Origin: Paracyclopina nana
Taxonomy: Eukaryota; Arthropoda; Copepoda; Cyclopoida; Cyclopettidae
Length of the DNA: 64,000 nt
Assembly (NCBI GenBank): GCA_019096065.1
Contig: JAGUCH010000001.1
Span: forward strand, 6,200,001-6,264,000
Direction: 5' to 3'
Below, piece after piece: positions 1 to 64,000 of this stretch. Positions within the stretch are counted from its first letter, which is position 1; every line of letters starts with the position of its first letter. The translations under genes and the position numbers were made by a program. The notes below the pieces were generated by a model that saw only the letters and a list, made by a program, of their open reading frames with translations, was not told where the DNA came from and did not search any database.

Positions 1-3000
1 ATCGTGTGCTTTAAATTTGTATGATTTCTATCTCTTTTGTTGTGGTATCATGGAGCCAAATTGTTACTTTCACCCTCATAGTGCACGCAATTTGGAAGAG
101 GTGTGCCTTTTTGACGGATAGCATCGATATCTTATTGACCAAAAGTCTCCCCTCACTGCTCCACCACGTATATCCCCTTTGCTTTGTCGCTGAATTAGTA
201 TATTTGCTTGCCTTATGGCTGTAAAGACCTCGTTTTGGTTGGCATGGCTGAGTGTGAATCCAAGTGAGACAATTTGTGGACTTTAATGCCAAAAATTTGC
301 TTCATGCTTCTTTGAGCTGAAGAAAAACTGTTTCACATGTGTCTTTGGACGACGCCAGCTAAATTGCGGCGAAAGGTGGAGGACTGCTTTCAAGCATAAA
401 ATCTTCTAATGCTCGAGCTAAAATGTTGCCCTCGAGCTTCTTTTGTTTCGAGCATGGTTGTCGTGAGGAATTCGTCATCGTTTCTGAGGCCTCTCATAAT
501 TATGTCATGCCCCAGACATTTTTCGTCAAATAATCACTCATTAAATCGCGGCCATGTCCATGCTGCTATTTACAGACATTTGCACTGAGCGAGCGAAGGA
601 AGGAAGCTATTTTCATCACGGCAGTTTAGCATTTACGATTATCATCAGTTAATTAATTTCATTGTGACCTTTCTATTCGTGGAGTTGTTTTCACTTTTCG
701 TATATGGTTTTATTACCCCTGCCCAGCTGTGCTGCAGACGAAATTAAAACCTCGTTTTCGTGTTAACGTCAAAGTTGGGTGGAGCGGAGACCATTTGCAA
801 ATAAAAAGTCTTCAGTTTGTTGTTCATCTCGTTAACTTCAAAGCTCATTAGCTTCCCTGAGAGAAAATCCATTTTCTTCTCCTCCTACGCAACAAGGGAA
901 AAGTTGAAATGAGCAACAAGGATATTTGGGATGGATGAAGAGCCAAGAACTTGCTATATTCTGCCTAATTTTCTTTTTCGTTCCGCCCTCACCAATAGAA
1001 GTTGAGGTTTTTCCTCTGATTATATTGCATAATGAAAGTTCTTGGATTTTAAAAACCAGTCTTTTATTGATTTGTAACGATTTTCTTTGGTGGCACGAAA
1101 AACACTACGCAGAAGAAAGTTTGTTTTTGGCTTCCTGTGCATGATGTTCACCATTATAATTGCGATGATATAAACATATTTAGTAACCTGTGGCTTGCAG
1201 CAGCGTTGAAAAATCGACCCGCCATTGCTGTGCTCCACTCTCTGCTTGATGGGCACGTGGTTAATATAAAAAAGTAGCATGTAAACAAATGAATCTGTCT
1301 CCTTGGTGAAGTCTGAAATCTGCGCATGAAATTTTCAAGGTGCTACACATGCCTGAGCATGTGCTTGAGCATGTGTGAAATTGATCACACAAAAAAGTGG
1401 ACTGCTGCCACTACTACAAAACTCTCATCATTTTGCACTATTTTCTAGTCACGATATTAATTTGGCTTCTTTTTGACACGCTGCATTGCATACAAAGAAG
1501 TACAGTAGCCTACTACTACAACTGACCACGCAAACTTTCACTTTAATAAGGAAGGCTCTTCTTAATGATCAGCTAGGTTTGCACACTCAGAATACAAGAA
1601 GGCTGTTCTCATGTTCCCATGATTAGTGTTAGGAAGAAGTGGTTCTCTTGCTGAGCCTTCTCAATCACTCAGTTCATACAAGTTTCATTCACATGGGCAT
1701 CATAGAGCGTTATTTATGATTCTGACCATCAGCTGATGGTGGCCATTCAGCAGCTCCTGTTGTTGTTTTGTCATCGGGAATAAATGGAAGTGGCTGCTGA
1801 GCAAAAATGTGCATTGAAAGGGCTGAAATCTTACTTCATTAATTTCAATAAACTGTTGACAAGTATTGATCTCCGAGCGCTTGAGCTTGACATGAGCCAC
1901 TTTGACCGTACATGGCTGTCACCGACGGAGTGTGTGCAATTTGTCAAAGTGCTTCGATAAGCGCTATGAAAAAAATAGGTTTGATCTTGATTTTTGCCAA
2001 CCTCTAGCGCATAATGCTAGAATGATGGGATTTCTTGCAGTAGCCAATATTTCATGAAACCATTTAGTTCCGAGAGGGGAAATTCCACGAAACGATTCGA
2101 GAGCAGCGGCAGCAGAAAAAATTCGTGCCATGGGGCTCAGTGATTGAAGTGGAAAAGAGTCGATTTCTGCTGAGATTGAGATCATCTATCACGAGATTAT
2201 TGAGTTGCTACTGAGATCATCTGGGCAGCAGCAGCAGCAGCATTGGAGGGGGGTTAAAAATGAGAAATTGACTTCGGGTCCCAATTTTTCATGATTTCGG
2301 GTGTGGGTATGCGCGGGGGGAACAACTTCATCATTTGGAATTCATTTCTTGAGGTTGGCGACCTCCCATGTTGATGATCACAGCGCACTCATCATCATCT
2401 TAGGCAACTCCAGAGCTGATGGATGGCCTCAAACCAACTGCCAATGCTTCTATCATCCAAGAAACATAGGATGGCTGTCAGCTTAAGATATAGGCGTTGC
2501 TGCTTCAAGAATGAAAAAAGATATATGCTATTCTGAGTTTAAAGGTTGCGGTGTGTTGTTGTTCATCTCGCGGTCGTTTGACGGACCAATGCCAATATGC
2601 TGAGATGCTTTCATATGTAATTAAAATATTGAAGGGATGCAAATTCAAGGCTACTCCGCGCATAGCAGGAAGAGAACAGTCTTTTGACTTCGTTTATGGC
2701 CCAATCAGGCATTTATTGCTCCTCCTCGCGCAATCATTTTTTTGCTGTTGGTGTTTTAAGTCATGGCACCTGCAAGGATTGTCCATGGGCGTTGTTGCAC
2801 GCCCAATGGTCAACTCCTTTCCATTTATCACGAATTCTAAAATAATTCTACGGACAGTACACCACGCGTTGCATGTACAGATTTCGCCCAAGGCATGATC
2901 TAGGTCTTTTTTGCTTGCCTACGTAGTATATGTTCCAGGATTGGAGGGCTGAGCACACACATCATGTTGAAAGATCAATAATGCTGATGATCACCCATTG

Positions 3001-3766
3001 AAATCAGAACGGAAGCGCATTTTTTGCATTATCTACTACAGTAGAGAGAATTGCTGCTCTTAAGTTTCCGGCTGCTGCTGATGTCCTATTTTCATTCAAA
3101 GTGGTGGTAGCAGCAGAGTGGTTAAAGCAACAATGAAATGATGTTTTATTCGAAGGTTTTTTTATATTGCCACACCAGAGTCAAGGTCCTGTGAGTTTCA
3201 CGTTAGCGTTTAATCGATTACTGTCATTGAATTGTCGTGATTCCAGGAGATGACTGGCAATAATTCGTAGCTAGTAACTGCAGCAACAAGTCAAAATTGC
3301 CAAAAGGTCAGAGTCCTGACGAAAATCTCCTCAGTTCCTTGTTTCATGATGAAAGTGGTCTTTGATTGCTTTGTCAGTCCTCGATCGCTCTTTCTTCTTC
3401 TTCTACTTCTCTTTGGACTTGGAGTATAGTGCCTGTAGTATTGCACTGTTTGTGCACTGAATCGACGGAGCGTTCAGTTATGAACATGTGTAACATGGCT
3501 TCAAATTGCTAAGCAGGATCTAATTTGCAGCAAAGCAAGGTCAAAATCCAGCAGCTTCTCCCGAGAGAAAATTCTGTCAGCTTTTGGCTCGGTTTACTAT
3601 GCTGTCATTGCACATTGTCTAATTGACGGCACATTCTAATCTCAAGGGCAACATAATGTTATTTGATCGCTTAGCAAAAAAGTGGTGTGACTTTTTTGGC
3701 TTAGCTTATTTATTTATTGATGCAATCAAAGCCAGCCCTTAATTGTCGCCTTCTTTTTTCTTTCAG
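1..3766. other. Upstream/5' intronic DNA of the semaphorin gene, no gene seen
   Basis: No exon with a recognisable protein was found on either strand. The first visible semaphorin exon starts with two bases that complete a split codon, so at least one coding exon (signal peptide and start of the sema domain) should lie upstream. No convincing exon for it was found here, so it is probably left of the window. A short CAG-type microsatellite lies near 2225-2241. The longest open frames (for example 2551-2898 on +) have no splice context or recognisable motifs. Confidence 0.6.
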
Positions 3767-6700
3767 ATTCTGCATACCGATTTTTCGGTAATCAAACGCA
3801 TACCGACTACTTCAAGCTCCTTCGGAAAGACGGCCAATCTCTTTTGATAGGGGCGAGGAATGTCATCTATAACATTAGCCTTCCGTTTTTAACGGAAAAT
3901 CTCGATCAGGTAAGGCTGAATACATATTCAACTAGGTGAATGCCTGTAGTCTACAACAGCCTTCAAGAACAATGGCTTGGAATAATGGATGGTTGAGTTT
4001 CTTATTCACATTTTCAAATAAACACATCCATTAGCGAGTCCCTAATGAAATGGATCCGTTGAACTAGGTCATCGATGTTCTCGACACATATCATGTCGCA
4101 TAATAATTGTCAAGTCTTTGCCTTATCTGATAGCTTGATTTGCTCATATAGTAGTGGAAAAGTCAGCTTCTTTTCACGCCCGAGCTAATTATTTATGCAC
4201 ATATACGCGTGCATGTGCATTAGTATTTATGAGGTTCCAGCCACACATCGAGCAAATAGTTTGTGTCAAGCAAACAAATGCTTTGAAAAGAATTGTTACG
4301 CTTTCTAAGTGCGTTCTCCACTCTGGAGATCTATCTGACGTTTTTTTAAGGGAAATCTCGATTCCTTCATATCGGAGGATCTCCAAGACGTGTTTTCAAT
4401 TCAAGACGCGGCATAGAGACGATTTAGCACGCCCTCTGCTGGGAGTCACTGTTGCGATTTCGCGTTCCATTTCCCGAGAGCAAAAAAATGTATGTACATT
4501 TATCAACTTAATGACCCCATCTAGATCTACAGGGAATGGAACAAACAAAGAGCCTCTCGGCTTGCATTAGGATTCCGTCTGCGTCCACAAGTCTTGGGCA
4601 CATATTGTGTCAATCTTGGTCACCAAGCCTTTTTGTTCGTCAAAGCAACACATATAGCTAGTATAGCTGTGGAACAATGCCACTGAGCACTTCAGAAGGT
4701 TGCTGAGAAGAAAAATTCGAAACTTCGGCTACTTCGCATCTTCAAAGTAATCAAAAGACTCAGCAGCCACCTGAACAGATAACCCTACGAATTTAGTAGT
4801 CTTTTTTAATGACTGATGCTGACCAAAAAATTGAAGTTCCAGCAAATTAGCCTGAAATTGGCTGAAGATGCATTTGCGTAAAATTAGCTATTTTTACTAC
4901 CTATTATAAATATTTTTCATCAGCATCATCTTGTAGGTGGAGCTTTTTGCTACAATTTTTTTGCAAATACTATGTTCGAGATTGGGTGCAAAATGCAAAT
5001 ATTTATTGAGGGGCTGATTCTGTGTAGGTCCACGTTGATTCTATGCGAGAACCATAATCTTGTGCACTCACCTGCAAAAAGTTTACATTTTACAATGTTT
5101 GCTCAACCGAGTAGAGATACTGCAAAAAGTTTCGAGGCTTCATCATCAACTTCTTTTTATAGCATTGTAAAGGTGTTGCGGCATTGTTGCCAATTCATCT
5201 ACCATTTGTATTTAGCACATTCACTCTTTGTATGGACTGCCAGACTTGCTAAGATAATGCCCTGGGCCATTCAATTACAAATTGAAGTCACTTTTTCTGG
5301 CATTTTGGAAAAAAGTCCTTAGCCCGCTACATTATCTCATGCTTGAGGCGTGCAGGTTGTACAAATAATAATAATTCTTCTGGATGTCGAGAAAGATAAA
5401 AATCGGGCATTAAAATCACTTACCTTTGGTATTTTCGCCCTAAGTTGTCGAAGGCACTTCTCCATATGTCCTGTTGACAGCTTACAAAGGAAAGAATGTT
5501 AGTATTTATTAACGTTTGGCAAATGTTTGCCTTATTCGCTCTCCAATCGGAAGAGATGATGATGATGTTTCGAAGGTCGCCTGTACCCAGCAAGAATTTT
5601 GCCTCAGTTGACAAAGCATAAAAGAGCACAAATGAGCAATTTTTACAGTTGGACTTTTTGACCTTGGGCTTAGGTTTTGAATTCCACTCTTCCATGTAAA
5701 ATCAATCCATCTTGGCTCCTCAAGTTCATGACGAATCCTTGTGTAAGTATTGACACTCACAACTAGCCAGCAGGAGTATTAGCAGAGCCTCTGTACTCAT
5801 GTTTGCTGAAATTCAAAAAGAGCCTCGCTTGCTGCCAAGGTTGACAGCTTATTACAATTGTAGCTGATGGGTGTTTAAAACTTGTTAGTTTTCAGGTCTA
5901 TCTTAATGCAAATCACTCAATTTGGCACCACTTCTAGTAATGCCAGCATTGCACTTTGCTCGCATTGAAATAAAGGTTAGACCGATAAGAAAAGTAGAAG
6001 TTGCTGAAAGGTTGATATGTCTGCAGCTGAGGTGTTAATGCTACCAGTTCGAACGCGTTAATGGTACTTCAATGCACATTATGCTACATAAATTGAATGG
6101 TGGTCTTGACTTTTATTTGAAATTAGAAGTAATAATGATGATAAGTGGTGCAAAATGTCTCTGACACACCCATTGATTATTATTTCTTTCTCAACTCCTT
6201 TGCGTGTTTTCCAGCCATTAAATATGAATCTGAAAGAAAGTGAATGGCCGAATGATAAGGAAATAATTATTTCTCGACAGCTATTTGTTTGCAGTAGAGG
6301 CCTGAAAGGAATTTCAGGCACTTACATAGGACCATTAAAAAGAAGGATTGTTGTCTCAACTACAGCTTCATTATAAGAGGAAAAACAACTCTGCGCCAAA
6401 ATCAACCTTAACAATAGGCTCCATAAGTAAATGTCAGCGACAATGAACAAGTTCTGCTCAGCCCTTTGGGAGAATGACTCAATTTCAAAAAAGGGGATGG
6501 CACGTAGGGACCATTCGTCTTGGAGGCCCGGCAACTTGGCTGACGTTTTAATGCAAAAACCAGATTTGCTAAATTGCTAGTTACTTTTCGAGCCAGCCCA
6601 AATGAAGTACTTCATAACTGGTGGGGTGCTTTATTTCACGGTGAATAGAAACCCAGGATATCCATGCACGGATAATGGCTTTTTTTCCTGAAAATTGACC

Positions 6701-9700
6701 AATTTTGATGTATTATTGTAGTAGAAGCTCTACTGCCATTATTTCGCCATTTTCTTTGCTACTGCTATTATAATGCTACTACATTGCTCACAAAAACAAC
6801 AACCTCACCAATACCGTCCTTGATAATTTGTCTTTGTTTTTTCCCCAGAGAATCACATGGGATCCGTTGGACGAGGATCGAGAATTATGCCTGTTGAAGG
6901 GCAAAACCGAGGTAAAAATCTACTAAGGTCAATGTTGAAATATTCCAGTTATGACATTGAATAATCTTGATATGTGGCGGTGGTGGGAAAGTAATCAAAT
7001 TCATGCATGCAGGAGCTACTGTGATTGATCCACATATCTGACCTTGATTGCTTCCACTTCTAGGTCGATTGTCAAAACTACATCCGAATTTTGGCCAAAA
7101 CGGGCGACGACAGCCTCCTAGTTTGTGGCACCAATGCGTACAATCCCAAGTGCAGAAATTACTCTCGACACATTCAGTCCTCCTATTACGAGCCAATGAT
7201 GGTTGACAAAGAGTACTCAGGCAGAGGATTTTGTCCGTACGACCCAAGACACAATTCGACGTACCTTTTTACAGGTAACCGGCAAAAAAGCCTAATTGGG
7301 CTGCTATCAGCTTTGTTTTATAGCAAATTGTTGGGGGAACAAATCATGTCAAAATGCACTTTAAATGCATCGTTTGCATACCACTGCTCCAATCAATGGC
7401 AACCAACCTTTTTTTAAGGAAGGGGGGAAAAAGTGCTCGTTTGATGAGGACTTCTTAGGAAAAAAATGATTAAGCGCCTAACACGCATATCCCACACTCC
7501 ACCACCGAGTCGTGTTTTTTTAATATTAGAACGGCAAAAAATTCGTTTTGTACGTGACTCGGGCAAATTCTCGTACGTAGTTGAGAAACATTTGTCTTGA
7601 CTGTGTATTTGACCATTACCTTCGCCAATTTGCTCAACAATGCAATGGCGAGGCAGTTTTCGACAGGGCTGCTCCTTTTTACGAGGCCTTGAAGCATTTT
7701 GTAGCACTACAAGTACTATGTACTTTAAGCAAAAATATGGTGAAAAACGTGAACTTGGCACACATCGATTAGCACCATAACTAGACATGACCCCATGGGG
7801 CGAAGTCAGTACTGGTCATGAGGCAAGAGGGAGAGGATGAAAAATGATCAGTCCACCAATGTCCATTTATGATACAGATATTTTTTCACTTTTATATTTC
7901 TTCATCGCAGAAAATGCAACTCACGGCTATTTGAGAAATCGAGCATCAAAGCACTTTTTTCCTCTCCATCACTATATGATAAAAGTGTATTGATCCAAAA
8001 TTGACAATATCTGCATTCTTTGGCCATTGATATTAGCCCGGTTCCAACATGGTAAATCAGCATAGTCAGGAGACGTAACTTGACTTTTTAGCATAGTCAG
8101 GTCACAGCTAGCTCGCGCGCTCAGCTCGACCTGACTTAACTGGTTTACCGCACTGCACTATGCTGATATCCCGTGTTGGAACCGGGCTATTGATTGAGTT
8201 TTCGTTTCCGCAGATGGCGAGCTGTATTCGGGCACAGTTGCGGATTTTTCCGCCTCGGACTCATTGATTATCAAGGACAGCCTAAGGACTGAGCAGTATG
8301 ACTTCAAACAGCTCAATGGTGAGTGGATTTGATTAATGATGACACCCTCAAGGCGAGCCTCAATTTACTTTTTCAGCCCCCGATTTTGTCAATGCGCTGG
8401 AGGATGAAAGGCACGTGTACTTTTTCTTTCGAGAGGACGCCGTCGAGCACATCAACTGCGGAAAGGTGCGAAACGCAACATCTGTTTGAATCAGCTTTAA
8501 AAAATTACTTCTCTCTGCAGACCTCATTCTCCAGAATTGCTCGAGTGTGCAAAAATGACCAGGGAGGGCCGCACAAGTTCAAGAACAAATGGACCACCTT
8601 CCTCAAGACCAGGCTGAATTGCTCCGTTCCAGGCGATACTCCATTCTACTTCAACGACATTCAGGCCACCACCAACTTCATAAAGGATGGCAAAGATCAG
8701 GTGGTTTATGGCGTTTTTACCACCCCTGACAACTCCATAGCGGGAAGTGCTATTTGCGCTTTCAAGCTATCTGAAATTACGGACTCTTTCGAGGAGGGGC
8801 CCTTTAAGAACCAAGAGACTGTCAACTCAAATTGGCTGCCAATGTCCAAATCCCAAATTCCCGAGCCTCGGCCGGGAATCTGCGCGTCGGACCCTCAAGA
8901 CATGTCGGAAAATAGCTTGAACTTTATCAAGCGCCACTCCCTCATGGACTGGTCGGTGGGGAGTGCGACGCGGACGCCGATTTTCGTCAAGACCAGCCTC
9001 GGAGAGAGGCTGACCGTCATCGAGGCCGACCCGGGGGTCCGGTCGGTGGAGGGGACCGTGACGGACGTGTTGTTTGCCGGAACAACAAACGGCAGGGTGC
9101 TCAAAGTGAGTGCGAACACCAACACCCTGATTGAGGCCTTTCAAGTGTTCCCCTACCACGTGCCAGTGAGGAATTTGCTAGTGGCTGGGGAGCAGATCAT
9201 CGTGCTCTCAGATCACGAAGTCAACGCGTTCCCTCTGCAAAGATGCTCCTCTGCACTCACGTGCGGCGACTGCGTTGCCCTGCAGGATCCTTACTGTGCC
9301 TGGAGCCTCGAGACAAGCGAATGTGCTCATCAAACGCATAGCAGCTATGCTCGGACACGATCAGGCATGATTCAAGATCTTGAGCATGGGTACCACTCCG
9401 AGTGCCCTATCCCCGTTCCAGGTAAGCCTTTCTACCATTTCGTTTTTATGCCTATATGCACTGTCATGTTTCTTCAACTCAGAAACAAGCACTCTCCCTC
9501 CAACGACTACCACGAGCACAACCACCACTACTACCAGCACTGCTACCACAGCATCAGAAACTTCGGAGCAACTTTTCGACAATAAAACAACCGACTCAAA
9601 GGGTAAAGTGACTGTGAATTCGCCCATCAGCGGTGGTGTTGATGGCTCCGATGAAGCGTGCCCCACCTGCAAATGCGATTGTGACACTGCACCCAACTCT

Positions 9701-12700
9701 TATAATAATAATGACTTGCTGATGCAACCCACGAGCACTGAATCACCTCTGGCTTCTCTTTTTCCTACCATAGGTAAACATTGTACAAACTTTACTCCTG
9801 CTGCTGCAGCTTCTTTTGCTTCCTCCTGATTTACAACTCTTTTTATCTCCCCGTTCGCAGTTCCGTCGAGTGACTTTGAGAGTGGTGGCGAATATGGCAA
9901 CTTGGATCCCACAGCGGCTGTGCCAAAAACTCGTAGGATTGAGGAATTGAAGAAGAGCGTCTTTGTGGCCCCATATACAAACGGATATGAGCCCGCCAAC
10001 AGCAGTAAGAGATAACTCTGCGCGTGCATAGCTAATCTTCGCGCGATAACAATATTTTGCCGTATGCCACCCAAGGTCATCTTTTTCGCACTGCTCATTT
10101 GCCGCCGAGCCATTGTGTGCTGCTCAAAACCATAATTTGTCACATTAACAATTCTCAGATGAGGGCTAATGATGACGCTGCTGATGAAATATGGATCCAG
10201 AGCTAAGCGAGGTTTTTTTTATCGGCCAAAATGGTCCTAGTAATTACACCATATTAATATGCAGACCATGGGGCACTTTTTGCCGACCTGCTGCTGTTAT
10301 GGTAGAAGACTGATATCCATCTATATATATTCCTTCAGCCACTTTTTGCTCGTTTTCAAATCTAGGGTTGTCTGTACTGCCTACCTGGCTTGACAGCACT
10401 AAGCATTACTGAGGGGAAAAAAGCCACCTGAGCAAGTTTTGAGCTTTGATTCAAATCACTGCTTCATCATGAGTAGATACTACATTAAGAAGCCCTTCAA
10501 AGTGAGCTAGATTTTCTCACAGAGATGATGGCTAATTTGGCAGCCATTTTCTCGCGGTGAATTTAATTATTCATCCTTGGGTGGACAAACCCTCTCGTGA
10601 ATTTCGTCGCAACCAGTTTTTTCTGCCACCACTTTCCCCTGAGCTCGAGTATTTTTCAATCAATGCTATTCCACTTTTAGGTCCACACTACAAGGAGTCC
10701 CGAGCCCAAAATTCGTACAGTGAGCAAACACTGGCCTTGTCAATCGTGTTGACTGCACTTTTGGCACTTGTGGTGGGCTTCTCCTTGGGTCTGCTGGCCT
10801 CCAGAAGCTGCTGCAGACAACAAAAGCAGCTCCATTTGGCGTTCTACGACAAGACCCTCAATTTCACAAAGTAAGTTCAACTGTACTTATCTGATTAATT
10901 AATCAGTCGAGATGGTGTGAATGTCAGCAGCAACAGCAGTCTGTGCTCCTCATTAAAATGGCTAACCCATTAATTTGAGCCCGTTTTCGAGTTAGCTCAG
11001 GGATGGGCTGCAGATGCTTCGACGAGACAAGGCCACTGATAAAGAAGTTAATTTAATCCAATTTATCAGCTGCTTCTATAGGGATCCTCTCTGCGACGGG
11101 GCTGCTCGTTTATAGAAATAGTAGTGATACAACCTAAGAGGGGCGCTTTATCATGATATATTAGCTTGAACAGTCAACAAAGTAACTTAGATCCCTGATA
11201 GGCCTAACAGTTTTGTAATTGATGCCATGGACTGGACGCTTGGGGGTAGGTTATGAGCCCATGCTACATTCTCGAGTTCTGAGTACGTAACTGCTCAGTA
11301 AAGAGACGTTTTTTCGCTCGCTGCTTGCGTGCACAAAAACCCCCTTTGTAGCGCGGTTGTTTTGAGCGCAATGCAAAGGTTGCTTTTAGTTGTCCAAAGC
11401 AATCAAAGAGGATATCCTAGATAAGGCCGATAAGCATCTTGCTCAGATTTTATTTCCATTCATGCATGATAGCTTCTTATATTCGACTTGACACCCGTAT
11501 TTGGAGGTTTCTTTGAACCCTTTTTGCGTTGCCTGTAAAAAAGATTTGTGAGCAAGATATGGCCAGAATAAGTAACTCGAGCTTGTTCGCCAGTAGATTT
11601 TGCAAGCTAGGAGGCGTCACAATCTATCCCTATTTTCTGGAATATTTGACTTGCCATTTATTTCTGTTCAGAGCTCGTTTTTTTCGGTTAACTGCTTTGT
11701 TTTTCCTCAACATATGAATAAAAGTGCATAAAGATAGGACGGCCTGATAAAAAGAATTTTTGCATAGGGCCAAATATCAACCGTGAAAGAGATTAGAATG
11801 ATGCTTAAAGTGGCCTGGTTGGGATATAAATTAGCTGGTGAGGGCTTAGTCCTGCTCTAACTGCTTCAATTTACAGCACATAGTAGATTTGCAAAACAAC
11901 GCTGTCCTTATGTTGGCTTGTTTGTTCTCGCTAATGCATGTGTTGGGTACAAAAAATGATACAAAAGAGCCAGTGTAATTCAAGCAGCATCATTGAATTG
12001 CACAATGGGCAGAATCGTGACAGCAATGCCTTTCTTTCAAAAACTTAGCGATTTGCTGAAATGAACGGGGTTCTTGTCAATTGGCAAAAATGCATTAATT
12101 TTTTGGAACTAGGCCAAACGCTTCCAAGCAGAGCCTGACTAGCTTAAATTTGGAGCTGAAAGATTAATTCCAATTTTTTTCGCTCGCCGCAAACAATAAT
12201 TCCCTCCAATTTTTGTGCTACTTTTTGACAGTTTGGTGCTGACTTGAATGGCTCTCAGAACTTGTAGTATGCGTTTGCCCTCAACATTAGCACTTCAAAA
12301 GGAACCCAATTTTGAGACTACCCGAATCTTTGAAGAAACAGTTCACCTTTTTTGTGGCAGCACAAAAATTATCGCTCTGTGGCAAAAGAGCTACTTTTAG
12401 CTCGAGGCTGAAACTGGAATCAATCCTTCAAAAAATCTGGCTTGGATGAAGTGGGCGTCTCTCTTCAATGCGGAGTGATGATAACAAAAACGGGGCCTCC
12501 ATAAAACCAATAGGCATAGCATATACAATACTCTAGTTTCCAAGTTTAATGGTCGTGTTAACTTGATAATTAATGAAAAGTGTAATTTCTCCATTTTTCA
12601 GTCGAGCTGCTGGGGTGATGCGAGGTGTGAGTCAGAGGTGTTCGTTTCAGAAGCCTACGAGGGCCCACAATTCCGCCTCCTCCACAGCCTCCTCCTCGAG

Positions 12701-13124
12701 TGGGAGTGGCTCGTCCCCGCCCTCGAGCGTGCACATGGGCCAGCTTGACTCCGGTTACACGAGTCCCTCCAATTTAACCAATGCAAGCGTCAACACTCAA
12801 GAAACTTCGGCGAGCAGCTCAGCCTCTTCGACGGCCTCCACGCCCTCGGCCTCGCCCAACACCACAGTGCAGCCACAGCAGCTGGGCCATCCGCAGCCCG
12901 GTGGGCTCAACCTGCTCGTGAATGTGCCGCCCAAAAGTGAGACTTTAAAAATGGGCGGGCACTTCACGACAATGCCCCGCCATAATTTCCCCACCCACCA
13001 AAGATCGGCGTCAAATTCAAACATGTTGATGATGACAGCCCCCGTGGTTCCAGCCTCAGCGCAAGTGGCAGTGCTGTCCAATGCTGGAGGAACGCTGCAA
13101 AAAGTCAAGAGAGTTTACCTGTAG
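3767..13124 (+). CDS. Sema1a: Semaphorin-1A, transmembrane axon guidance protein (5' partial)
   Basis: Ten exons, all with agreeing phases: 3767-3909, 6849-6911, 7064-7274, 8214-8318, 8377-8465, 8521-9421, 9483-9773, 9861-10004, 10681-10870, 12602-13124. They give about 885 residues plus stop. The sema domain opens with FFGNQTHTDYFKLL and LLIGARNVIYNISL, continues through LELCLLKGKTE-like and VDCQNYIRIL segments, and includes CGTNAYNPKC. A PSI module follows at about residues 444-470 (CGDCVALQDPYCAW). No Ig domain follows, as expected for class 1. Next come a Thr-rich stalk with an unusual CPTCKCDC cluster, one membrane span (about 668-690) and a Ser-rich cytoplasmic tail of about 190 residues ending KVKRVYL, a C-terminus I recognise from insect Sema1a. 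Family role: a plexin ligand that repels or attracts growing axons, and can also signal in reverse. The N-terminus is not in view. The identification is firm. Confidence 0.95.
5761..5800 (-). CDS. Possible signal-peptide exon of a small secreted protein
   Basis: On the minus strand a TTTCAG acceptor lies just before an ATG at 5800. The frame reads MSTEALLILLLAS, a good signal-peptide core, and then meets a strong GTGAGT donor at 5760. This is the layout of a first coding exon behind a 5' UTR intron. A second strong minus-strand donor, GTAAGTGAT, lies at about 5425, at the end of a 91-residue open frame. I could not join the two in a consistent phase, so no product is proposed. It lies inside a semaphorin intron, on the opposite strand. 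Confidence 0.25.
6079..6539 (-). CDS. Possible two-exon fragment of an unknown nested gene
   Basis: Minus strand. The segment 6539-6326 is bounded by CGTCAG and by GTAAGTGCC. It stays open in one frame and contains IESFSQRAEQNLFIVADIY and a hydrophobic stretch. The next segment, 6229-6079, follows a CTTTCTTTCAG acceptor and joins in phase, reading FNGWKTRKGVEKEIIINGC to a stop. An AATAAA on the minus strand lies near the stop. I recognise no family. The two strong splice sites and matching phase are the only support, and there is no clear start exon. It could be chance. Confidence 0.25.
8035..8188. mobile_element. 154-bp hairpin MITE inside a semaphorin intron
   Basis: The ends are inverted repeats of about 32 bp with few mismatches: the left end starts AGCCCGGTTCCAACATGG and the right end is CCGTGTTGGAACCGGGCT. 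ATCAGCATAGT is also mirrored inside each end. The element is flanked by ATT on both sides (8032-8034 and 8189-8191), fitting a 3-bp target duplication. It has no coding capacity. The right end lies 25 bp before the acceptor of the exon at 8214, so a likely branch-point region (TGCTGAT) is supplied by the element. The family is uncertain; the GGCC/GCCC-GGTTC ends resemble those of the TTA-flanked element at 46075. Confidence 0.8.
10871..12601 (+). other. Last intron of semaphorin, nothing else seen
   Basis: A 1.7-kb intron with a GTAAGT donor and TTTTTCAG acceptor, joining the membrane-span exon to the cytoplasmic tail exon. No conserved frame, repeat or RNA gene was noticed. The neighbouring 676-bp intron 10005-10680 is equally featureless. 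Confidence 0.6.
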
Positions 13125-13245
13125 AGTGCAATTTCCCATTTACTACTACTTCACGCGAGATATTGTTTCAAGACCGGCTGTGATCTCATTCTTGTCTCCT
13201 ACTATACGAAATAGTACATTTTGACCATATATGAATTGTGACAGA

Positions 13246-13251
13246 AATAAA
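13246..13251 (+). promoter_or_regulatory. Polyadenylation signal of semaphorin
   Basis: An AATAAA lies 122 bp after the stop codon, followed by T-rich DNA. This gives a short 3' UTR. Confidence 0.6.
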
Positions 13252-13269
13252 ATTGTTTTATATGAAGTT

Positions 13270-14357
13270 GAATTTCTGGATTGGATCCGCCACAAAGGAG
13301 ACGAGGAGGGGACATTTCTCGTCAAGTTAATGCCGCGCCATTGACCTATTCCAAAATGTTATCACGAGTCATGATGTTGGCTTAATTGGCTCTAAAGACC
13401 ACAACGTACCAGCATTTAGTGTACTTGCGATTTCCGCGTTAATTGAAAGGTTCTGGCTGCTCATTTGATGACAATTCTTTGCTTTAGAATTGTCCTAGCG
13501 GAAGTTTTAGCTTAACAAGTGTACAGAAGTGAAGAGTCAAGTCAAGTTGTTTGTGGGTGAGCAAAAACTCCTCACATCACCATGATAGGGGGCATAGTGA
13601 ACAAGCAGCAATTCACAATTGAATAAATGACGGCCACAAAACTGATCATCCGGCATCAACGCTTCTAGCCAGCAAGTCAGTGTATTTAACCGGATGAATG
13701 AGACAAAATTGCTCCTGTAATTCAGCACTTTTATGTGGCATTTCTCAAAACGGCGAATTATAGCCTTTTGCGAAATATAAAGCCAGCCCAGGCTGAAAAA
13801 AAGCATTTTGGCTTCTGATCATGTCGACCTTGCGCACGTTTGGCACCATTTCGGCAACAAAATACGCTATCTCGTTTTCAAGATAGGAATCACCCAATTT
13901 TTCGATTTTAGCTCCTCTTTGAAGTGGGCCCCTTTTTTCTTCGGCACACAACAGGTCCCTGTCATTAGGAGCATTTACTATGCAACGATCCGCCCTTGTG
14001 GAATTACATTAACAGTATCTGCTTAAGGCATAATAAAGGGTTCAAAAATCAGCTGGATATTCATTTAGCTTCAGTCCACTGTGGGTGGCATCAACTTGAG
14101 CTTCAATTAGAGCCATGGCAACTTATGGACTGCCAATGTCAAGGTTAAGAAATGAATGAATGAATTGGCTACGCCCATTGATAGTGTGCCCATTTATTAG
14201 CATGATGTAGAGAAACACGAGACTACATAATTGCAAGTAAATTCAGTACGAGGGTGTCGAGCTGATAAAAATATTCTAGATGATTACGAAAGAGCCGAAA
14301 TGTATTCAAATTTCCGTGAAATAAATTCAAAAGTAGTCTGACGCAAGGAAATGCTAA
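13270..14357. other. Intergenic DNA between convergent genes
   Basis: This stretch lies between the 3' ends of semaphorin (+) and the peroxidase fusion gene (-). Overlapping open frames of about 70 residues occur on both strands near 13745-14026, without splice context or known motifs. Nothing else is seen. Confidence 0.6.
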
Positions 14358-14363
14358 TTTTAT
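14358..14363 (-). promoter_or_regulatory. Likely polyadenylation signal of the peroxidase gene
   Basis: Read on the minus strand this is AATAAA, about 540 bp past the peroxidase stop codon. It is the first canonical signal I found downstream of that stop. Confidence 0.4.
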
Positions 14364-14904
14364 TGCGCAGAGTGATCCATCAAATCAATAACTGGACATG
14401 TGCATTCCTTGATGCGCCACGTAAATTCTCAGATGGCAATCGAAGCTTTTAAAGAATGTGAAAAATGACTTTCAAGACAATTTTGCCCTGAAGGAAAAGC
14501 TTGGACGCTCCCTCAAACATGTCAAATATTCTTGTTAATAGTCATTTTAGGAGCAAAATAGCGTAGCACGTTGCAGCACCGACAAAGCAGCCATAAAAAG
14601 GGAATCGAGACACTCTTGACATGCTTCTTCATCTTTTTGCCCTCTGCAACGTGTGTATTAGAACTGGATTTGGAATGATTTTGGAAATACGCAGCTATCT
14701 GGCATGTCTGTAATCTTTGGGGTGCAAAGTGGAACTATGGTAGAAGATATGAATAGTACCATACAACTGGATTCTGGCTCACAAAAAGCCTGCAAGATGC
14801 GATTTTGATCTTGTGTGCTTGATTGGATTCCAAATCGATGTGACAAATTGAGACGAGACAAAGAAGATATTGCTCACTAAACCCTGAATTGAATTGAGCC
14901 ATCA

Positions 14905-17900
14905 CTAGCTTATATTTGAAGATCCTTGGTAACTCTGATAATTTGGCTGACTTTTGAGAATATCAGCGCAAGTACTTAACTGGTTGAACTTTCGCTGGGG
15001 AGTTATGTCCCGGATATGTGGCTGTAAAAAAGCATGCGGCAAAATCCCTGAAAATGCGAGTGGTATGTGGAGAAAATGTTTTGAATTCTCCAGCTTTGAT
15101 ATCAGTATGATCAAATCCGGAGCCTAAACACACTTACTAAAACCGTTTGGTCCAGCTCCATCCTCGTTGTTCAGGTTGTTGCACAATATCATGGACATGG
15201 TCACCTTCTTGATCTCGTTCAGCTCATTCAGTTCGAACTGGACGTTGGGATCAGCATTGCTCTCATAGAAGAACCGATCAGCTTTCTTCAGCCTCGCAAA
15301 TTGATTGGCGACAATTTTAGCATGTGTTGGGCCCAAAACTTGATTCCGCCTTCCAAAACGGTCCCTTTTGACGACTTCAAGCAATGCACCAAGATAAAGG
15401 TCGATGTCCTTCCAACTCTTGTACAGGCTTTTCATCACCAGCGCAGTCAATGGTCCGCGTTCCCAGAATTGCTCAAAGAATTTCCACGATTTCGGCTTGT
15501 TCTTGCTCGTCAACTCCACCCAAGTATGATAGGCTTGCATGAAACTTAAATAATAAGAGTACGACCTAAAAATGACTTCAACAAGTACCTGGTATTCCAT
15601 GATCCCTGCCTCGATTAATGTTCCAAGCAAGCAAGTCAAATCCTCCAGCGTCGGCAGCCGGAGCAGTTCCATCCGGACTCGCATTCAAAGCATCACGAGC
15701 TTTGGCGGCAAAAAACCCGCTCACTCTTCCAGCTGGAGAGAACATCAAGCCACGAAAGAGCTGGGTGGTAAAATTGGCGGTGTTAAATGCATCGAAACGG
15801 AATGCAATGTCATTGATGTCGAATGAGGTTGTCAACTGATTTTGCGAGTCGTACAAGTTCACTCGATCCGGAAGCATAGCATGGCCGAAGCGGTACGAAG
15901 CGGTCGCAAAAACATTCTAGGGAATCGAAGTTACCAACAGCTGGAAAACTTCCAGTACGATTTTTTAGTCACCATAATGGTAGGCTCGACTTCGGGATCA
16001 TAGGTTTTACTGTATCCGGATTGAGTTGAGTAAAGGTTCATTTCCTTCATTAGTTCAGGACCTGCAAAACGAGGAAGAAATCTTTCTTCACTTGATGAGA
16101 AATGCAACTTGAAACCAGTATACCTACTAAGAGAGGCAAATACTCGTTGTAAATGATGTGCTGGTACTGAGCAACGTTTATTCTTCGGGCTTCGTGAAAT
16201 AGCTTGTTGGGTGACCAAGTTGGATTGGCAGCTCGTAAGATATCCACGATTCTATTATGCTCACGAGCCCAAATTGTCTGCTCCGATGCCAAAGCCACAT
16301 TTTCATCAGTGCGGAAATCCCCTGTAAATACTAATAATAGAGTGGCCATACCTAATAATTAAATTTCTTCGTACCTCCAATAAAGCAATTAGATCTGGCT
16401 GTTCCCGTGGGAGTTCTAGCTGGGCTGAGGAAACATGTAGCACATGAAATTGGAGGAGCATTAGGAGGCCTAATAGGGAACAGTACAACTCGCTATCGGT
16501 GAAATATGTCAATTATAGGGCATATTGTTTAACCTTGCTGTGACTGGACACCTCGGCAAGAAGCCTTTTCCTCCGTCGGCTGAATCCAGGAGGACTTTGG
16601 CGATATCATTGGTGTTGACGTTTACCACGTCCCAGTAGGACTTTTTGGAGTTGTAGATCTGAGACAGATCCAGCCAATTCGACACTTGATTCATCTAGAA
16701 TACAATTGTCTAGCTTTAATGTTACCTAGAGTAAAGTTAGCTTTCTACAATTTGTCGTGGTCCAAAATGGCATTCCCAATCCGGAACGGCTTGAGTGACC
16801 TGTTGATGAAGACATTCCTTTCTTGACGCGGGAGGTTTCAAGCTCCACAGTGGATCAGCTTTTGGTATCCTACAAAATTAGAGAGTATTGCTTATTGCTT
16901 CTGCAACATGAACTGCCAATACTTAATAGAGATGCACCAGAACCGGGAGGCTTTGGTTGGAGTAACGTAGGTTTCCAGATAATCTGTGTTCTGAGGTCCA
17001 CAGCAATTGCCTGTCCCCAGCGCTCCAAAAACTGGAGTTGACCTAAGAGAATACCAAAGCAATAAGCAATGTGAATTTTTCTTATTTGGATACAAACTGG
17101 TTAATCGGCTTAGGAAAGGTGTTAGTCAAATCGTGATCAACGAATTGGGCAAAAAACACAAAGTTTGAATTCACAAGATCATCGATGGGCTTGAGGTTGT
17201 TCAATTTTTGACCCAATACAAAAGAAATTCGGTTGCTAATCACTCGGGGATTAGGTAAAGCCTCTCCAGTTGCTCGGCTGAGTCGGAAAGCATTGATGCC
17301 ATCTACGAAGAATTAATGAATGTAATTTCCAGTTATCTGTATCTCAAGTGAGTAAAATATGGGGTCATCAAGGGGCTTTTCGAAGAAGCTAGCAGTGACG
17401 CACTTCCACATTCTCAAAAGATCAGATTTTGTTGGCTCTAATCACCACTCAACTTGATCCGGCCAACACGTATGAATGACCTTCTTTGGAAAAAGGTATC
17501 TCATATCATGATAACGGCTTAATTGGTCAAGGGTAAGCATGCGAGCTTAACAGGCTCTTTTTACATTAAATCAGCCATATTTTCGGAATTATGAGTCTCA
17601 TATGATTGAAGGTAACAAGGAAGAGGGGCTAGGATTTCTCTTTAGAAGTAGCTTCATGAGACTTTCAGCTAGAAAGTAATAAAAATTGTTGAAACCTGAG
17701 TAGTCCGGAGTCAGTAGTCTTGAGAAAGGAAGTCCAAGGATGCCAAAATGCTCCTTGCCAGGAGTCAAATTATTACAGGCTCCAGAAAATAGCCTCGTAA
17801 ACCTGGGGTCTCCCAGGTTGGAGGGAGCACAATTTTGAGGAATTTCTAATATGGTTGCCGAAGTGTCGGTCCTCCAACGGCAATAATCGTGCTTTTTTCG

Positions 17901-20900
17901 CCTGCAAGGACATGCATGTCTTCTTGTATCACGAGACTCGAGAAATGCAGGAAATGGGGTAATCTTACTGCAGAGCCTTAGCTGCTCTCAGAGGGTCAAT
18001 CGATGTGCGCTTGATAATTTGTTCTGAAATCGTGAGCAAAGCTTCCCCATAGGAGCCGAATGGTGCCAAAGCAGGATCTCCACCATTGATGCGACCAGTG
18101 TCGAATTTGGTCGCTACAAAAACGAATTGCTATCGCGGCTAGTTCAATATCTAATTTTACCTGCTCGGGGGAAACGATTGTTGGGCGTTTGCCGGAATGA
18201 GCCCAGGAGCCTATTTGATCGTCTTCTATTCTACAAATTAGGAGGAATGAACATGAGACACGGCCTGTTCTAATCTCATCACTTACTAGGAATGGACGCC
18301 TTTGAGGGGAAAAGCCTTGAAAAGCATAACGCTTTGAATACAATTACATAAAAAATGAACATTAGTACCTTGACGTTTCACGCGAAGCTTCTACTGAAAT
18401 TAAATTACTTATAAGGTGAGCTTTTACTAATTAGGGCAACCTTATCACCTTAGCCTTGGATGACAGATGGGGTGGAGTCGTGCTGAAACTCGTGAAACCC
18501 GAGTAGTTTTGCCCCTGAAGACTCGTTCGCAAGTCCAGCTCGTCATAGTAATTGTTGGCCCATTTGGTCAATTCTTCCTGTGATGGAAAATCAGCCATGA
18601 CTTGCGCCAAAGTTTCACCTGCTCAAAAATAGTGTGTCAATCTAAGGCGTAGAAGAAGAGGCTAGTGCATGCATTGAGTCGAAAATGCACCCACCTAGTT
18701 CTCGATCTAGCTCCTTCTTTTCGTCTTCGGAGAGCATCACCTCATCCTCCTCTGGCTTTTGAAAGTAGCCTACTTTCTTGTACAAAGCATATGCTTGAGA
18801 TAGTTTCATTCCCAGAGCATAGTCGAGGCTGGCTGCATGTAGAAGAGTACGCATCAAATTCATACACGGGAAAATCTGATCAGCTTTGCATCATCAAAGA
18901 AGCATGACTTGTGCGATGCAGGAGAGCCAAATTAAAGTGGTGCTCGTTGTTGGCATGTATGCTCAAAATAACAGCTCTCTCCCCATGTTGTACTATTATT
19001 ACCTGTGCAAAACTTGCTGGGATGGCAATTCAGTCTCTCGTCTCTGCAGTCTTTGTCCACTTGACACTTTCTTTTCTCACACCTAGGTACGTACACGGGT
19101 AAAAAGCAGATCTGTTACCTCCGACTGTACTGTTTTAATTTTACAAGAAGAGATGGCTGACAGCTAGAAAATGGACTACCTTTTATTTTTGCCACACACT
19201 TCAGTGTGATGACAGTGTATGTGATGCCTACAGCTGCTCCCCTTAGGAACGACGCAATGCTCCTCTTCGCAAGTTTCATTTTCGAGACACTGTTTCTTGG
19301 ATTGGCAAGTCATTTCTGCAAAGTGCGTTTCGCTTTTGAAAGTCATATACCTTGTTAACATAGTCATTCGCGTCTTACTCCGGCAAATTCCCTTTGATGG
19401 ATGACACTTGGATCTGAATGGACAGTCTTGATCCGTAGAGCATTTCTTCACCTCGCATTTCCCGCCGAGGCAAAGTTCGGAAGGTCTTCGTTGACGTGAA
19501 AGCAGTTACTCAGGGCAGCAAAAAATTTATAAACATATTTGAAAGTACCTTTTGCATTGGGAGTCCCTGTTACACAACTTTCCGTGGAGCTCGCACCTCC
19601 CTGATCGACAGACCTACCCAGCAAAGGCTGAATTTTAAAGGAGTCTGATGGCATTTCCAAAAGGCGCTAAATATTACCGCTTTATTGCATTTTGCTGAGC
19701 GCCCTTTAACTCTGGTGCTGGTGCAGTCCTTATTTTCCTTGCACTTGAAAGCTTACAGAGAAAAAAAGCTTCATTAGGAAAACCGATCAAATAATGGTGT
19801 GCGCAAACAATGTACTACCTGAGCAATAAGAGTGAAAGACGTCATGGTGACACTGAGTTCCTTGGGGACAATTTTCGTCCGTTTCGCAATCAAGGCTGTG
19901 GCAAAGGTGGGTGCCATTATTGGCATCAATACAGGCGACATCAATGGCTTGGAATTTATCCACGCACTCAATATGAGACGAGCATAATTCCGGCTTCGAG
20001 TCAGCTGCCTGCAAAGAGAGGGAAAATACAGTTTAACAGACTCGATACTTTAAACTGATAAAACAAATGATTTCTAATTTCGTCCATCCTTACTGTATTT
20101 ATGCACCTATTGTGAATGCAAGTGTGGTTGACTGGGCAGTTTTGCGATGACACACACGGAGGGTCGGTGCACTGGCCAAGAATACAGCTCGAGTCTCCTG
20201 GACAATCACTGCTTGACTGGCACAAACTGAAGTAGCATACTCCCTTTGGCAAGTAGCATTTGAATTTCTTCCTTTGACAAGGCTCAGAGTGGCTACACTT
20301 TTGCTCCTGCAATGCTGCCATTCACGTACAAAAATAGAAGGCTAAAGCGGTAAATGCACACTTTATCAACGTAGATACAGGTTCCGGAAAGACACTCCAT
20401 GTCTATTGGGCATGTGTCTGAAGATTTGCATAAAAGTGCCGTCGTAATGCATTTGTATCGGATACACTTCATCGACGAGCCGTCACAGTCATCGTCGTCA
20501 CTGCATTCTTGTAGTGCCATCTCCTCATAGTCTTCGACGTTGCCTTCCGCTTTGGCAGAACCAGTGAACTCACTGAAAGTATATAAAACCCTATGATCAG
20601 GATCGGAGTGACAGCTCATCCATCTACTGAGATAGGATTCAATACGTCAAATGTAGACGTTGGTTTACTACGCCTTCTGGCGAATTTCCAATTCTTATTT
20701 GATTAAGTAAACAAAAAATCAAACGCACATTTGTGGTAGTTCTTAGCTAAACAACCAGTCAACGCTTGCGACTTATAAACATTCAGACATTTATTGCTCA
20801 AGCTACTTTCAGGCTCAGTACCTGGGTGACGAATAGTCCAAATAGTCCAAAAGGCTGTCAAACACATCATAATCTTCCAAAGGCAGCACAGGGTTTGTCT

Positions 20901-20991
20901 ACAGAAGAGGAAACAGGGGTAATGAACAGGGTATAATAACGATGCTTACCAAAGCAACAAAGAGCATTAAAAAACTTATGCTTTTGGTCAT
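14905..20991 (-). CDS. Secreted heme peroxidase with N-terminal tandem cysteine-rich modules
   Basis: Rebuilt as 27 exons on the minus strand: 20991-20950, 20898-20822, 20572-20362, 20306-20094, 20008-19819, 19751-19678, 19613-19549, 19485-19379, 19315-19180, 19082-19003, 18832-18695, 18618-18449, 18390-18369, 18315-18287, 18230-18161, 18113-17969, 17901-17696, 17302-17098, 17042-16923, 16869-16749, 16694-16534, 16469-16375, 16321-16124, 16061-15973, 15916-15589, 15533-15138, 15047-14905. These total 3831 nt, or 1276 residues, with every phase agreeing. Order: signal peptide (MTKSISFLMLFVAL), about 13 modules of the form C-x3-D-x-C-x5-C-x4-C to about residue 398, a linker, RVKR at about 504-507, then an animal peroxidase domain. 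Catalytic residues match myeloperoxidase: Q711/D714/H715 in AQFVDHD, R896 and E899 in FRTDE, proximal H1000 in YRFGH, N1087 in WNINRGRDHG. Such enzymes oxidise substrates with hydrogen peroxide outside the cell; the physiological substrate is unknown. The weakest joint is the 170-bp intron 18833-19002 that links the modules to the enzyme. Confidence 0.85.
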
Positions 20992-21445
20992 GATCAGTCA
21001 GGCTCCAGGATCAATTAATCAAAGTAATAGGGATGATTTATTGATGTGATGACATGATCGCATCCTAGCTTTCTAATCACGTGCGCCAATCAAAAAAGAA
21101 GACGGCGCTCCACGTGCAACATTTGCATCGTGTCTCAGTAGGAACACTTTTGGGAATTCTGCTCAGAAAAAACGTGAACGAGTGACTTTTCTTGCAGCAG
21201 CTTTTGACTGCCAGCAATTACGGTCTTCTGTACCACCCGGTTTCTAACAATCATGTCAAAGTAGGCACGTTCTGCAGTCACAAGGCATAGCACACATTCT
21301 TGAATACTCTTCCTGTAATGTGATTAGGTTGAAAGACCAGAGAATTAGGATTCAGGAAATCTTTCTATGAGCCATTTTGAGCAAGCAACGTGATAATATT
21401 GTGGTTTGAAAAGATCCAAATGCACAAAGAAATTGCACTTACAAT

Positions 21446-21600
21446 TTTATTGCAGTGAACAGTGGATTGTTTTCTAAATAGCTCATGAGCTATACAGTAA
21501 GAGCTACGCTAGCACCAACGCTGCTAAGAAGAAAAGATTTGGTGAACTTTAATTACAAATTTTGCGTCATGAACTCACTTACGATGCCCCAGACCAGAGC
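21446..21600 (-). repeat. Copy A of a duplicated intron-bearing fragment, possible 3' end of a small gene
   Basis: On the minus strand a GTAAGTGAGTTC donor at 21582 and a TTCTTCTTAG acceptor bound a 59-bp intron-like segment (21582-21524). The frame after it reads SVGASVALTV then stops. A minus-strand AATAAA lies about 45 bp further on. The hydrophobic ending would suit a GPI or membrane tail. Copy B, at 22330-22430, matches across about 100 bp and keeps the same 59-bp spacing. No protein family is recognised, and a dispersed repeat is equally possible. Confidence 0.35.
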
Positions 21601-22042
21601 TGTACAGATAAGAGTATAACAAACCGAGCAGCTAATTCACAACAGTAACATAACAATAACAAACGCAAGTAGCACGCCTAGCGGACGTAAAGTTGAAACA
21701 TTTGGGATTAGGGAGTAGTCAATTCAAAATTCAGTGCTACAAGATCCCTTGATGTGAGCGTGCAGTGAATTTTGGATCGTTTACATCGTCTCACAAGAAA
21801 AGGATTAAAAAAAGGACCAATCTTAGGGCAATTTTTGTGTGCATTAGCTATTTTTTTAGTTTCGTGTTGGCTACAAGTTTTCTAAACTGTTAGAAATCAT
21901 TAAGATCAATGGAGCAAGTTTTTTGGCACTCCAATAGAGAAGTCTGGAGATTATTTTGATTTTTCTTTTTATATTTCAGCCTCAAAAAAGTAGTACGGTT
22001 GTGTAAACCGTGAACCCTGAAATCCCAAGTATTTCATCAGTA

Positions 22043-22084
22043 ATGTCACTTGATGGCGTATCCAAGATGATCTATAGTAATAAG
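22043..22084 (+). CDS. Possible first coding exon upstream of the diacylglycerol kinase
   Basis: A + strand segment runs from a good acceptor (TTTTATATTTCAG, ending 21979) to a GTGAGT donor at 22085. Its only usable frame starts at ATG 22043 and reads MSLDGVSKMIYSNK, ending in phase 0. The first recognised kinase exon at 24731 also starts in phase 0, so the two could be joined, directly or through unseen exons. There is no homology support. It could belong to another transcript. Confidence 0.25.
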
Positions 22085-22329
22085 GTGAGTTCTTGTCGCT
22101 GCTTTGCTATAGCACACAGTCTGACTGAGCTGTGGTAGGCTTCTAGACAAAATTTCAATAGAATTCTGTGGATTTCACTTCCAAAAATTTCCATAACCAG
22201 CCTTAAATTATCAAAAAGTGCCCAAATTGCATACTTTTTTAAAAAAGACAGAACTTATCTAGGAGCTCTGTTGAAGACGCGTGAGATTAGCCCGCTTGCT
22301 TCCATGACTGACACGTCACTTGAGCTCAC

Positions 22330-22430
22330 GCGCTATGTAGTAAGAACAACTAGCGCCACCTAGGCTAAGACAAACAGATTTGGTGATTTTAGCATGCAAA
22401 ACTTGCGTCAAGAACTCACTTACGAGACCC
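22330..22430 (-). repeat. Copy B of the duplicated intron-bearing fragment
   Basis: Diverged second copy of the fragment at 21446-21600. Shared blocks include the GTAAGTGAGTTC donor region, GACGCAA, CACCAAATC and the CTTAG acceptor. Its 59-bp intron-like segment is 22423-22365. After the acceptor the frame differs from copy A (GGASCSYYIARELK, then stop). Confidence 0.4.
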
Positions 22431-23019
22431 CCCTGGGCGTATCATTGTTATGATACTTTTGTCTATAGTCAGTGGTGGAAAAATAAAATGCTACAACATA
22501 AGGCAAAAAACAACTTTGATGAAGAAAAAATTGTCAAGGAATTAAGTAATTGGGAAATAAGAACCTAAACATTTAACTAAAATCGAGTTCTGATTGAATC
22601 TAAAGGAAATATTTGCATTTTTGCAATTGCTTTGATTTTCAAAAATTCTGCCAAAGTAGCAAGAAGTAGAGCTCTGAACTATTAGTGACAAATTCTTATT
22701 TTGTTCCAAGAAGTGCCAAAATTGCAGTAAAATTTGTCTCTAAAAGGATGTGTCTAAAACACAGCCATCCCAAGATGTGCCATCCCACCACAGCAACCAT
22801 TATGAAAGTAGGGCAAATTCTAACACCATTGGTCCGCCCATTTATGATGTCATCACATCATTTTTGAAAAGCAAACAAATGTTTTTTGCCTATTTCCTTC
22901 TTTTGCCTATTTTCTTCTTCCTTTTTGCACTGCAATTATCTGAAGTAGCCGATCCACTTAAATTGCAGCTGAAATTATGACCGAAATTGCGCTGCAATCA
23001 GCTGATCCAGGTTTTAGAT

Positions 23020-23080
23020 GGACTGCGTATAAGTAGATTTGTGTAAAAGTGGACTGCGTTTAGGTGGATTTGCGGTTAGG
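23020..23080. repeat. Two-copy imperfect tandem repeat, about 31-bp unit
   Basis: GGACTGCGTATAAGTAGATT at 23020 is repeated in altered form as GGACTGCGTTTAGGTGGATT at 23051. There are only two units. It is probably a local duplication without function. Confidence 0.5.
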
Positions 23081-24057
23081 AAGTACATTAGTTTTTTAGG
23101 AGTAAAGGAGCAATCTTTTCAGCAATATTATATAAAATGTAAAAGGTCTTCTATGTACGAGACCTCCATTAGAAGTGTATCCCATAATTTTAGGCACATT
23201 AGATTAATCAGCCATCTCTGAAGGCCGCGTAGTAGGAACATGTGTGTAATAAGTAATCATTTATGCGCCGCGGATCGATAAGAAAGAAAGCATGAGTTGG
23301 TTTCACCATGCACATACTTTAAAAAAATCCTGGCGTACATATTGGGCTCACAATTTTCCTTCGGCTTATCCTAGCTCTTGGCAAGTATTCGGAAAAACCA
23401 ATAGATACCGTTCGATTTCCCGAAGGATGGATTTCCGTGCTAACTCATATCACATCAAGTGAAAGGTAATCCTCAAAAAGCCTGTCCCGATATTTTCGGG
23501 ACACAGAGAACTGCTAGGCGCCTCTTTACTTCCACGAGAGCAATGGGGAGGATGGAGCCAGGGTTGTAGCGGAGAAACTGCTCCTGCTGCTGTTGCTGCT
23601 GCCTTACTGGAGGCTGAGGAGACCGCACTCCATGCTTTTCTGTACAATATGGCAGCATGGTACAGCACTCTAGGGATATAATCTAACAAATATAAGAATT
23701 TTACGATGTAACCTTGCCCTCTACTATCATTGTTCAAAGCTGATGAATTGATGAATTTAATATAACTATTATTTTGCATGTTCTTAATTCAACGCAACTG
23801 GTAACAAGCTTTAATGTGCCCTACCGGGCCCCACGGTGTTTTCAGACAGGAAAACCTCCAAATCATTTATTTATTATAACTAAGTTGAATGCCAAAGTGA
23901 TTTTCCCTGAAACATGAGAGCAGCCACTCGAAAGAGCAATAATGAAAATTTGGCTTTTCCATTGAAACTTTCGAGGCTTTCGTTCGCCACCATGTGCCTA
24001 CTTGGAGAGAGTGCCTAGCATAGAAAGAGGCGACTACTTGTAGGATTCTCATCCAGT

Positions 24058-24141
24058 TTAGGAACGGCAACCATAGGAGAAAGGTAGAATACATAATACA
24101 TACGCTACGCCAGCGAAATAGAGAAAGCTGTTGCCATTCAT
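24058..24141 (-). CDS. Possible signal-peptide first exon, minus strand
   Basis: Seven bases after a TTTGATTCCAG acceptor lies an ATG (24141) whose frame reads MNGNSFLYFAGVAYVLCILP and reaches a stop at 24058. A run of small hydrophobic residues after a short polar start is typical of a signal peptide. No clear donor or following exon was found. It could be the 5' end of the minus-strand small gene suggested at 21.4-21.6 kb, but that link is speculation. Confidence 0.2.
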   Translation of the reverse strand: MNGNSFLYFAGVAYVLCILPFSYGCRS

Positions 24142-24730
24142 AAACACCTGGAATCAAATATACTCAGTTTTATCCTCCTCGCACCCTCCAAAACTTGTCT
24201 GGTAGCGCTGGCTGCAATCCGGACTTGACCTGTTGGACGTATCCATTAATTAATCGAAGGTAAGAGCTGGTCTCACATTTAAACAATCATGAGCAACAAG
24301 TGATTGAGGCAAGTTGGGCAGCACTAATATTAATTTTGACCAATATTGAGCACAAATATTGGTATTGTCTGAAGAGGGACACTCTCAAATCCGAAGTCGC
24401 ATTGAGCTGACCCAAATCAATCGATACACTGGCCCAATTTTACAACTAATGCTCATATGCTGCTTCTACTGCGTTTTTAAAGTGTTTGGTGCGCATTTCA
24501 CTTCAAAATGTCGAGATTGAGTACCACAATATAACCATCAAGTTATTTGGTAAGCACGCAACATTCACTAATGGGAGCATGCCACACATTTTACAATGGC
24601 ATACATAAAAGTAGCATTCGAGTCAGACTACTACCACATGCGATGTTAGCATTATTTTGTTAGGGCCTTTTCAAGGCCACCCTTTCGAGGCCTTACCACT
24701 GATGGTATCTAAGTATTTAATCAATTTCAG

Positions 24731-27700
24731 CTGGGCTTTAGAATGTCGTCTCACGCATGGCACATTGCCACCCATGCAAGACCAACCTTTTGCAACGTCT
24801 GCAGGGAAGCACTGTCCGGTAAGCCAGTTTTTTCCGCATAATTATTATTGCCATGCTCCAGCAATTGGAACTTGCATTATAAGTGGAGATGATCAATTTG
24901 TTTAATGATCAATTTTTGCGCCATAGCAACGAATCGTACAAGCTTTTCCCCCGTTGTCGCTAACGCTAGGTTTTTACCTTTAAACTTCTACTTCTGATGA
25001 GTAACTAGCATGCTTTTTTAATGATCACCAGGCGTCACATCCTCTGGGTACAGCTGTGGTATATGCAAATACAAGGCACACAAAGCTTGCGCTTCTAACG
25101 TGGTCGTAGGGTGCAAGTGGACAACACTCAATAGCGTCGATGAAAGGGCTATCACCTGTGAAAATGTAAGCTGATAATGATAATTGGGTGCACAGCTTTT
25201 CGAATGATCAACTCTTGCTGCTTTTCTTTAGGGCACCAATTTCATGCATCACCAGTGGATTGAGGGAAATCTACCGGTGGCTGCCAAATGTGCGGTGTGC
25301 GATAAAACGTGTGGATCAGTCATAAGGTAGTTCACCTGTTTACATTCTGCATGTACCTAAATGCATGAAAATCTAGCCTGCAAAAGGAATCGTAGAAAGC
25401 AGTCCTACGCACGCGTAGCTAATGAATCGTGAAATTGCCCAATTTTGGATTTAGACAGAGTAATCACCGCAATTTCGGTTCAAGAAGATTAAATGAATAC
25501 AGATACCTACATTATGGCGCTTGACACTCTACGTTACTTTTTCAGGCTTCAAGACTGGCGCTGTTTGTGGTGCAGGGCATGCCTACATTCCACATGTCGA
25601 GGCAGTTTCGTTCAACATTGCTCCTTAGGAGAAACAAGACCCTATACCGTGCCCCCCACGTGCTTGATGACTAAGGGTATGACATTGATTTTGGAGTAAT
25701 TTCAATTCGGTAGCACTGAACGTAGTACTACACCAATTCAAAAGCCTGAAACTTTTTTCTATTTCAACCTTAAGGCAGAATTGTAGCCTACTACTACCAA
25801 AGTTTTCCCATTAGACCTCAAAAGAACTTTTCTCATGCTACTTCATTTATTAAATGTAATTTAGGCAAGAGGTGGCAGGTAGCTGAACCCCTACCAGGAT
25901 CTCCAATGATTGTTTTTGTCAATTGCAAATCGGGCGGAGGTCACGGAGAGAGATTTTTAAGGAGATTTAAGCAAATTCTCAACCCTGGACAAGTTTTCGA
26001 TATAGCTAACGAGGGGCCTGCTTTCGGGTAAGAGCTTTCCCATCAATGAGAAGAATTTTTACAACTGGACTCATTTGGTGTTTCTTTAGTCTGGAAGTTT
26101 ATAGGTATTTGGCACCACTCAGGTTGCTCGTTTGCGGTGGTGATGGATCCGTTGGTTGGGTTTTGAAAGAAATTGACAAGCTGCAGCTTCGGGTGAGTCA
26201 AGATATTCCCCTTTCTTAAAGTGCACTCCCGTGCTCATCTACTCCTTCCTTTTCTTCGTAACTGATGTGTTGCCGCTTCTTACGCCACGATTGTCACTGA
26301 ACTGTTTTTAACCAAGGATAACCGCGGCCTTATGCTATGATCCCACTAGGACAAAGCTTGTCATGCTACTTATCAATGCAACTTTGATTCAATTTGCCCT
26401 TCGGAGCCCAGCTTGTCCAAAACATTAACCCTGCACCCAAATGGATAGCAAAAGCAAAATTCGTTAATCGGAGCATTGTTGCATTATTGCATTTTTTGTT
26501 CTAGGCTGAAAGTGTTTGCGTTTCTGTCCTTCCACTTGGAACTGGCAATGATTTGGCTCGAGTTTGTGGTTGGGGCTCAGCCATCGAGGACGACGTCAAT
26601 TTGATCAGCCTCTTGGAGAAGTATGAAGTTGGCTCACCGAGATTGTTGGACAGGTATGGATAATTAGGAGTGCCATAAGCACCAAGAATAGCAAGAATAT
26701 AGGATTAGCAATAATGAGGACACTGCACATTGCTATCTTCACAAACAATCACTTTACAACAAGCAAAAATTCCGGAACAAGCCAGTAGCTTTCTATTGCA
26801 TCACATTAATATGCTAATAGACAGAAACCTTGAGCCTAAGCAAAGTTCATTACACTCAGAATAATCAAGTTTGTTATAATTAGATGGAGCATTATGAGCG
26901 TAGAGTCAGCCACAGTTAGCAAGGATATTGAGCTGAGTCGAGATGAAGGAGACCAAGGCGGTGGAGGTCAGCTAAAAATGGCGAGTCCTAAGTGCGCATT
27001 CGCCTCTGGCCTCACATGCCAGCAAAAAGAACATCTTCTCAAGCAACTCCAACAACTTAGACATGACCTTGATGAAAAATTCATGCCCCACAAGCCTTCT
27101 TTGACCCTGGAAGAAGTTGAGGAAAAGAGTGACCATGAAAAACTGGGTAGGTTCACAATAATAAAATGGTTCGCTCAAGGAATTGCTGATGCTAACGATG
27201 CTTGCGTTGGGATTTTTATGTCCTGTTCGTCGCGCACGTTACACTGTTTTATGTGCTGGAAATGGCTGCCAGCTTAATGCGCAGAACGTCATCACAAGCA
27301 GTTTCTTCATGAAGACGTGCGCGACTCTTTAAATGAGCTCAATTACAGAAAAGCACATGGATGATCAAGGAACGTCAGAAGGAAGTGATGACAAAGGACT
27401 TATTTCAGGAGGCGAAAAGAATGTCGAAGAGCCTACTCAAGATGACGTCACGGCAATTGTAGACTCTTCTTCCATTGGCAGAGCAGATGATGAAGGGGAA
27501 AAGGATAATTACATATTGTAAGTATCTTACGACAGTCGAGCACGATACTTTTAATTAACCTTCTACCATGCAGCCAAAATAGCCTCAAGTTTTAGCATAA
27601 GAAGTAAATGAATTCACGCGCCAAACTACCATTTTCACATCTTGAGAGAAGTGCCTTCGTCAATAAGCTGCAATTTTTGCCAAGTTATAGGTGCAAATGC

Positions 27701-30700
27701 GACGGAATATTTGCATCGCTTTTGATCGCGCGCAACTTTTATCTTTACATATGTACTCTGATCCACATTTTCTTCACTTCACAATGATAGCCAAACGTAA
27801 AATCTTGAGCAAGCAAATGCAATTTAGTTAAAATTGCCTTTATGACAAGTTCTTTTCCGCTCTGATTGGCAGGATTGACAAGCTGAACAATTTTCTGATG
27901 GACCTAGAAAATATAGCCGGAGACAGCCTTAGTAACAACCTTGAGCTGAAAAGAAAGGTAGATGCTATTAAAGAGGCCCTCGCAGCTACTGAGGTCGCAA
28001 AGGCCTCATCTAACTTGAAGCTGGATGAAGCACAACAGAATGAAGACGAAGAAGAGCGACCAAAAGAAATGCAAGTTGAAATCAATGTGAGTAACGCACC
28101 AAAACACATTCAGGCTACTATTTTTCACATGCCATTAGAACAACGACCAGAAAGATTAGCGATAAAGGTCCAGCGGCATTCCCAGCTGACAGCAGCACAT
28201 TCCATGCATACATCATAGCTTAGCTTACAGTTACCATCTCCACCATAAGGTGAAAAGAGAAAGTGGTGCTTTCTAAGCCATGACTAAAGTGCAACGGCTT
28301 TCATTATAAATGAAATTATGAGCTATAAGCGATAGAGAGGTACAAAGGAAAATAATGGCCTTTTCACTGAGTTGCAGATCATAATAAGCGAGCCTCAATC
28401 AGAAGAAGATAATGCAGCGTTGTTAAACAAATCAGGCAAAGATGCCACCAATAAATGTCTCAAACTTATGCAACTAGCAAACGTAAGCACTACTTTTTAC
28501 GGAAACAAAGACAACCGACCTAATCAATTGACTACATTTCTCAAGATTGACAAGCAACCAATTAGAGATATCCTGGTAGAGATACAAGAGGCTCTCGAGG
28601 CCAGCTTAAGCGTCAAACCAACGACAAGTACTACAGGACCATTAGGAGAGCCAACCATTCTTATCACTGATACAGACTTGGATAACGAAGCAGAAGGGAA
28701 GGTAAATATCTGTTGAAGCTATGACCAGCACGATGACAGTAAAACCGTTCTGTCCTGCAGAAGGACGGCAGCTTTTTATTTTCCGATTCGATGCTGTCCA
28801 TGCCTGTCCCGGCTGACGAGGATGAATTACTGGAGGCTACAACAGTTTCCTCCCGGCTAACAAAGGAGAGGCCCACAAGTTTAATTGCCGTTGTGAAGCC
28901 AGTTCAACAGATGGAAGATCCGGATGATATTATTACTCTTTCAAGATTACCTAGCCCGATGGAACGCTCCGGTTCGATCGTTGGCGACCATCAACTGCCT
29001 GTACCCGATGAGTTTAGCGATTTGCCTGCAGGATATGAGGATGACGAGGAGGCCAAAAGGGTGAGAGTGCTAGCTATTTTTTCCTCTTGTCTATTGACTC
29101 GAAGTGTGCTCTTAGATCCATCTGAGCCCAGTATCGGGCGTAGAGGCCGCAATCCGGAGTCGGCTTCGCCTTTCAAACAGATTATGCAGTGTCCCTGAAA
29201 AACACTCGGTCGTCTCTTTTGTGCAGGATATTCGTCGCATGGGATTAGAGCCAGATAGAAGGACGTCCTCGGCTGGCCTCTGCACGGCTTCGCCGATCCC
29301 CAATCCGTCAGGTTCAAAAGCCACTTTGGAGCCTGCTGATGCGGCAGACATCGTCGTCAAGAGGAGAGGTAATCGCAAGATCTGATAGACGCCCCTCGAT
29401 ACAAGTTCTAGCATATGTATGCACTATGTTGATAGCATAGCTAAAAGCAGTTTAACGATGACGCGAGAAAGGCTAAGTAAGATGAGGCAAGTCAGTCTGC
29501 TTGCGCAGGGATCATATGCTTACGGTGCTATTCATAGAAGAAAAACGTCAGAGGAAAAATGGAAATGAATGGTTGTAAGTTATCCATGTTCTTACAGGAA
29601 GCAGGCGTCTGTCAGTTGGTGCCTTAGTGGGCTTGCAAGTTTTTAAGGACGATTCAGAAGTGATCAAAAAGTCCAAGGCCACGCCTACTGTAGCGAGCAG
29701 CTATGGCAGCACTTCTGGTGTCACTCAAGGTGGGGTGACACGCATAAGAAATAAAACAATTCCTATCATCAACCCAATGGTGAAGTCATCCAATTGGCCA
29801 AGCTCTTCTTACAAAAGAGGTATAACAACATCTTTGCTGCTAGCAAAACAAATAAATAGCCAACACTGAAACCACACGCACACACGATCAACATTAAAAA
29901 AAGTCACTTTATTTTAAAAAGAAACTGTCTTGTGTCCTCTTCAAAAAAGATAGTAACGAAATGACATTTATAGCTGTCATGTAACATTGGCTTTCCTCCT
30001 GACACCACGACCTATTTCCGCCAACTAGAGGCCCATAAGCAAGCTACACTTCTTCTACCTTTACGCTGAGAAGCTCTTAGAAAGAGGCAGAGCAATTTAC
30101 TCTTCTTAAATTCCTTCAATTTGGGCCTTTGCGTTTTTGACGTAAAACCAACTCCTTACCGAGATATTTTTGAGTAAAGCGGTGATGGGCACTCACTCAC
30201 TACACATTTTCTAATTTCTTATTCTCTTGACATGTCTTTTGTCCTTTGAAATGCACGATTGTGTACGTTGTTCATGAAAAACATTCTGTATTAGATCTTG
30301 ATCGATCTGCTGATCGTGGACTCGTCTCAATGGTTGTTTTAGCTTCAGCTGATGCTCTCTGCGCGCCGGTCACGCCTATCATGGATTGGACTCCACCCCC
30401 GTAAGTGGCTTAGAGCAGCTTAATAGACGTAAAATGAGGTTCAACGGTTTTTTTTGTTTGTTTCAGGGATAAAATGCACGAGAGAAGCGTCATGAATAAC
30501 TACTTTGGCATTGGCATCGACGCTAAAATTAGCCTGGACTTTCACAATAAACGCGAAGAAAACCCAGTGAAGTCTCGTAGTAGGGCCAAAAACTACATGC
30601 TGTATGGAGTTCTTGGCAGCAGAGAATTGGTGCAAAAGTAAGTCTCACAGTACAAAAATATTATCTGTTTGCTCCACACCCACAAAGAACTCAGTGCAGC

Positions 30701-32898
30701 AGGAGGCCAGGAATATTGCGGTTATTTATTCATAGATTCTTCACTTGATTATGCTACGCATGTGTAGAGTGACGTCATAAAAAGTGCTCCTGGGCCAGCA
30801 TAAAAGATTGCATTATTCTGCTTCCACAATCTTGACAAAATTCACGACACCACAAAAGGCATTGAGTTGGGAAGATTTGGCCACTTAATCGCTCCTCGTT
30901 TCAGGACCTACAAAAACCTGGAGAAGAGAGTCATAGTTGAATGCGATGGTGAGGCAATCCCGCTACCTTCTCTGCAAGGGATTGTCGTTTTGAACATATC
31001 CAGTTTCATGGGGGGAACTAACTTTTGGGGAAGTGCCAAAGATGACAACATTTTCTTGCCGCCAAGTTTTGATGATGGCATCCTTGAGGTACTTCAAGCC
31101 AAAATTTGGTGTCTTCTTCCAAAAGTCACCAAAGCAGAGGCCTCAAAATCTGATAGCTAGAATATTGACTAGTATGCTGGTATTCTAGGTGGTCGCTGTA
31201 TTTGGGTCGATGCACATGGGAGCTTCCAGACTGGTCAACTTGCAAAGACACAGGATCGCACAATGTAGGTCGGTGGTCATACGAATTTTAGGCGATGAAG
31301 GCGTTCCTGTCCAGGTCGATGGGGAGGCTTGGCTTCATCCACCAGGAATCATACGAATTTTGCACAAAAATAGGGTGCAGTTGGTTTGCAGAGACAAGGT
31401 AATAGACTGAGTAAGGTGGAAGGACCCACTTATAAATTTGTCCTCTAGGCTATGGAGCAACAACTTAAAGGCGGAGTTACCCCTAGAACGTGGTATAGGG
31501 AGCATGCACATCCTGTATTACTTCCTCTAGATGAGGAAGAGTCACATTTACTGAGATCTCTGATTGGAGCTGCAAGACAGTTCAATCATCATATCATTCT
31601 TATTCACCATGCACTGGATGGACCAGAAAGCAGAGAATTGGCAACTCTAGCCAATTCACTACAAGGTAAACATTAGAGCAGAATTTTTCTGAGGGAGTAA
31701 ATTGGCAAGTATATGTTCTTAAAATAGATGCCATGAAGACGGTGACTCCAGATGGGATTCTGTCTTTGGATGCTCCGGAGCTGCGGCGAAGATCAGCTAT
31801 AATTGTGAATCGATTGAGACAATGCATTGAAGTCTGCAAGAGAGTTTTGCTCGAAAAGTTCCAAGATACGCAATGCGATGCTGCTGGCAAGTTGAGCCAG
31901 AGCATTTACGTGGTGGAGTCTCTTCTGGGCAAATGTCACCAGGAAGGAGATCTGCTGTTTTTCACGATCAGACAAGATCCTCAGGTAACCAGGCAATCAA
32001 AGTGCCAAATTGGTTGCGAACTGCACGTGGCATGCAATCACATTAAATCTAACAATTGATCTTGACAAATGCAAAGGCCAAAAGGAAGCTAAAACATTCC
32101 ATAGATAGCTGAAATGACGTCAATGAATGTCTTGCTTGCTAAAAAATCTGTATTAATATGTGCAGGAATCCGGGCGGAGAAATTCTTGGTTCAGAGTGCC
32201 CAAGTTTGGCAGATCCCCATCAATAAGCCTCGGGAGTGGCATGACTGGTAGCGTGGGCAACGTTGGTAGCCTCAGCAACGCTGGCATAGGCTCAACGTCA
32301 ACTTCATCGATGGGAGCTAGTACAAGCACAGCGGCCAAGTTGCCCAAAATGGCGCCCACCTCGTCTTCTTGTATGGTTGAAATCGCTCTTCAGTGGTCAC
32401 CCAACGAAGTCAGTCAATGGTTGGAGGCAATTGGTCTGCCAATGTACTGTCATGCCTTTTTAGAGCATGAAATCTCCGGCACTGAATTGATGTCTCTAGA
32501 AAGATCAGATTTCAAGGATGTTGGAGTAACAAAGGTGAGGGATATTGATTAATGGTAACGATGCCACTTTTTACTGTACCTCAGCGTAGCATGTCCTCTT
32601 TTTTATCTCTTCAGATACATGTACACGTTCCACACACATTTTGATAATTTGATTTTCATAGGTGGGCCACATAAAGAAGCTCCAGAAAGGAATACGAGAC
32701 ATACAGAACGGGAAAATGCCTCGGAGGCTTCTTCATGCGAGCTGTGGCATTACTTCCGTCTCGTATGGAACAGCCAGTGGAACATCAACGATGTCTTACT
32801 CCAGCTCTTCAAGGTTGCCTTCAAAAGCTGCTATTTTTGACGATTTCGATTCGTACACAATGGATACTATGGCATCTCAGGAAGAGAGCTTTGGCTAA
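24731..32898 (+). CDS. DGKH: Diacylglycerol kinase, type II (delta/eta class), N-terminus uncertain
   Basis: Twenty-two phase-consistent exons: 24731-24818, 25032-25165, 25232-25326, 25546-25676, 25865-26027, 26090-26192, about 26505-26653, 26884-27146, 27349-27517, 27873-28086, 28378-28701, 28761-29060, 29227-29368, 29598-29819, 30295-30400, 30467-30637, 30905-31088, 31189-31398, 31449-31665, 31728-31984, 32166-32534, 32662-32898. They give 1415 residues. The first C1 finger fits HX12CX2CX13CX2CX4HX2CX7C exactly ([15 protein letters not shown]). A second C1 follows, then the catalytic half with [11 protein letters not shown] and [16 protein letters not shown], then an acidic insert of about 545 residues. 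The accessory half follows ([32 protein letters not shown]), then a SAM domain ([19 protein letters not shown]). The order is diagnostic for delta/eta kinases, which phosphorylate diacylglycerol to phosphatidic acid and so damp protein kinase C signalling. The PH domain usual in the family was not found, so the protein may start further upstream. An in-frame ATG lies at 24743. Confidence 0.93.
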
Positions 32899-33282
32899 CG
32901 CGTGTGAACGATGACATACACCCTCTACGTATTCTTCCAATACGCTTATAAATGTCTGACATATTAATGTTTCATGACCCTTAAAACCTATACTCTTGTC
33001 ACAAATGTACCTCTATACTATGTGAAATTTGATAAATGAAATGCATATACCCTGATATTTGTGCCCTTTGTACACTTATACATCGATATACAATACTATG
33101 CTATGTAATAACTCTGTCAGCTAGCCTGCAAAGATTTACAAAAATCTATAACCTTGATGATGTCAATCAATTTAAAATATAGCTTGAAATTATAGACCGT
33201 TTTTCATTGCCTTCTTGTCTAATTATCTCTATTAAAGATAGCTAAGCATTCATCTTCAAAAGAAAAAAAAAGCTCAGTTGGC

Positions 33283-33288
33283 AATAAA
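33283..33288 (+). promoter_or_regulatory. Likely polyadenylation signal of the diacylglycerol kinase
   Basis: The first AATAAA after the kinase stop, 385 bp downstream. An ATTAAA at about 33230 is an alternative. Confidence 0.45.
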
Positions 33289-33294
33289 ACCACT

Positions 33295-36200
33295 TAATTA
33301 TTTCTGCCCAAGACCGAGGTTGACATGTGATAGGCGAAAAATTTAAACTTCCAGCAACAACAGTTACGTATAGCAAGGCAATCATGACAGCCAGAAAATA
33401 CTTATTCCTCATCTTATTACGAGCAATGGCTCTGATTTGTCAGAAAAAAAACTATTTTCAACGAATCCGCTCCACCTCAACTATTGTGTTTTGACCTAAC
33501 ATAGTGTTCAGCAGCAAAAAGTGCGGCTAATTTTTCTGATTCGGTCAGCTCAAAATGGTTGCATTATTCGTACTGTTGCAAGATCTATAAGAGCAATTTC
33601 TTAAAGTAGAAAGCCCCCGGACACGGCGGAACGTTATTGGTTACAAATCACCCAACCTCCTCCTATTTTAAAGGAGTAAAATAAGGCTGCTTCCATTCCC
33701 TTTCCTTACATGGCAACAACCAGATTCACGATCAATCAAAAATTGGCATTTAGGTCATTGACCTTACTAGAACATCATGGCAACTATTGCAAATGCGGTT
33801 GTCTTTTGTTTTTGAGTACTTTCAACCGGAGTTTTCGTCCTTAAATGCTTTGAAAGATGGGTCTAAGAAAAAGCCAAAAACGAATTTTTGTCGGCCCGGA
33901 CAGGAACCCCAGAGGAGCTCGAGCCAACATGCTGCAAGGGAAGGCAAAGCTCCGAACAAAATGTGAGCAACTGCAAAGGTGAGTTGACCTTGCACCGCAA
34001 GAGTTAGTTAGCATTTGGTTTCTTTTGAGGCTAATTCACGTTGATGCCAGATGTCATGTGCATGTTGGAGCAGCGTTTTGGCCTATAAGTTGGTTGGCCT
34101 AGCTCTCTAGAGAGATTCTCAGCAAATGCAGAGGGATTTAGAGGAGGCCACACACAGAACTTGTGCCAAAATCGGATCATCAAAAACTTCATAGCTAGGT
34201 GCAGATGCTAGCTCAAAGACGTATTAAACAATCAACACAACTACCAGTTGTTGGTTCTTCTTCTTGAGTCAAGGTCATCTCGTTGCAAGAAAGGCCGCCG
34301 AGGACGAAGCTTCCTATGCATAGCTACGTAGCTGCTGCTGACTGGTGCTATATGCTACAGCTATCCTCGAGTGCTAGCCTAGACCATGCTTGAAGCACAA
34401 GGTATTGCATAATCTAGACATTTAGGATTTCTTCTAGGCTTCATTATGAGGAAACAATGGGACAAAAAACCCACCGCATATGACTTGTGGATGATCAGGA
34501 CCAATAAAGCCTATATGATGCTATGATATTTTCCAGTCTCTCAGCATTTCTTTCATTCAAGCCAGCTTTCCAGTAGCCCACAAAATCTTGACAGAATCTT
34601 GACCTAATCAGTGACTGTTAATCCACAATTCACATGAGATCATTCAAACTAATAGTGCAAGAAATATCATTCTAACGGGGCATACTCAGTTTTGGCAACT
34701 AGTGAATGAATCGCAAGATTTCTCACGGAAAATACAGACAACAATATTTTTGGGAGACTCTGTACCACAAAGAAGGGTCCAATTGCTCTGTAAAGATGGA
34801 CCCTCAGCAAAGGAGAGCCATATAGTGGAGCTTCAAAAGCAAGGCCGGCCATTATAACTATGGAGGAAGTTCATCCAAGACATCCGAGAACAAGGCGCTG
34901 AGGAGTGCTAAAAGACACCAATAATTTTGGCCCCCTCTATTGAGGATTTATGGGGAAATCGCCCAGTTCTATTGCTTTGCATTTATTCCTCTATAGAAAG
35001 TTGGAGAAAAGGCGGAAGCTTCCTCATAACTTCCTCTCAGAAACTCCTCACAAAATCCATTATAAGCCAGACCTTAAAAGGCATTAGAAAGCCATTTTGT
35101 TTGAGCGGTGTCGTACATATTGCCAGTACCATTGACATGCTGCAGTCAACTTTTTCAATCTGAGGAGGCGTCCTTAGAGCAAAAAGCGAGCAAGCAATCA
35201 TTGTGAAATGCAGCTTAGCGAATTTCAGGCTTCTTTGTGCCTTGTGAAAGAGAATACACGGCTTACAGAATGGCATATGGCAGATCTGCGGAGGGCTCTT
35301 GAAGAAGAGAACTTCTCGAGTAGTCTTCAAATTTTTATCAGGATATGCTCGACGATCAAAAAATTAAGGAAATAGTCGATGGTTGCTAAGAGCACATTGA
35401 GCTTGTCGAAAGCATTGATGCAAGAATACGATAGGACCAGGTCCAAGGCGACTGAAGGCTTTTCTTCCCATGCATGCTGTCCACTAACTATGGTTACTAT
35501 CTGAGCTGGCTATTGGCACGAGATGAGCCAATACCCGACGAAACACACAGGACCTAAAAACCCGGACTTATCCGTATCTCTCTAGTCAGAAATCTCCACC
35601 TCCCCACACGACTTTTCTATTTTCTGTGAGAGGCATGCTCGTCTGTTTTTGACAGCTTACATAATTGCAGCGAAAGGATTTGTAGCAAGGTTCCACAGCT
35701 ACCGAGCAAAAAGTTATGGTAAATCCATTCACTCACAAAAGGGACCAACCGATGACCTTGCCACAGAAAGGAGCGAAATTTTGCCCTTGGCAACAAAAGC
35801 AGAAAACCAAATGCTAACCATAGCACGACTAAACTTTGAAGCAATATCAAGCATCAAAAAGTTGGTAGGGCTACCAACAAACCTTCGACAATGCTCTGAT
35901 CTAATATTCTCCTAGTCCGTTCACGACACTTCTTTCGTTTGTCCAGCAGCAGTCGCCACTTCCTTCTTTTGTTCCAATAAGCACAAAACAATCATTCTAT
36001 TGCATCATGGGAGACTCTTGTGAGATTCCCGAGATAGCAAACAGCTACAAAATCTGAGCTACGACTCTGAAGAGGAGATGACTTTTAATTTTAACTGAGA
36101 TTATCAGCTTTCAGCTCATCTATTCTGGTTTCTTATCGGGTGCAGCCACTCTACTACAACAGTTCTTCATCGGAGACCTCCATCATAGGAAAATAGCGAT

Positions 36201-38390
36201 CAACTGCATCGCTTGTATTGGCTAGTCGAACTTTTCAAGCCTTAAGCCCGGTTCCAGTAGTGAAAATCAGTCTAGTATGGACACCGTACAAATACTTATA
36301 ACTTACTTATAAGGAAATGGAAATATGGCCGCTTCTCAGGATTCCTTCAATCCTCAGAGCGAGTTGAAATCAAGGGAGGTACTTTTCCTAAGAGGCTTTT
36401 AAAAAGCCTGTAATACCGCATGAAACCCACAATAATTGTGGACTGCAATGAAGCCTTGCCGCTTTTCCAAAGCCAGAAATAGACTTTTCATTAAGTAAGC
36501 GCAGATAATCAAAGAACCGATTTTTAGCTAAAGGTTGAGGTAATTCAGCGACAGATTAACTACCGCAACAACTTCAATTAAAAGGTGACATTGCCGTACT
36601 TCAATTACGGCAAAAACTATAGCGCATTATCTATAATTAATCTAGGAGCGAGTGGACAATCAATACGGATAAGGGCCAGTAATTTACTTTTCTCCAGCCT
36701 TTAGAGACCTTTTGAAAAAGCTATTTACTCAGCAGGCTCTGGTAGCATTTTTAAGTCAAGACCGCCAGCAGTGGAAGCAGCAAGGCCTTTCAGAGTAGCT
36801 TCGTTGTGAGACTGGCAGCTTGCTGGCTAGAAAGGGCGTGACAAAAATGCAGCAAGAACAGGCATTTTTGCACCAGAAAGCTAATCCTGGATGAAACGTA
36901 CTGTTGGTGCATGCAGGCCATGCTACACTTCATACTAAAAGTAATTAGGCAGATGTAGTGCCACAGCAGCTAAAAGATTTAGATGGAAGCAAGGCGAAGA
37001 AGTTTTGAAAAAGCAGAGAGTAAACTTAGCCTATTGCAGATGACAGCCCAGTTAGTTCATCCGTCACCAACTCGGCTTCACGCATCTGAGATCAGCTTTG
37101 CAAATTGTTGTAGCAAATAAGCTCGGCTGCTGTCCCTACCCAACTTGGCAAACAGAACAACGAAACCGGGGGAAAATAAGGAGACAGTTCTGATTAACCT
37201 CATAAGCATGCTGTGTGTATTGAATATAACACAGGAAAGCTCGCAAAAAGGCAACACTGACAATACTTATTTGTCACGCTCGGCATGATTATCGGAGCCC
37301 TAGGCTATTCTTAGCAAATGAAGTGCCACATTTGGAATGCGACACAGTCAACCGCGAGGAAGTATCCAGCGAGCATTGACAGTAAATATCCGAAAAAGCA
37401 GAGCCACTCGCAACCACACAATGGCCGAGTCATGAGCTTGAAAAGGGTCCTATGGACCGTATAACAACAGAGGAGAGCCCTCGAAATCAGATCATGTTAT
37501 GTTGAAAAGTGGAAGTTAGAAGCAAGGAGAGAATCGGCCAAGGGAACCCTGGCTGGGCCACTGCGCGCGAGAGAAAGGGGAGAGTGGGAGACAACAAATA
37601 TGGCCGCCTCCCTTCTTTACTTTGCCGGCATTTTGTAGGCCCAGTTTCCTTGGAAGTATTCGCAAGGCAAAGATGAAATATTCGGGGAGCAGCTCTTTGA
37701 GGTACGCGGAGTCCATACAATTAGAGAGCATTGCATGACATCTCATTTGAAACCCTGGATTAAATTACAGATTGGCAGCCAGCAAGCCGCAAGTGAGATT
37801 TCAGTGCAGCCGACCCCTGGTGTCACAGTAGAGAAACTTCTAGAGCTCTTGGGCTGGCTTTCCTAGCCGCCTCGGCTAGATTTGGCAGAAGATTGATCGA
37901 TAACCTAGAGTAGTGGTGGGAGGAGGAGAAAGTCCTCCCTCCCCCTGAAAGCCTCCATGGCTTTCCGGTGGCCCTGCCATATTCTGCTAAAGAGAGCAGT
38001 ATCCCTTTTAAGAGTAACTGTGCGAACCAGTTGAAGCGACGGGAGCGGAGCTCGCAATACGTTTTATAAAAAAGTATACCAAAATGTGGTGAAAACTTTT
38101 GATATCAGATAATGAATAACGACTCACCAAAAAAATAGGAGATAATTTCAGCTTCGCCAAAATATTTTGAATGCTTCATTATTTAAAAGTAGCTAGATGA
38201 TTAGAATGCTCAGCACAAAACCCACATCTTTTGATCGCGCTTTCCTAGAAAGCTACATGTCAATGCATGTTTCAGGAAATCCGAAAGTAAAGACCAAAAC
38301 CTATCAGTGTAAGAGCACGTTTTATTTCTGATACAAAGTTGGAGCTGGAGGCTACAAAAAAATAATAGTACATATAGCCTTTAAAACATT
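33295..38390. other. Long intergenic stretch without a convincing gene
   Basis: Many open frames of 60-90 residues occur on both strands without conserved motifs. One exon-like piece at 33859-33984 (+) starts at ATG, reads RIFVGPDRNPRGARANMLQG within it, and ends at GTGAGT; I could not link it to anything. The composition and scattered short frames would suit a heavily decayed mobile element, but I found no reverse transcriptase, integrase, protease or terminal repeats, so none is annotated. A transposon-end fragment lies at 36245. Confidence 0.5.
36245..36279. mobile_element. Solo end of the AGCCCGGTTCC hairpin transposon type
   Basis: AGCCCGGTTCCAGTAGTGAA followed by AATCAGTCTAGTATG resembles the left end of the element at 8035 (AGCCCGGTTCCAACATGG then AATCAGCATAGT). 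No matching opposite end was found nearby, so it looks truncated or one-ended. Confidence 0.4.
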
Positions 38391-38535
38391 GGCTCATTAT
38401 CTTCCGCGTCTTTGATCGTGGCATGGTTACGGTTGTTATCGCTTCTTATTTACTGACATCGCAACCTCGTCAGTAAATAAGAACCGATAACAACCGCAAC
38501 CATGCTACGATCAAAGACGCGGAAGATAATGAGCC
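38391..38535. repeat. 145-bp near-perfect palindrome
   Basis: The arms 38391-38457 and 38469-38535 are 67 bp each and mirror one another with only three mismatches, around an 11-bp spacer. The arm starts GGCTCATTATCTTCCGCGTC. No flanking target duplication is obvious. The high arm identity points to recent origin or active correction. It could be a foldback transposon or MITE, or a locally made inverted duplication. It lies about 700 bp upstream of the Na+/K+-ATPase beta start codon. Confidence 0.9.
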
Positions 38536-38858
38536 TTTGTTATGGAAGAATGCATGCACAAAGTATCGATGCAAATACTGAGCGTTTGGCTCGACAATCC
38601 ACCTACCTCGATTATTTCTGCTAGATGTCGAGGCTTCCTTGAGAATCAGCTCTCCTCGGCTGGGCTACCAGCAGCCTGGGGGGCTCTTTTGGCTGCTCTG
38701 GCAGCCTCGGGGAAAGCCTTGCCAGCTAGGGTCTGATCAAACCATGGCCATTGCCATGCTTTTGGTATGTAGTATACAGCCGGCTGTGCATAGCAAGTTG
38801 CTTTCCCTTCTCCTCTTTCTCACTATTGAGTTGGAGGGGACAAGACGCCTACAGCAAA

Positions 38859-38866
38859 TATATAAA
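38859..38866 (+). promoter_or_regulatory. Possible TATA box of the Na+/K+-ATPase beta gene
   Basis: A TATATAAA in a mostly non-repetitive setting, 366 bp upstream of the start codon. Transcription would begin near 38890 and leave a 5' UTR of about 340 nt. No initiator motif is clear. A 5' UTR intron with a more distant promoter cannot be excluded. Confidence 0.3.
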
Positions 38867-39231
38867 TACTAATATAACTATTAGAGAAGCAGGAAGACCA
38901 ACCAAAATTTGCGGATTCACAGTGAAATGGCATCAGCTTCGTGGTCTCAAGCAGCAAACAGCAAGAGCTGAGAATCGACCCTCCTACTTCCCTTTTTTCC
39001 AAATATTAACTTCGACCCGTCCCCCGACATCAGCACTCTATAAGACACCATCTCTCCGGAACGTCAACCTTGGTTCGAGGCTCCAGAAAGTGCAGGCTGT
39101 TTTCCACCTTGGGAGTGTATACGAAAGTGTGCTTCATTTCAACGCCACCAGATCATTCAATGTGACAATCTCACCAATTCCAATTGCTGCTATTATTAAA
39201 TTCGGTTGTGCTTGAATAACTAACAAACAAA

Positions 39232-42200
39232 ATGGCTGGAGGAGATGCTGCCAAGTCTAATGACATCAAAGCTCCTGTTGTTCAATACCAATTTGCACAG
39301 AAGCCCGAGGAAAAGTCGGGATGGGAAGGCTTCAAACAATTCCTGTGGAATTCAGAGACGTCAGAGTTTCTTGGAAGAACTGCCAGTAGTTGGTGTAAGT
39401 ATGAACCCGATTTTTTTCAATGAAAGTAAAAATGGCTGTAGTAGGCATGCGTGACGAAGCATGGCTAATTTCAGGTCATTTGACCTTCTAACATGCCATT
39501 ACTTTACAGCAGCAGTAATAGCAGTTATGGTTAGAGTACGTCTAAAGTCCTGCTTGCCAGGCAATAGCTAGCTTCATTCATAAAAAATGGCGCGTTTTTA
39601 GCGAAAACGGCCTCTTTTAGCCGCGGGTCGAGCATACACATAGCTTGATGACAGCTAGGTATCCATAATAAATAAATGATCGATTCCACAAATAGTCCGT
39701 ACGAACAGCTTTCTCAGCTCGCGCTGCTGCAGTATTGATTGTCCGCAGATTTCCTTCTTTTTCACTTCAGAGGCAAACAGTAGCAGTGATATTCAGATCC
39801 CAGTTGTATGCCACAGCTTCTTACGTATTCCTTTCAAAATGGCCGTCCTCGTAATTATTCATAACGTATCGGCTTGGGAAGTTAAGCAAAATCACGAGGT
39901 ACCGCCGCACTATTAACACTCTTGCTTTCTTCCCTTCCAGTCAAAATTGGGCTATTTTATGTTGTCTACTATGCATTCCTGACTGGTTTCTTCATCGCAA
40001 TGCTGATTATTTTTTATCAGACATTGGATGACACAGTGCCTAAATGGCAAAACAGTAACGGGATTATTGGCTCCAATCCAGGTAAGACAAATAGACTAGC
40101 TTTCAATGACACCGATTGACCTATCGCTTTTTCTCGAATTCAGGTGTTGGCTACAGGCCTGGGCCCTCGAAGGATCATGTTGAAAGTACATTGGTGTATT
40201 TCAGACATGGCGAGCTCGGAAATTGGAAAAACTGGGCGGAGAGACTTGATGAGTTTCTTACAGGTAAGCACCAAAGAAAGGAGAGAAGCAGAAAACTTCC
40301 CAACTTCAACTAGACTCACTTGCGTGAAAAAGTAGGAAAAATGAACTGGCTAGCAGTGAGAATTCGGAAATTATGTACCATGTGTACTAGTAACACCAGC
40401 CAGGTAAAAGTATCCCGTGTCACAAATGGTATGCTTCGGCGGTATTATAATCTCCTCATACATGATTTTGATGAAGCGTTGGCGTGATCTGCCATACTCT
40501 ATAGCACTTATCCTGCCATTTTCACTGATATTTGACGGTAGATAAAAATCTTTTTACGGCTTGCTAATGGTATTTGCCTTGTGAAGAAGATCAGTTGTAG
40601 CCGAAAGTCAAAAAGACATTTGTGCGAAACTAATGGCGCCATAGCTATTTGACTGACATCTATTGATACTGAAAAAGTTTTGTCATAAAATGCTACTATA
40701 CAGTCAAGTTTGTTAGCTAGGCAGCATCTAAGTTGGCAGGCTCTTTTAACCAGCAATGCATGTGGCAGCATCATTGTCTCGACTGAGCCCAATTCTGATT
40801 ATTCTCCCAACAAATCTCGCTTAATGAAGTGTCACAAGGCAGGAGAAGACACATTCCATGCAATATTATACCTAAAGACGTGACAAATTGTGTAATGACG
40901 GAATCATGAGATTGCTTTCCATCTTTGCTTGGTCGGAAAGTCAAAGCAAGATTTATTCACAAACTTTTCCTTTAGACCAATGCGGTGCTATCAATCAACC
41001 CACATGCTCTTGTGCAAAATTCTTATACCTGAACCAGACCAAAGGCCAAGCTGAGCAGCTGGCCTATCAAATTTCATGACACGATGCAACATTTAGGGCT
41101 GTTTCTCCACTTGCCGATGCTAGAAAGCACAATGCATTTCTGCTGGTGCTATCAGGGTATTGCATGCGCAATGCAACCAAGAAGTTTGCTGTCGGTCAAC
41201 ATAAAAAGGATTTATGCAGTAAAAACGGACTAACCGCGCCCTTGAAAAGACTATGCAAACACTTAGATGCAGGGCAAAAAAGTATAACTTATTTTACATC
41301 ATAATATATCTCCAGGCATCTGTTAAAAAATGGCATTAAATAGCCAAATAACAGCAACTTTCAGCTTCATTTATTTGCTAACTCGCACTCACCCAAAAGC
41401 TCGATGCCGTGGTAGTAGGGATTTTTGGATTGGTGCCAATTCCGACCCAATTGCAGGCCAATTGATTTGGCTTACAAAACAGCAGGGCCATAGCAATACG
41501 AGACTGTTAAGCCATGATAATCATCTGTTCAACGCTCCAAGTCTATTATTACTTTCTCTTCAGATTACAAGGAAATCGGAAAGAAACCCAAACCTAATGC
41601 AAATCATGTGGAGTGCAGCTTCGAGACTCCACCTGGTGAAGAACAGTTTTGTCAGGTCAAGACCAGTGATTTGATCACTGGACCTTGCACAGAAGAGAAG
41701 CATTACGGATTTGACGTAGGGAAACCCTGCATCCTCATCAAACTGAACAAGGTACACTTGAACTCACTCATTTCCAGCCAGTTTGTTGTCACTCGAAGCA
41801 AATGTTTCGTCGCGCGCTTCTTTGGCTTCTATTGATCCAGAAAAGATGGCGGCATAGAAAGTTGCTTATACAGTCCTCTTTAATCTGCAGTTAGTAAGCA
41901 ATCAAGCCAAAAACATCGATCGCATGAACATTTTCTGCAGCCAGCCATAATCCCAGGGTGTAATTAGAAATGCAACTACCGTAGTGGTGGTGACAAAAAT
42001 ATAAATACTCTGGAGTAAAAAAAATTCCGTGGCCTGGTAGTGCTACGGGTATTCTGGTAGCAGAAAAGTGGCTTGCTTACAAACTTGTGCCAAGTTTGTA
42101 GAGTACACTGAGCTTGTTCAATACAGAAAATCTCATTGATTTCGTGCAATAACGTCAGAACTTATTTGAGTCACGACTGAGCGAACTTTCTCAACATTTC

Positions 42201-43407
42201 CTCGGTTGGACTGAAGTGGCGAATTCAGGTCACCCCACAGTGATTACATCTACCACAGCCGTCTAATCGTCTAGTTTTGTCATGAGAACTTGGGAGAGGT
42301 CTATCATAGAGTACTATACTATAAACTGGCTGTATCCAAGAAATAAAAATTCATAGAGCTGTACTGTACGACCTGCTATATGGTCTGCCAGCCAAGTCAG
42401 TCAGGAAGGGTAAAAAGGGAAAGCAGCTCCATAGCCATAAAAGTCTGGCAACAGAGCCCAGGCTCCTGAGGTTCCTAAAGGTACCACAGGGTCTTTTCAA
42501 ATCTCGACATTTTTTTCCAGAAACACCATAGCAAACATATTTTGCAGTAATATAAGTCATAAAAGTGGCTTTTAGGTTCATCTTGAAGAGAAGTGGCTGC
42601 TCGGTTAACCATTTCGGTAAATTGGCTTATTTGGCCTCCAGCAGCCATAAAAGCAACTACAAGACTTTTGGTACTCAAAGTTTGCTTCAAGCATGTCAAG
42701 CCCCTTAAGGAGCATTATACTTATATAGCATATTCATATGATGTAGAAGCCCATTTGGCAAGAAGCGTGCTGCGGACTGAAACACCCTGTTCCTCGGAAC
42801 TGTAGCTACTAGAACATTTCTTAATGTAATCAAGTCAGCTGATAACATCAGTGGCAACAGAGAAACTGAGTGGCCAGCGAGTGTTGTATAGTTTATCATT
42901 GGACTCTCTGTAGCTCTTCTAATCAAGTATCATTATGAAATGCCCACATACAACGCGCTTTTTCCAGATCTTCGGTTGGATCCCACAGCCTTACAACTCC
43001 ACAAAGCTGCCAGATGATATGCCAACAACACTCAAAAACTATATTAACGAGTCGACCATGACTCAAAAAGAGAAGGACGGTATGATTTGGTTCAGCTGCG
43101 AGGGCGAGAACCCGGCAGATATCGAAAACATTGGGCCCATCGACTACTACCCCAAGCCAGGCATTCCGGAGTATTTCTTCCCCTACAAGAATCAAGCAGG
43201 ATACCGCTCACCAGCAGTCTTTGCACACTTCAAGAACCCCAAACGTACGATTACGCTTAACCCAAGGGAAGGCGGTGAAATTAACCCGCGCATTTCCTTT
43301 CAGATGGTGTGTTGATATCAATCACTTGCAAGGCATGGGCGAAAAACATCGATCACGATTACATGGAGCGGAGAGGTACGACACACTTCGAGCTCATGAT
43401 CGACTAA
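39232..43407 (+). CDS. nrv: Na+/K+-ATPase beta subunit (nervana type), complete
   Basis: Six exons: 39232-39394, 39941-40081, 40144-40263, 41564-41751, 42968-43244, 43304-43407. They total 993 nt, or 330 residues, with agreeing phases. The start sits in AACAAAATGG, a good context. It is a type II membrane protein: a cytoplasmic N-terminus with [20 protein letters not shown], one membrane span at about 59-78 ([20 protein letters not shown]), and an ectodomain with six cysteines, the number that forms the three conserved disulfides. N-glycosylation sites include YNST and NEST. The C-terminus reads [14 protein letters not shown] and ends HFELMID, both typical of beta subunits. The subunit escorts the catalytic alpha chain to the plasma membrane and tunes potassium affinity; nervana proteins also serve septate junctions. 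The last intron is only 59 bp and is open in frame, so unspliced RNA would give a different tail. Confidence 0.96.
40264..42967 (+). other. Large introns of the beta-subunit gene
   Basis: These are the introns 40264-41563 and 41752-42967, separated by one exon; 39395-39940 is another. Open frames in them (for example 41330-41674) have no splice support or known motifs. No repeat or RNA gene was noticed. Confidence 0.6.
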
Positions 43408-45440
43408 TCGACTCACCCGAAAACACGCAAGATTTGGGCATCAAACAGCTGAATAGACGTTGACCCGCATGCCTGACCTACTGACCGGCCGGCCTTCTTG
43501 GCAGGCTGAGCGCGCCCCACTCACGGGGCAGCTGTTCGCCTGCCAACCTTGCAGCCGTCCCAGGCGGCAGCAGCGTGCCAGTCTGCATTTTTCAGCTGTT
43601 TGCAACGTACAACTTGTGGCTGGTTCTACAAGTCTCAACCAGTCAACCGCGATCGAGACATGCAAGTTAACTAGCCCACAGTGTCCACAAGAAATAGTTT
43701 TTGAATTTTGTTTGAATATGACGGGCTGCCTTCTGCTGAAACGAAGCCAAATTCTGCCAAAAATCTGCCAGAATGAATGTGGATGAAACTTCCTATCCCC
43801 GGTTTACGACGGCAACGAACACAAAGTCACTTTTGAGTTCCGCCTACTTCTACCACTACTACTTCTCATCGTGCTTTGAATAATTGCGTGATATCACAAA
43901 AATCATGTGCAAGTGTTTCAATTGAGCTTGGTGCTACGACCGAATGAAAACATCGTGGATTTAGGTTTTCAGGGCTTAGTTTGACGATCGGCAAAGCATC
44001 CACTAATTCAAGCATTATTTTTCAATCAGTAGCTATTTCTGGCCGGATTTGCTGTGGATCAATATGACACTTGACAAAACGTGCATCATACAACTATTTA
44101 TTTGCCCAATCCAAAAAAAGGACCTTATTCTTTAACACACCATGCTTAAAATACCAAGAGGAAAAATGCAGTCAACAGAGTTTGTTATATAGCACACAAA
44201 ATGATGAGCAAATGTGGGTATACAGTGATGAGGAATAATGTAAAACGACCGACACTTCTTCTGAGTTCGACGTAAAATAACGAAAATCTAGCTTTTAGTA
44301 GCTGCTTTCAGCATCCAAGTCAATTGATGTCTTCTTCATTTGTTCACAAAGTAGAGCGGAGCAAAAGAGTAACGATTTATGTGTTCCCTATCACGCATTG
44401 ATTAATTACTTCATGAAGTGACGCTTAGCGTTCATCCTTTCCACCCCACTACTATTTATGAGCATTCCGCAAGAGCTAAAAGAAATTATGCTAAAATATT
44501 AAACTTAACATAAATGTTGTACTGTATAAAAAACCCTGCAGATCTTTTGCCCTCCCCCCCATCAACGCTCGCTTAATCACTTCTAGCTAAAAGTACTTAA
44601 GATTTGACGACGACAAAAGCTGTGCCTGCCAACGTATAATGCTTATAATACTCCTGGAAAATCAGCAGAAAAATCTTGTAATACCGTACTCGATTTGGCC
44701 ATGCATTGGCCCGTATTTAAACTATACTGCCCTCCCGTCGTATGTAAAAAGGTTTTTATGTTTGCTGTTTCATTTGTTTTGGCAATAAGCTGAAATCATC
44801 AATACATGCTACACTAGCTTACACTTCCCCACCCACCACTAACCCGGAAGACAAGATCATCCGCTGGCCAAGTATATGGATTGGTTAATGGAAATTGTGA
44901 GACTTAGAGAGTATGGTGACTGTATTTTCTTCAAGTCCTGTTCCAGACTTTCCTGACTTGCTAGGCTGATAATTTTGTGTCTCGCTTAGCGTGAGCACAC
45001 GAATCAAGACGTACTAACTGCAAATCCATCCCCAACTACTTAATCTACAACTAAAAAATCTGACTAAATATCGGAACAGCAGCAGAAGCATCACTAACTA
45101 ATCCACACCACAATAATAAGTGAAAAGGCAAAAACGAACCTTGTAGTCGAAAAGTAACTAGGTATGAGTGTGTGCTAAATGTGTGTTTGTGAAGAAAGCT
45201 GTGAAATACAGCTGAGCGTTAACAGAGGTTTGATCCCCAAAGCTCTGGTTTCATAGCTCGGCAAAAATCACTGCAAAATCGTCAAGGAAATCTAGATTTG
45301 CATGAGATCTAGAACAGCAGCAAGAATATGTATTTGTGAACAAAACTTCTATTAAACTAAAATCATATATTCATGATGATGATGATCTGTGCAAACATTC
45401 TGACATGTATGAATGGCTGATGAAAATAAAGAATAATAAT
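43408..45440 (+). other. Probable long 3' UTR of the beta-subunit gene
   Basis: The first canonical AATAAA after the stop is at 45425-45430, so the 3' UTR may be about 2 kb. An ATTAAA near 44498 offers a shorter form. A 108-residue frame at 43460-43786 overlaps others and has no recognised motif. Confidence 0.35.
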
Positions 45441-48400
45441 AAACTTTATCGCCTGACTTTCTCTCTCTTAAGCAGCTTCGTCGATACACAGGAAGCTCAA
45501 TGCTTTCCATTCAACGGAACATAAAACAAGTCAACGTCGCAACCTCTTACTCAACATGCCATCGCATTACTATAGAAGAGCACTTAGGTTAGACGCTCAA
45601 AACGGCAACGATAATTGCATGCATGAGATGCGTTTTATCCCACAAGCCAAGAGTGTCAAAAAGATATATTTTGAACCAACAAAATATGTGACTTGTCCAC
45701 CTCCACTTATACTTTTGCATGGGAACTCGAAAGGAAACAATCCCCTCTAGCCCAATTCGAAACAATTTCCATGGAAAAAAGACATCTCATGACCCTGGTA
45801 AAATGCATGAATTAGTAATCCCATGATTTAAGTTTGCCATGCGTCGTGAGAGCAGCATGCTTGTGATCATCAAATATACATGAGATTAATGCCCACTGGG
45901 GCCACCCCCTCATGAGGCCAATAATTCATCCAAGCCCTGTCAAGATATGGTTTTGGTCATTGCTTCTAGGACATTGCCAACGGGCAGTAATATAGGAAGA
46001 ATTGCATTTAACTGTCAGCCTAGATGTCCATCGTAATTGTAACCAAGATAACATAGCAAATAGCAAGCGGCTTAGGCCTGGTTCACCTGCGATATTATGA
46101 TCAAAATATCGAGCGATATTATGCTGATATTTGCAAATATCAGGTACTTCCAAAAACATTTTTTAGATTTTTTCTTCGGATTCGGTCTTTTGGTACCAAA
46201 ATCCATCCTACAACAGCATCTAAATTCTCAGTTTCTCAGCATTTCGCTCCGATATTTTGACAAAATATCAGCCATAATATGCAGGTGAACCATGCCTTAA
46301 TCAAAAAGAGTAGCCACAAACCACACGAATGGGATAGATTTCAGCAATCACTTTTGGAAGGTAAAAATAAACTAGCACCTTATATTTGTAAAACTTAGGC
46401 AGTTGGGTTTACAACTGAAAGTGGCAACAGCTTTTCCTGAGCCAAACTTTTTAAGTTCCAGGCAATTGAGATGTACATCTCAATGAGGCACTTTATTAGC
46501 GAAAGGGGCGTGCGGGTGCTTAAAAAAGCAATTTTCTTTCACGCAGATCATCAACCCTTTTCCTGCTAAATAGAGCTGATGCCTCTGCAGCGAAGGAAGG
46601 CAGTTTTGGCAGCTTCGCCAGTTGACCCCTAGCACGGCTTGCAATCAGCAAGGTGTCAGCATGAGATCTTCCCTATCTAGAATAGATCTTTCAGTTTGAG
46701 CCCTGCTGAGCAGGAACTGGAAAATCCATGGTGAAAATGGGCAAGCATCAGATGATAGCTTCAACCCATCCAGAGCACAGGAACTTTCGTCATCACTTCA
46801 GCTCCTCTTACCTCATGAAAAATGCATCCAATTACCAAGATTGCATCTAGAAAAAGAATAGGTTGATTTTTGGCCGCTGCCAATGACGGCGACGCAGAAG
46901 AAGGAATGATCATTGACCGCAACAGAAAAACTGTCACCCACAAATGCTCATGCTTCTACCCAGCCAACAAAGAAGACAATGCAGCGCTAATTTGATCAAA
47001 AGAACGCTTCTCCTATTCAATTTTGCTCGGTGCACTTAAAAGAAGCTTTTCTGTACGTCCAACTAATAAAAAAATATCCTGTTACAATTCTCCTAAAAAG
47101 AGCTGTACTGAAATAGGAATCAAACAATTAATTACGGCGAACTGCTTGCGCCCAGGACACGGACATAAGGTAGCTTTCTTTGATCTTCCTGATTGTATAG
47201 AGCGAAAATTGAGCTGGCTCTCTGAATGTCTTAGATTGAATTGCAATTGTTTGGCATTCGGTCTCTGAATGAGCGTTATTGGATTTTGGCCAGCAGAATT
47301 TCCCAATGGTTGGCAAACAATGGTCTTTTGGTGCTCCTATCTTAAGGGAGAGAGATAGCGAGAAACCGCACAATTTCCTCATTTTTGTAGACACTTTAGA
47401 GATCAACTACTGTCAGCATCTACCTTATTGATAGGCATCACAAATCTTTTGCCCTATGGGTCTAAACATGGCAATTATAATGGCCTTCTCAGCTACCATC
47501 TGTGATAGATGACGGATCGATTCAAAGGCCCCAGGCAGATTGTGTAAACACACCAATGAAAATGTTACGAAGAAGAAGAAGAACGCTCAGAAAGTCATTT
47601 TTTATTCCTCTTAAAAAGTTACCGCGTCATCTCAAGAGATCAACGTGCTGAAAATGAAACAAGATGTCTTGCACTTGTTCTGTTACCATTCAAGTCAGCG
47701 AAAGATGACTTGACTCAATTTTGAAATTCAGCAGAATATTCGCAGATAAAAATGAAATATCGCGCACAGTCATTGAGATGCTGATAAAAAAGTTAACCGA
47801 AAAATGTGGAGCCCAGCCAACTGCAATGCAACGTAATTCTTAAGTCACCCCCTGAATGCACCAATTGATAAGCTAAGCTCTAGGTGGTAGCAAAGTTTGT
47901 AAAAAGTGCTTCGGTTGCCCTTTCCAATCATATCAGGAATGTATTAGAAGTTGCCGCATCAACTTAAGCTTGAGAAGCAATTTTCTCTCAATATTTGGCG
48001 GTCCGTGACTGTGCATTTATATGTATAGCTTCGATAAGGCATAAACAGCCCATTTTGAGCCCAGTTTCGAGGAGAAACTTTTTATGTTCATGGTAATAGA
48101 GAATCAAGATGGTATCAGGTGTAAAATGACATGAAATTGACCATAAGATCCATCTGGCATGCTACCAAGTCGGTAGAGAGGTGCCTAATAAGACTAAAGA
48201 ACCCTGTTATTATTGCGGCTTCAGTCAGAAAAAAGAAATGGGGAAGAACATCTGGATAGAATTTTGCCAATTTTCTTTTTCAACCTCAGTCAGTTGAAAA
48301 TTAGGTCTCCTACTAGTTGCCTTATTCCTAAGCAACGGCTGAACTCAACCAATTTAATTTTTAGCCGCCTATGTAGTAACAAAAGAATGAAGACAGAAAT

Positions 48401-49200
48401 GAATATTTAGCGACCTTGGCATCAGATGATCGATTGGAGTGGACTATTTTCTAGAGTAAAATGTATGAGCGTCAGTTTGCAGCAATTAAGTAGTATGTCT
48501 ACAAAGGCTCGAGGACTTTTGGCATATGTTGGGCAAAATAACGTAACCAAGATGAATGCAAAATAAGCCCAAAAGTATGACACTCAAAATTCAAATCAAT
48601 CTGGTTTATAGTCTAAGGTGACCTCTTGGGACCACAGCATAGTAATACTAACGACATGTAATTTCATGTTGCACCAATCGTTTCATCTAAAAAGCCAAAA
48701 ATGTAAAATTATATGCTTTTGATTAGGCCTGGCTATTCAGAGTTAATAGGTTGTTCATCTATGCCTCGTTTCCTTAAAATCTTACGGCATCCTTAAATGA
48801 AATGCTTTTAAGTTTTCATACTTCTGATCAATCAAAAAACTCATATGACCAAAAGAGTTGGGAAAAGTGGAGTATATCAAAAGTGAGTAAAAATGATCAG
48901 CACTGAAATAGGAGACTTAAGTGAAACGGAATTTAACGGAGGGAAAAAAATTACAGGCGAACACAACATAAGGGCTGATCAAAAATATAGGCAAAAAATC
49001 CATGTCTGGTAAAACTGATCAGACAGACTCCACACCTATACAAGCAATGAGAATTGGGGAAAGAATACAAATTTGCAAGTTTCTGATGAATGGAAGTGAT
49101 GGAGGTACTAGCGACGGTGTTGGTGAATTTGATTAAATTAAATTATTGCAATTTGAAGCTTCAACTATTATATCAAAGGTAAAACTGACACTGAGAAAGA
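45441..49200. other. Intergenic DNA with one MITE, no gene seen
   Basis: AT-rich, with short open frames only and no splice context linking them. The only structured feature noticed is the hairpin element at 46075-46296. Confidence 0.55.
46075..46296. mobile_element. 222-bp MITE, PIF/Harbinger-like, flanked by TTA
   Basis: The ends are inverted repeats: GGCCTGGTTCACCTGCGATA on the left and, on the right, the reverse complement of GGCATGGTTCACCTGCATAT. Mirrored ATATTATG and AAAATATC blocks follow inside. The element is flanked by TTA at 46072-46074 and 46297-46299. A 3-bp TTA target duplication with GGsC...GTTCAC ends is the signature of PIF/Harbinger-derived MITEs. It has no coding capacity. 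Confidence 0.85.
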
Positions 49201-50193
49201 ATGTCTGATATTATGAGGTACGTCCAACGTTCGAACCTTTCAGGCATCAGTTCTTACTTCTTTCTGATAACTTTCAGAGAAGCTTGCCAATTTAGTGCAT
49301 ACCTTGCTTTTGCCAATAAGAAAGAGCCTTTTTGTGGAGCAACACTGGTAACACTGAGAAACTTTTTGACTGCAGCCCACTGTTTTTTGCTTTCACCAAC
49401 AGACACATTGACTCCGCCGAAAAGAGTTCAGGTAAAAGTGATACAAGATAGTTTTGACCTAACAATTTTAGGTTGTAGCTGATTGCTCAAAAAATGGCCA
49501 TTCATTGGAGAGACAGAGTTTCGGGGTTCTTGACTACAAATTACATCCACGATACAATTTCACCTTTGATTTTGATGTATCTGTTGGAACTCTAAATTAT
49601 TCGATTGGACATGAAACGAGTTTGCTCATCAAGAAAGGCGGCTTTGATAATTGTAATAAGAACATAAAAGGAGCATAAATAAGGAACTCAAAGACAAAAT
49701 CGTAGTGAATGCAGCTCTATTCCTTATTGCTTGGAGAAATGACCAAAATGGCCCAAATATCACATTGCATATAGGAACCTACAGAATGCTTGATTCACTT
49801 GTCTGTGGACTGAGGTTTCGAGTCCAGTACCAGTCATGCAAATGTGCAATGACCAATTCTTCAACAGCCATGCTTGTAAGGTAAATTAGTTGCAAAGCAT
49901 AAAAGTAAACTCTAAATCACTGGCAGGGAGACTCTGGAAGTCCTTTTGTCTTGAGAAAAAACCATCAATATACATTGATTGGAATTGAGGTTGGCAATAA
50001 GCATATCAAGGTAGAGCAAGGCACGAGATTTTCCACGACAGTTTTTGTGTCAATAGACTCAGTGTTTGAATGGATTCTATCCAATATGCAACAAGACTCA
50101 AAAAGTGGAAACGATGCTAGTTGCCTGGCCTTGCCATGCTTTTTATTTGTCACTTCTGCTATCTTCACATTTTGGTATACTGAATTGTGTTGA
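49201..50193 (+). CDS. S1-family serine protease with hydrophobic C-terminus (5' end uncertain)
   Basis: Exons 49278-49431, 49472-49619, 49661-49875 and 49927-50193 join in phase; a 17-nt piece from ATG 49201 to a GTACGT donor also fits in phase, giving 266 residues. All three catalytic residues are visible: His in FLTAAHC, Asp in DFDVSVGTL, Ser in GDSGSP. The usual GDSGGP has its second glycine replaced by serine. The residue at the trypsin specificity position (189) reads as Thr, so trypsin-like cleavage after Lys/Arg is not predicted. The protein ends in a hydrophobic run (CLALPCFLFVTSAIFTFWY) that suits a GPI signal or membrane anchor. No signal peptide or activation site is visible, so the true 5' exon is probably missed. 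The join at 49620-49660 is the weakest and uses a poor donor (GTTTGC). Confidence 0.75.
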
Positions 50194-53100
50194 GTTAGCT
50201 CTGTCATAAGTGTTGATAAAAAAAGTCGGGTAAGTCTATTCACCAAAATTCTGCATGCGATGAGCCTAGGCCTTAAAACACTTCAAACTTAAGGACCGGC
50301 ATGGCAGAATTCTATATAAGCATTTGAGAATGGAAGGCTCAAGTTTTTGATTACGAAAGGCTGTATTTGGACTAACAACCGAAAGAATGGTGTCATTCGG
50401 CCACTGCTCATTCATCACAACTAAGCAGGTCATGCAAAAGTGAAAACCAAATATCATACTACTAAACTGATGCTGTGCAAAGGTGAGTCCGCGCCCATTT
50501 TAAAACTGGGAAGAACATGCAAAGAAATCATTAAGGTTCCATGTAATTGACACACTTCCATTAAGGTAATGTGTGTCTGTTGAAATTTCTTTGAACTTTA
50601 CGACAAAGGCCACCACTTATCTCCTTATCATAATTTCCAGCATAAATTATTCCTGCAAAGTTTTCTCCGATATCATATTGGCCAAAATTTCTCCAACAAA
50701 TGTTGCAACTAAGTGTTGTAAGGCATGTTTGCGAAGTAAACGTGTGATTTTCATCATGCAGTTGCATCAAAGGCAATCTAATTATCAGCTTAACCCTCAA
50801 TAGCTTCTTCAAAGCCAGTAAGCTGATACTTGCTTGTAGTAGCAGAATCTGATCGGGTTAGCGGAAATTGAATACAGTTCGCCTTAGTTCGATTTTCACA
50901 AGGAAAAAATTATATCTTGCATGCCATCATCATCAGATTAATTTCTGGGACTTAACTTGACTGACACTCACTTAAATTAGAAGGAGAAATTTCCTGGACG
51001 GACAAGCATCATATGTACCAATTAGCTGTCAAAATGCAATTACGAGCTCAATATACTGAAGTTTTAGTACTGAAGTCGGCAAGATAAACTTTGCTTTTTG
51101 GGAAGCTATGGAATCGGCTAGAACAAGCATTTTTTTACAACCATAGCAAGTTTTTTGTTTTTACTTCTAGCAAAAGCACTTCTATAGCTGAGAATAGCTA
51201 ACTATTTTGCCACTCTTTTTAACAATAAGCTGGGACAACTATTACACGGAATAAATTTGATTTGAACAAGTTCAGCTAAGGCATACAACTACATAGAAGG
51301 CGCAAAAAACACGTGGAACCCCATACTTAACCCGTCAAAAGCCAACAAGAAGACATGCAACACAACATGATGGACAGACGAGAGCTGCTTTTGATGTATG
51401 ATGAACATTGAACACTCACAAAGCGAAATAATAATTCGTCACCCACTCTTTTTGTACTTGATACAAACGTGAAGGATAGAGCCTTTCAAGGCTATCGTAA
51501 AATAAACTCAATATAATAATTTAACTCATGTGGTACCCATCGAGGCAAATTTACCAACGAATACTTTCACAACTTTAGGCCGTTCACATATTGCCAGAAA
51601 TAGCCAAGTTTAGGTAAGAATAGCTAAGCAAACGCTCAACACTTAAAGCAAAGGAGCTGCTTTTTTAATGTTGAGCGAAATTAGCCAACGCAGAACAGTT
51701 AGTTCGCTCAACATTTCGAAGATACAGTGGCTTTGCTTAAAATGTTGAGCGTTTGCTTCTATTTTTACATTACCTTAGCTTTTTCCGGCAATATGAGAAC
51801 GAATATTTTCACAACTAGGTGACATGTAAATAATGGAGTTACAACGCTTGGTTGCTATTACGGTTATTAGAGTTGCAAGTTTACTTTGAAGTAATAATTA
51901 ACATTGAAATGAAATAAATAATGAAATCGAACGTTCCCTTAGATGCCCAATTTTAAAATGAAAAAGCTAAACAGTTGTGATCAGGAAGTGTTCATTACTA
52001 CAGAAGCATTAGATAATGACTTCACACATTAAAACACACTTTTCTTTTTATGGAGCAAGCAAAATTGAGTCTGAAATCTAGTAATTACTTTTCGGAAGAA
52101 TTACAAAGGCACGTGTTTCGGGCTGACTTATGGCTCCGGTTAGCCCATTTTCATGATAGACACAAGGGGGCAACAGTTGGTATTTTAGTGAAGCATGGAC
52201 AGCAGATGGTAGGTACTTCGCTACCGCAGGTTTTGCCACTTTTACTCCCAACAAAGCAGGGTACGGCTCCTCCTCCTCGTTCTTCTTCAAGATTTATTGT
52301 GGTAGTCATTAGGATTTGATACTGAGGTCAGATGTCAAGTTAGTCCACGTGAAGTGGGGAAAGTTTTGGGCTCCTGTGACCAATCCATTAGATAATAGTT
52401 AAACCTGGCTCCAATTTTCAATGAGTTGGAAATAGCTGAGAGGCGAGTGGAATGTTTTCACATTGTAAAACACTGATGGGGAGTGTGAGGTAATTTCCAC
52501 AGCAACATTTTGCCAATTACCCAACTGCTGATGATCATCAGAAGCTGCTGGGAGCATTTTTCAATCAAGTCAGGCTAGGAGGGAGCTCAAGGAAATGAGG
52601 AATGGATTCTTTGGCTTCACTGGAAATTATTGCTCAACGGTTCATTAAAGAAGGCTTGAAATATTGACTGCTTCTTCGCGTATGACATTAGCTCGCAAAC
52701 CAACAACTAAATTGTTTTTCACGATTACGAGCAATGCACGTCTTGTAATGATTATCATGACAAAAAGGCATCCAACTCAACTTTCACAAGATATTTTCAA
52801 CAATTTGCTAATGTGAACACTAAGCCTGGAAAATCAATGAGTTTAGCTGAGGGAAACTACAGCAAGCAAAACTAGTCAGGGAGTAGTAGTATTTTGGTCT
52901 TCCTTAGCATGACGTGTCAGCGTCAAGGCTGTACATGGTTTACTATCTTATCAATCATATGAAAGCTCTTTCTCCGCAACACTACGTACGTACGACCTCC
53001 ATCAATGTATTGGAATGTTTCCTAATGCAAAATGCATGATCACACTTATAAGTCCATTTTGCGACAAAGCGCATATGCAAGTAACTTTATTGGCAAAACT

Positions 53101-56100
53101 ATCCAAGAAAAAAGCCGAATGTCTCATTAAACCAATTAATCAAATGATCAAAAGCGTTAGAAAGCTACTTGAACCAATTCGGTGATTAGATTACGATATT
53201 TCGCTAAACGAGAAAACATGTTCTTGTTACTTAATCACGGGGGTGGTCCGAATGATGTATTCGTGATATGTTTTTGCCTCAGGGTTCTTTAAATACCGAC
53301 TTCTCCCATCATGATGGAAATAATGACCCGAAATCAAAGCACTCAATCCACGAGCGATTTCGGAAAAAAATTCCATCTAGCTTTCCGTAATTACAATTCA
53401 GAAGCCAAACATTCGAGCCAAAGCACTAAAGTAGGCTGCAGTTGGCATAAAACTAAACCAAGCTGCCTGAAGATTTAGTTACCAATTTGATCTTGATGAA
53501 AAGTGGCATCTTTATGAAAGGCAATTGTCTCATCAATTGTCAACGTACAAGTAGTCTGGGCCAGTATCAGTTACGCCCTAAAAGGAATATTTGATAGAAT
53601 TCCCTCATATTCATGTAAAAGTGTGTACAAAAATGAGGGAAAATAATGAACATTTAAAGATGAAAATGCTATATGATGACAGAAAAGCAATAAAGATCTC
53701 AAACATGACAGTTGCTTTTGGTGGGTATGGAAAAGTCAAATTGGCACTACCAACAGAAATCCTGACAACATTTAATCCTATGAAGGATGTCCGCAAAAAC
53801 TGTCTCAGAATAATTGGCAGCTTCTCATGAGCATCTACGGGCAATGACGTAACAAATTTGCTGAAACGATACCTACAGCGAGCAAATAACACAGCTTGAA
53901 AAAGGATTAATTCATTGTGAACGAGGTTATTTCACAAGGTTTCGCAAAGTACCTCCGAAATTGGCAAGCAAATGCATTTTCCAAAAAAAGTGGGTGGCCA
54001 ATTAAAATGATCAAGTTTATTTTGACATCATCTCACGTACATGAGCCTAATTCCTAAAGAAGTGCATCAAACAATTCCACCCTAAGATATCTCCAATCAC
54101 ACTGAAATGAAGCTCTCTTGCAGACACACTAAGTCAATGTTTTAGCGTAAACGAGCATGAAATCGTTCTGATTTAATAAAGAAATGCCAAAAACATCCGA
54201 GCATTTCAATTAGCAAAATATCTTCACTAATCACCTTGCCAGATGAGGCTCATATGAAGTTGAAGAAAATATGCGTAGGTTTGTCGCGTACAACTCGCTT
54301 ATTGAGTTGCTACCAAAGTTGCTACCAAGTTTTGGAATACTCCTCATCACAGTTTTCAGATACCAGCTGTATGTTCGAATCTTTAAATGCATTCAAATCA
54401 TTATCTCTGCAAAATAGGCTTGACATATCTATAAATTAACATTTTGTTTGGCAAGAAATGCGTTCTAATTTTTGGGTATTAAGACAGAAGGAATTTTCTC
54501 TCTCCCCTTAAGGTAAATTAGGTCCCTTCTCTGGTCATTTGGTAATTAGTTTTATGGCTACAGCGTCTCTCGCATGCGGAAAAAAGATGGAACATCCAAT
54601 CCTCACGCACAGCCAAATTAAGCTAGTTCTTTTTGCTGTGAAATTGCTTGACCCCTTAAGGGAAACTGAGTATTTGTATGGCTGATCAGCGGACTCTTGA
54701 TTATAAGCTAAAAATCAAATTTCTAGCTCTTAACAGCTTAGGCAAATACGAAGCAATGAACTAGATTTTTCAGAGTTAATATGATCCAGCTAGTATTGAA
54801 CTCCGAAAAATTGCGGTGGCGCATTAAACATTACAAAATTCGGCCCCCAGTAGTGATAAACGAGCATTTTGAAAAGAGCTCCAAGTCAGTCAGGTCAGGT
54901 TCTTTTGTTTGGTTGTGAATCAAATGCAGGTGCCAGGCCAGGAGCCAGACTTCAATTTTATGGTTTCAGGGGTAAAAATTGCTAAGTTTAAGGCGTCAAG
55001 ATTCACGCAAGCTTTTGCACTTTGCAGGTCGTGATCTTTTTGAGGTTTTAGATTGAATCTTGAAGGGTCTCGTGGGCTCCATTGTTAGATTTCACATTAA
55101 GCACAAAAATAGGGCGAAAGTTGATAATTACATCAGTGATAGAGCTTTAGAGAAAGATCCATACTGATGGGAAGCACATCACTTGCTTTTCATCTGCCAG
55201 CACCTTTGCCCATAGAAAGTTTTGATTCAAACAAATAAAATCTCAAGAATCTAGGACTCAGTGAGCATAAATTGAATGCAAAGCAGAGAGCTTGTTCACA
55301 AGAATCGGTCTCGACGAAGCGGAAAAATCTTTAGGAAATCCAGAGCTTCAGATAGAGCAGCACAAAAGCAAACATCTAAGTGAAATTGTAGAGATTTGAT
55401 CGCAAGCCATTCCTCACTCGACTCAAAGCTCTTCTCATCTTGTGTCAAGATTCATCTTCCTCCACCATCAGCAAAGTTAGTCCTTTGAAAGAGAAAAAAT
55501 GCTCAGTGTAGGCCCACCAGAAGCTGGCCTAACTGAATATAAAATACAACCAAAACTCTTACCTTTTATCTGACGCTTTTTATGATTGGTGGGCTTTATC
55601 AGCTTAAAACGTACGCTCTTGCTACGTGACAGCATTGTCTCCACGGTCAAAGTATCAAAGATTGAGATCTTGGTTAGGCTCATGACGTGATGGGTGATGC
55701 ATGAAGACTTTTTTTCTTGCAAGCTCTCATCTTAGAATATGATTCCCGACCAGCTTGCAACTTAGCTTATACTTATAAATTGCAGGTTCATCATTTAACT
55801 TTGATATAGAAAAAGCTAGCTTAACTATCTATGAAAAACCGATACAATCATGAAATAATTAATAATTTCACGTTAAACAGTTTTCCTAGTGAACTGTTGT
55901 TGCACAGTTCGGTAGGGATTTGACTTTTTTCCGTTTGGTACTTGAAAGATACACAAAGATGAGTTTTGAAAATGCCGCCTTTGGGGACAGCATCTGTTCA
56001 TGTCTTCATTTTTGAAGCCCTTGAAGTGTCAGCTCACATTGTCAGGAACTAATGAGAAACGACACATTTATGGAGATGTGCGGAAAAAAAGGTGATTGCT

Positions 56101-56439
56101 TGAAAAGCCCGAAATAAGTAGTGGCCATCTTTGGAGAAAAAAAAACTTAATTGGGAGCCAGCCATAGTACGCACAGCCTTAACCTGCTCAGGTGCTTCAG
56201 TGCAAAAACTGTCAACTCTACTAAGGCTTGCTTGTCCAATTTATAATTGTTCTTGGCGGCTAGTCGGGACAACAAAAGATGACAATTATTGAAATGATGG
56301 TCAGCTTTTTCTCAACCCCTTTGCCTGCACTTACAACGAGGTGGCGCGAATTGAGCTCGAAAGATGACTCGACTTTTCTTATTGTGCTAGCCTACATATC
56401 TCCTTAGCTACCACTTGTAAAAAAAGAGTTCCTCTCAAG
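50194..56439. other. Long stretch without a recognised gene
   Basis: Apart from the nested inverted repeat at 51557-51819, only short open frames are seen. Frames at 52050-52319 and 53591-53830 (+) and 53611-53892 (-) were read and matched no family I know. Nothing else noticed. Confidence 0.5.
51557..51819. repeat. Nested inverted repeat flanked by a 20-bp direct repeat
   Basis: The outer arms 51581-51641 and 51743-51801 mirror each other imperfectly (CGTTCACATATTGCC against GGCAATATGAGAACG, and GCAAACGCTCAACA against TGTTGAGCGTTTGC). Between them a second hairpin pairs TGTTGAGCGAA with TTCGCTCAACA. So the 9-mer TGTTGAGCG occurs four times in alternating orientation. ACGAATACTTTCACAACTT on the left (51557) recurs as ACGAATATTTTCACAACT on the right (51799). 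The left end, TTTAGGCCGTTCACA, resembles the start of the TTA-flanked MITE at 46075. It is probably a foldback element. Confidence 0.75.
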
Positions 56440-56627
56440 ATGTTTTCAGCAGCACTAAAGCAAAGAGGCAAAGAAGTGATTACCACCGGACATGGCATGC
56501 CTGCTGCTCCTAGTAAGAAAGGTGAACCCTCTGAAGCAACTTTTGCAATCAATGGCAGTTTTTCCTTTCTTGTGCAGCGACTGACCTTGCTCGTTGGCTC
56601 GAATGGAGTGACCATATATCCAACTAG
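56440..56627 (+). CDS. Possible two-exon gene fragment of unknown family
   Basis: After a CCTCTCAAG acceptor-like site, a frame from ATG 56440 reads ALKQRGKEVITTGHGMPAAP and reaches a GTAAGAAAG donor at 56513. A 66-bp intron (the size usual in this window) ends in TTTCTTGTGCAG. The next piece, 56578-56627, joins in phase and reads TDLARWLEWSDHISN to a stop. Just beyond, another frame reads VEIMLRIRPD and an Asp-rich stretch with DDDDDLTDF, as if the coding sequence once went on in a different frame. It may be the 3' end of a gene or a decayed copy of one. The family is not recognised. Confidence 0.3.
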
Positions 56628-56829
56628 TTGAAATAATGCTTCGAATAAGGCCAGACTGCATTTCCTCATCATCTTCGCCTAGAGATGCAAAGCCAGTAGT
56701 TGCACAACCAGATGATGATGATGACTTAACAGATTTTCTCGTATTTGACATCGTCGTTCCTTCCTCGCTTTCGCTTCATACTAATTACGATCAGATAACT
56801 ACGAGCCTACTGCCTACTTTGAAATAAGC

Positions 56830-59800
56830 CACGGCCATTCTTGATTGGCTTGGCTTTGTTTTAGCTTGGCCTGGATCATGTGAATAACCCATGCTAAGAA
56901 GTAATTTGTTATGACAGCAGTACCGCCAGAATAATGTGAAATGAGCTTAGCCTTATACAGGAGATTCAGTTCGAAATATTAGCCTCAGCTTGCTGGGAAT
57001 AGCTACTAGCCAATATGGAAAAGTATTCGTCGAAGAAATGGGATCTCGGCTGCCAACTAAATAGCATTGCATTGTCTACAGTAACGAAGGCGAAAGCATG
57101 AATTTGTTTATTTATCGACATAAGCGCTCCTCAAAAAACTTCATAGAATTAATTGGGAACAGCTATGGCTGGCCTTAAATTATTCAAAGTAAGCGCACTA
57201 AAGGTAATCGGAGGCTTTTACCAAATTGCAATTTAAAAAGTAGGACTCTTGTTTTTCCAGTCAAGCTAATCCTCTTTTCAGCACTTTGCCTGGTAGCTTT
57301 CATGGCTACCTTACCATAAAAGATAGAGGTGTACCTGCAGTTATTCTAGGTACATGTAATGTTCAGTCCCGCACACTATAATGATCAATGGTACCAAAAT
57401 CCTTTAAAAAATCATTGAATGATAACAGGGTGTGAACCTGTTTTTGTAGTCAGCTGTGGTGGTATCTTTTTCGACATAACATTTACTGCAACACGTTAAA
57501 GGCGTGTTCAAATTGTTTCTCCAACATGGACGTGGCGGTAAAAACACTCATTTTGAAACGAGCCACAGTGGGCGAATAATTCAGCCTTAGTGCCGGAAAA
57601 AAGATTGCCTTCAGTGTCAATACAAAAGCATTAGTTGTCAATAAGCAAGCAGCTACTTTTTTATTCCTAGCATGCAAATGGCGAAGGTACCAATTTTTAC
57701 GACACATAGCAACATTATTATTGCTGTTCATAAATAACACCCAATTCATATTAAAAGCTGACAGCCTTCGCGTTTGACATGTAGCTAAAGATTTGCTCTG
57801 AAAAGTACTCCTATCAAATTATTTTTCCGAGGAAAAAAGAAAAAGCTGGAACCGTGCAGATTTAGTCTGGTTTGCACCCACAGTGGGACTTGAGGTTGTT
57901 GGTCATGCCCAAAACAGGTACTCAAGACGCCATTGAGTGGTAACTCACGCAACCAGAGGGCGTCCATTTCATCTACATACTTAATGTGGTTAGAAATGAC
58001 TTTTTCGCGCACACTATCCTGTATCTGTTCATTAGGAGAGGAAGAGAGCAATGTCGGCGAAAATTGGGGTCAACCTAACAAAAGCGAGCTAGCAGTAGCG
58101 AAAAAAGCGCATTGCATATGCCCAAAAGACCATTTTTCTGCTGCTCCTGAATGTCTGTCTGGTACAGTGCACTTTTCAGCTTTCGGCAAACTTCAAAGTT
58201 GCATCAGCAGAATTGGCTACAGCGTACTACTACAATACATTCCAGCATTTTGGATTCATCCAGGGCCATCCACTATGACAATTCTAGACGGAAGTATGCA
58301 AGTTAATTCACTAAACTTATTTTAGTTCTTTCGTCATTTGTGCGGTGGCGCTTATGCTGCTTGCTTCAATGAAAAAGCGGGAAATTCAAATTTAGATTTT
58401 AGCGCCAATTTTTTAGTGCTCGAGTGGGAGGAGCCTGTTAATCAGCTTTACCAGACATGGAATTTTTTCTTCGAGAATTGCGCAAATATGGCGTTTTCTA
58501 TCATCTGACAGCTTTTTGGTGAAACTCACGATTCACAGAACTCTACTTTTTTCGTCAGAAGCCCTTCCATAGCATAGTCAGATGAAGTGTAGAAGTACAG
58601 CTGAGATAAGGGGTCACCTTACATTATAGATCATCTTGGATTCATCATTATGGTGACAAAGTCAGAACTTCCGCGGTAGTTAGTTCATGGGGTTTTAAGC
58701 CAAATATAGCAAGGTAGTCAACAAAAGGCGACACAGGATATTATTTTTCTCATGGAAAAATTTGTCTGCAGGGCTGCTGCTGCTGCAGCAACACCCCCGG
58801 TGTGGGATAGTCTAGTAGAGTAGTTATCGCAAAGAATTAGCGAGGAGGCAGACAAAAGGAAGCATGGACAAATGAACCGGAAAATTCATAATCCTGGGCT
58901 TCGGCAAAAAATGCTCGCTCAAAAACAACCTCTCTTCTTCTCTGGACAATAGCTGTAGTATGACCTTATGCAACTCGGTGAACAACAAAAACTTTTATAT
59001 AAGCTCATTTTCAAAGAACAACTCGGCGAACTAATCGCTTTACTATGAATACTCAGTGAATGCACTTTTTATCTTCTTTGAGCTGCTGAAGAAGTATGGA
59101 CCAATCTGGAGCCTTTTGGGAACGCAGACTTATTAATCGACGACTAAGTGCACAAGACAAGCAGACTATAAGACTTATACGAATATAAGCCTAGCCCCAA
59201 AATTAGGCAAGTTAGAATATTGAGTATTCGAAAATTGGGAACCAGTTTTGGATGGAAATGCAACAAAAAGATCCCATCAGTATTTTTAAGCACAAAAGCA
59301 CACCTATATGCGTCGTATCTGGGCGCTTCTCCACCCCTTTTGATAGGAACTCATGGCCATCCATAGCTAAGGGTCTAAAATTGGTTATCAAGCTTGGTTA
59401 GCATGACGACGAGCGGGAACAATTTTTAAAGAGATTCAGCTCGTTATCATGTCATAAAAGAGGAGAAACTCCAAGGCGAGATCAGGTTGACTTTTTTGTT
59501 AAAGAAGGGGCGTGAGAATCATGATTTCGATTGGAAATTGGACCGCAACAACAAAAAGCAAGCAAGCAAGCGCATCCACCCAGTGCAAATTGAAGTGACC
59601 AGATTCTAAAGTCGCTTAAGTTTTACTGCCCTTTAACAGACTGTGCTACAGCAACACGATCAAAAGGCACCCCCTGTAGCGGGAACCTTGTTGCCCCCAA
59701 AAGTGATCACAAAAGACTATGAACAGCTTTGTTTCATAGCCTCGAGCGGAATATTTTGAGAGCTGCTGCAGATGATCACCGATAATTTCAGCTTCATAAG

Positions 59801-61108
59801 CATGTTGTTGCTGGTGAAACTGAAGAGAGTGGAGGTAGCAAACATTAATTACTCAGTGGGGATCGTGAATAATGAGCTCCAGCTTCTTCTTCGTGATTAT
59901 TTACTGAGCGCAAAAAGCTTACAACTACTACTAATTTCGCCTCATTAGATGGATTTTTTCATCGTGCCTTTCATTAATCGACTGCTCGAGATTATTAATA
60001 GCAAAGCGGCGATCTAATTACAGCAGCAATGCAACTGTAGCCACAACACGCCGTAAAATTCTACGAACCTGGTCTAATTGTTTAAAAGCTGAAACTAAGG
60101 CTAGAAGAAGCTAAATAAATAAAATGAAGAGCTAGTTTGTTCAGTTGGAGAGGGGAATATCAAGTATCCTTTTGTCCACCAATAAGTGTCAGGCAAGTAT
60201 TTTTGGCCATATATCAGCCCAAATTAACGTTTCCAGTTTGACTTTTGGGAAATAAATTGCAGGTGAGACCCAATAATCTACCACAAAATGAGCAACATTA
60301 ATCAAAAGGCAACATTAATTCACATCAATGATAAATCTCGATCCACACCTTTTTGGGCAAAATTCGAGCGCACTGGTAATTGGGCGAATTCGGTAGTCGC
60401 GCTGTCAGCTGTTGATGATCCCACGCGCTATGATGACCTTTAATGAATGGCCGAGATCTGACCGCAACAACCCGCGCCGGTCACTTCTACCAATTTTTCC
60501 GTTGAAATGGAGATGAAATGAAAAGTAACCCCTGCTGGCAAAAGCCACAAGAACCATTTCCTCTTGTGGAAATCGGGGGAAAAATACAAATAACGAGCCA
60601 CATCCAATTGAAAAGTCAAGACTTACCTTTAATCAGGTCGGATCGTCGATCAATGAAGATCTGGAGCGTGTTGATTGATGGTGTTTTGAATCGGGTGCCA
60701 TGATCAATTTTCGAGGGATGTCAACGATCTCTTTGTGCCAGTTTTGTTCCATAGTCTTCATCATCGAATGCCATTCCTCAAAAACAGATTTTCCCTGAAA
60801 AGTAATCAAATTTTGTAGCAGTAGCAAAATACTTAAAGATGGCGGCAACGGGGCCGTAGAAAATGAAGGCTTACTTCAGTATAGGTGATGGAACGTAAGG
60901 GCCTGAGGGGACAGGCTTCGGCTCACGCCTCGCACACCCAAAAAATTAGGAAAATAACAAACTGCGCTCAATTAATCAGACGCAAGAAGCAAGGCAAGAT
61001 AATTACAAGAATTATTTTGAGTCGAACGTCGTTAGCGTAGACGCGTTTATCAAATTTTAAATAGTTTGCAAATATTAAATACGCTTTAATGGCCTCGATG
61101 AGCATTAA
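56830..61108. other. Stretch without a supported gene
   Basis: Two minus-strand segments look exon-like: 60800-60626, bounded by TTACTTTTCAG and GTAAGTCTT, and 58051-57961, ending in GTGAGTTACC and containing IKYVDEMDALWL. Neither keeps an open frame from acceptor to donor, so no gene is called. Nothing else is seen. Confidence 0.45.
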
Positions 61109-61294
61109 TTAAATGCCACTTAAAAATGTCAAATGACAAGAAACTTTTGACAACAAAGATCGTGATCGCGGGAGCTCAAAGTCGGCATTAACGACCCATT
61201 TTTTGCAATTGATGGAGTGCAAGTTCTGCGAAACGTCGATGGAAATGAGAAGGGCTCCGAGAAAAAAAATCAAGCCTTTCGTGGAAAATGACAT
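61109..61294 (-). CDS. Possible small secreted protein or first exon
   Basis: An ATG at 61294, 17 bp after a TTTTAGCAG acceptor, opens a 61-residue frame beginning MSFSTKGLIFFLGALLISID, a good signal peptide, followed by a polar part with SINCKKWVVNADFELPRS. It could be a short secreted peptide as it stands, or the first exon of a longer minus-strand gene continuing toward 60.6 kb. No homology is recognised. Confidence 0.3.
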   Translation of the reverse strand: MSFSTKGLIFFLGALLISIDVSQNLHSINCKKWVVNADFELPRSRSLLSKVSCHLTFLSGI

Positions 61295-62891
61295 CTCTAT
61301 TCGGGATTACCTGCTAAAACCGCCTTGGGAATTGGGATGCCGATGATTTTGCAAGATTCGTCGTTGACGCGAGATATTATTTCCTCAATCGAAAAAGTCG
61401 TCAAATTACAAGTCGTAACTCGCTCTGGCTTCGCTGCACTGAATCAGCAAAAAACTGATTTTTGTCAACAAAACAACAAACGGCTCCCGGATTTTTTCGA
61501 ATTGTCGTCTATTTGGTCTGAGAGAATTTCAGCCCATTCCAAAGGATAAAATAGATACCGAAATTCAAAACACGTTTTATATGTCTTGGTATTGGCAAAT
61601 ACGTCGCTGTTATGCTGTGAGTGAAGCTGATTAACAATCCTATTTTGGCACTTTTGATAACAAACCGGCGACATGATGGATAAACAAAACGCAACGCTAA
61701 TGCTCGACTGCTCAGTAATTCTCATTTCAACTTTCAAGATGAGAAAGTTAGCTCGACTCCAACTTTTGTTGTTATTTTTGGAAATCGACATAAACCTTTT
61801 TTCCGCCAGTTAAGAAAAAACGAGTTTTGTGTGCGTCACGAATTGCGAAAATAGAGCCCAAAGTGTGAAAATCATCGTCGTTTCAGGTACGTTATTAGAG
61901 AAGAAGGTCAAACGCGTGTGAGCAGCCTCATTTTTCCTTGCCGACAAATGTGAGATTTGACCTAAAAGCCGTTTGGAGGTCGCCATATCGAGGCCGGATT
62001 TTGACGCTTCTCACGTGCCTTTATATGATATTGAATTTTGGCTGACTTCGATCGGGCTAGTGGCTTTTGAAAGGTAAATAAAAATTGCACGAGCATCCGT
62101 CACATGCAAGATGGTGTGAATTATAGCTTTGAATCGTAAATGCATTTGCATCCTTTGAATGCACTTTTAAATGGTGCACACAAGTTCAACCGGGCGAAAT
62201 AAAACTCTCCTTTTCCTTTGCAGATCCTCGGAGTGTTGTTTTGTGGACCGAAAATTGGCGCAAATGGCAAATTTGATCACAGCTTGGTGCGGTCAAGGAG
62301 TTGTTATTACGCTGATTCGGCTCTTGTGATTCCGTGGATCTGCACTGTGGGTTCGAATGGGCGCCAAACGTTGGCAGCTTCACGACTCGCGCTGCTCCGT
62401 GGTGCAACTTTCGCAGCGACGAGCGCCAGGGCGCTTTAGCTTTACCTGGCCCAAAAAGCGGCTCAGGTACCAAAGCCCTCAGTGTCCAAGAGTGAACCAC
62501 TTCGTGAACACACGGTGTTACGCGCAAATACGAAGGCAGAATCAAGTCGACGTCCTCGGCCGTTTACAAAGGTTCGATTTCCGCTAAATATCGGATAGCA
62601 AAACGTTGGAATTCTCAAAGGACACTTTTCCTGCTCCACTTGCTTTGCCCAAGGTTGAGCACAAAGTATTGGAGAAGAGCTTGCAACGGCAATCTTATTC
62701 TCATTTTGGTAGCTTTAAAACGCATCCATGGTTTTTGTAACCAAAGCAAAAAGGAGGATTTTTATGGCACGCAAAAAACGGCCAACTCTGAGCACCAATT
62801 GGTAATTCAGCGTATTATTGTTATTATTCCAATTTTCATTCCAGCCGAACGAACTCTCCTTTGGTGTACAATCAAATACCAATTTGTGCAG
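61295..62891. other. Region upstream of the Roughest/Kirre exon, probably promoter and 5' UTR
   Basis: No coding gene is seen. The part 62240-62620 is visibly richer in CG dinucleotides than its surroundings and has overlapping open frames on both strands, as a promoter or 5' UTR exon might. The acceptor ending at 62891 (ACCAATTTGTGCAG) suggests a spliced 5' UTR. Confidence 0.4.
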
Positions 62892-62894
62892 GAC

Positions 62895-62909
62895 ATGAGT
62901 GGCCTATAG
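62895..62909 (+). promoter_or_regulatory. Tiny upstream open reading frame before the Roughest/Kirre start
   Basis: ATG AGT GGC CTA TAG (four residues) ends seven bases before the main start codon. If the 5' UTR exon begins after the acceptor at 62891, this uORF is in the mRNA and could lower translation from the main start. Confidence 0.4.
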
Positions 62910-62916
62910 AAATAAA

Positions 62917-63187
62917 ATGGCGTCCAAAAACCAAATTTGGCTGCTGCTCATGGTGCAGGCTCTAATGGGCCCGTTTTGCTTGAGTGCCAAAGTGTCCGAA
63001 ATCGGACAGGCTTTTCTCCGAGAGCCTGCTGACCAAATTGCAATAGTGGGCGAACATGTCACTTTGCCTTGTCGTGTAGTGAATAAACGAGGTGTGCTTC
63101 AGTGGACTCGAGATGATTTTGGTCTTGGCACCGACAGAAATCTCACCGGATTCAAGCGCTACAAGATGACTGGTAGCGACGAAGAAG
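62917..63187 (+). CDS. rst: Roughest/Kirre immunoglobulin adhesion receptor, first coding exon (partial)
   Basis: The frame starts at ATG 62917 with a signal peptide (IWLLLMVQALMGPFCLSA), then an Ig domain N-terminal half: QIAIVGEHVTLPCRVVNKRG, VLQWTRDDFGLGTDRNLTGF, then GSDEE at a GTAAGA donor (63188). WTRDDFGLGT and RYxMxGSDEEG are hallmarks of the first Ig domain of insect Roughest/Kirre and vertebrate Kirrel/Neph. These receptors bind Hibris/Sticks-and-stones (nephrin) partners during myoblast fusion, eye patterning and nephrocyte slit formation. The remaining Ig domains, membrane span and tail lie right of the window. I chose this ATG because the preceding in-frame codon run has no other ATG and the signal peptide begins here. 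Confidence 0.93.
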
Positions 63188-64000
63188 GTAAGACCTATTA
63201 CGGTCAGCTGGCTCAATCTAAAATTATTGATTCTCGTGTCTTAATTAGCGAAATGACAGTGCTCCAGCTTTCAATTAAGGCCACAAAGTTTGTTCATTAC
63301 TCTCTCAACTTTGAGCAATGCAGGCAACTTTTGCTGAACCCCGGATGAATGTTTAGTATCGTCTTGCACTCTTTTGGTATTTTTTCACCCGGACAAAGTG
63401 CATTTATTTGCACTACTAAAGTTACTTTTCTGCTGGCCTCCATGCTGCACATACAGCACATTGCTTTTTCTGGAAATCGGATTTATTACGAACCAAGGAG
63501 AAATCTTGCCCCCCGAGATTCATATCTTCTTCGTCTCTGATTTCCTGTGCTGCCTTTTTACGAGACAGCCTTCCCATTCAAAAAGAATTAATCGAAGCTG
63601 ATGTTTGATAGCCTTAAATGCACGGTTGCTATTTTTTGTGTGACTGGCTAACTCCACGAAAATCTGAGAAAATTTGCGCTCTGTCCATAATATTGACATT
63701 CCAAAGCATGTTTGTGCTTCCTTATCCAATGTCACTTTCTCTATGAAAAAATGTGGCTGAAACCGCCACTCAGCGTTGCTGTACGTCATCTCATGTCAAG
63801 CTGAAAAAAGTCACCTGAAATTAAACTAGCCCTATAGCCCCTGCTGCCCTTTCTGTCTATTTCACTAAGGCTTTTTATGTGAGCTCGTAAAATCTTCTTT
63901 CTCTGTCAGTCTTAAGCGTTGAAGTAGCTCAGAATAATGCGGTTTTGCGGCAAATGCGTTGTATAAAGTTGCAGCGGGCATAACCTGTCTGCCATAATTT
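63188..64000 (+). other. First coding intron of Roughest/Kirre, open to window end
   Basis: No second Ig exon is found before the edge. Open frames on both strands (for example 63374-63601) have no support. Confidence 0.6.

Follow-up and report, generated by a model that had tools for sequence, protein, structure and literature searches.

The window analysed here is a stretch of 64,000 nucleotides from the genome of the copepod Paracyclopina nana (92 Mb in 10 contigs), located at 6.2 Mb on contig C1. The minus strand between positions 20991 and 14905 carries a consistent chain of 27 exons, which encodes 1269 residues before the stop codon in a model reconstructed from the raw sequence with hand-set boundaries. 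The predicted protein combines an N-terminal array of four-cysteine modules, a linker with an RVKR motif and an animal heme peroxidase domain with conserved catalytic motifs (Table 1). The same window also harbours two plus-strand exons that code for other domains, namely a semaphorin-type exon that encodes Sema and PSI domains (8323-9585) and an exon with a SAM domain (32160-32552). Just upstream of the peroxidase gene lies an 82-bp direct repeat, 76% identical (21509-21590 and 22350-22431), a possible remnant of a mobile element.

Table 1. Features of the array-peroxidase gene, in positions of the window
Feature	Position	Strand	Evidence
Exon 1: ATG and signal-peptide-like hydrophobic stretch ISFLMLFVA	20950..20991	-	Kyte-Doolittle mean 2.76 over nine residues
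Exon 2: N-terminal segment, acidic, tyrosine-containing	20822..20898	-	exon model, protein sequence
Exons 3-10: 13 tandem four-cysteine modules, residues ~63-397	19003..20572	-	patterns; weak Dumpy_DPY and DUF7107 matches
Intron 10: junction of array and enzyme, 170 bp	18833..19002	-	donor 9.7, acceptor 5.1
Exons 11-16: linker or prodomain, residues 399-589	17969..18832	-	no Pfam match
Exon 13: RVKR furin-type site, residues 504-507	18369..18390	-	motif
Exons 17-27: end of linker, animal heme peroxidase domain (residues 626-1216), C-terminal tail, stop codon	14905..17901	-	Pfam, motifs

All 26 introns of the hand-built 27-exon model are of the GT-AG type, keep consistent phases and range from 47 to 393 bp. 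A preliminary description of this DNA had proposed an in-phase minus-strand model of 27 exons and 1276 residues. The exon number and the agreement of the phases were recovered, but the length was not, and therefore at least one splice choice differs between the two models. Splice sites were scored by leave-one-out matrices trained on the same hand-built model, and hence the scores test its consistency rather than its truth; the lowest values were -1.8, -0.4 and 0.4 for the acceptors of introns 9, 25 and 8, respectively, and -1.7 for the donor of intron 20. A codon test lends no support to the model and has no power at this locus, since the frame of the model was not the best of the three in the array (where it ranked lowest), the linker or the peroxidase; the value for the linker remained just below the 95th percentile of random window segments. 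At its start, exon 1 codes for a strong hydrophobic core that follows a lysine, and the model ends 53 residues beyond the peroxidase match.

The run of tandem cysteine modules at the N-terminal end of the protein, already proposed in the preliminary description, is well reflected in pattern counts. A greedy pattern resolves 13 non-overlapping four-cysteine modules (residues 63-397). A strict module pattern, with overlapping registers counted, yields 11 minus-strand matches, all of which start within positions 19066-20505, compared with a minus-strand mean of 0.055 and a maximum of 1 among 200 sequences simulated for this 6.1-kb region with a first-order Markov model; the plus strand gave no match, and the strict pattern was found nowhere else in the 64 kb on either strand. 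Owing to a fifth cysteine in the eighth module (residue 276), the greedy pattern is out of register from there onwards in its units for modules 9-11; judged by eye, the natural repeats in this region start at residues 283, 306 and 330. Residues 61-408 comprise 53 cysteines, i.e., 13 times four plus one, and this odd number hints at one free cysteine, or else at one wrong splice choice or module. For exon 4, which covers three modules, AlphaFold returned three short hairpins, one for each module, at a mean pLDDT of 67 and a pTM of 0.37.

The preliminary label of “EB or Dickkopf-type” for these modules finds no support in Pfam. Neither EB (PF01683) nor Dickkopf gave a Pfam match to the model at E values up to 10 (filters drop most matches above approximately 0.1), and the window locus is absent from the 11 matches of an EB search of the P. 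nana genome at E values up to 1. Membership in either family was rejected on these grounds. Instead, the array alone matches Dumpy_DPY (PF21164; 19.1 bits, E 0.0013) and DUF7107 (PF23416; 18.9 bits, E 0.0019), both below their cut-offs of 27 and 24.6 bits, respectively. Genome-wide searches for the two families picked up one exon of the window gene, again under cut-off (Dumpy_DPY, 22.8 bits; DUF7107, 23.5 bits). Sub-cut-off matches at E values up to 1 also occur in unrelated control genomes, namely in 3 of 14 for DPY, in 1 of 14 for DUF7107 and in 2 of 14 for EB. NCBIfam left the array without a family assignment. A module-pair profile, comprising six pairs from the window gene and 12 from an array gene on contig C2 (18 in total), produced uniformly weak matches in the PDB: scytovirin (E 0.0023), an LRP1 fragment (E 0.0037), Dumpy 1oig (E 0.0096), the VLDL receptor (E 0.013) and Dickkopf-4 (E 0.028). 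Some weak resemblance to Dickkopf may thus be present, and we describe the modules, tentatively, as DPY-like and claim no family membership.

Sequences of these two families occur elsewhere in the genome. Among 102 Dumpy_DPY matches, 52 exceed the cut-off, and 50 of these are located at 5.077-5.109 Mb of contig C6, which we read as a putative Dumpy-like gene. The cuticle family Chitin_bind_4 accounts for 80 matches in this genome versus none in any of 14 control genomes, and these matches point to a cuticle-bearing arthropod. The array gene on contig C2 (3693192-3698631) is a 1876-residue open frame of tandem four-cysteine modules with 32 overlapping DUF7107 matches over cut-off. It features a long run of near-identical two-module repeats separated by proline-rich PTPPTPGTRC linkers. 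This gene and the window gene have in common tandem four-cysteine modules of the C-x5-C-x5-C-x4-C kind, yet the C2 gene differs in being made of modules and linkers without an enzyme, in those portions of the 1876-residue frame that were read.

The C-terminal part of the protein had been described as a complete animal peroxidase with all catalytic residues, and this assignment stands. The Pfam family An_peroxidase (PF03098) matches residues 626-1216 over nearly its full length (profile positions 2-524 of 530; E 2.6e-123; 412.8 bits, cut-off 25), and lactoperoxidase (2ips) is the best sequence match in the PDB (E 2.3e-43). The motifs QFVDHD, RTDE, RFGH and NINRGRDHG align with QIVDHD, RASE, RFGH and NLQRCRDHG of lactoperoxidase. 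These motifs contain what we take to be the catalytic residues, i.e., the distal Gln-Asp-His, the Arg/Glu, and the proximal His with its Asn partner, all of which are present in the window gene. This assignment is partly backed by PMC3533774. In light of the complete motifs, the predicted peroxidase is expected to be an active enzyme.

Array and peroxidase are separated by a linker of approximately 227 residues. The linker has no Pfam match, and a low-threshold tblastn comparison with the paralogues revealed nothing convincing upstream of a conserved CNNL stretch. Its RVKR motif is the sole R-X-[K/R]-R sequence in the entire protein and is positioned between the array and the enzyme. This motif, which the preliminary description did not include, raises the possibility of the enzyme being released from the array.

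The genome contains further peroxidase loci. Pfam searches returned at least 90 exon-level matches, corresponding to approximately 24 domains in 22 loci including the window gene; the loci were grouped by eye, and as the 90 matches are a lower bound, peroxidase genes may be missed. Modules were sought on the strand of the gene in 23 stretches (L017-L039) around the remaining 21 loci, including two with a pair of domains each and one (L039) supported by a single partial match. The scan reached approximately 4 to 8 kb upstream, including about 4.2 kb for L027 and about 4.1 kb for L026, where the first peroxidase exon apparently lies some 2 kb upstream of the profile start. The strict pattern, which matches 11 times in the window gene, was found twice in L018, once in L019 and not at all in the remaining 21 stretches, and the loose pattern scored 27 in the window gene versus 0-5 in each of the 23 stretches. 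With these counts, the presence of a similar array in front of the other peroxidases was rejected for the stretches scanned. The loose clusters of L018 and L027 were likewise discarded as modules, since by eye they resemble chance cysteine-rich frames.

At other peroxidase loci in this genome, the putative front-end modules are of a different kind. Fibronectin type II (FN2) domains over the Pfam cut-off were found at three loci on contigs C2 and C3, with two domains in L024 (4932-5920), three in L030 (3864-5043) and one in L029 (3119-3250). The domains lie in open frames that immediately precede the peroxidase and share its strand, and they are likely spliced to it. In a FastTree phylogeny these three peroxidases cluster (supports 0.813 and 0.991) and exclude the window gene, which has no supported sister (0.208 with L034); the tree is based on query-anchored tblastn pieces and includes 22 of 25 rows, after L037, L018 and L039 were dropped for having fewer than 250 aligned residues. 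Apparently, the peroxidase family of this genome has acquired front-end modules on more than one occasion, which renders the array less strange, and front-end modules seem to be usual for peroxidases here.

Several further features were observed at these loci. In L024, L030 and L029 the FN2 domains precede a cysteine-rich stretch, which by eye resembles a CLIP domain but has no Pfam match. L017 (C1:16635522-16642741) and L025 (C5:4411243-4415404) each encode two successive peroxidase domains; the first domains cluster with each other, and so do the second domains (supports 0.991 and 0.996). This pairing suggests that the two-domain arrangement is old. Upstream of L035 (C2, near 699 kb) a 957-residue minus-strand open frame contains acidic repeats, e.g., EVSEVDEDC. 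Finally, a small open frame on contig C9 (5951950-5952360), located on the same strand as a peroxidase and approximately 14 kb upstream of it, codes for a hydrophobic start and for modules weakly like EB and DUF7107. It was rejected as a second array-peroxidase case, since it has its own ATG and hydrophobic stretch; from a reading of the frame itself and of the intervening DNA outside 5952361-5960499, it probably represents a separate gene.

The explanation that we favour overall, with moderate confidence, is that array, linker and peroxidase form one secreted protein, that the array targets the apical matrix and that the protein is cleaved at RVKR between its two parts. A single gene would thus give rise to a secreted protein composed of a signal peptide, an acidic segment, 13 modules of the two-disulfide type, the RVKR linker and a catalytically complete peroxidase. 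The array would act as a disulfide-rich arm or propeptide, which directs the enzyme to an apical extracellular matrix or retains it there; this matrix could be the cuticle, the eggshell or a lumen lining. In the presence of H2O2 the peroxidase would oxidize tyrosines and cross-link matrix proteins, and a convertase cut at RVKR would part the array from the enzyme, either during secretion or at the matrix. The link to a matrix agrees with the weak likeness of the modules to Dumpy, a matrix protein, and with the cuticle-bearing arthropod indicated by the Chitin_bind_4 matches, and an anchoring of the enzyme by the array is plausible. From the predicted protein we infer secretion, disulfide bonds, cleavage, matrix targeting and substrate alike.

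A single RVKR between array and enzyme would also suit an array that is a disposable propeptide, which serves as a folding aid or inhibitor, is cut off in the Golgi and plays no role in targeting. Cleavage of a propeptide is known from myeloperoxidase. However, thirteen modules in our judgement seem far beyond the needs of folding, and the front modules at paralogous loci are quite different. We consider a merely disposable array rather unlikely.

The secreted fusion further presupposes that array and peroxidase belong to one gene, as the preliminary description had assumed, and the evidence at intron 10 makes such a fusion likely. The donor of this intron scores highest among all 26 (99.9th percentile of GT sites on the window plus strand), and its acceptor ranks at the 92.7th percentile of AG sites. 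The interval 18700-19100 contains neither AATAAA nor ATTAAA, while an AATAAA occurs approximately 540 bp past the final stop codon. Moreover, the three ATG starts tried near exon 11 are followed by hydrophobic cores of 0.94, 0.79 and 0.40 only, versus 2.76 in exon 1, and none of them provides a separate start with a convincing signal peptide for the peroxidase. With agreeing phases, a top-ranking donor and no poly(A) signal at the junction, the single gene is the better-supported reading.

Alternatively, the model might wrongly join two adjacent genes, with exons 1-10 encoding a secreted cysteine-module protein and exons 11-27 a peroxidase of its own. Such an error would agree with the array accompanying just one peroxidase, a linkage observed once, with the stop codon that ends the array frame inside an unspliced intron 10, and with the C2 gene, where (in the parts read) a module array forms an open frame without an enzyme. 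Yet, the very strong donor, the matching phases, the lack of a poly(A) signal in 18700-19100 and the poor signal peptides at the three starts tried all argue against it. A peroxidase starting at exon 11 would be a secreted-type enzyme without a signal peptide, which would be odd, and we regard two joined genes as unlikely. It is more improbable still that the gene yields an array-only secreted protein besides the spliced fusion. Such a form would end in the 23 residues (with two cysteines) that precede the stop in a retained intron 10, but this donor is the strongest of the gene, so that frequent retention is not expected, and the short tail may be chance.

The array might be a docking arm, which pairs with like modules of the Dumpy-like protein and of the C2 array protein and thereby delivers a cross-linker that is then freed at RVKR. 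This idea is a long shot; if true, the protein would be a self-targeting matrix cross-linker made from matrix modules. Secreted peroxidases harden the cuticle and eggshell of animals, and how each of them finds its matrix is poorly known. A peroxidase with an array of modules that weakly resemble those of Dumpy would give a direct and testable answer. Together with the FN2 loci, the array points to a small arthropod genome whose peroxidases have come to carry several different front ends.

Among characterized peroxidases, lactoperoxidase shares the whole catalytic domain and the catalytic motifs with the window gene, but is not known to carry a module array. Peroxinectin has an integrin-binding RGD or KGD motif; RGD, KGD and LDV are all absent from the model. 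Likewise, a C-terminal NADPH oxidase part, as in dual oxidases, has no Pfam match in the window gene, and the LRR, Ig and VWC domains of peroxidasin were not found by Pfam at E values up to 10. In its layout, peroxidasin nevertheless is the closest working parallel, as it has several domains, is secreted and places protein-binding modules in front of its enzyme part (PMC3533774). The salmon louse protein LsPxtl-2, like the window gene, is an arthropod peroxidase with a single peroxidase domain; it has a predicted signal peptide, and the window gene a signal-peptide-like start. According to PMC10579435, LsPxtl-2 measures 661 aa, has altered distal motifs and an extra domain with a weak Eph-receptor ligand-binding profile, and other salmon louse peroxidases possess other extra domains. 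Thus, LsPxtl-2 differs from the window gene in that its extra domain is not a module array.

With regard to the modules, the DPY units of Dumpy (PF21164, PDB 1oig) are similar in size and cysteine pattern and constitute the best Pfam match to the array, albeit below cut-off. In Dumpy, EGF and DPY modules alternate (PMC2930355), whereas the array of the window gene has no EGF modules between its units by Pfam. No peroxidase bearing DPY, EB or Dickkopf modules emerged from the literature searched, of which mostly titles and abstract openings were covered. EB and haem peroxidase appear in separate rows only of a table of Pfam families in the passages covered of PMC3839933, and no peroxidase fusion was seen in those covered of PMC5778769. 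The same architecture may already be listed in arthropod protein databases. Within the genome itself, the FN2 loci L024, L029 and L030 provide the nearest counterpart, since there, too, small disulfide modules directly precede a peroxidase domain, although these are of the FN2 type. The domain combination of the window gene is unusual but understandable.
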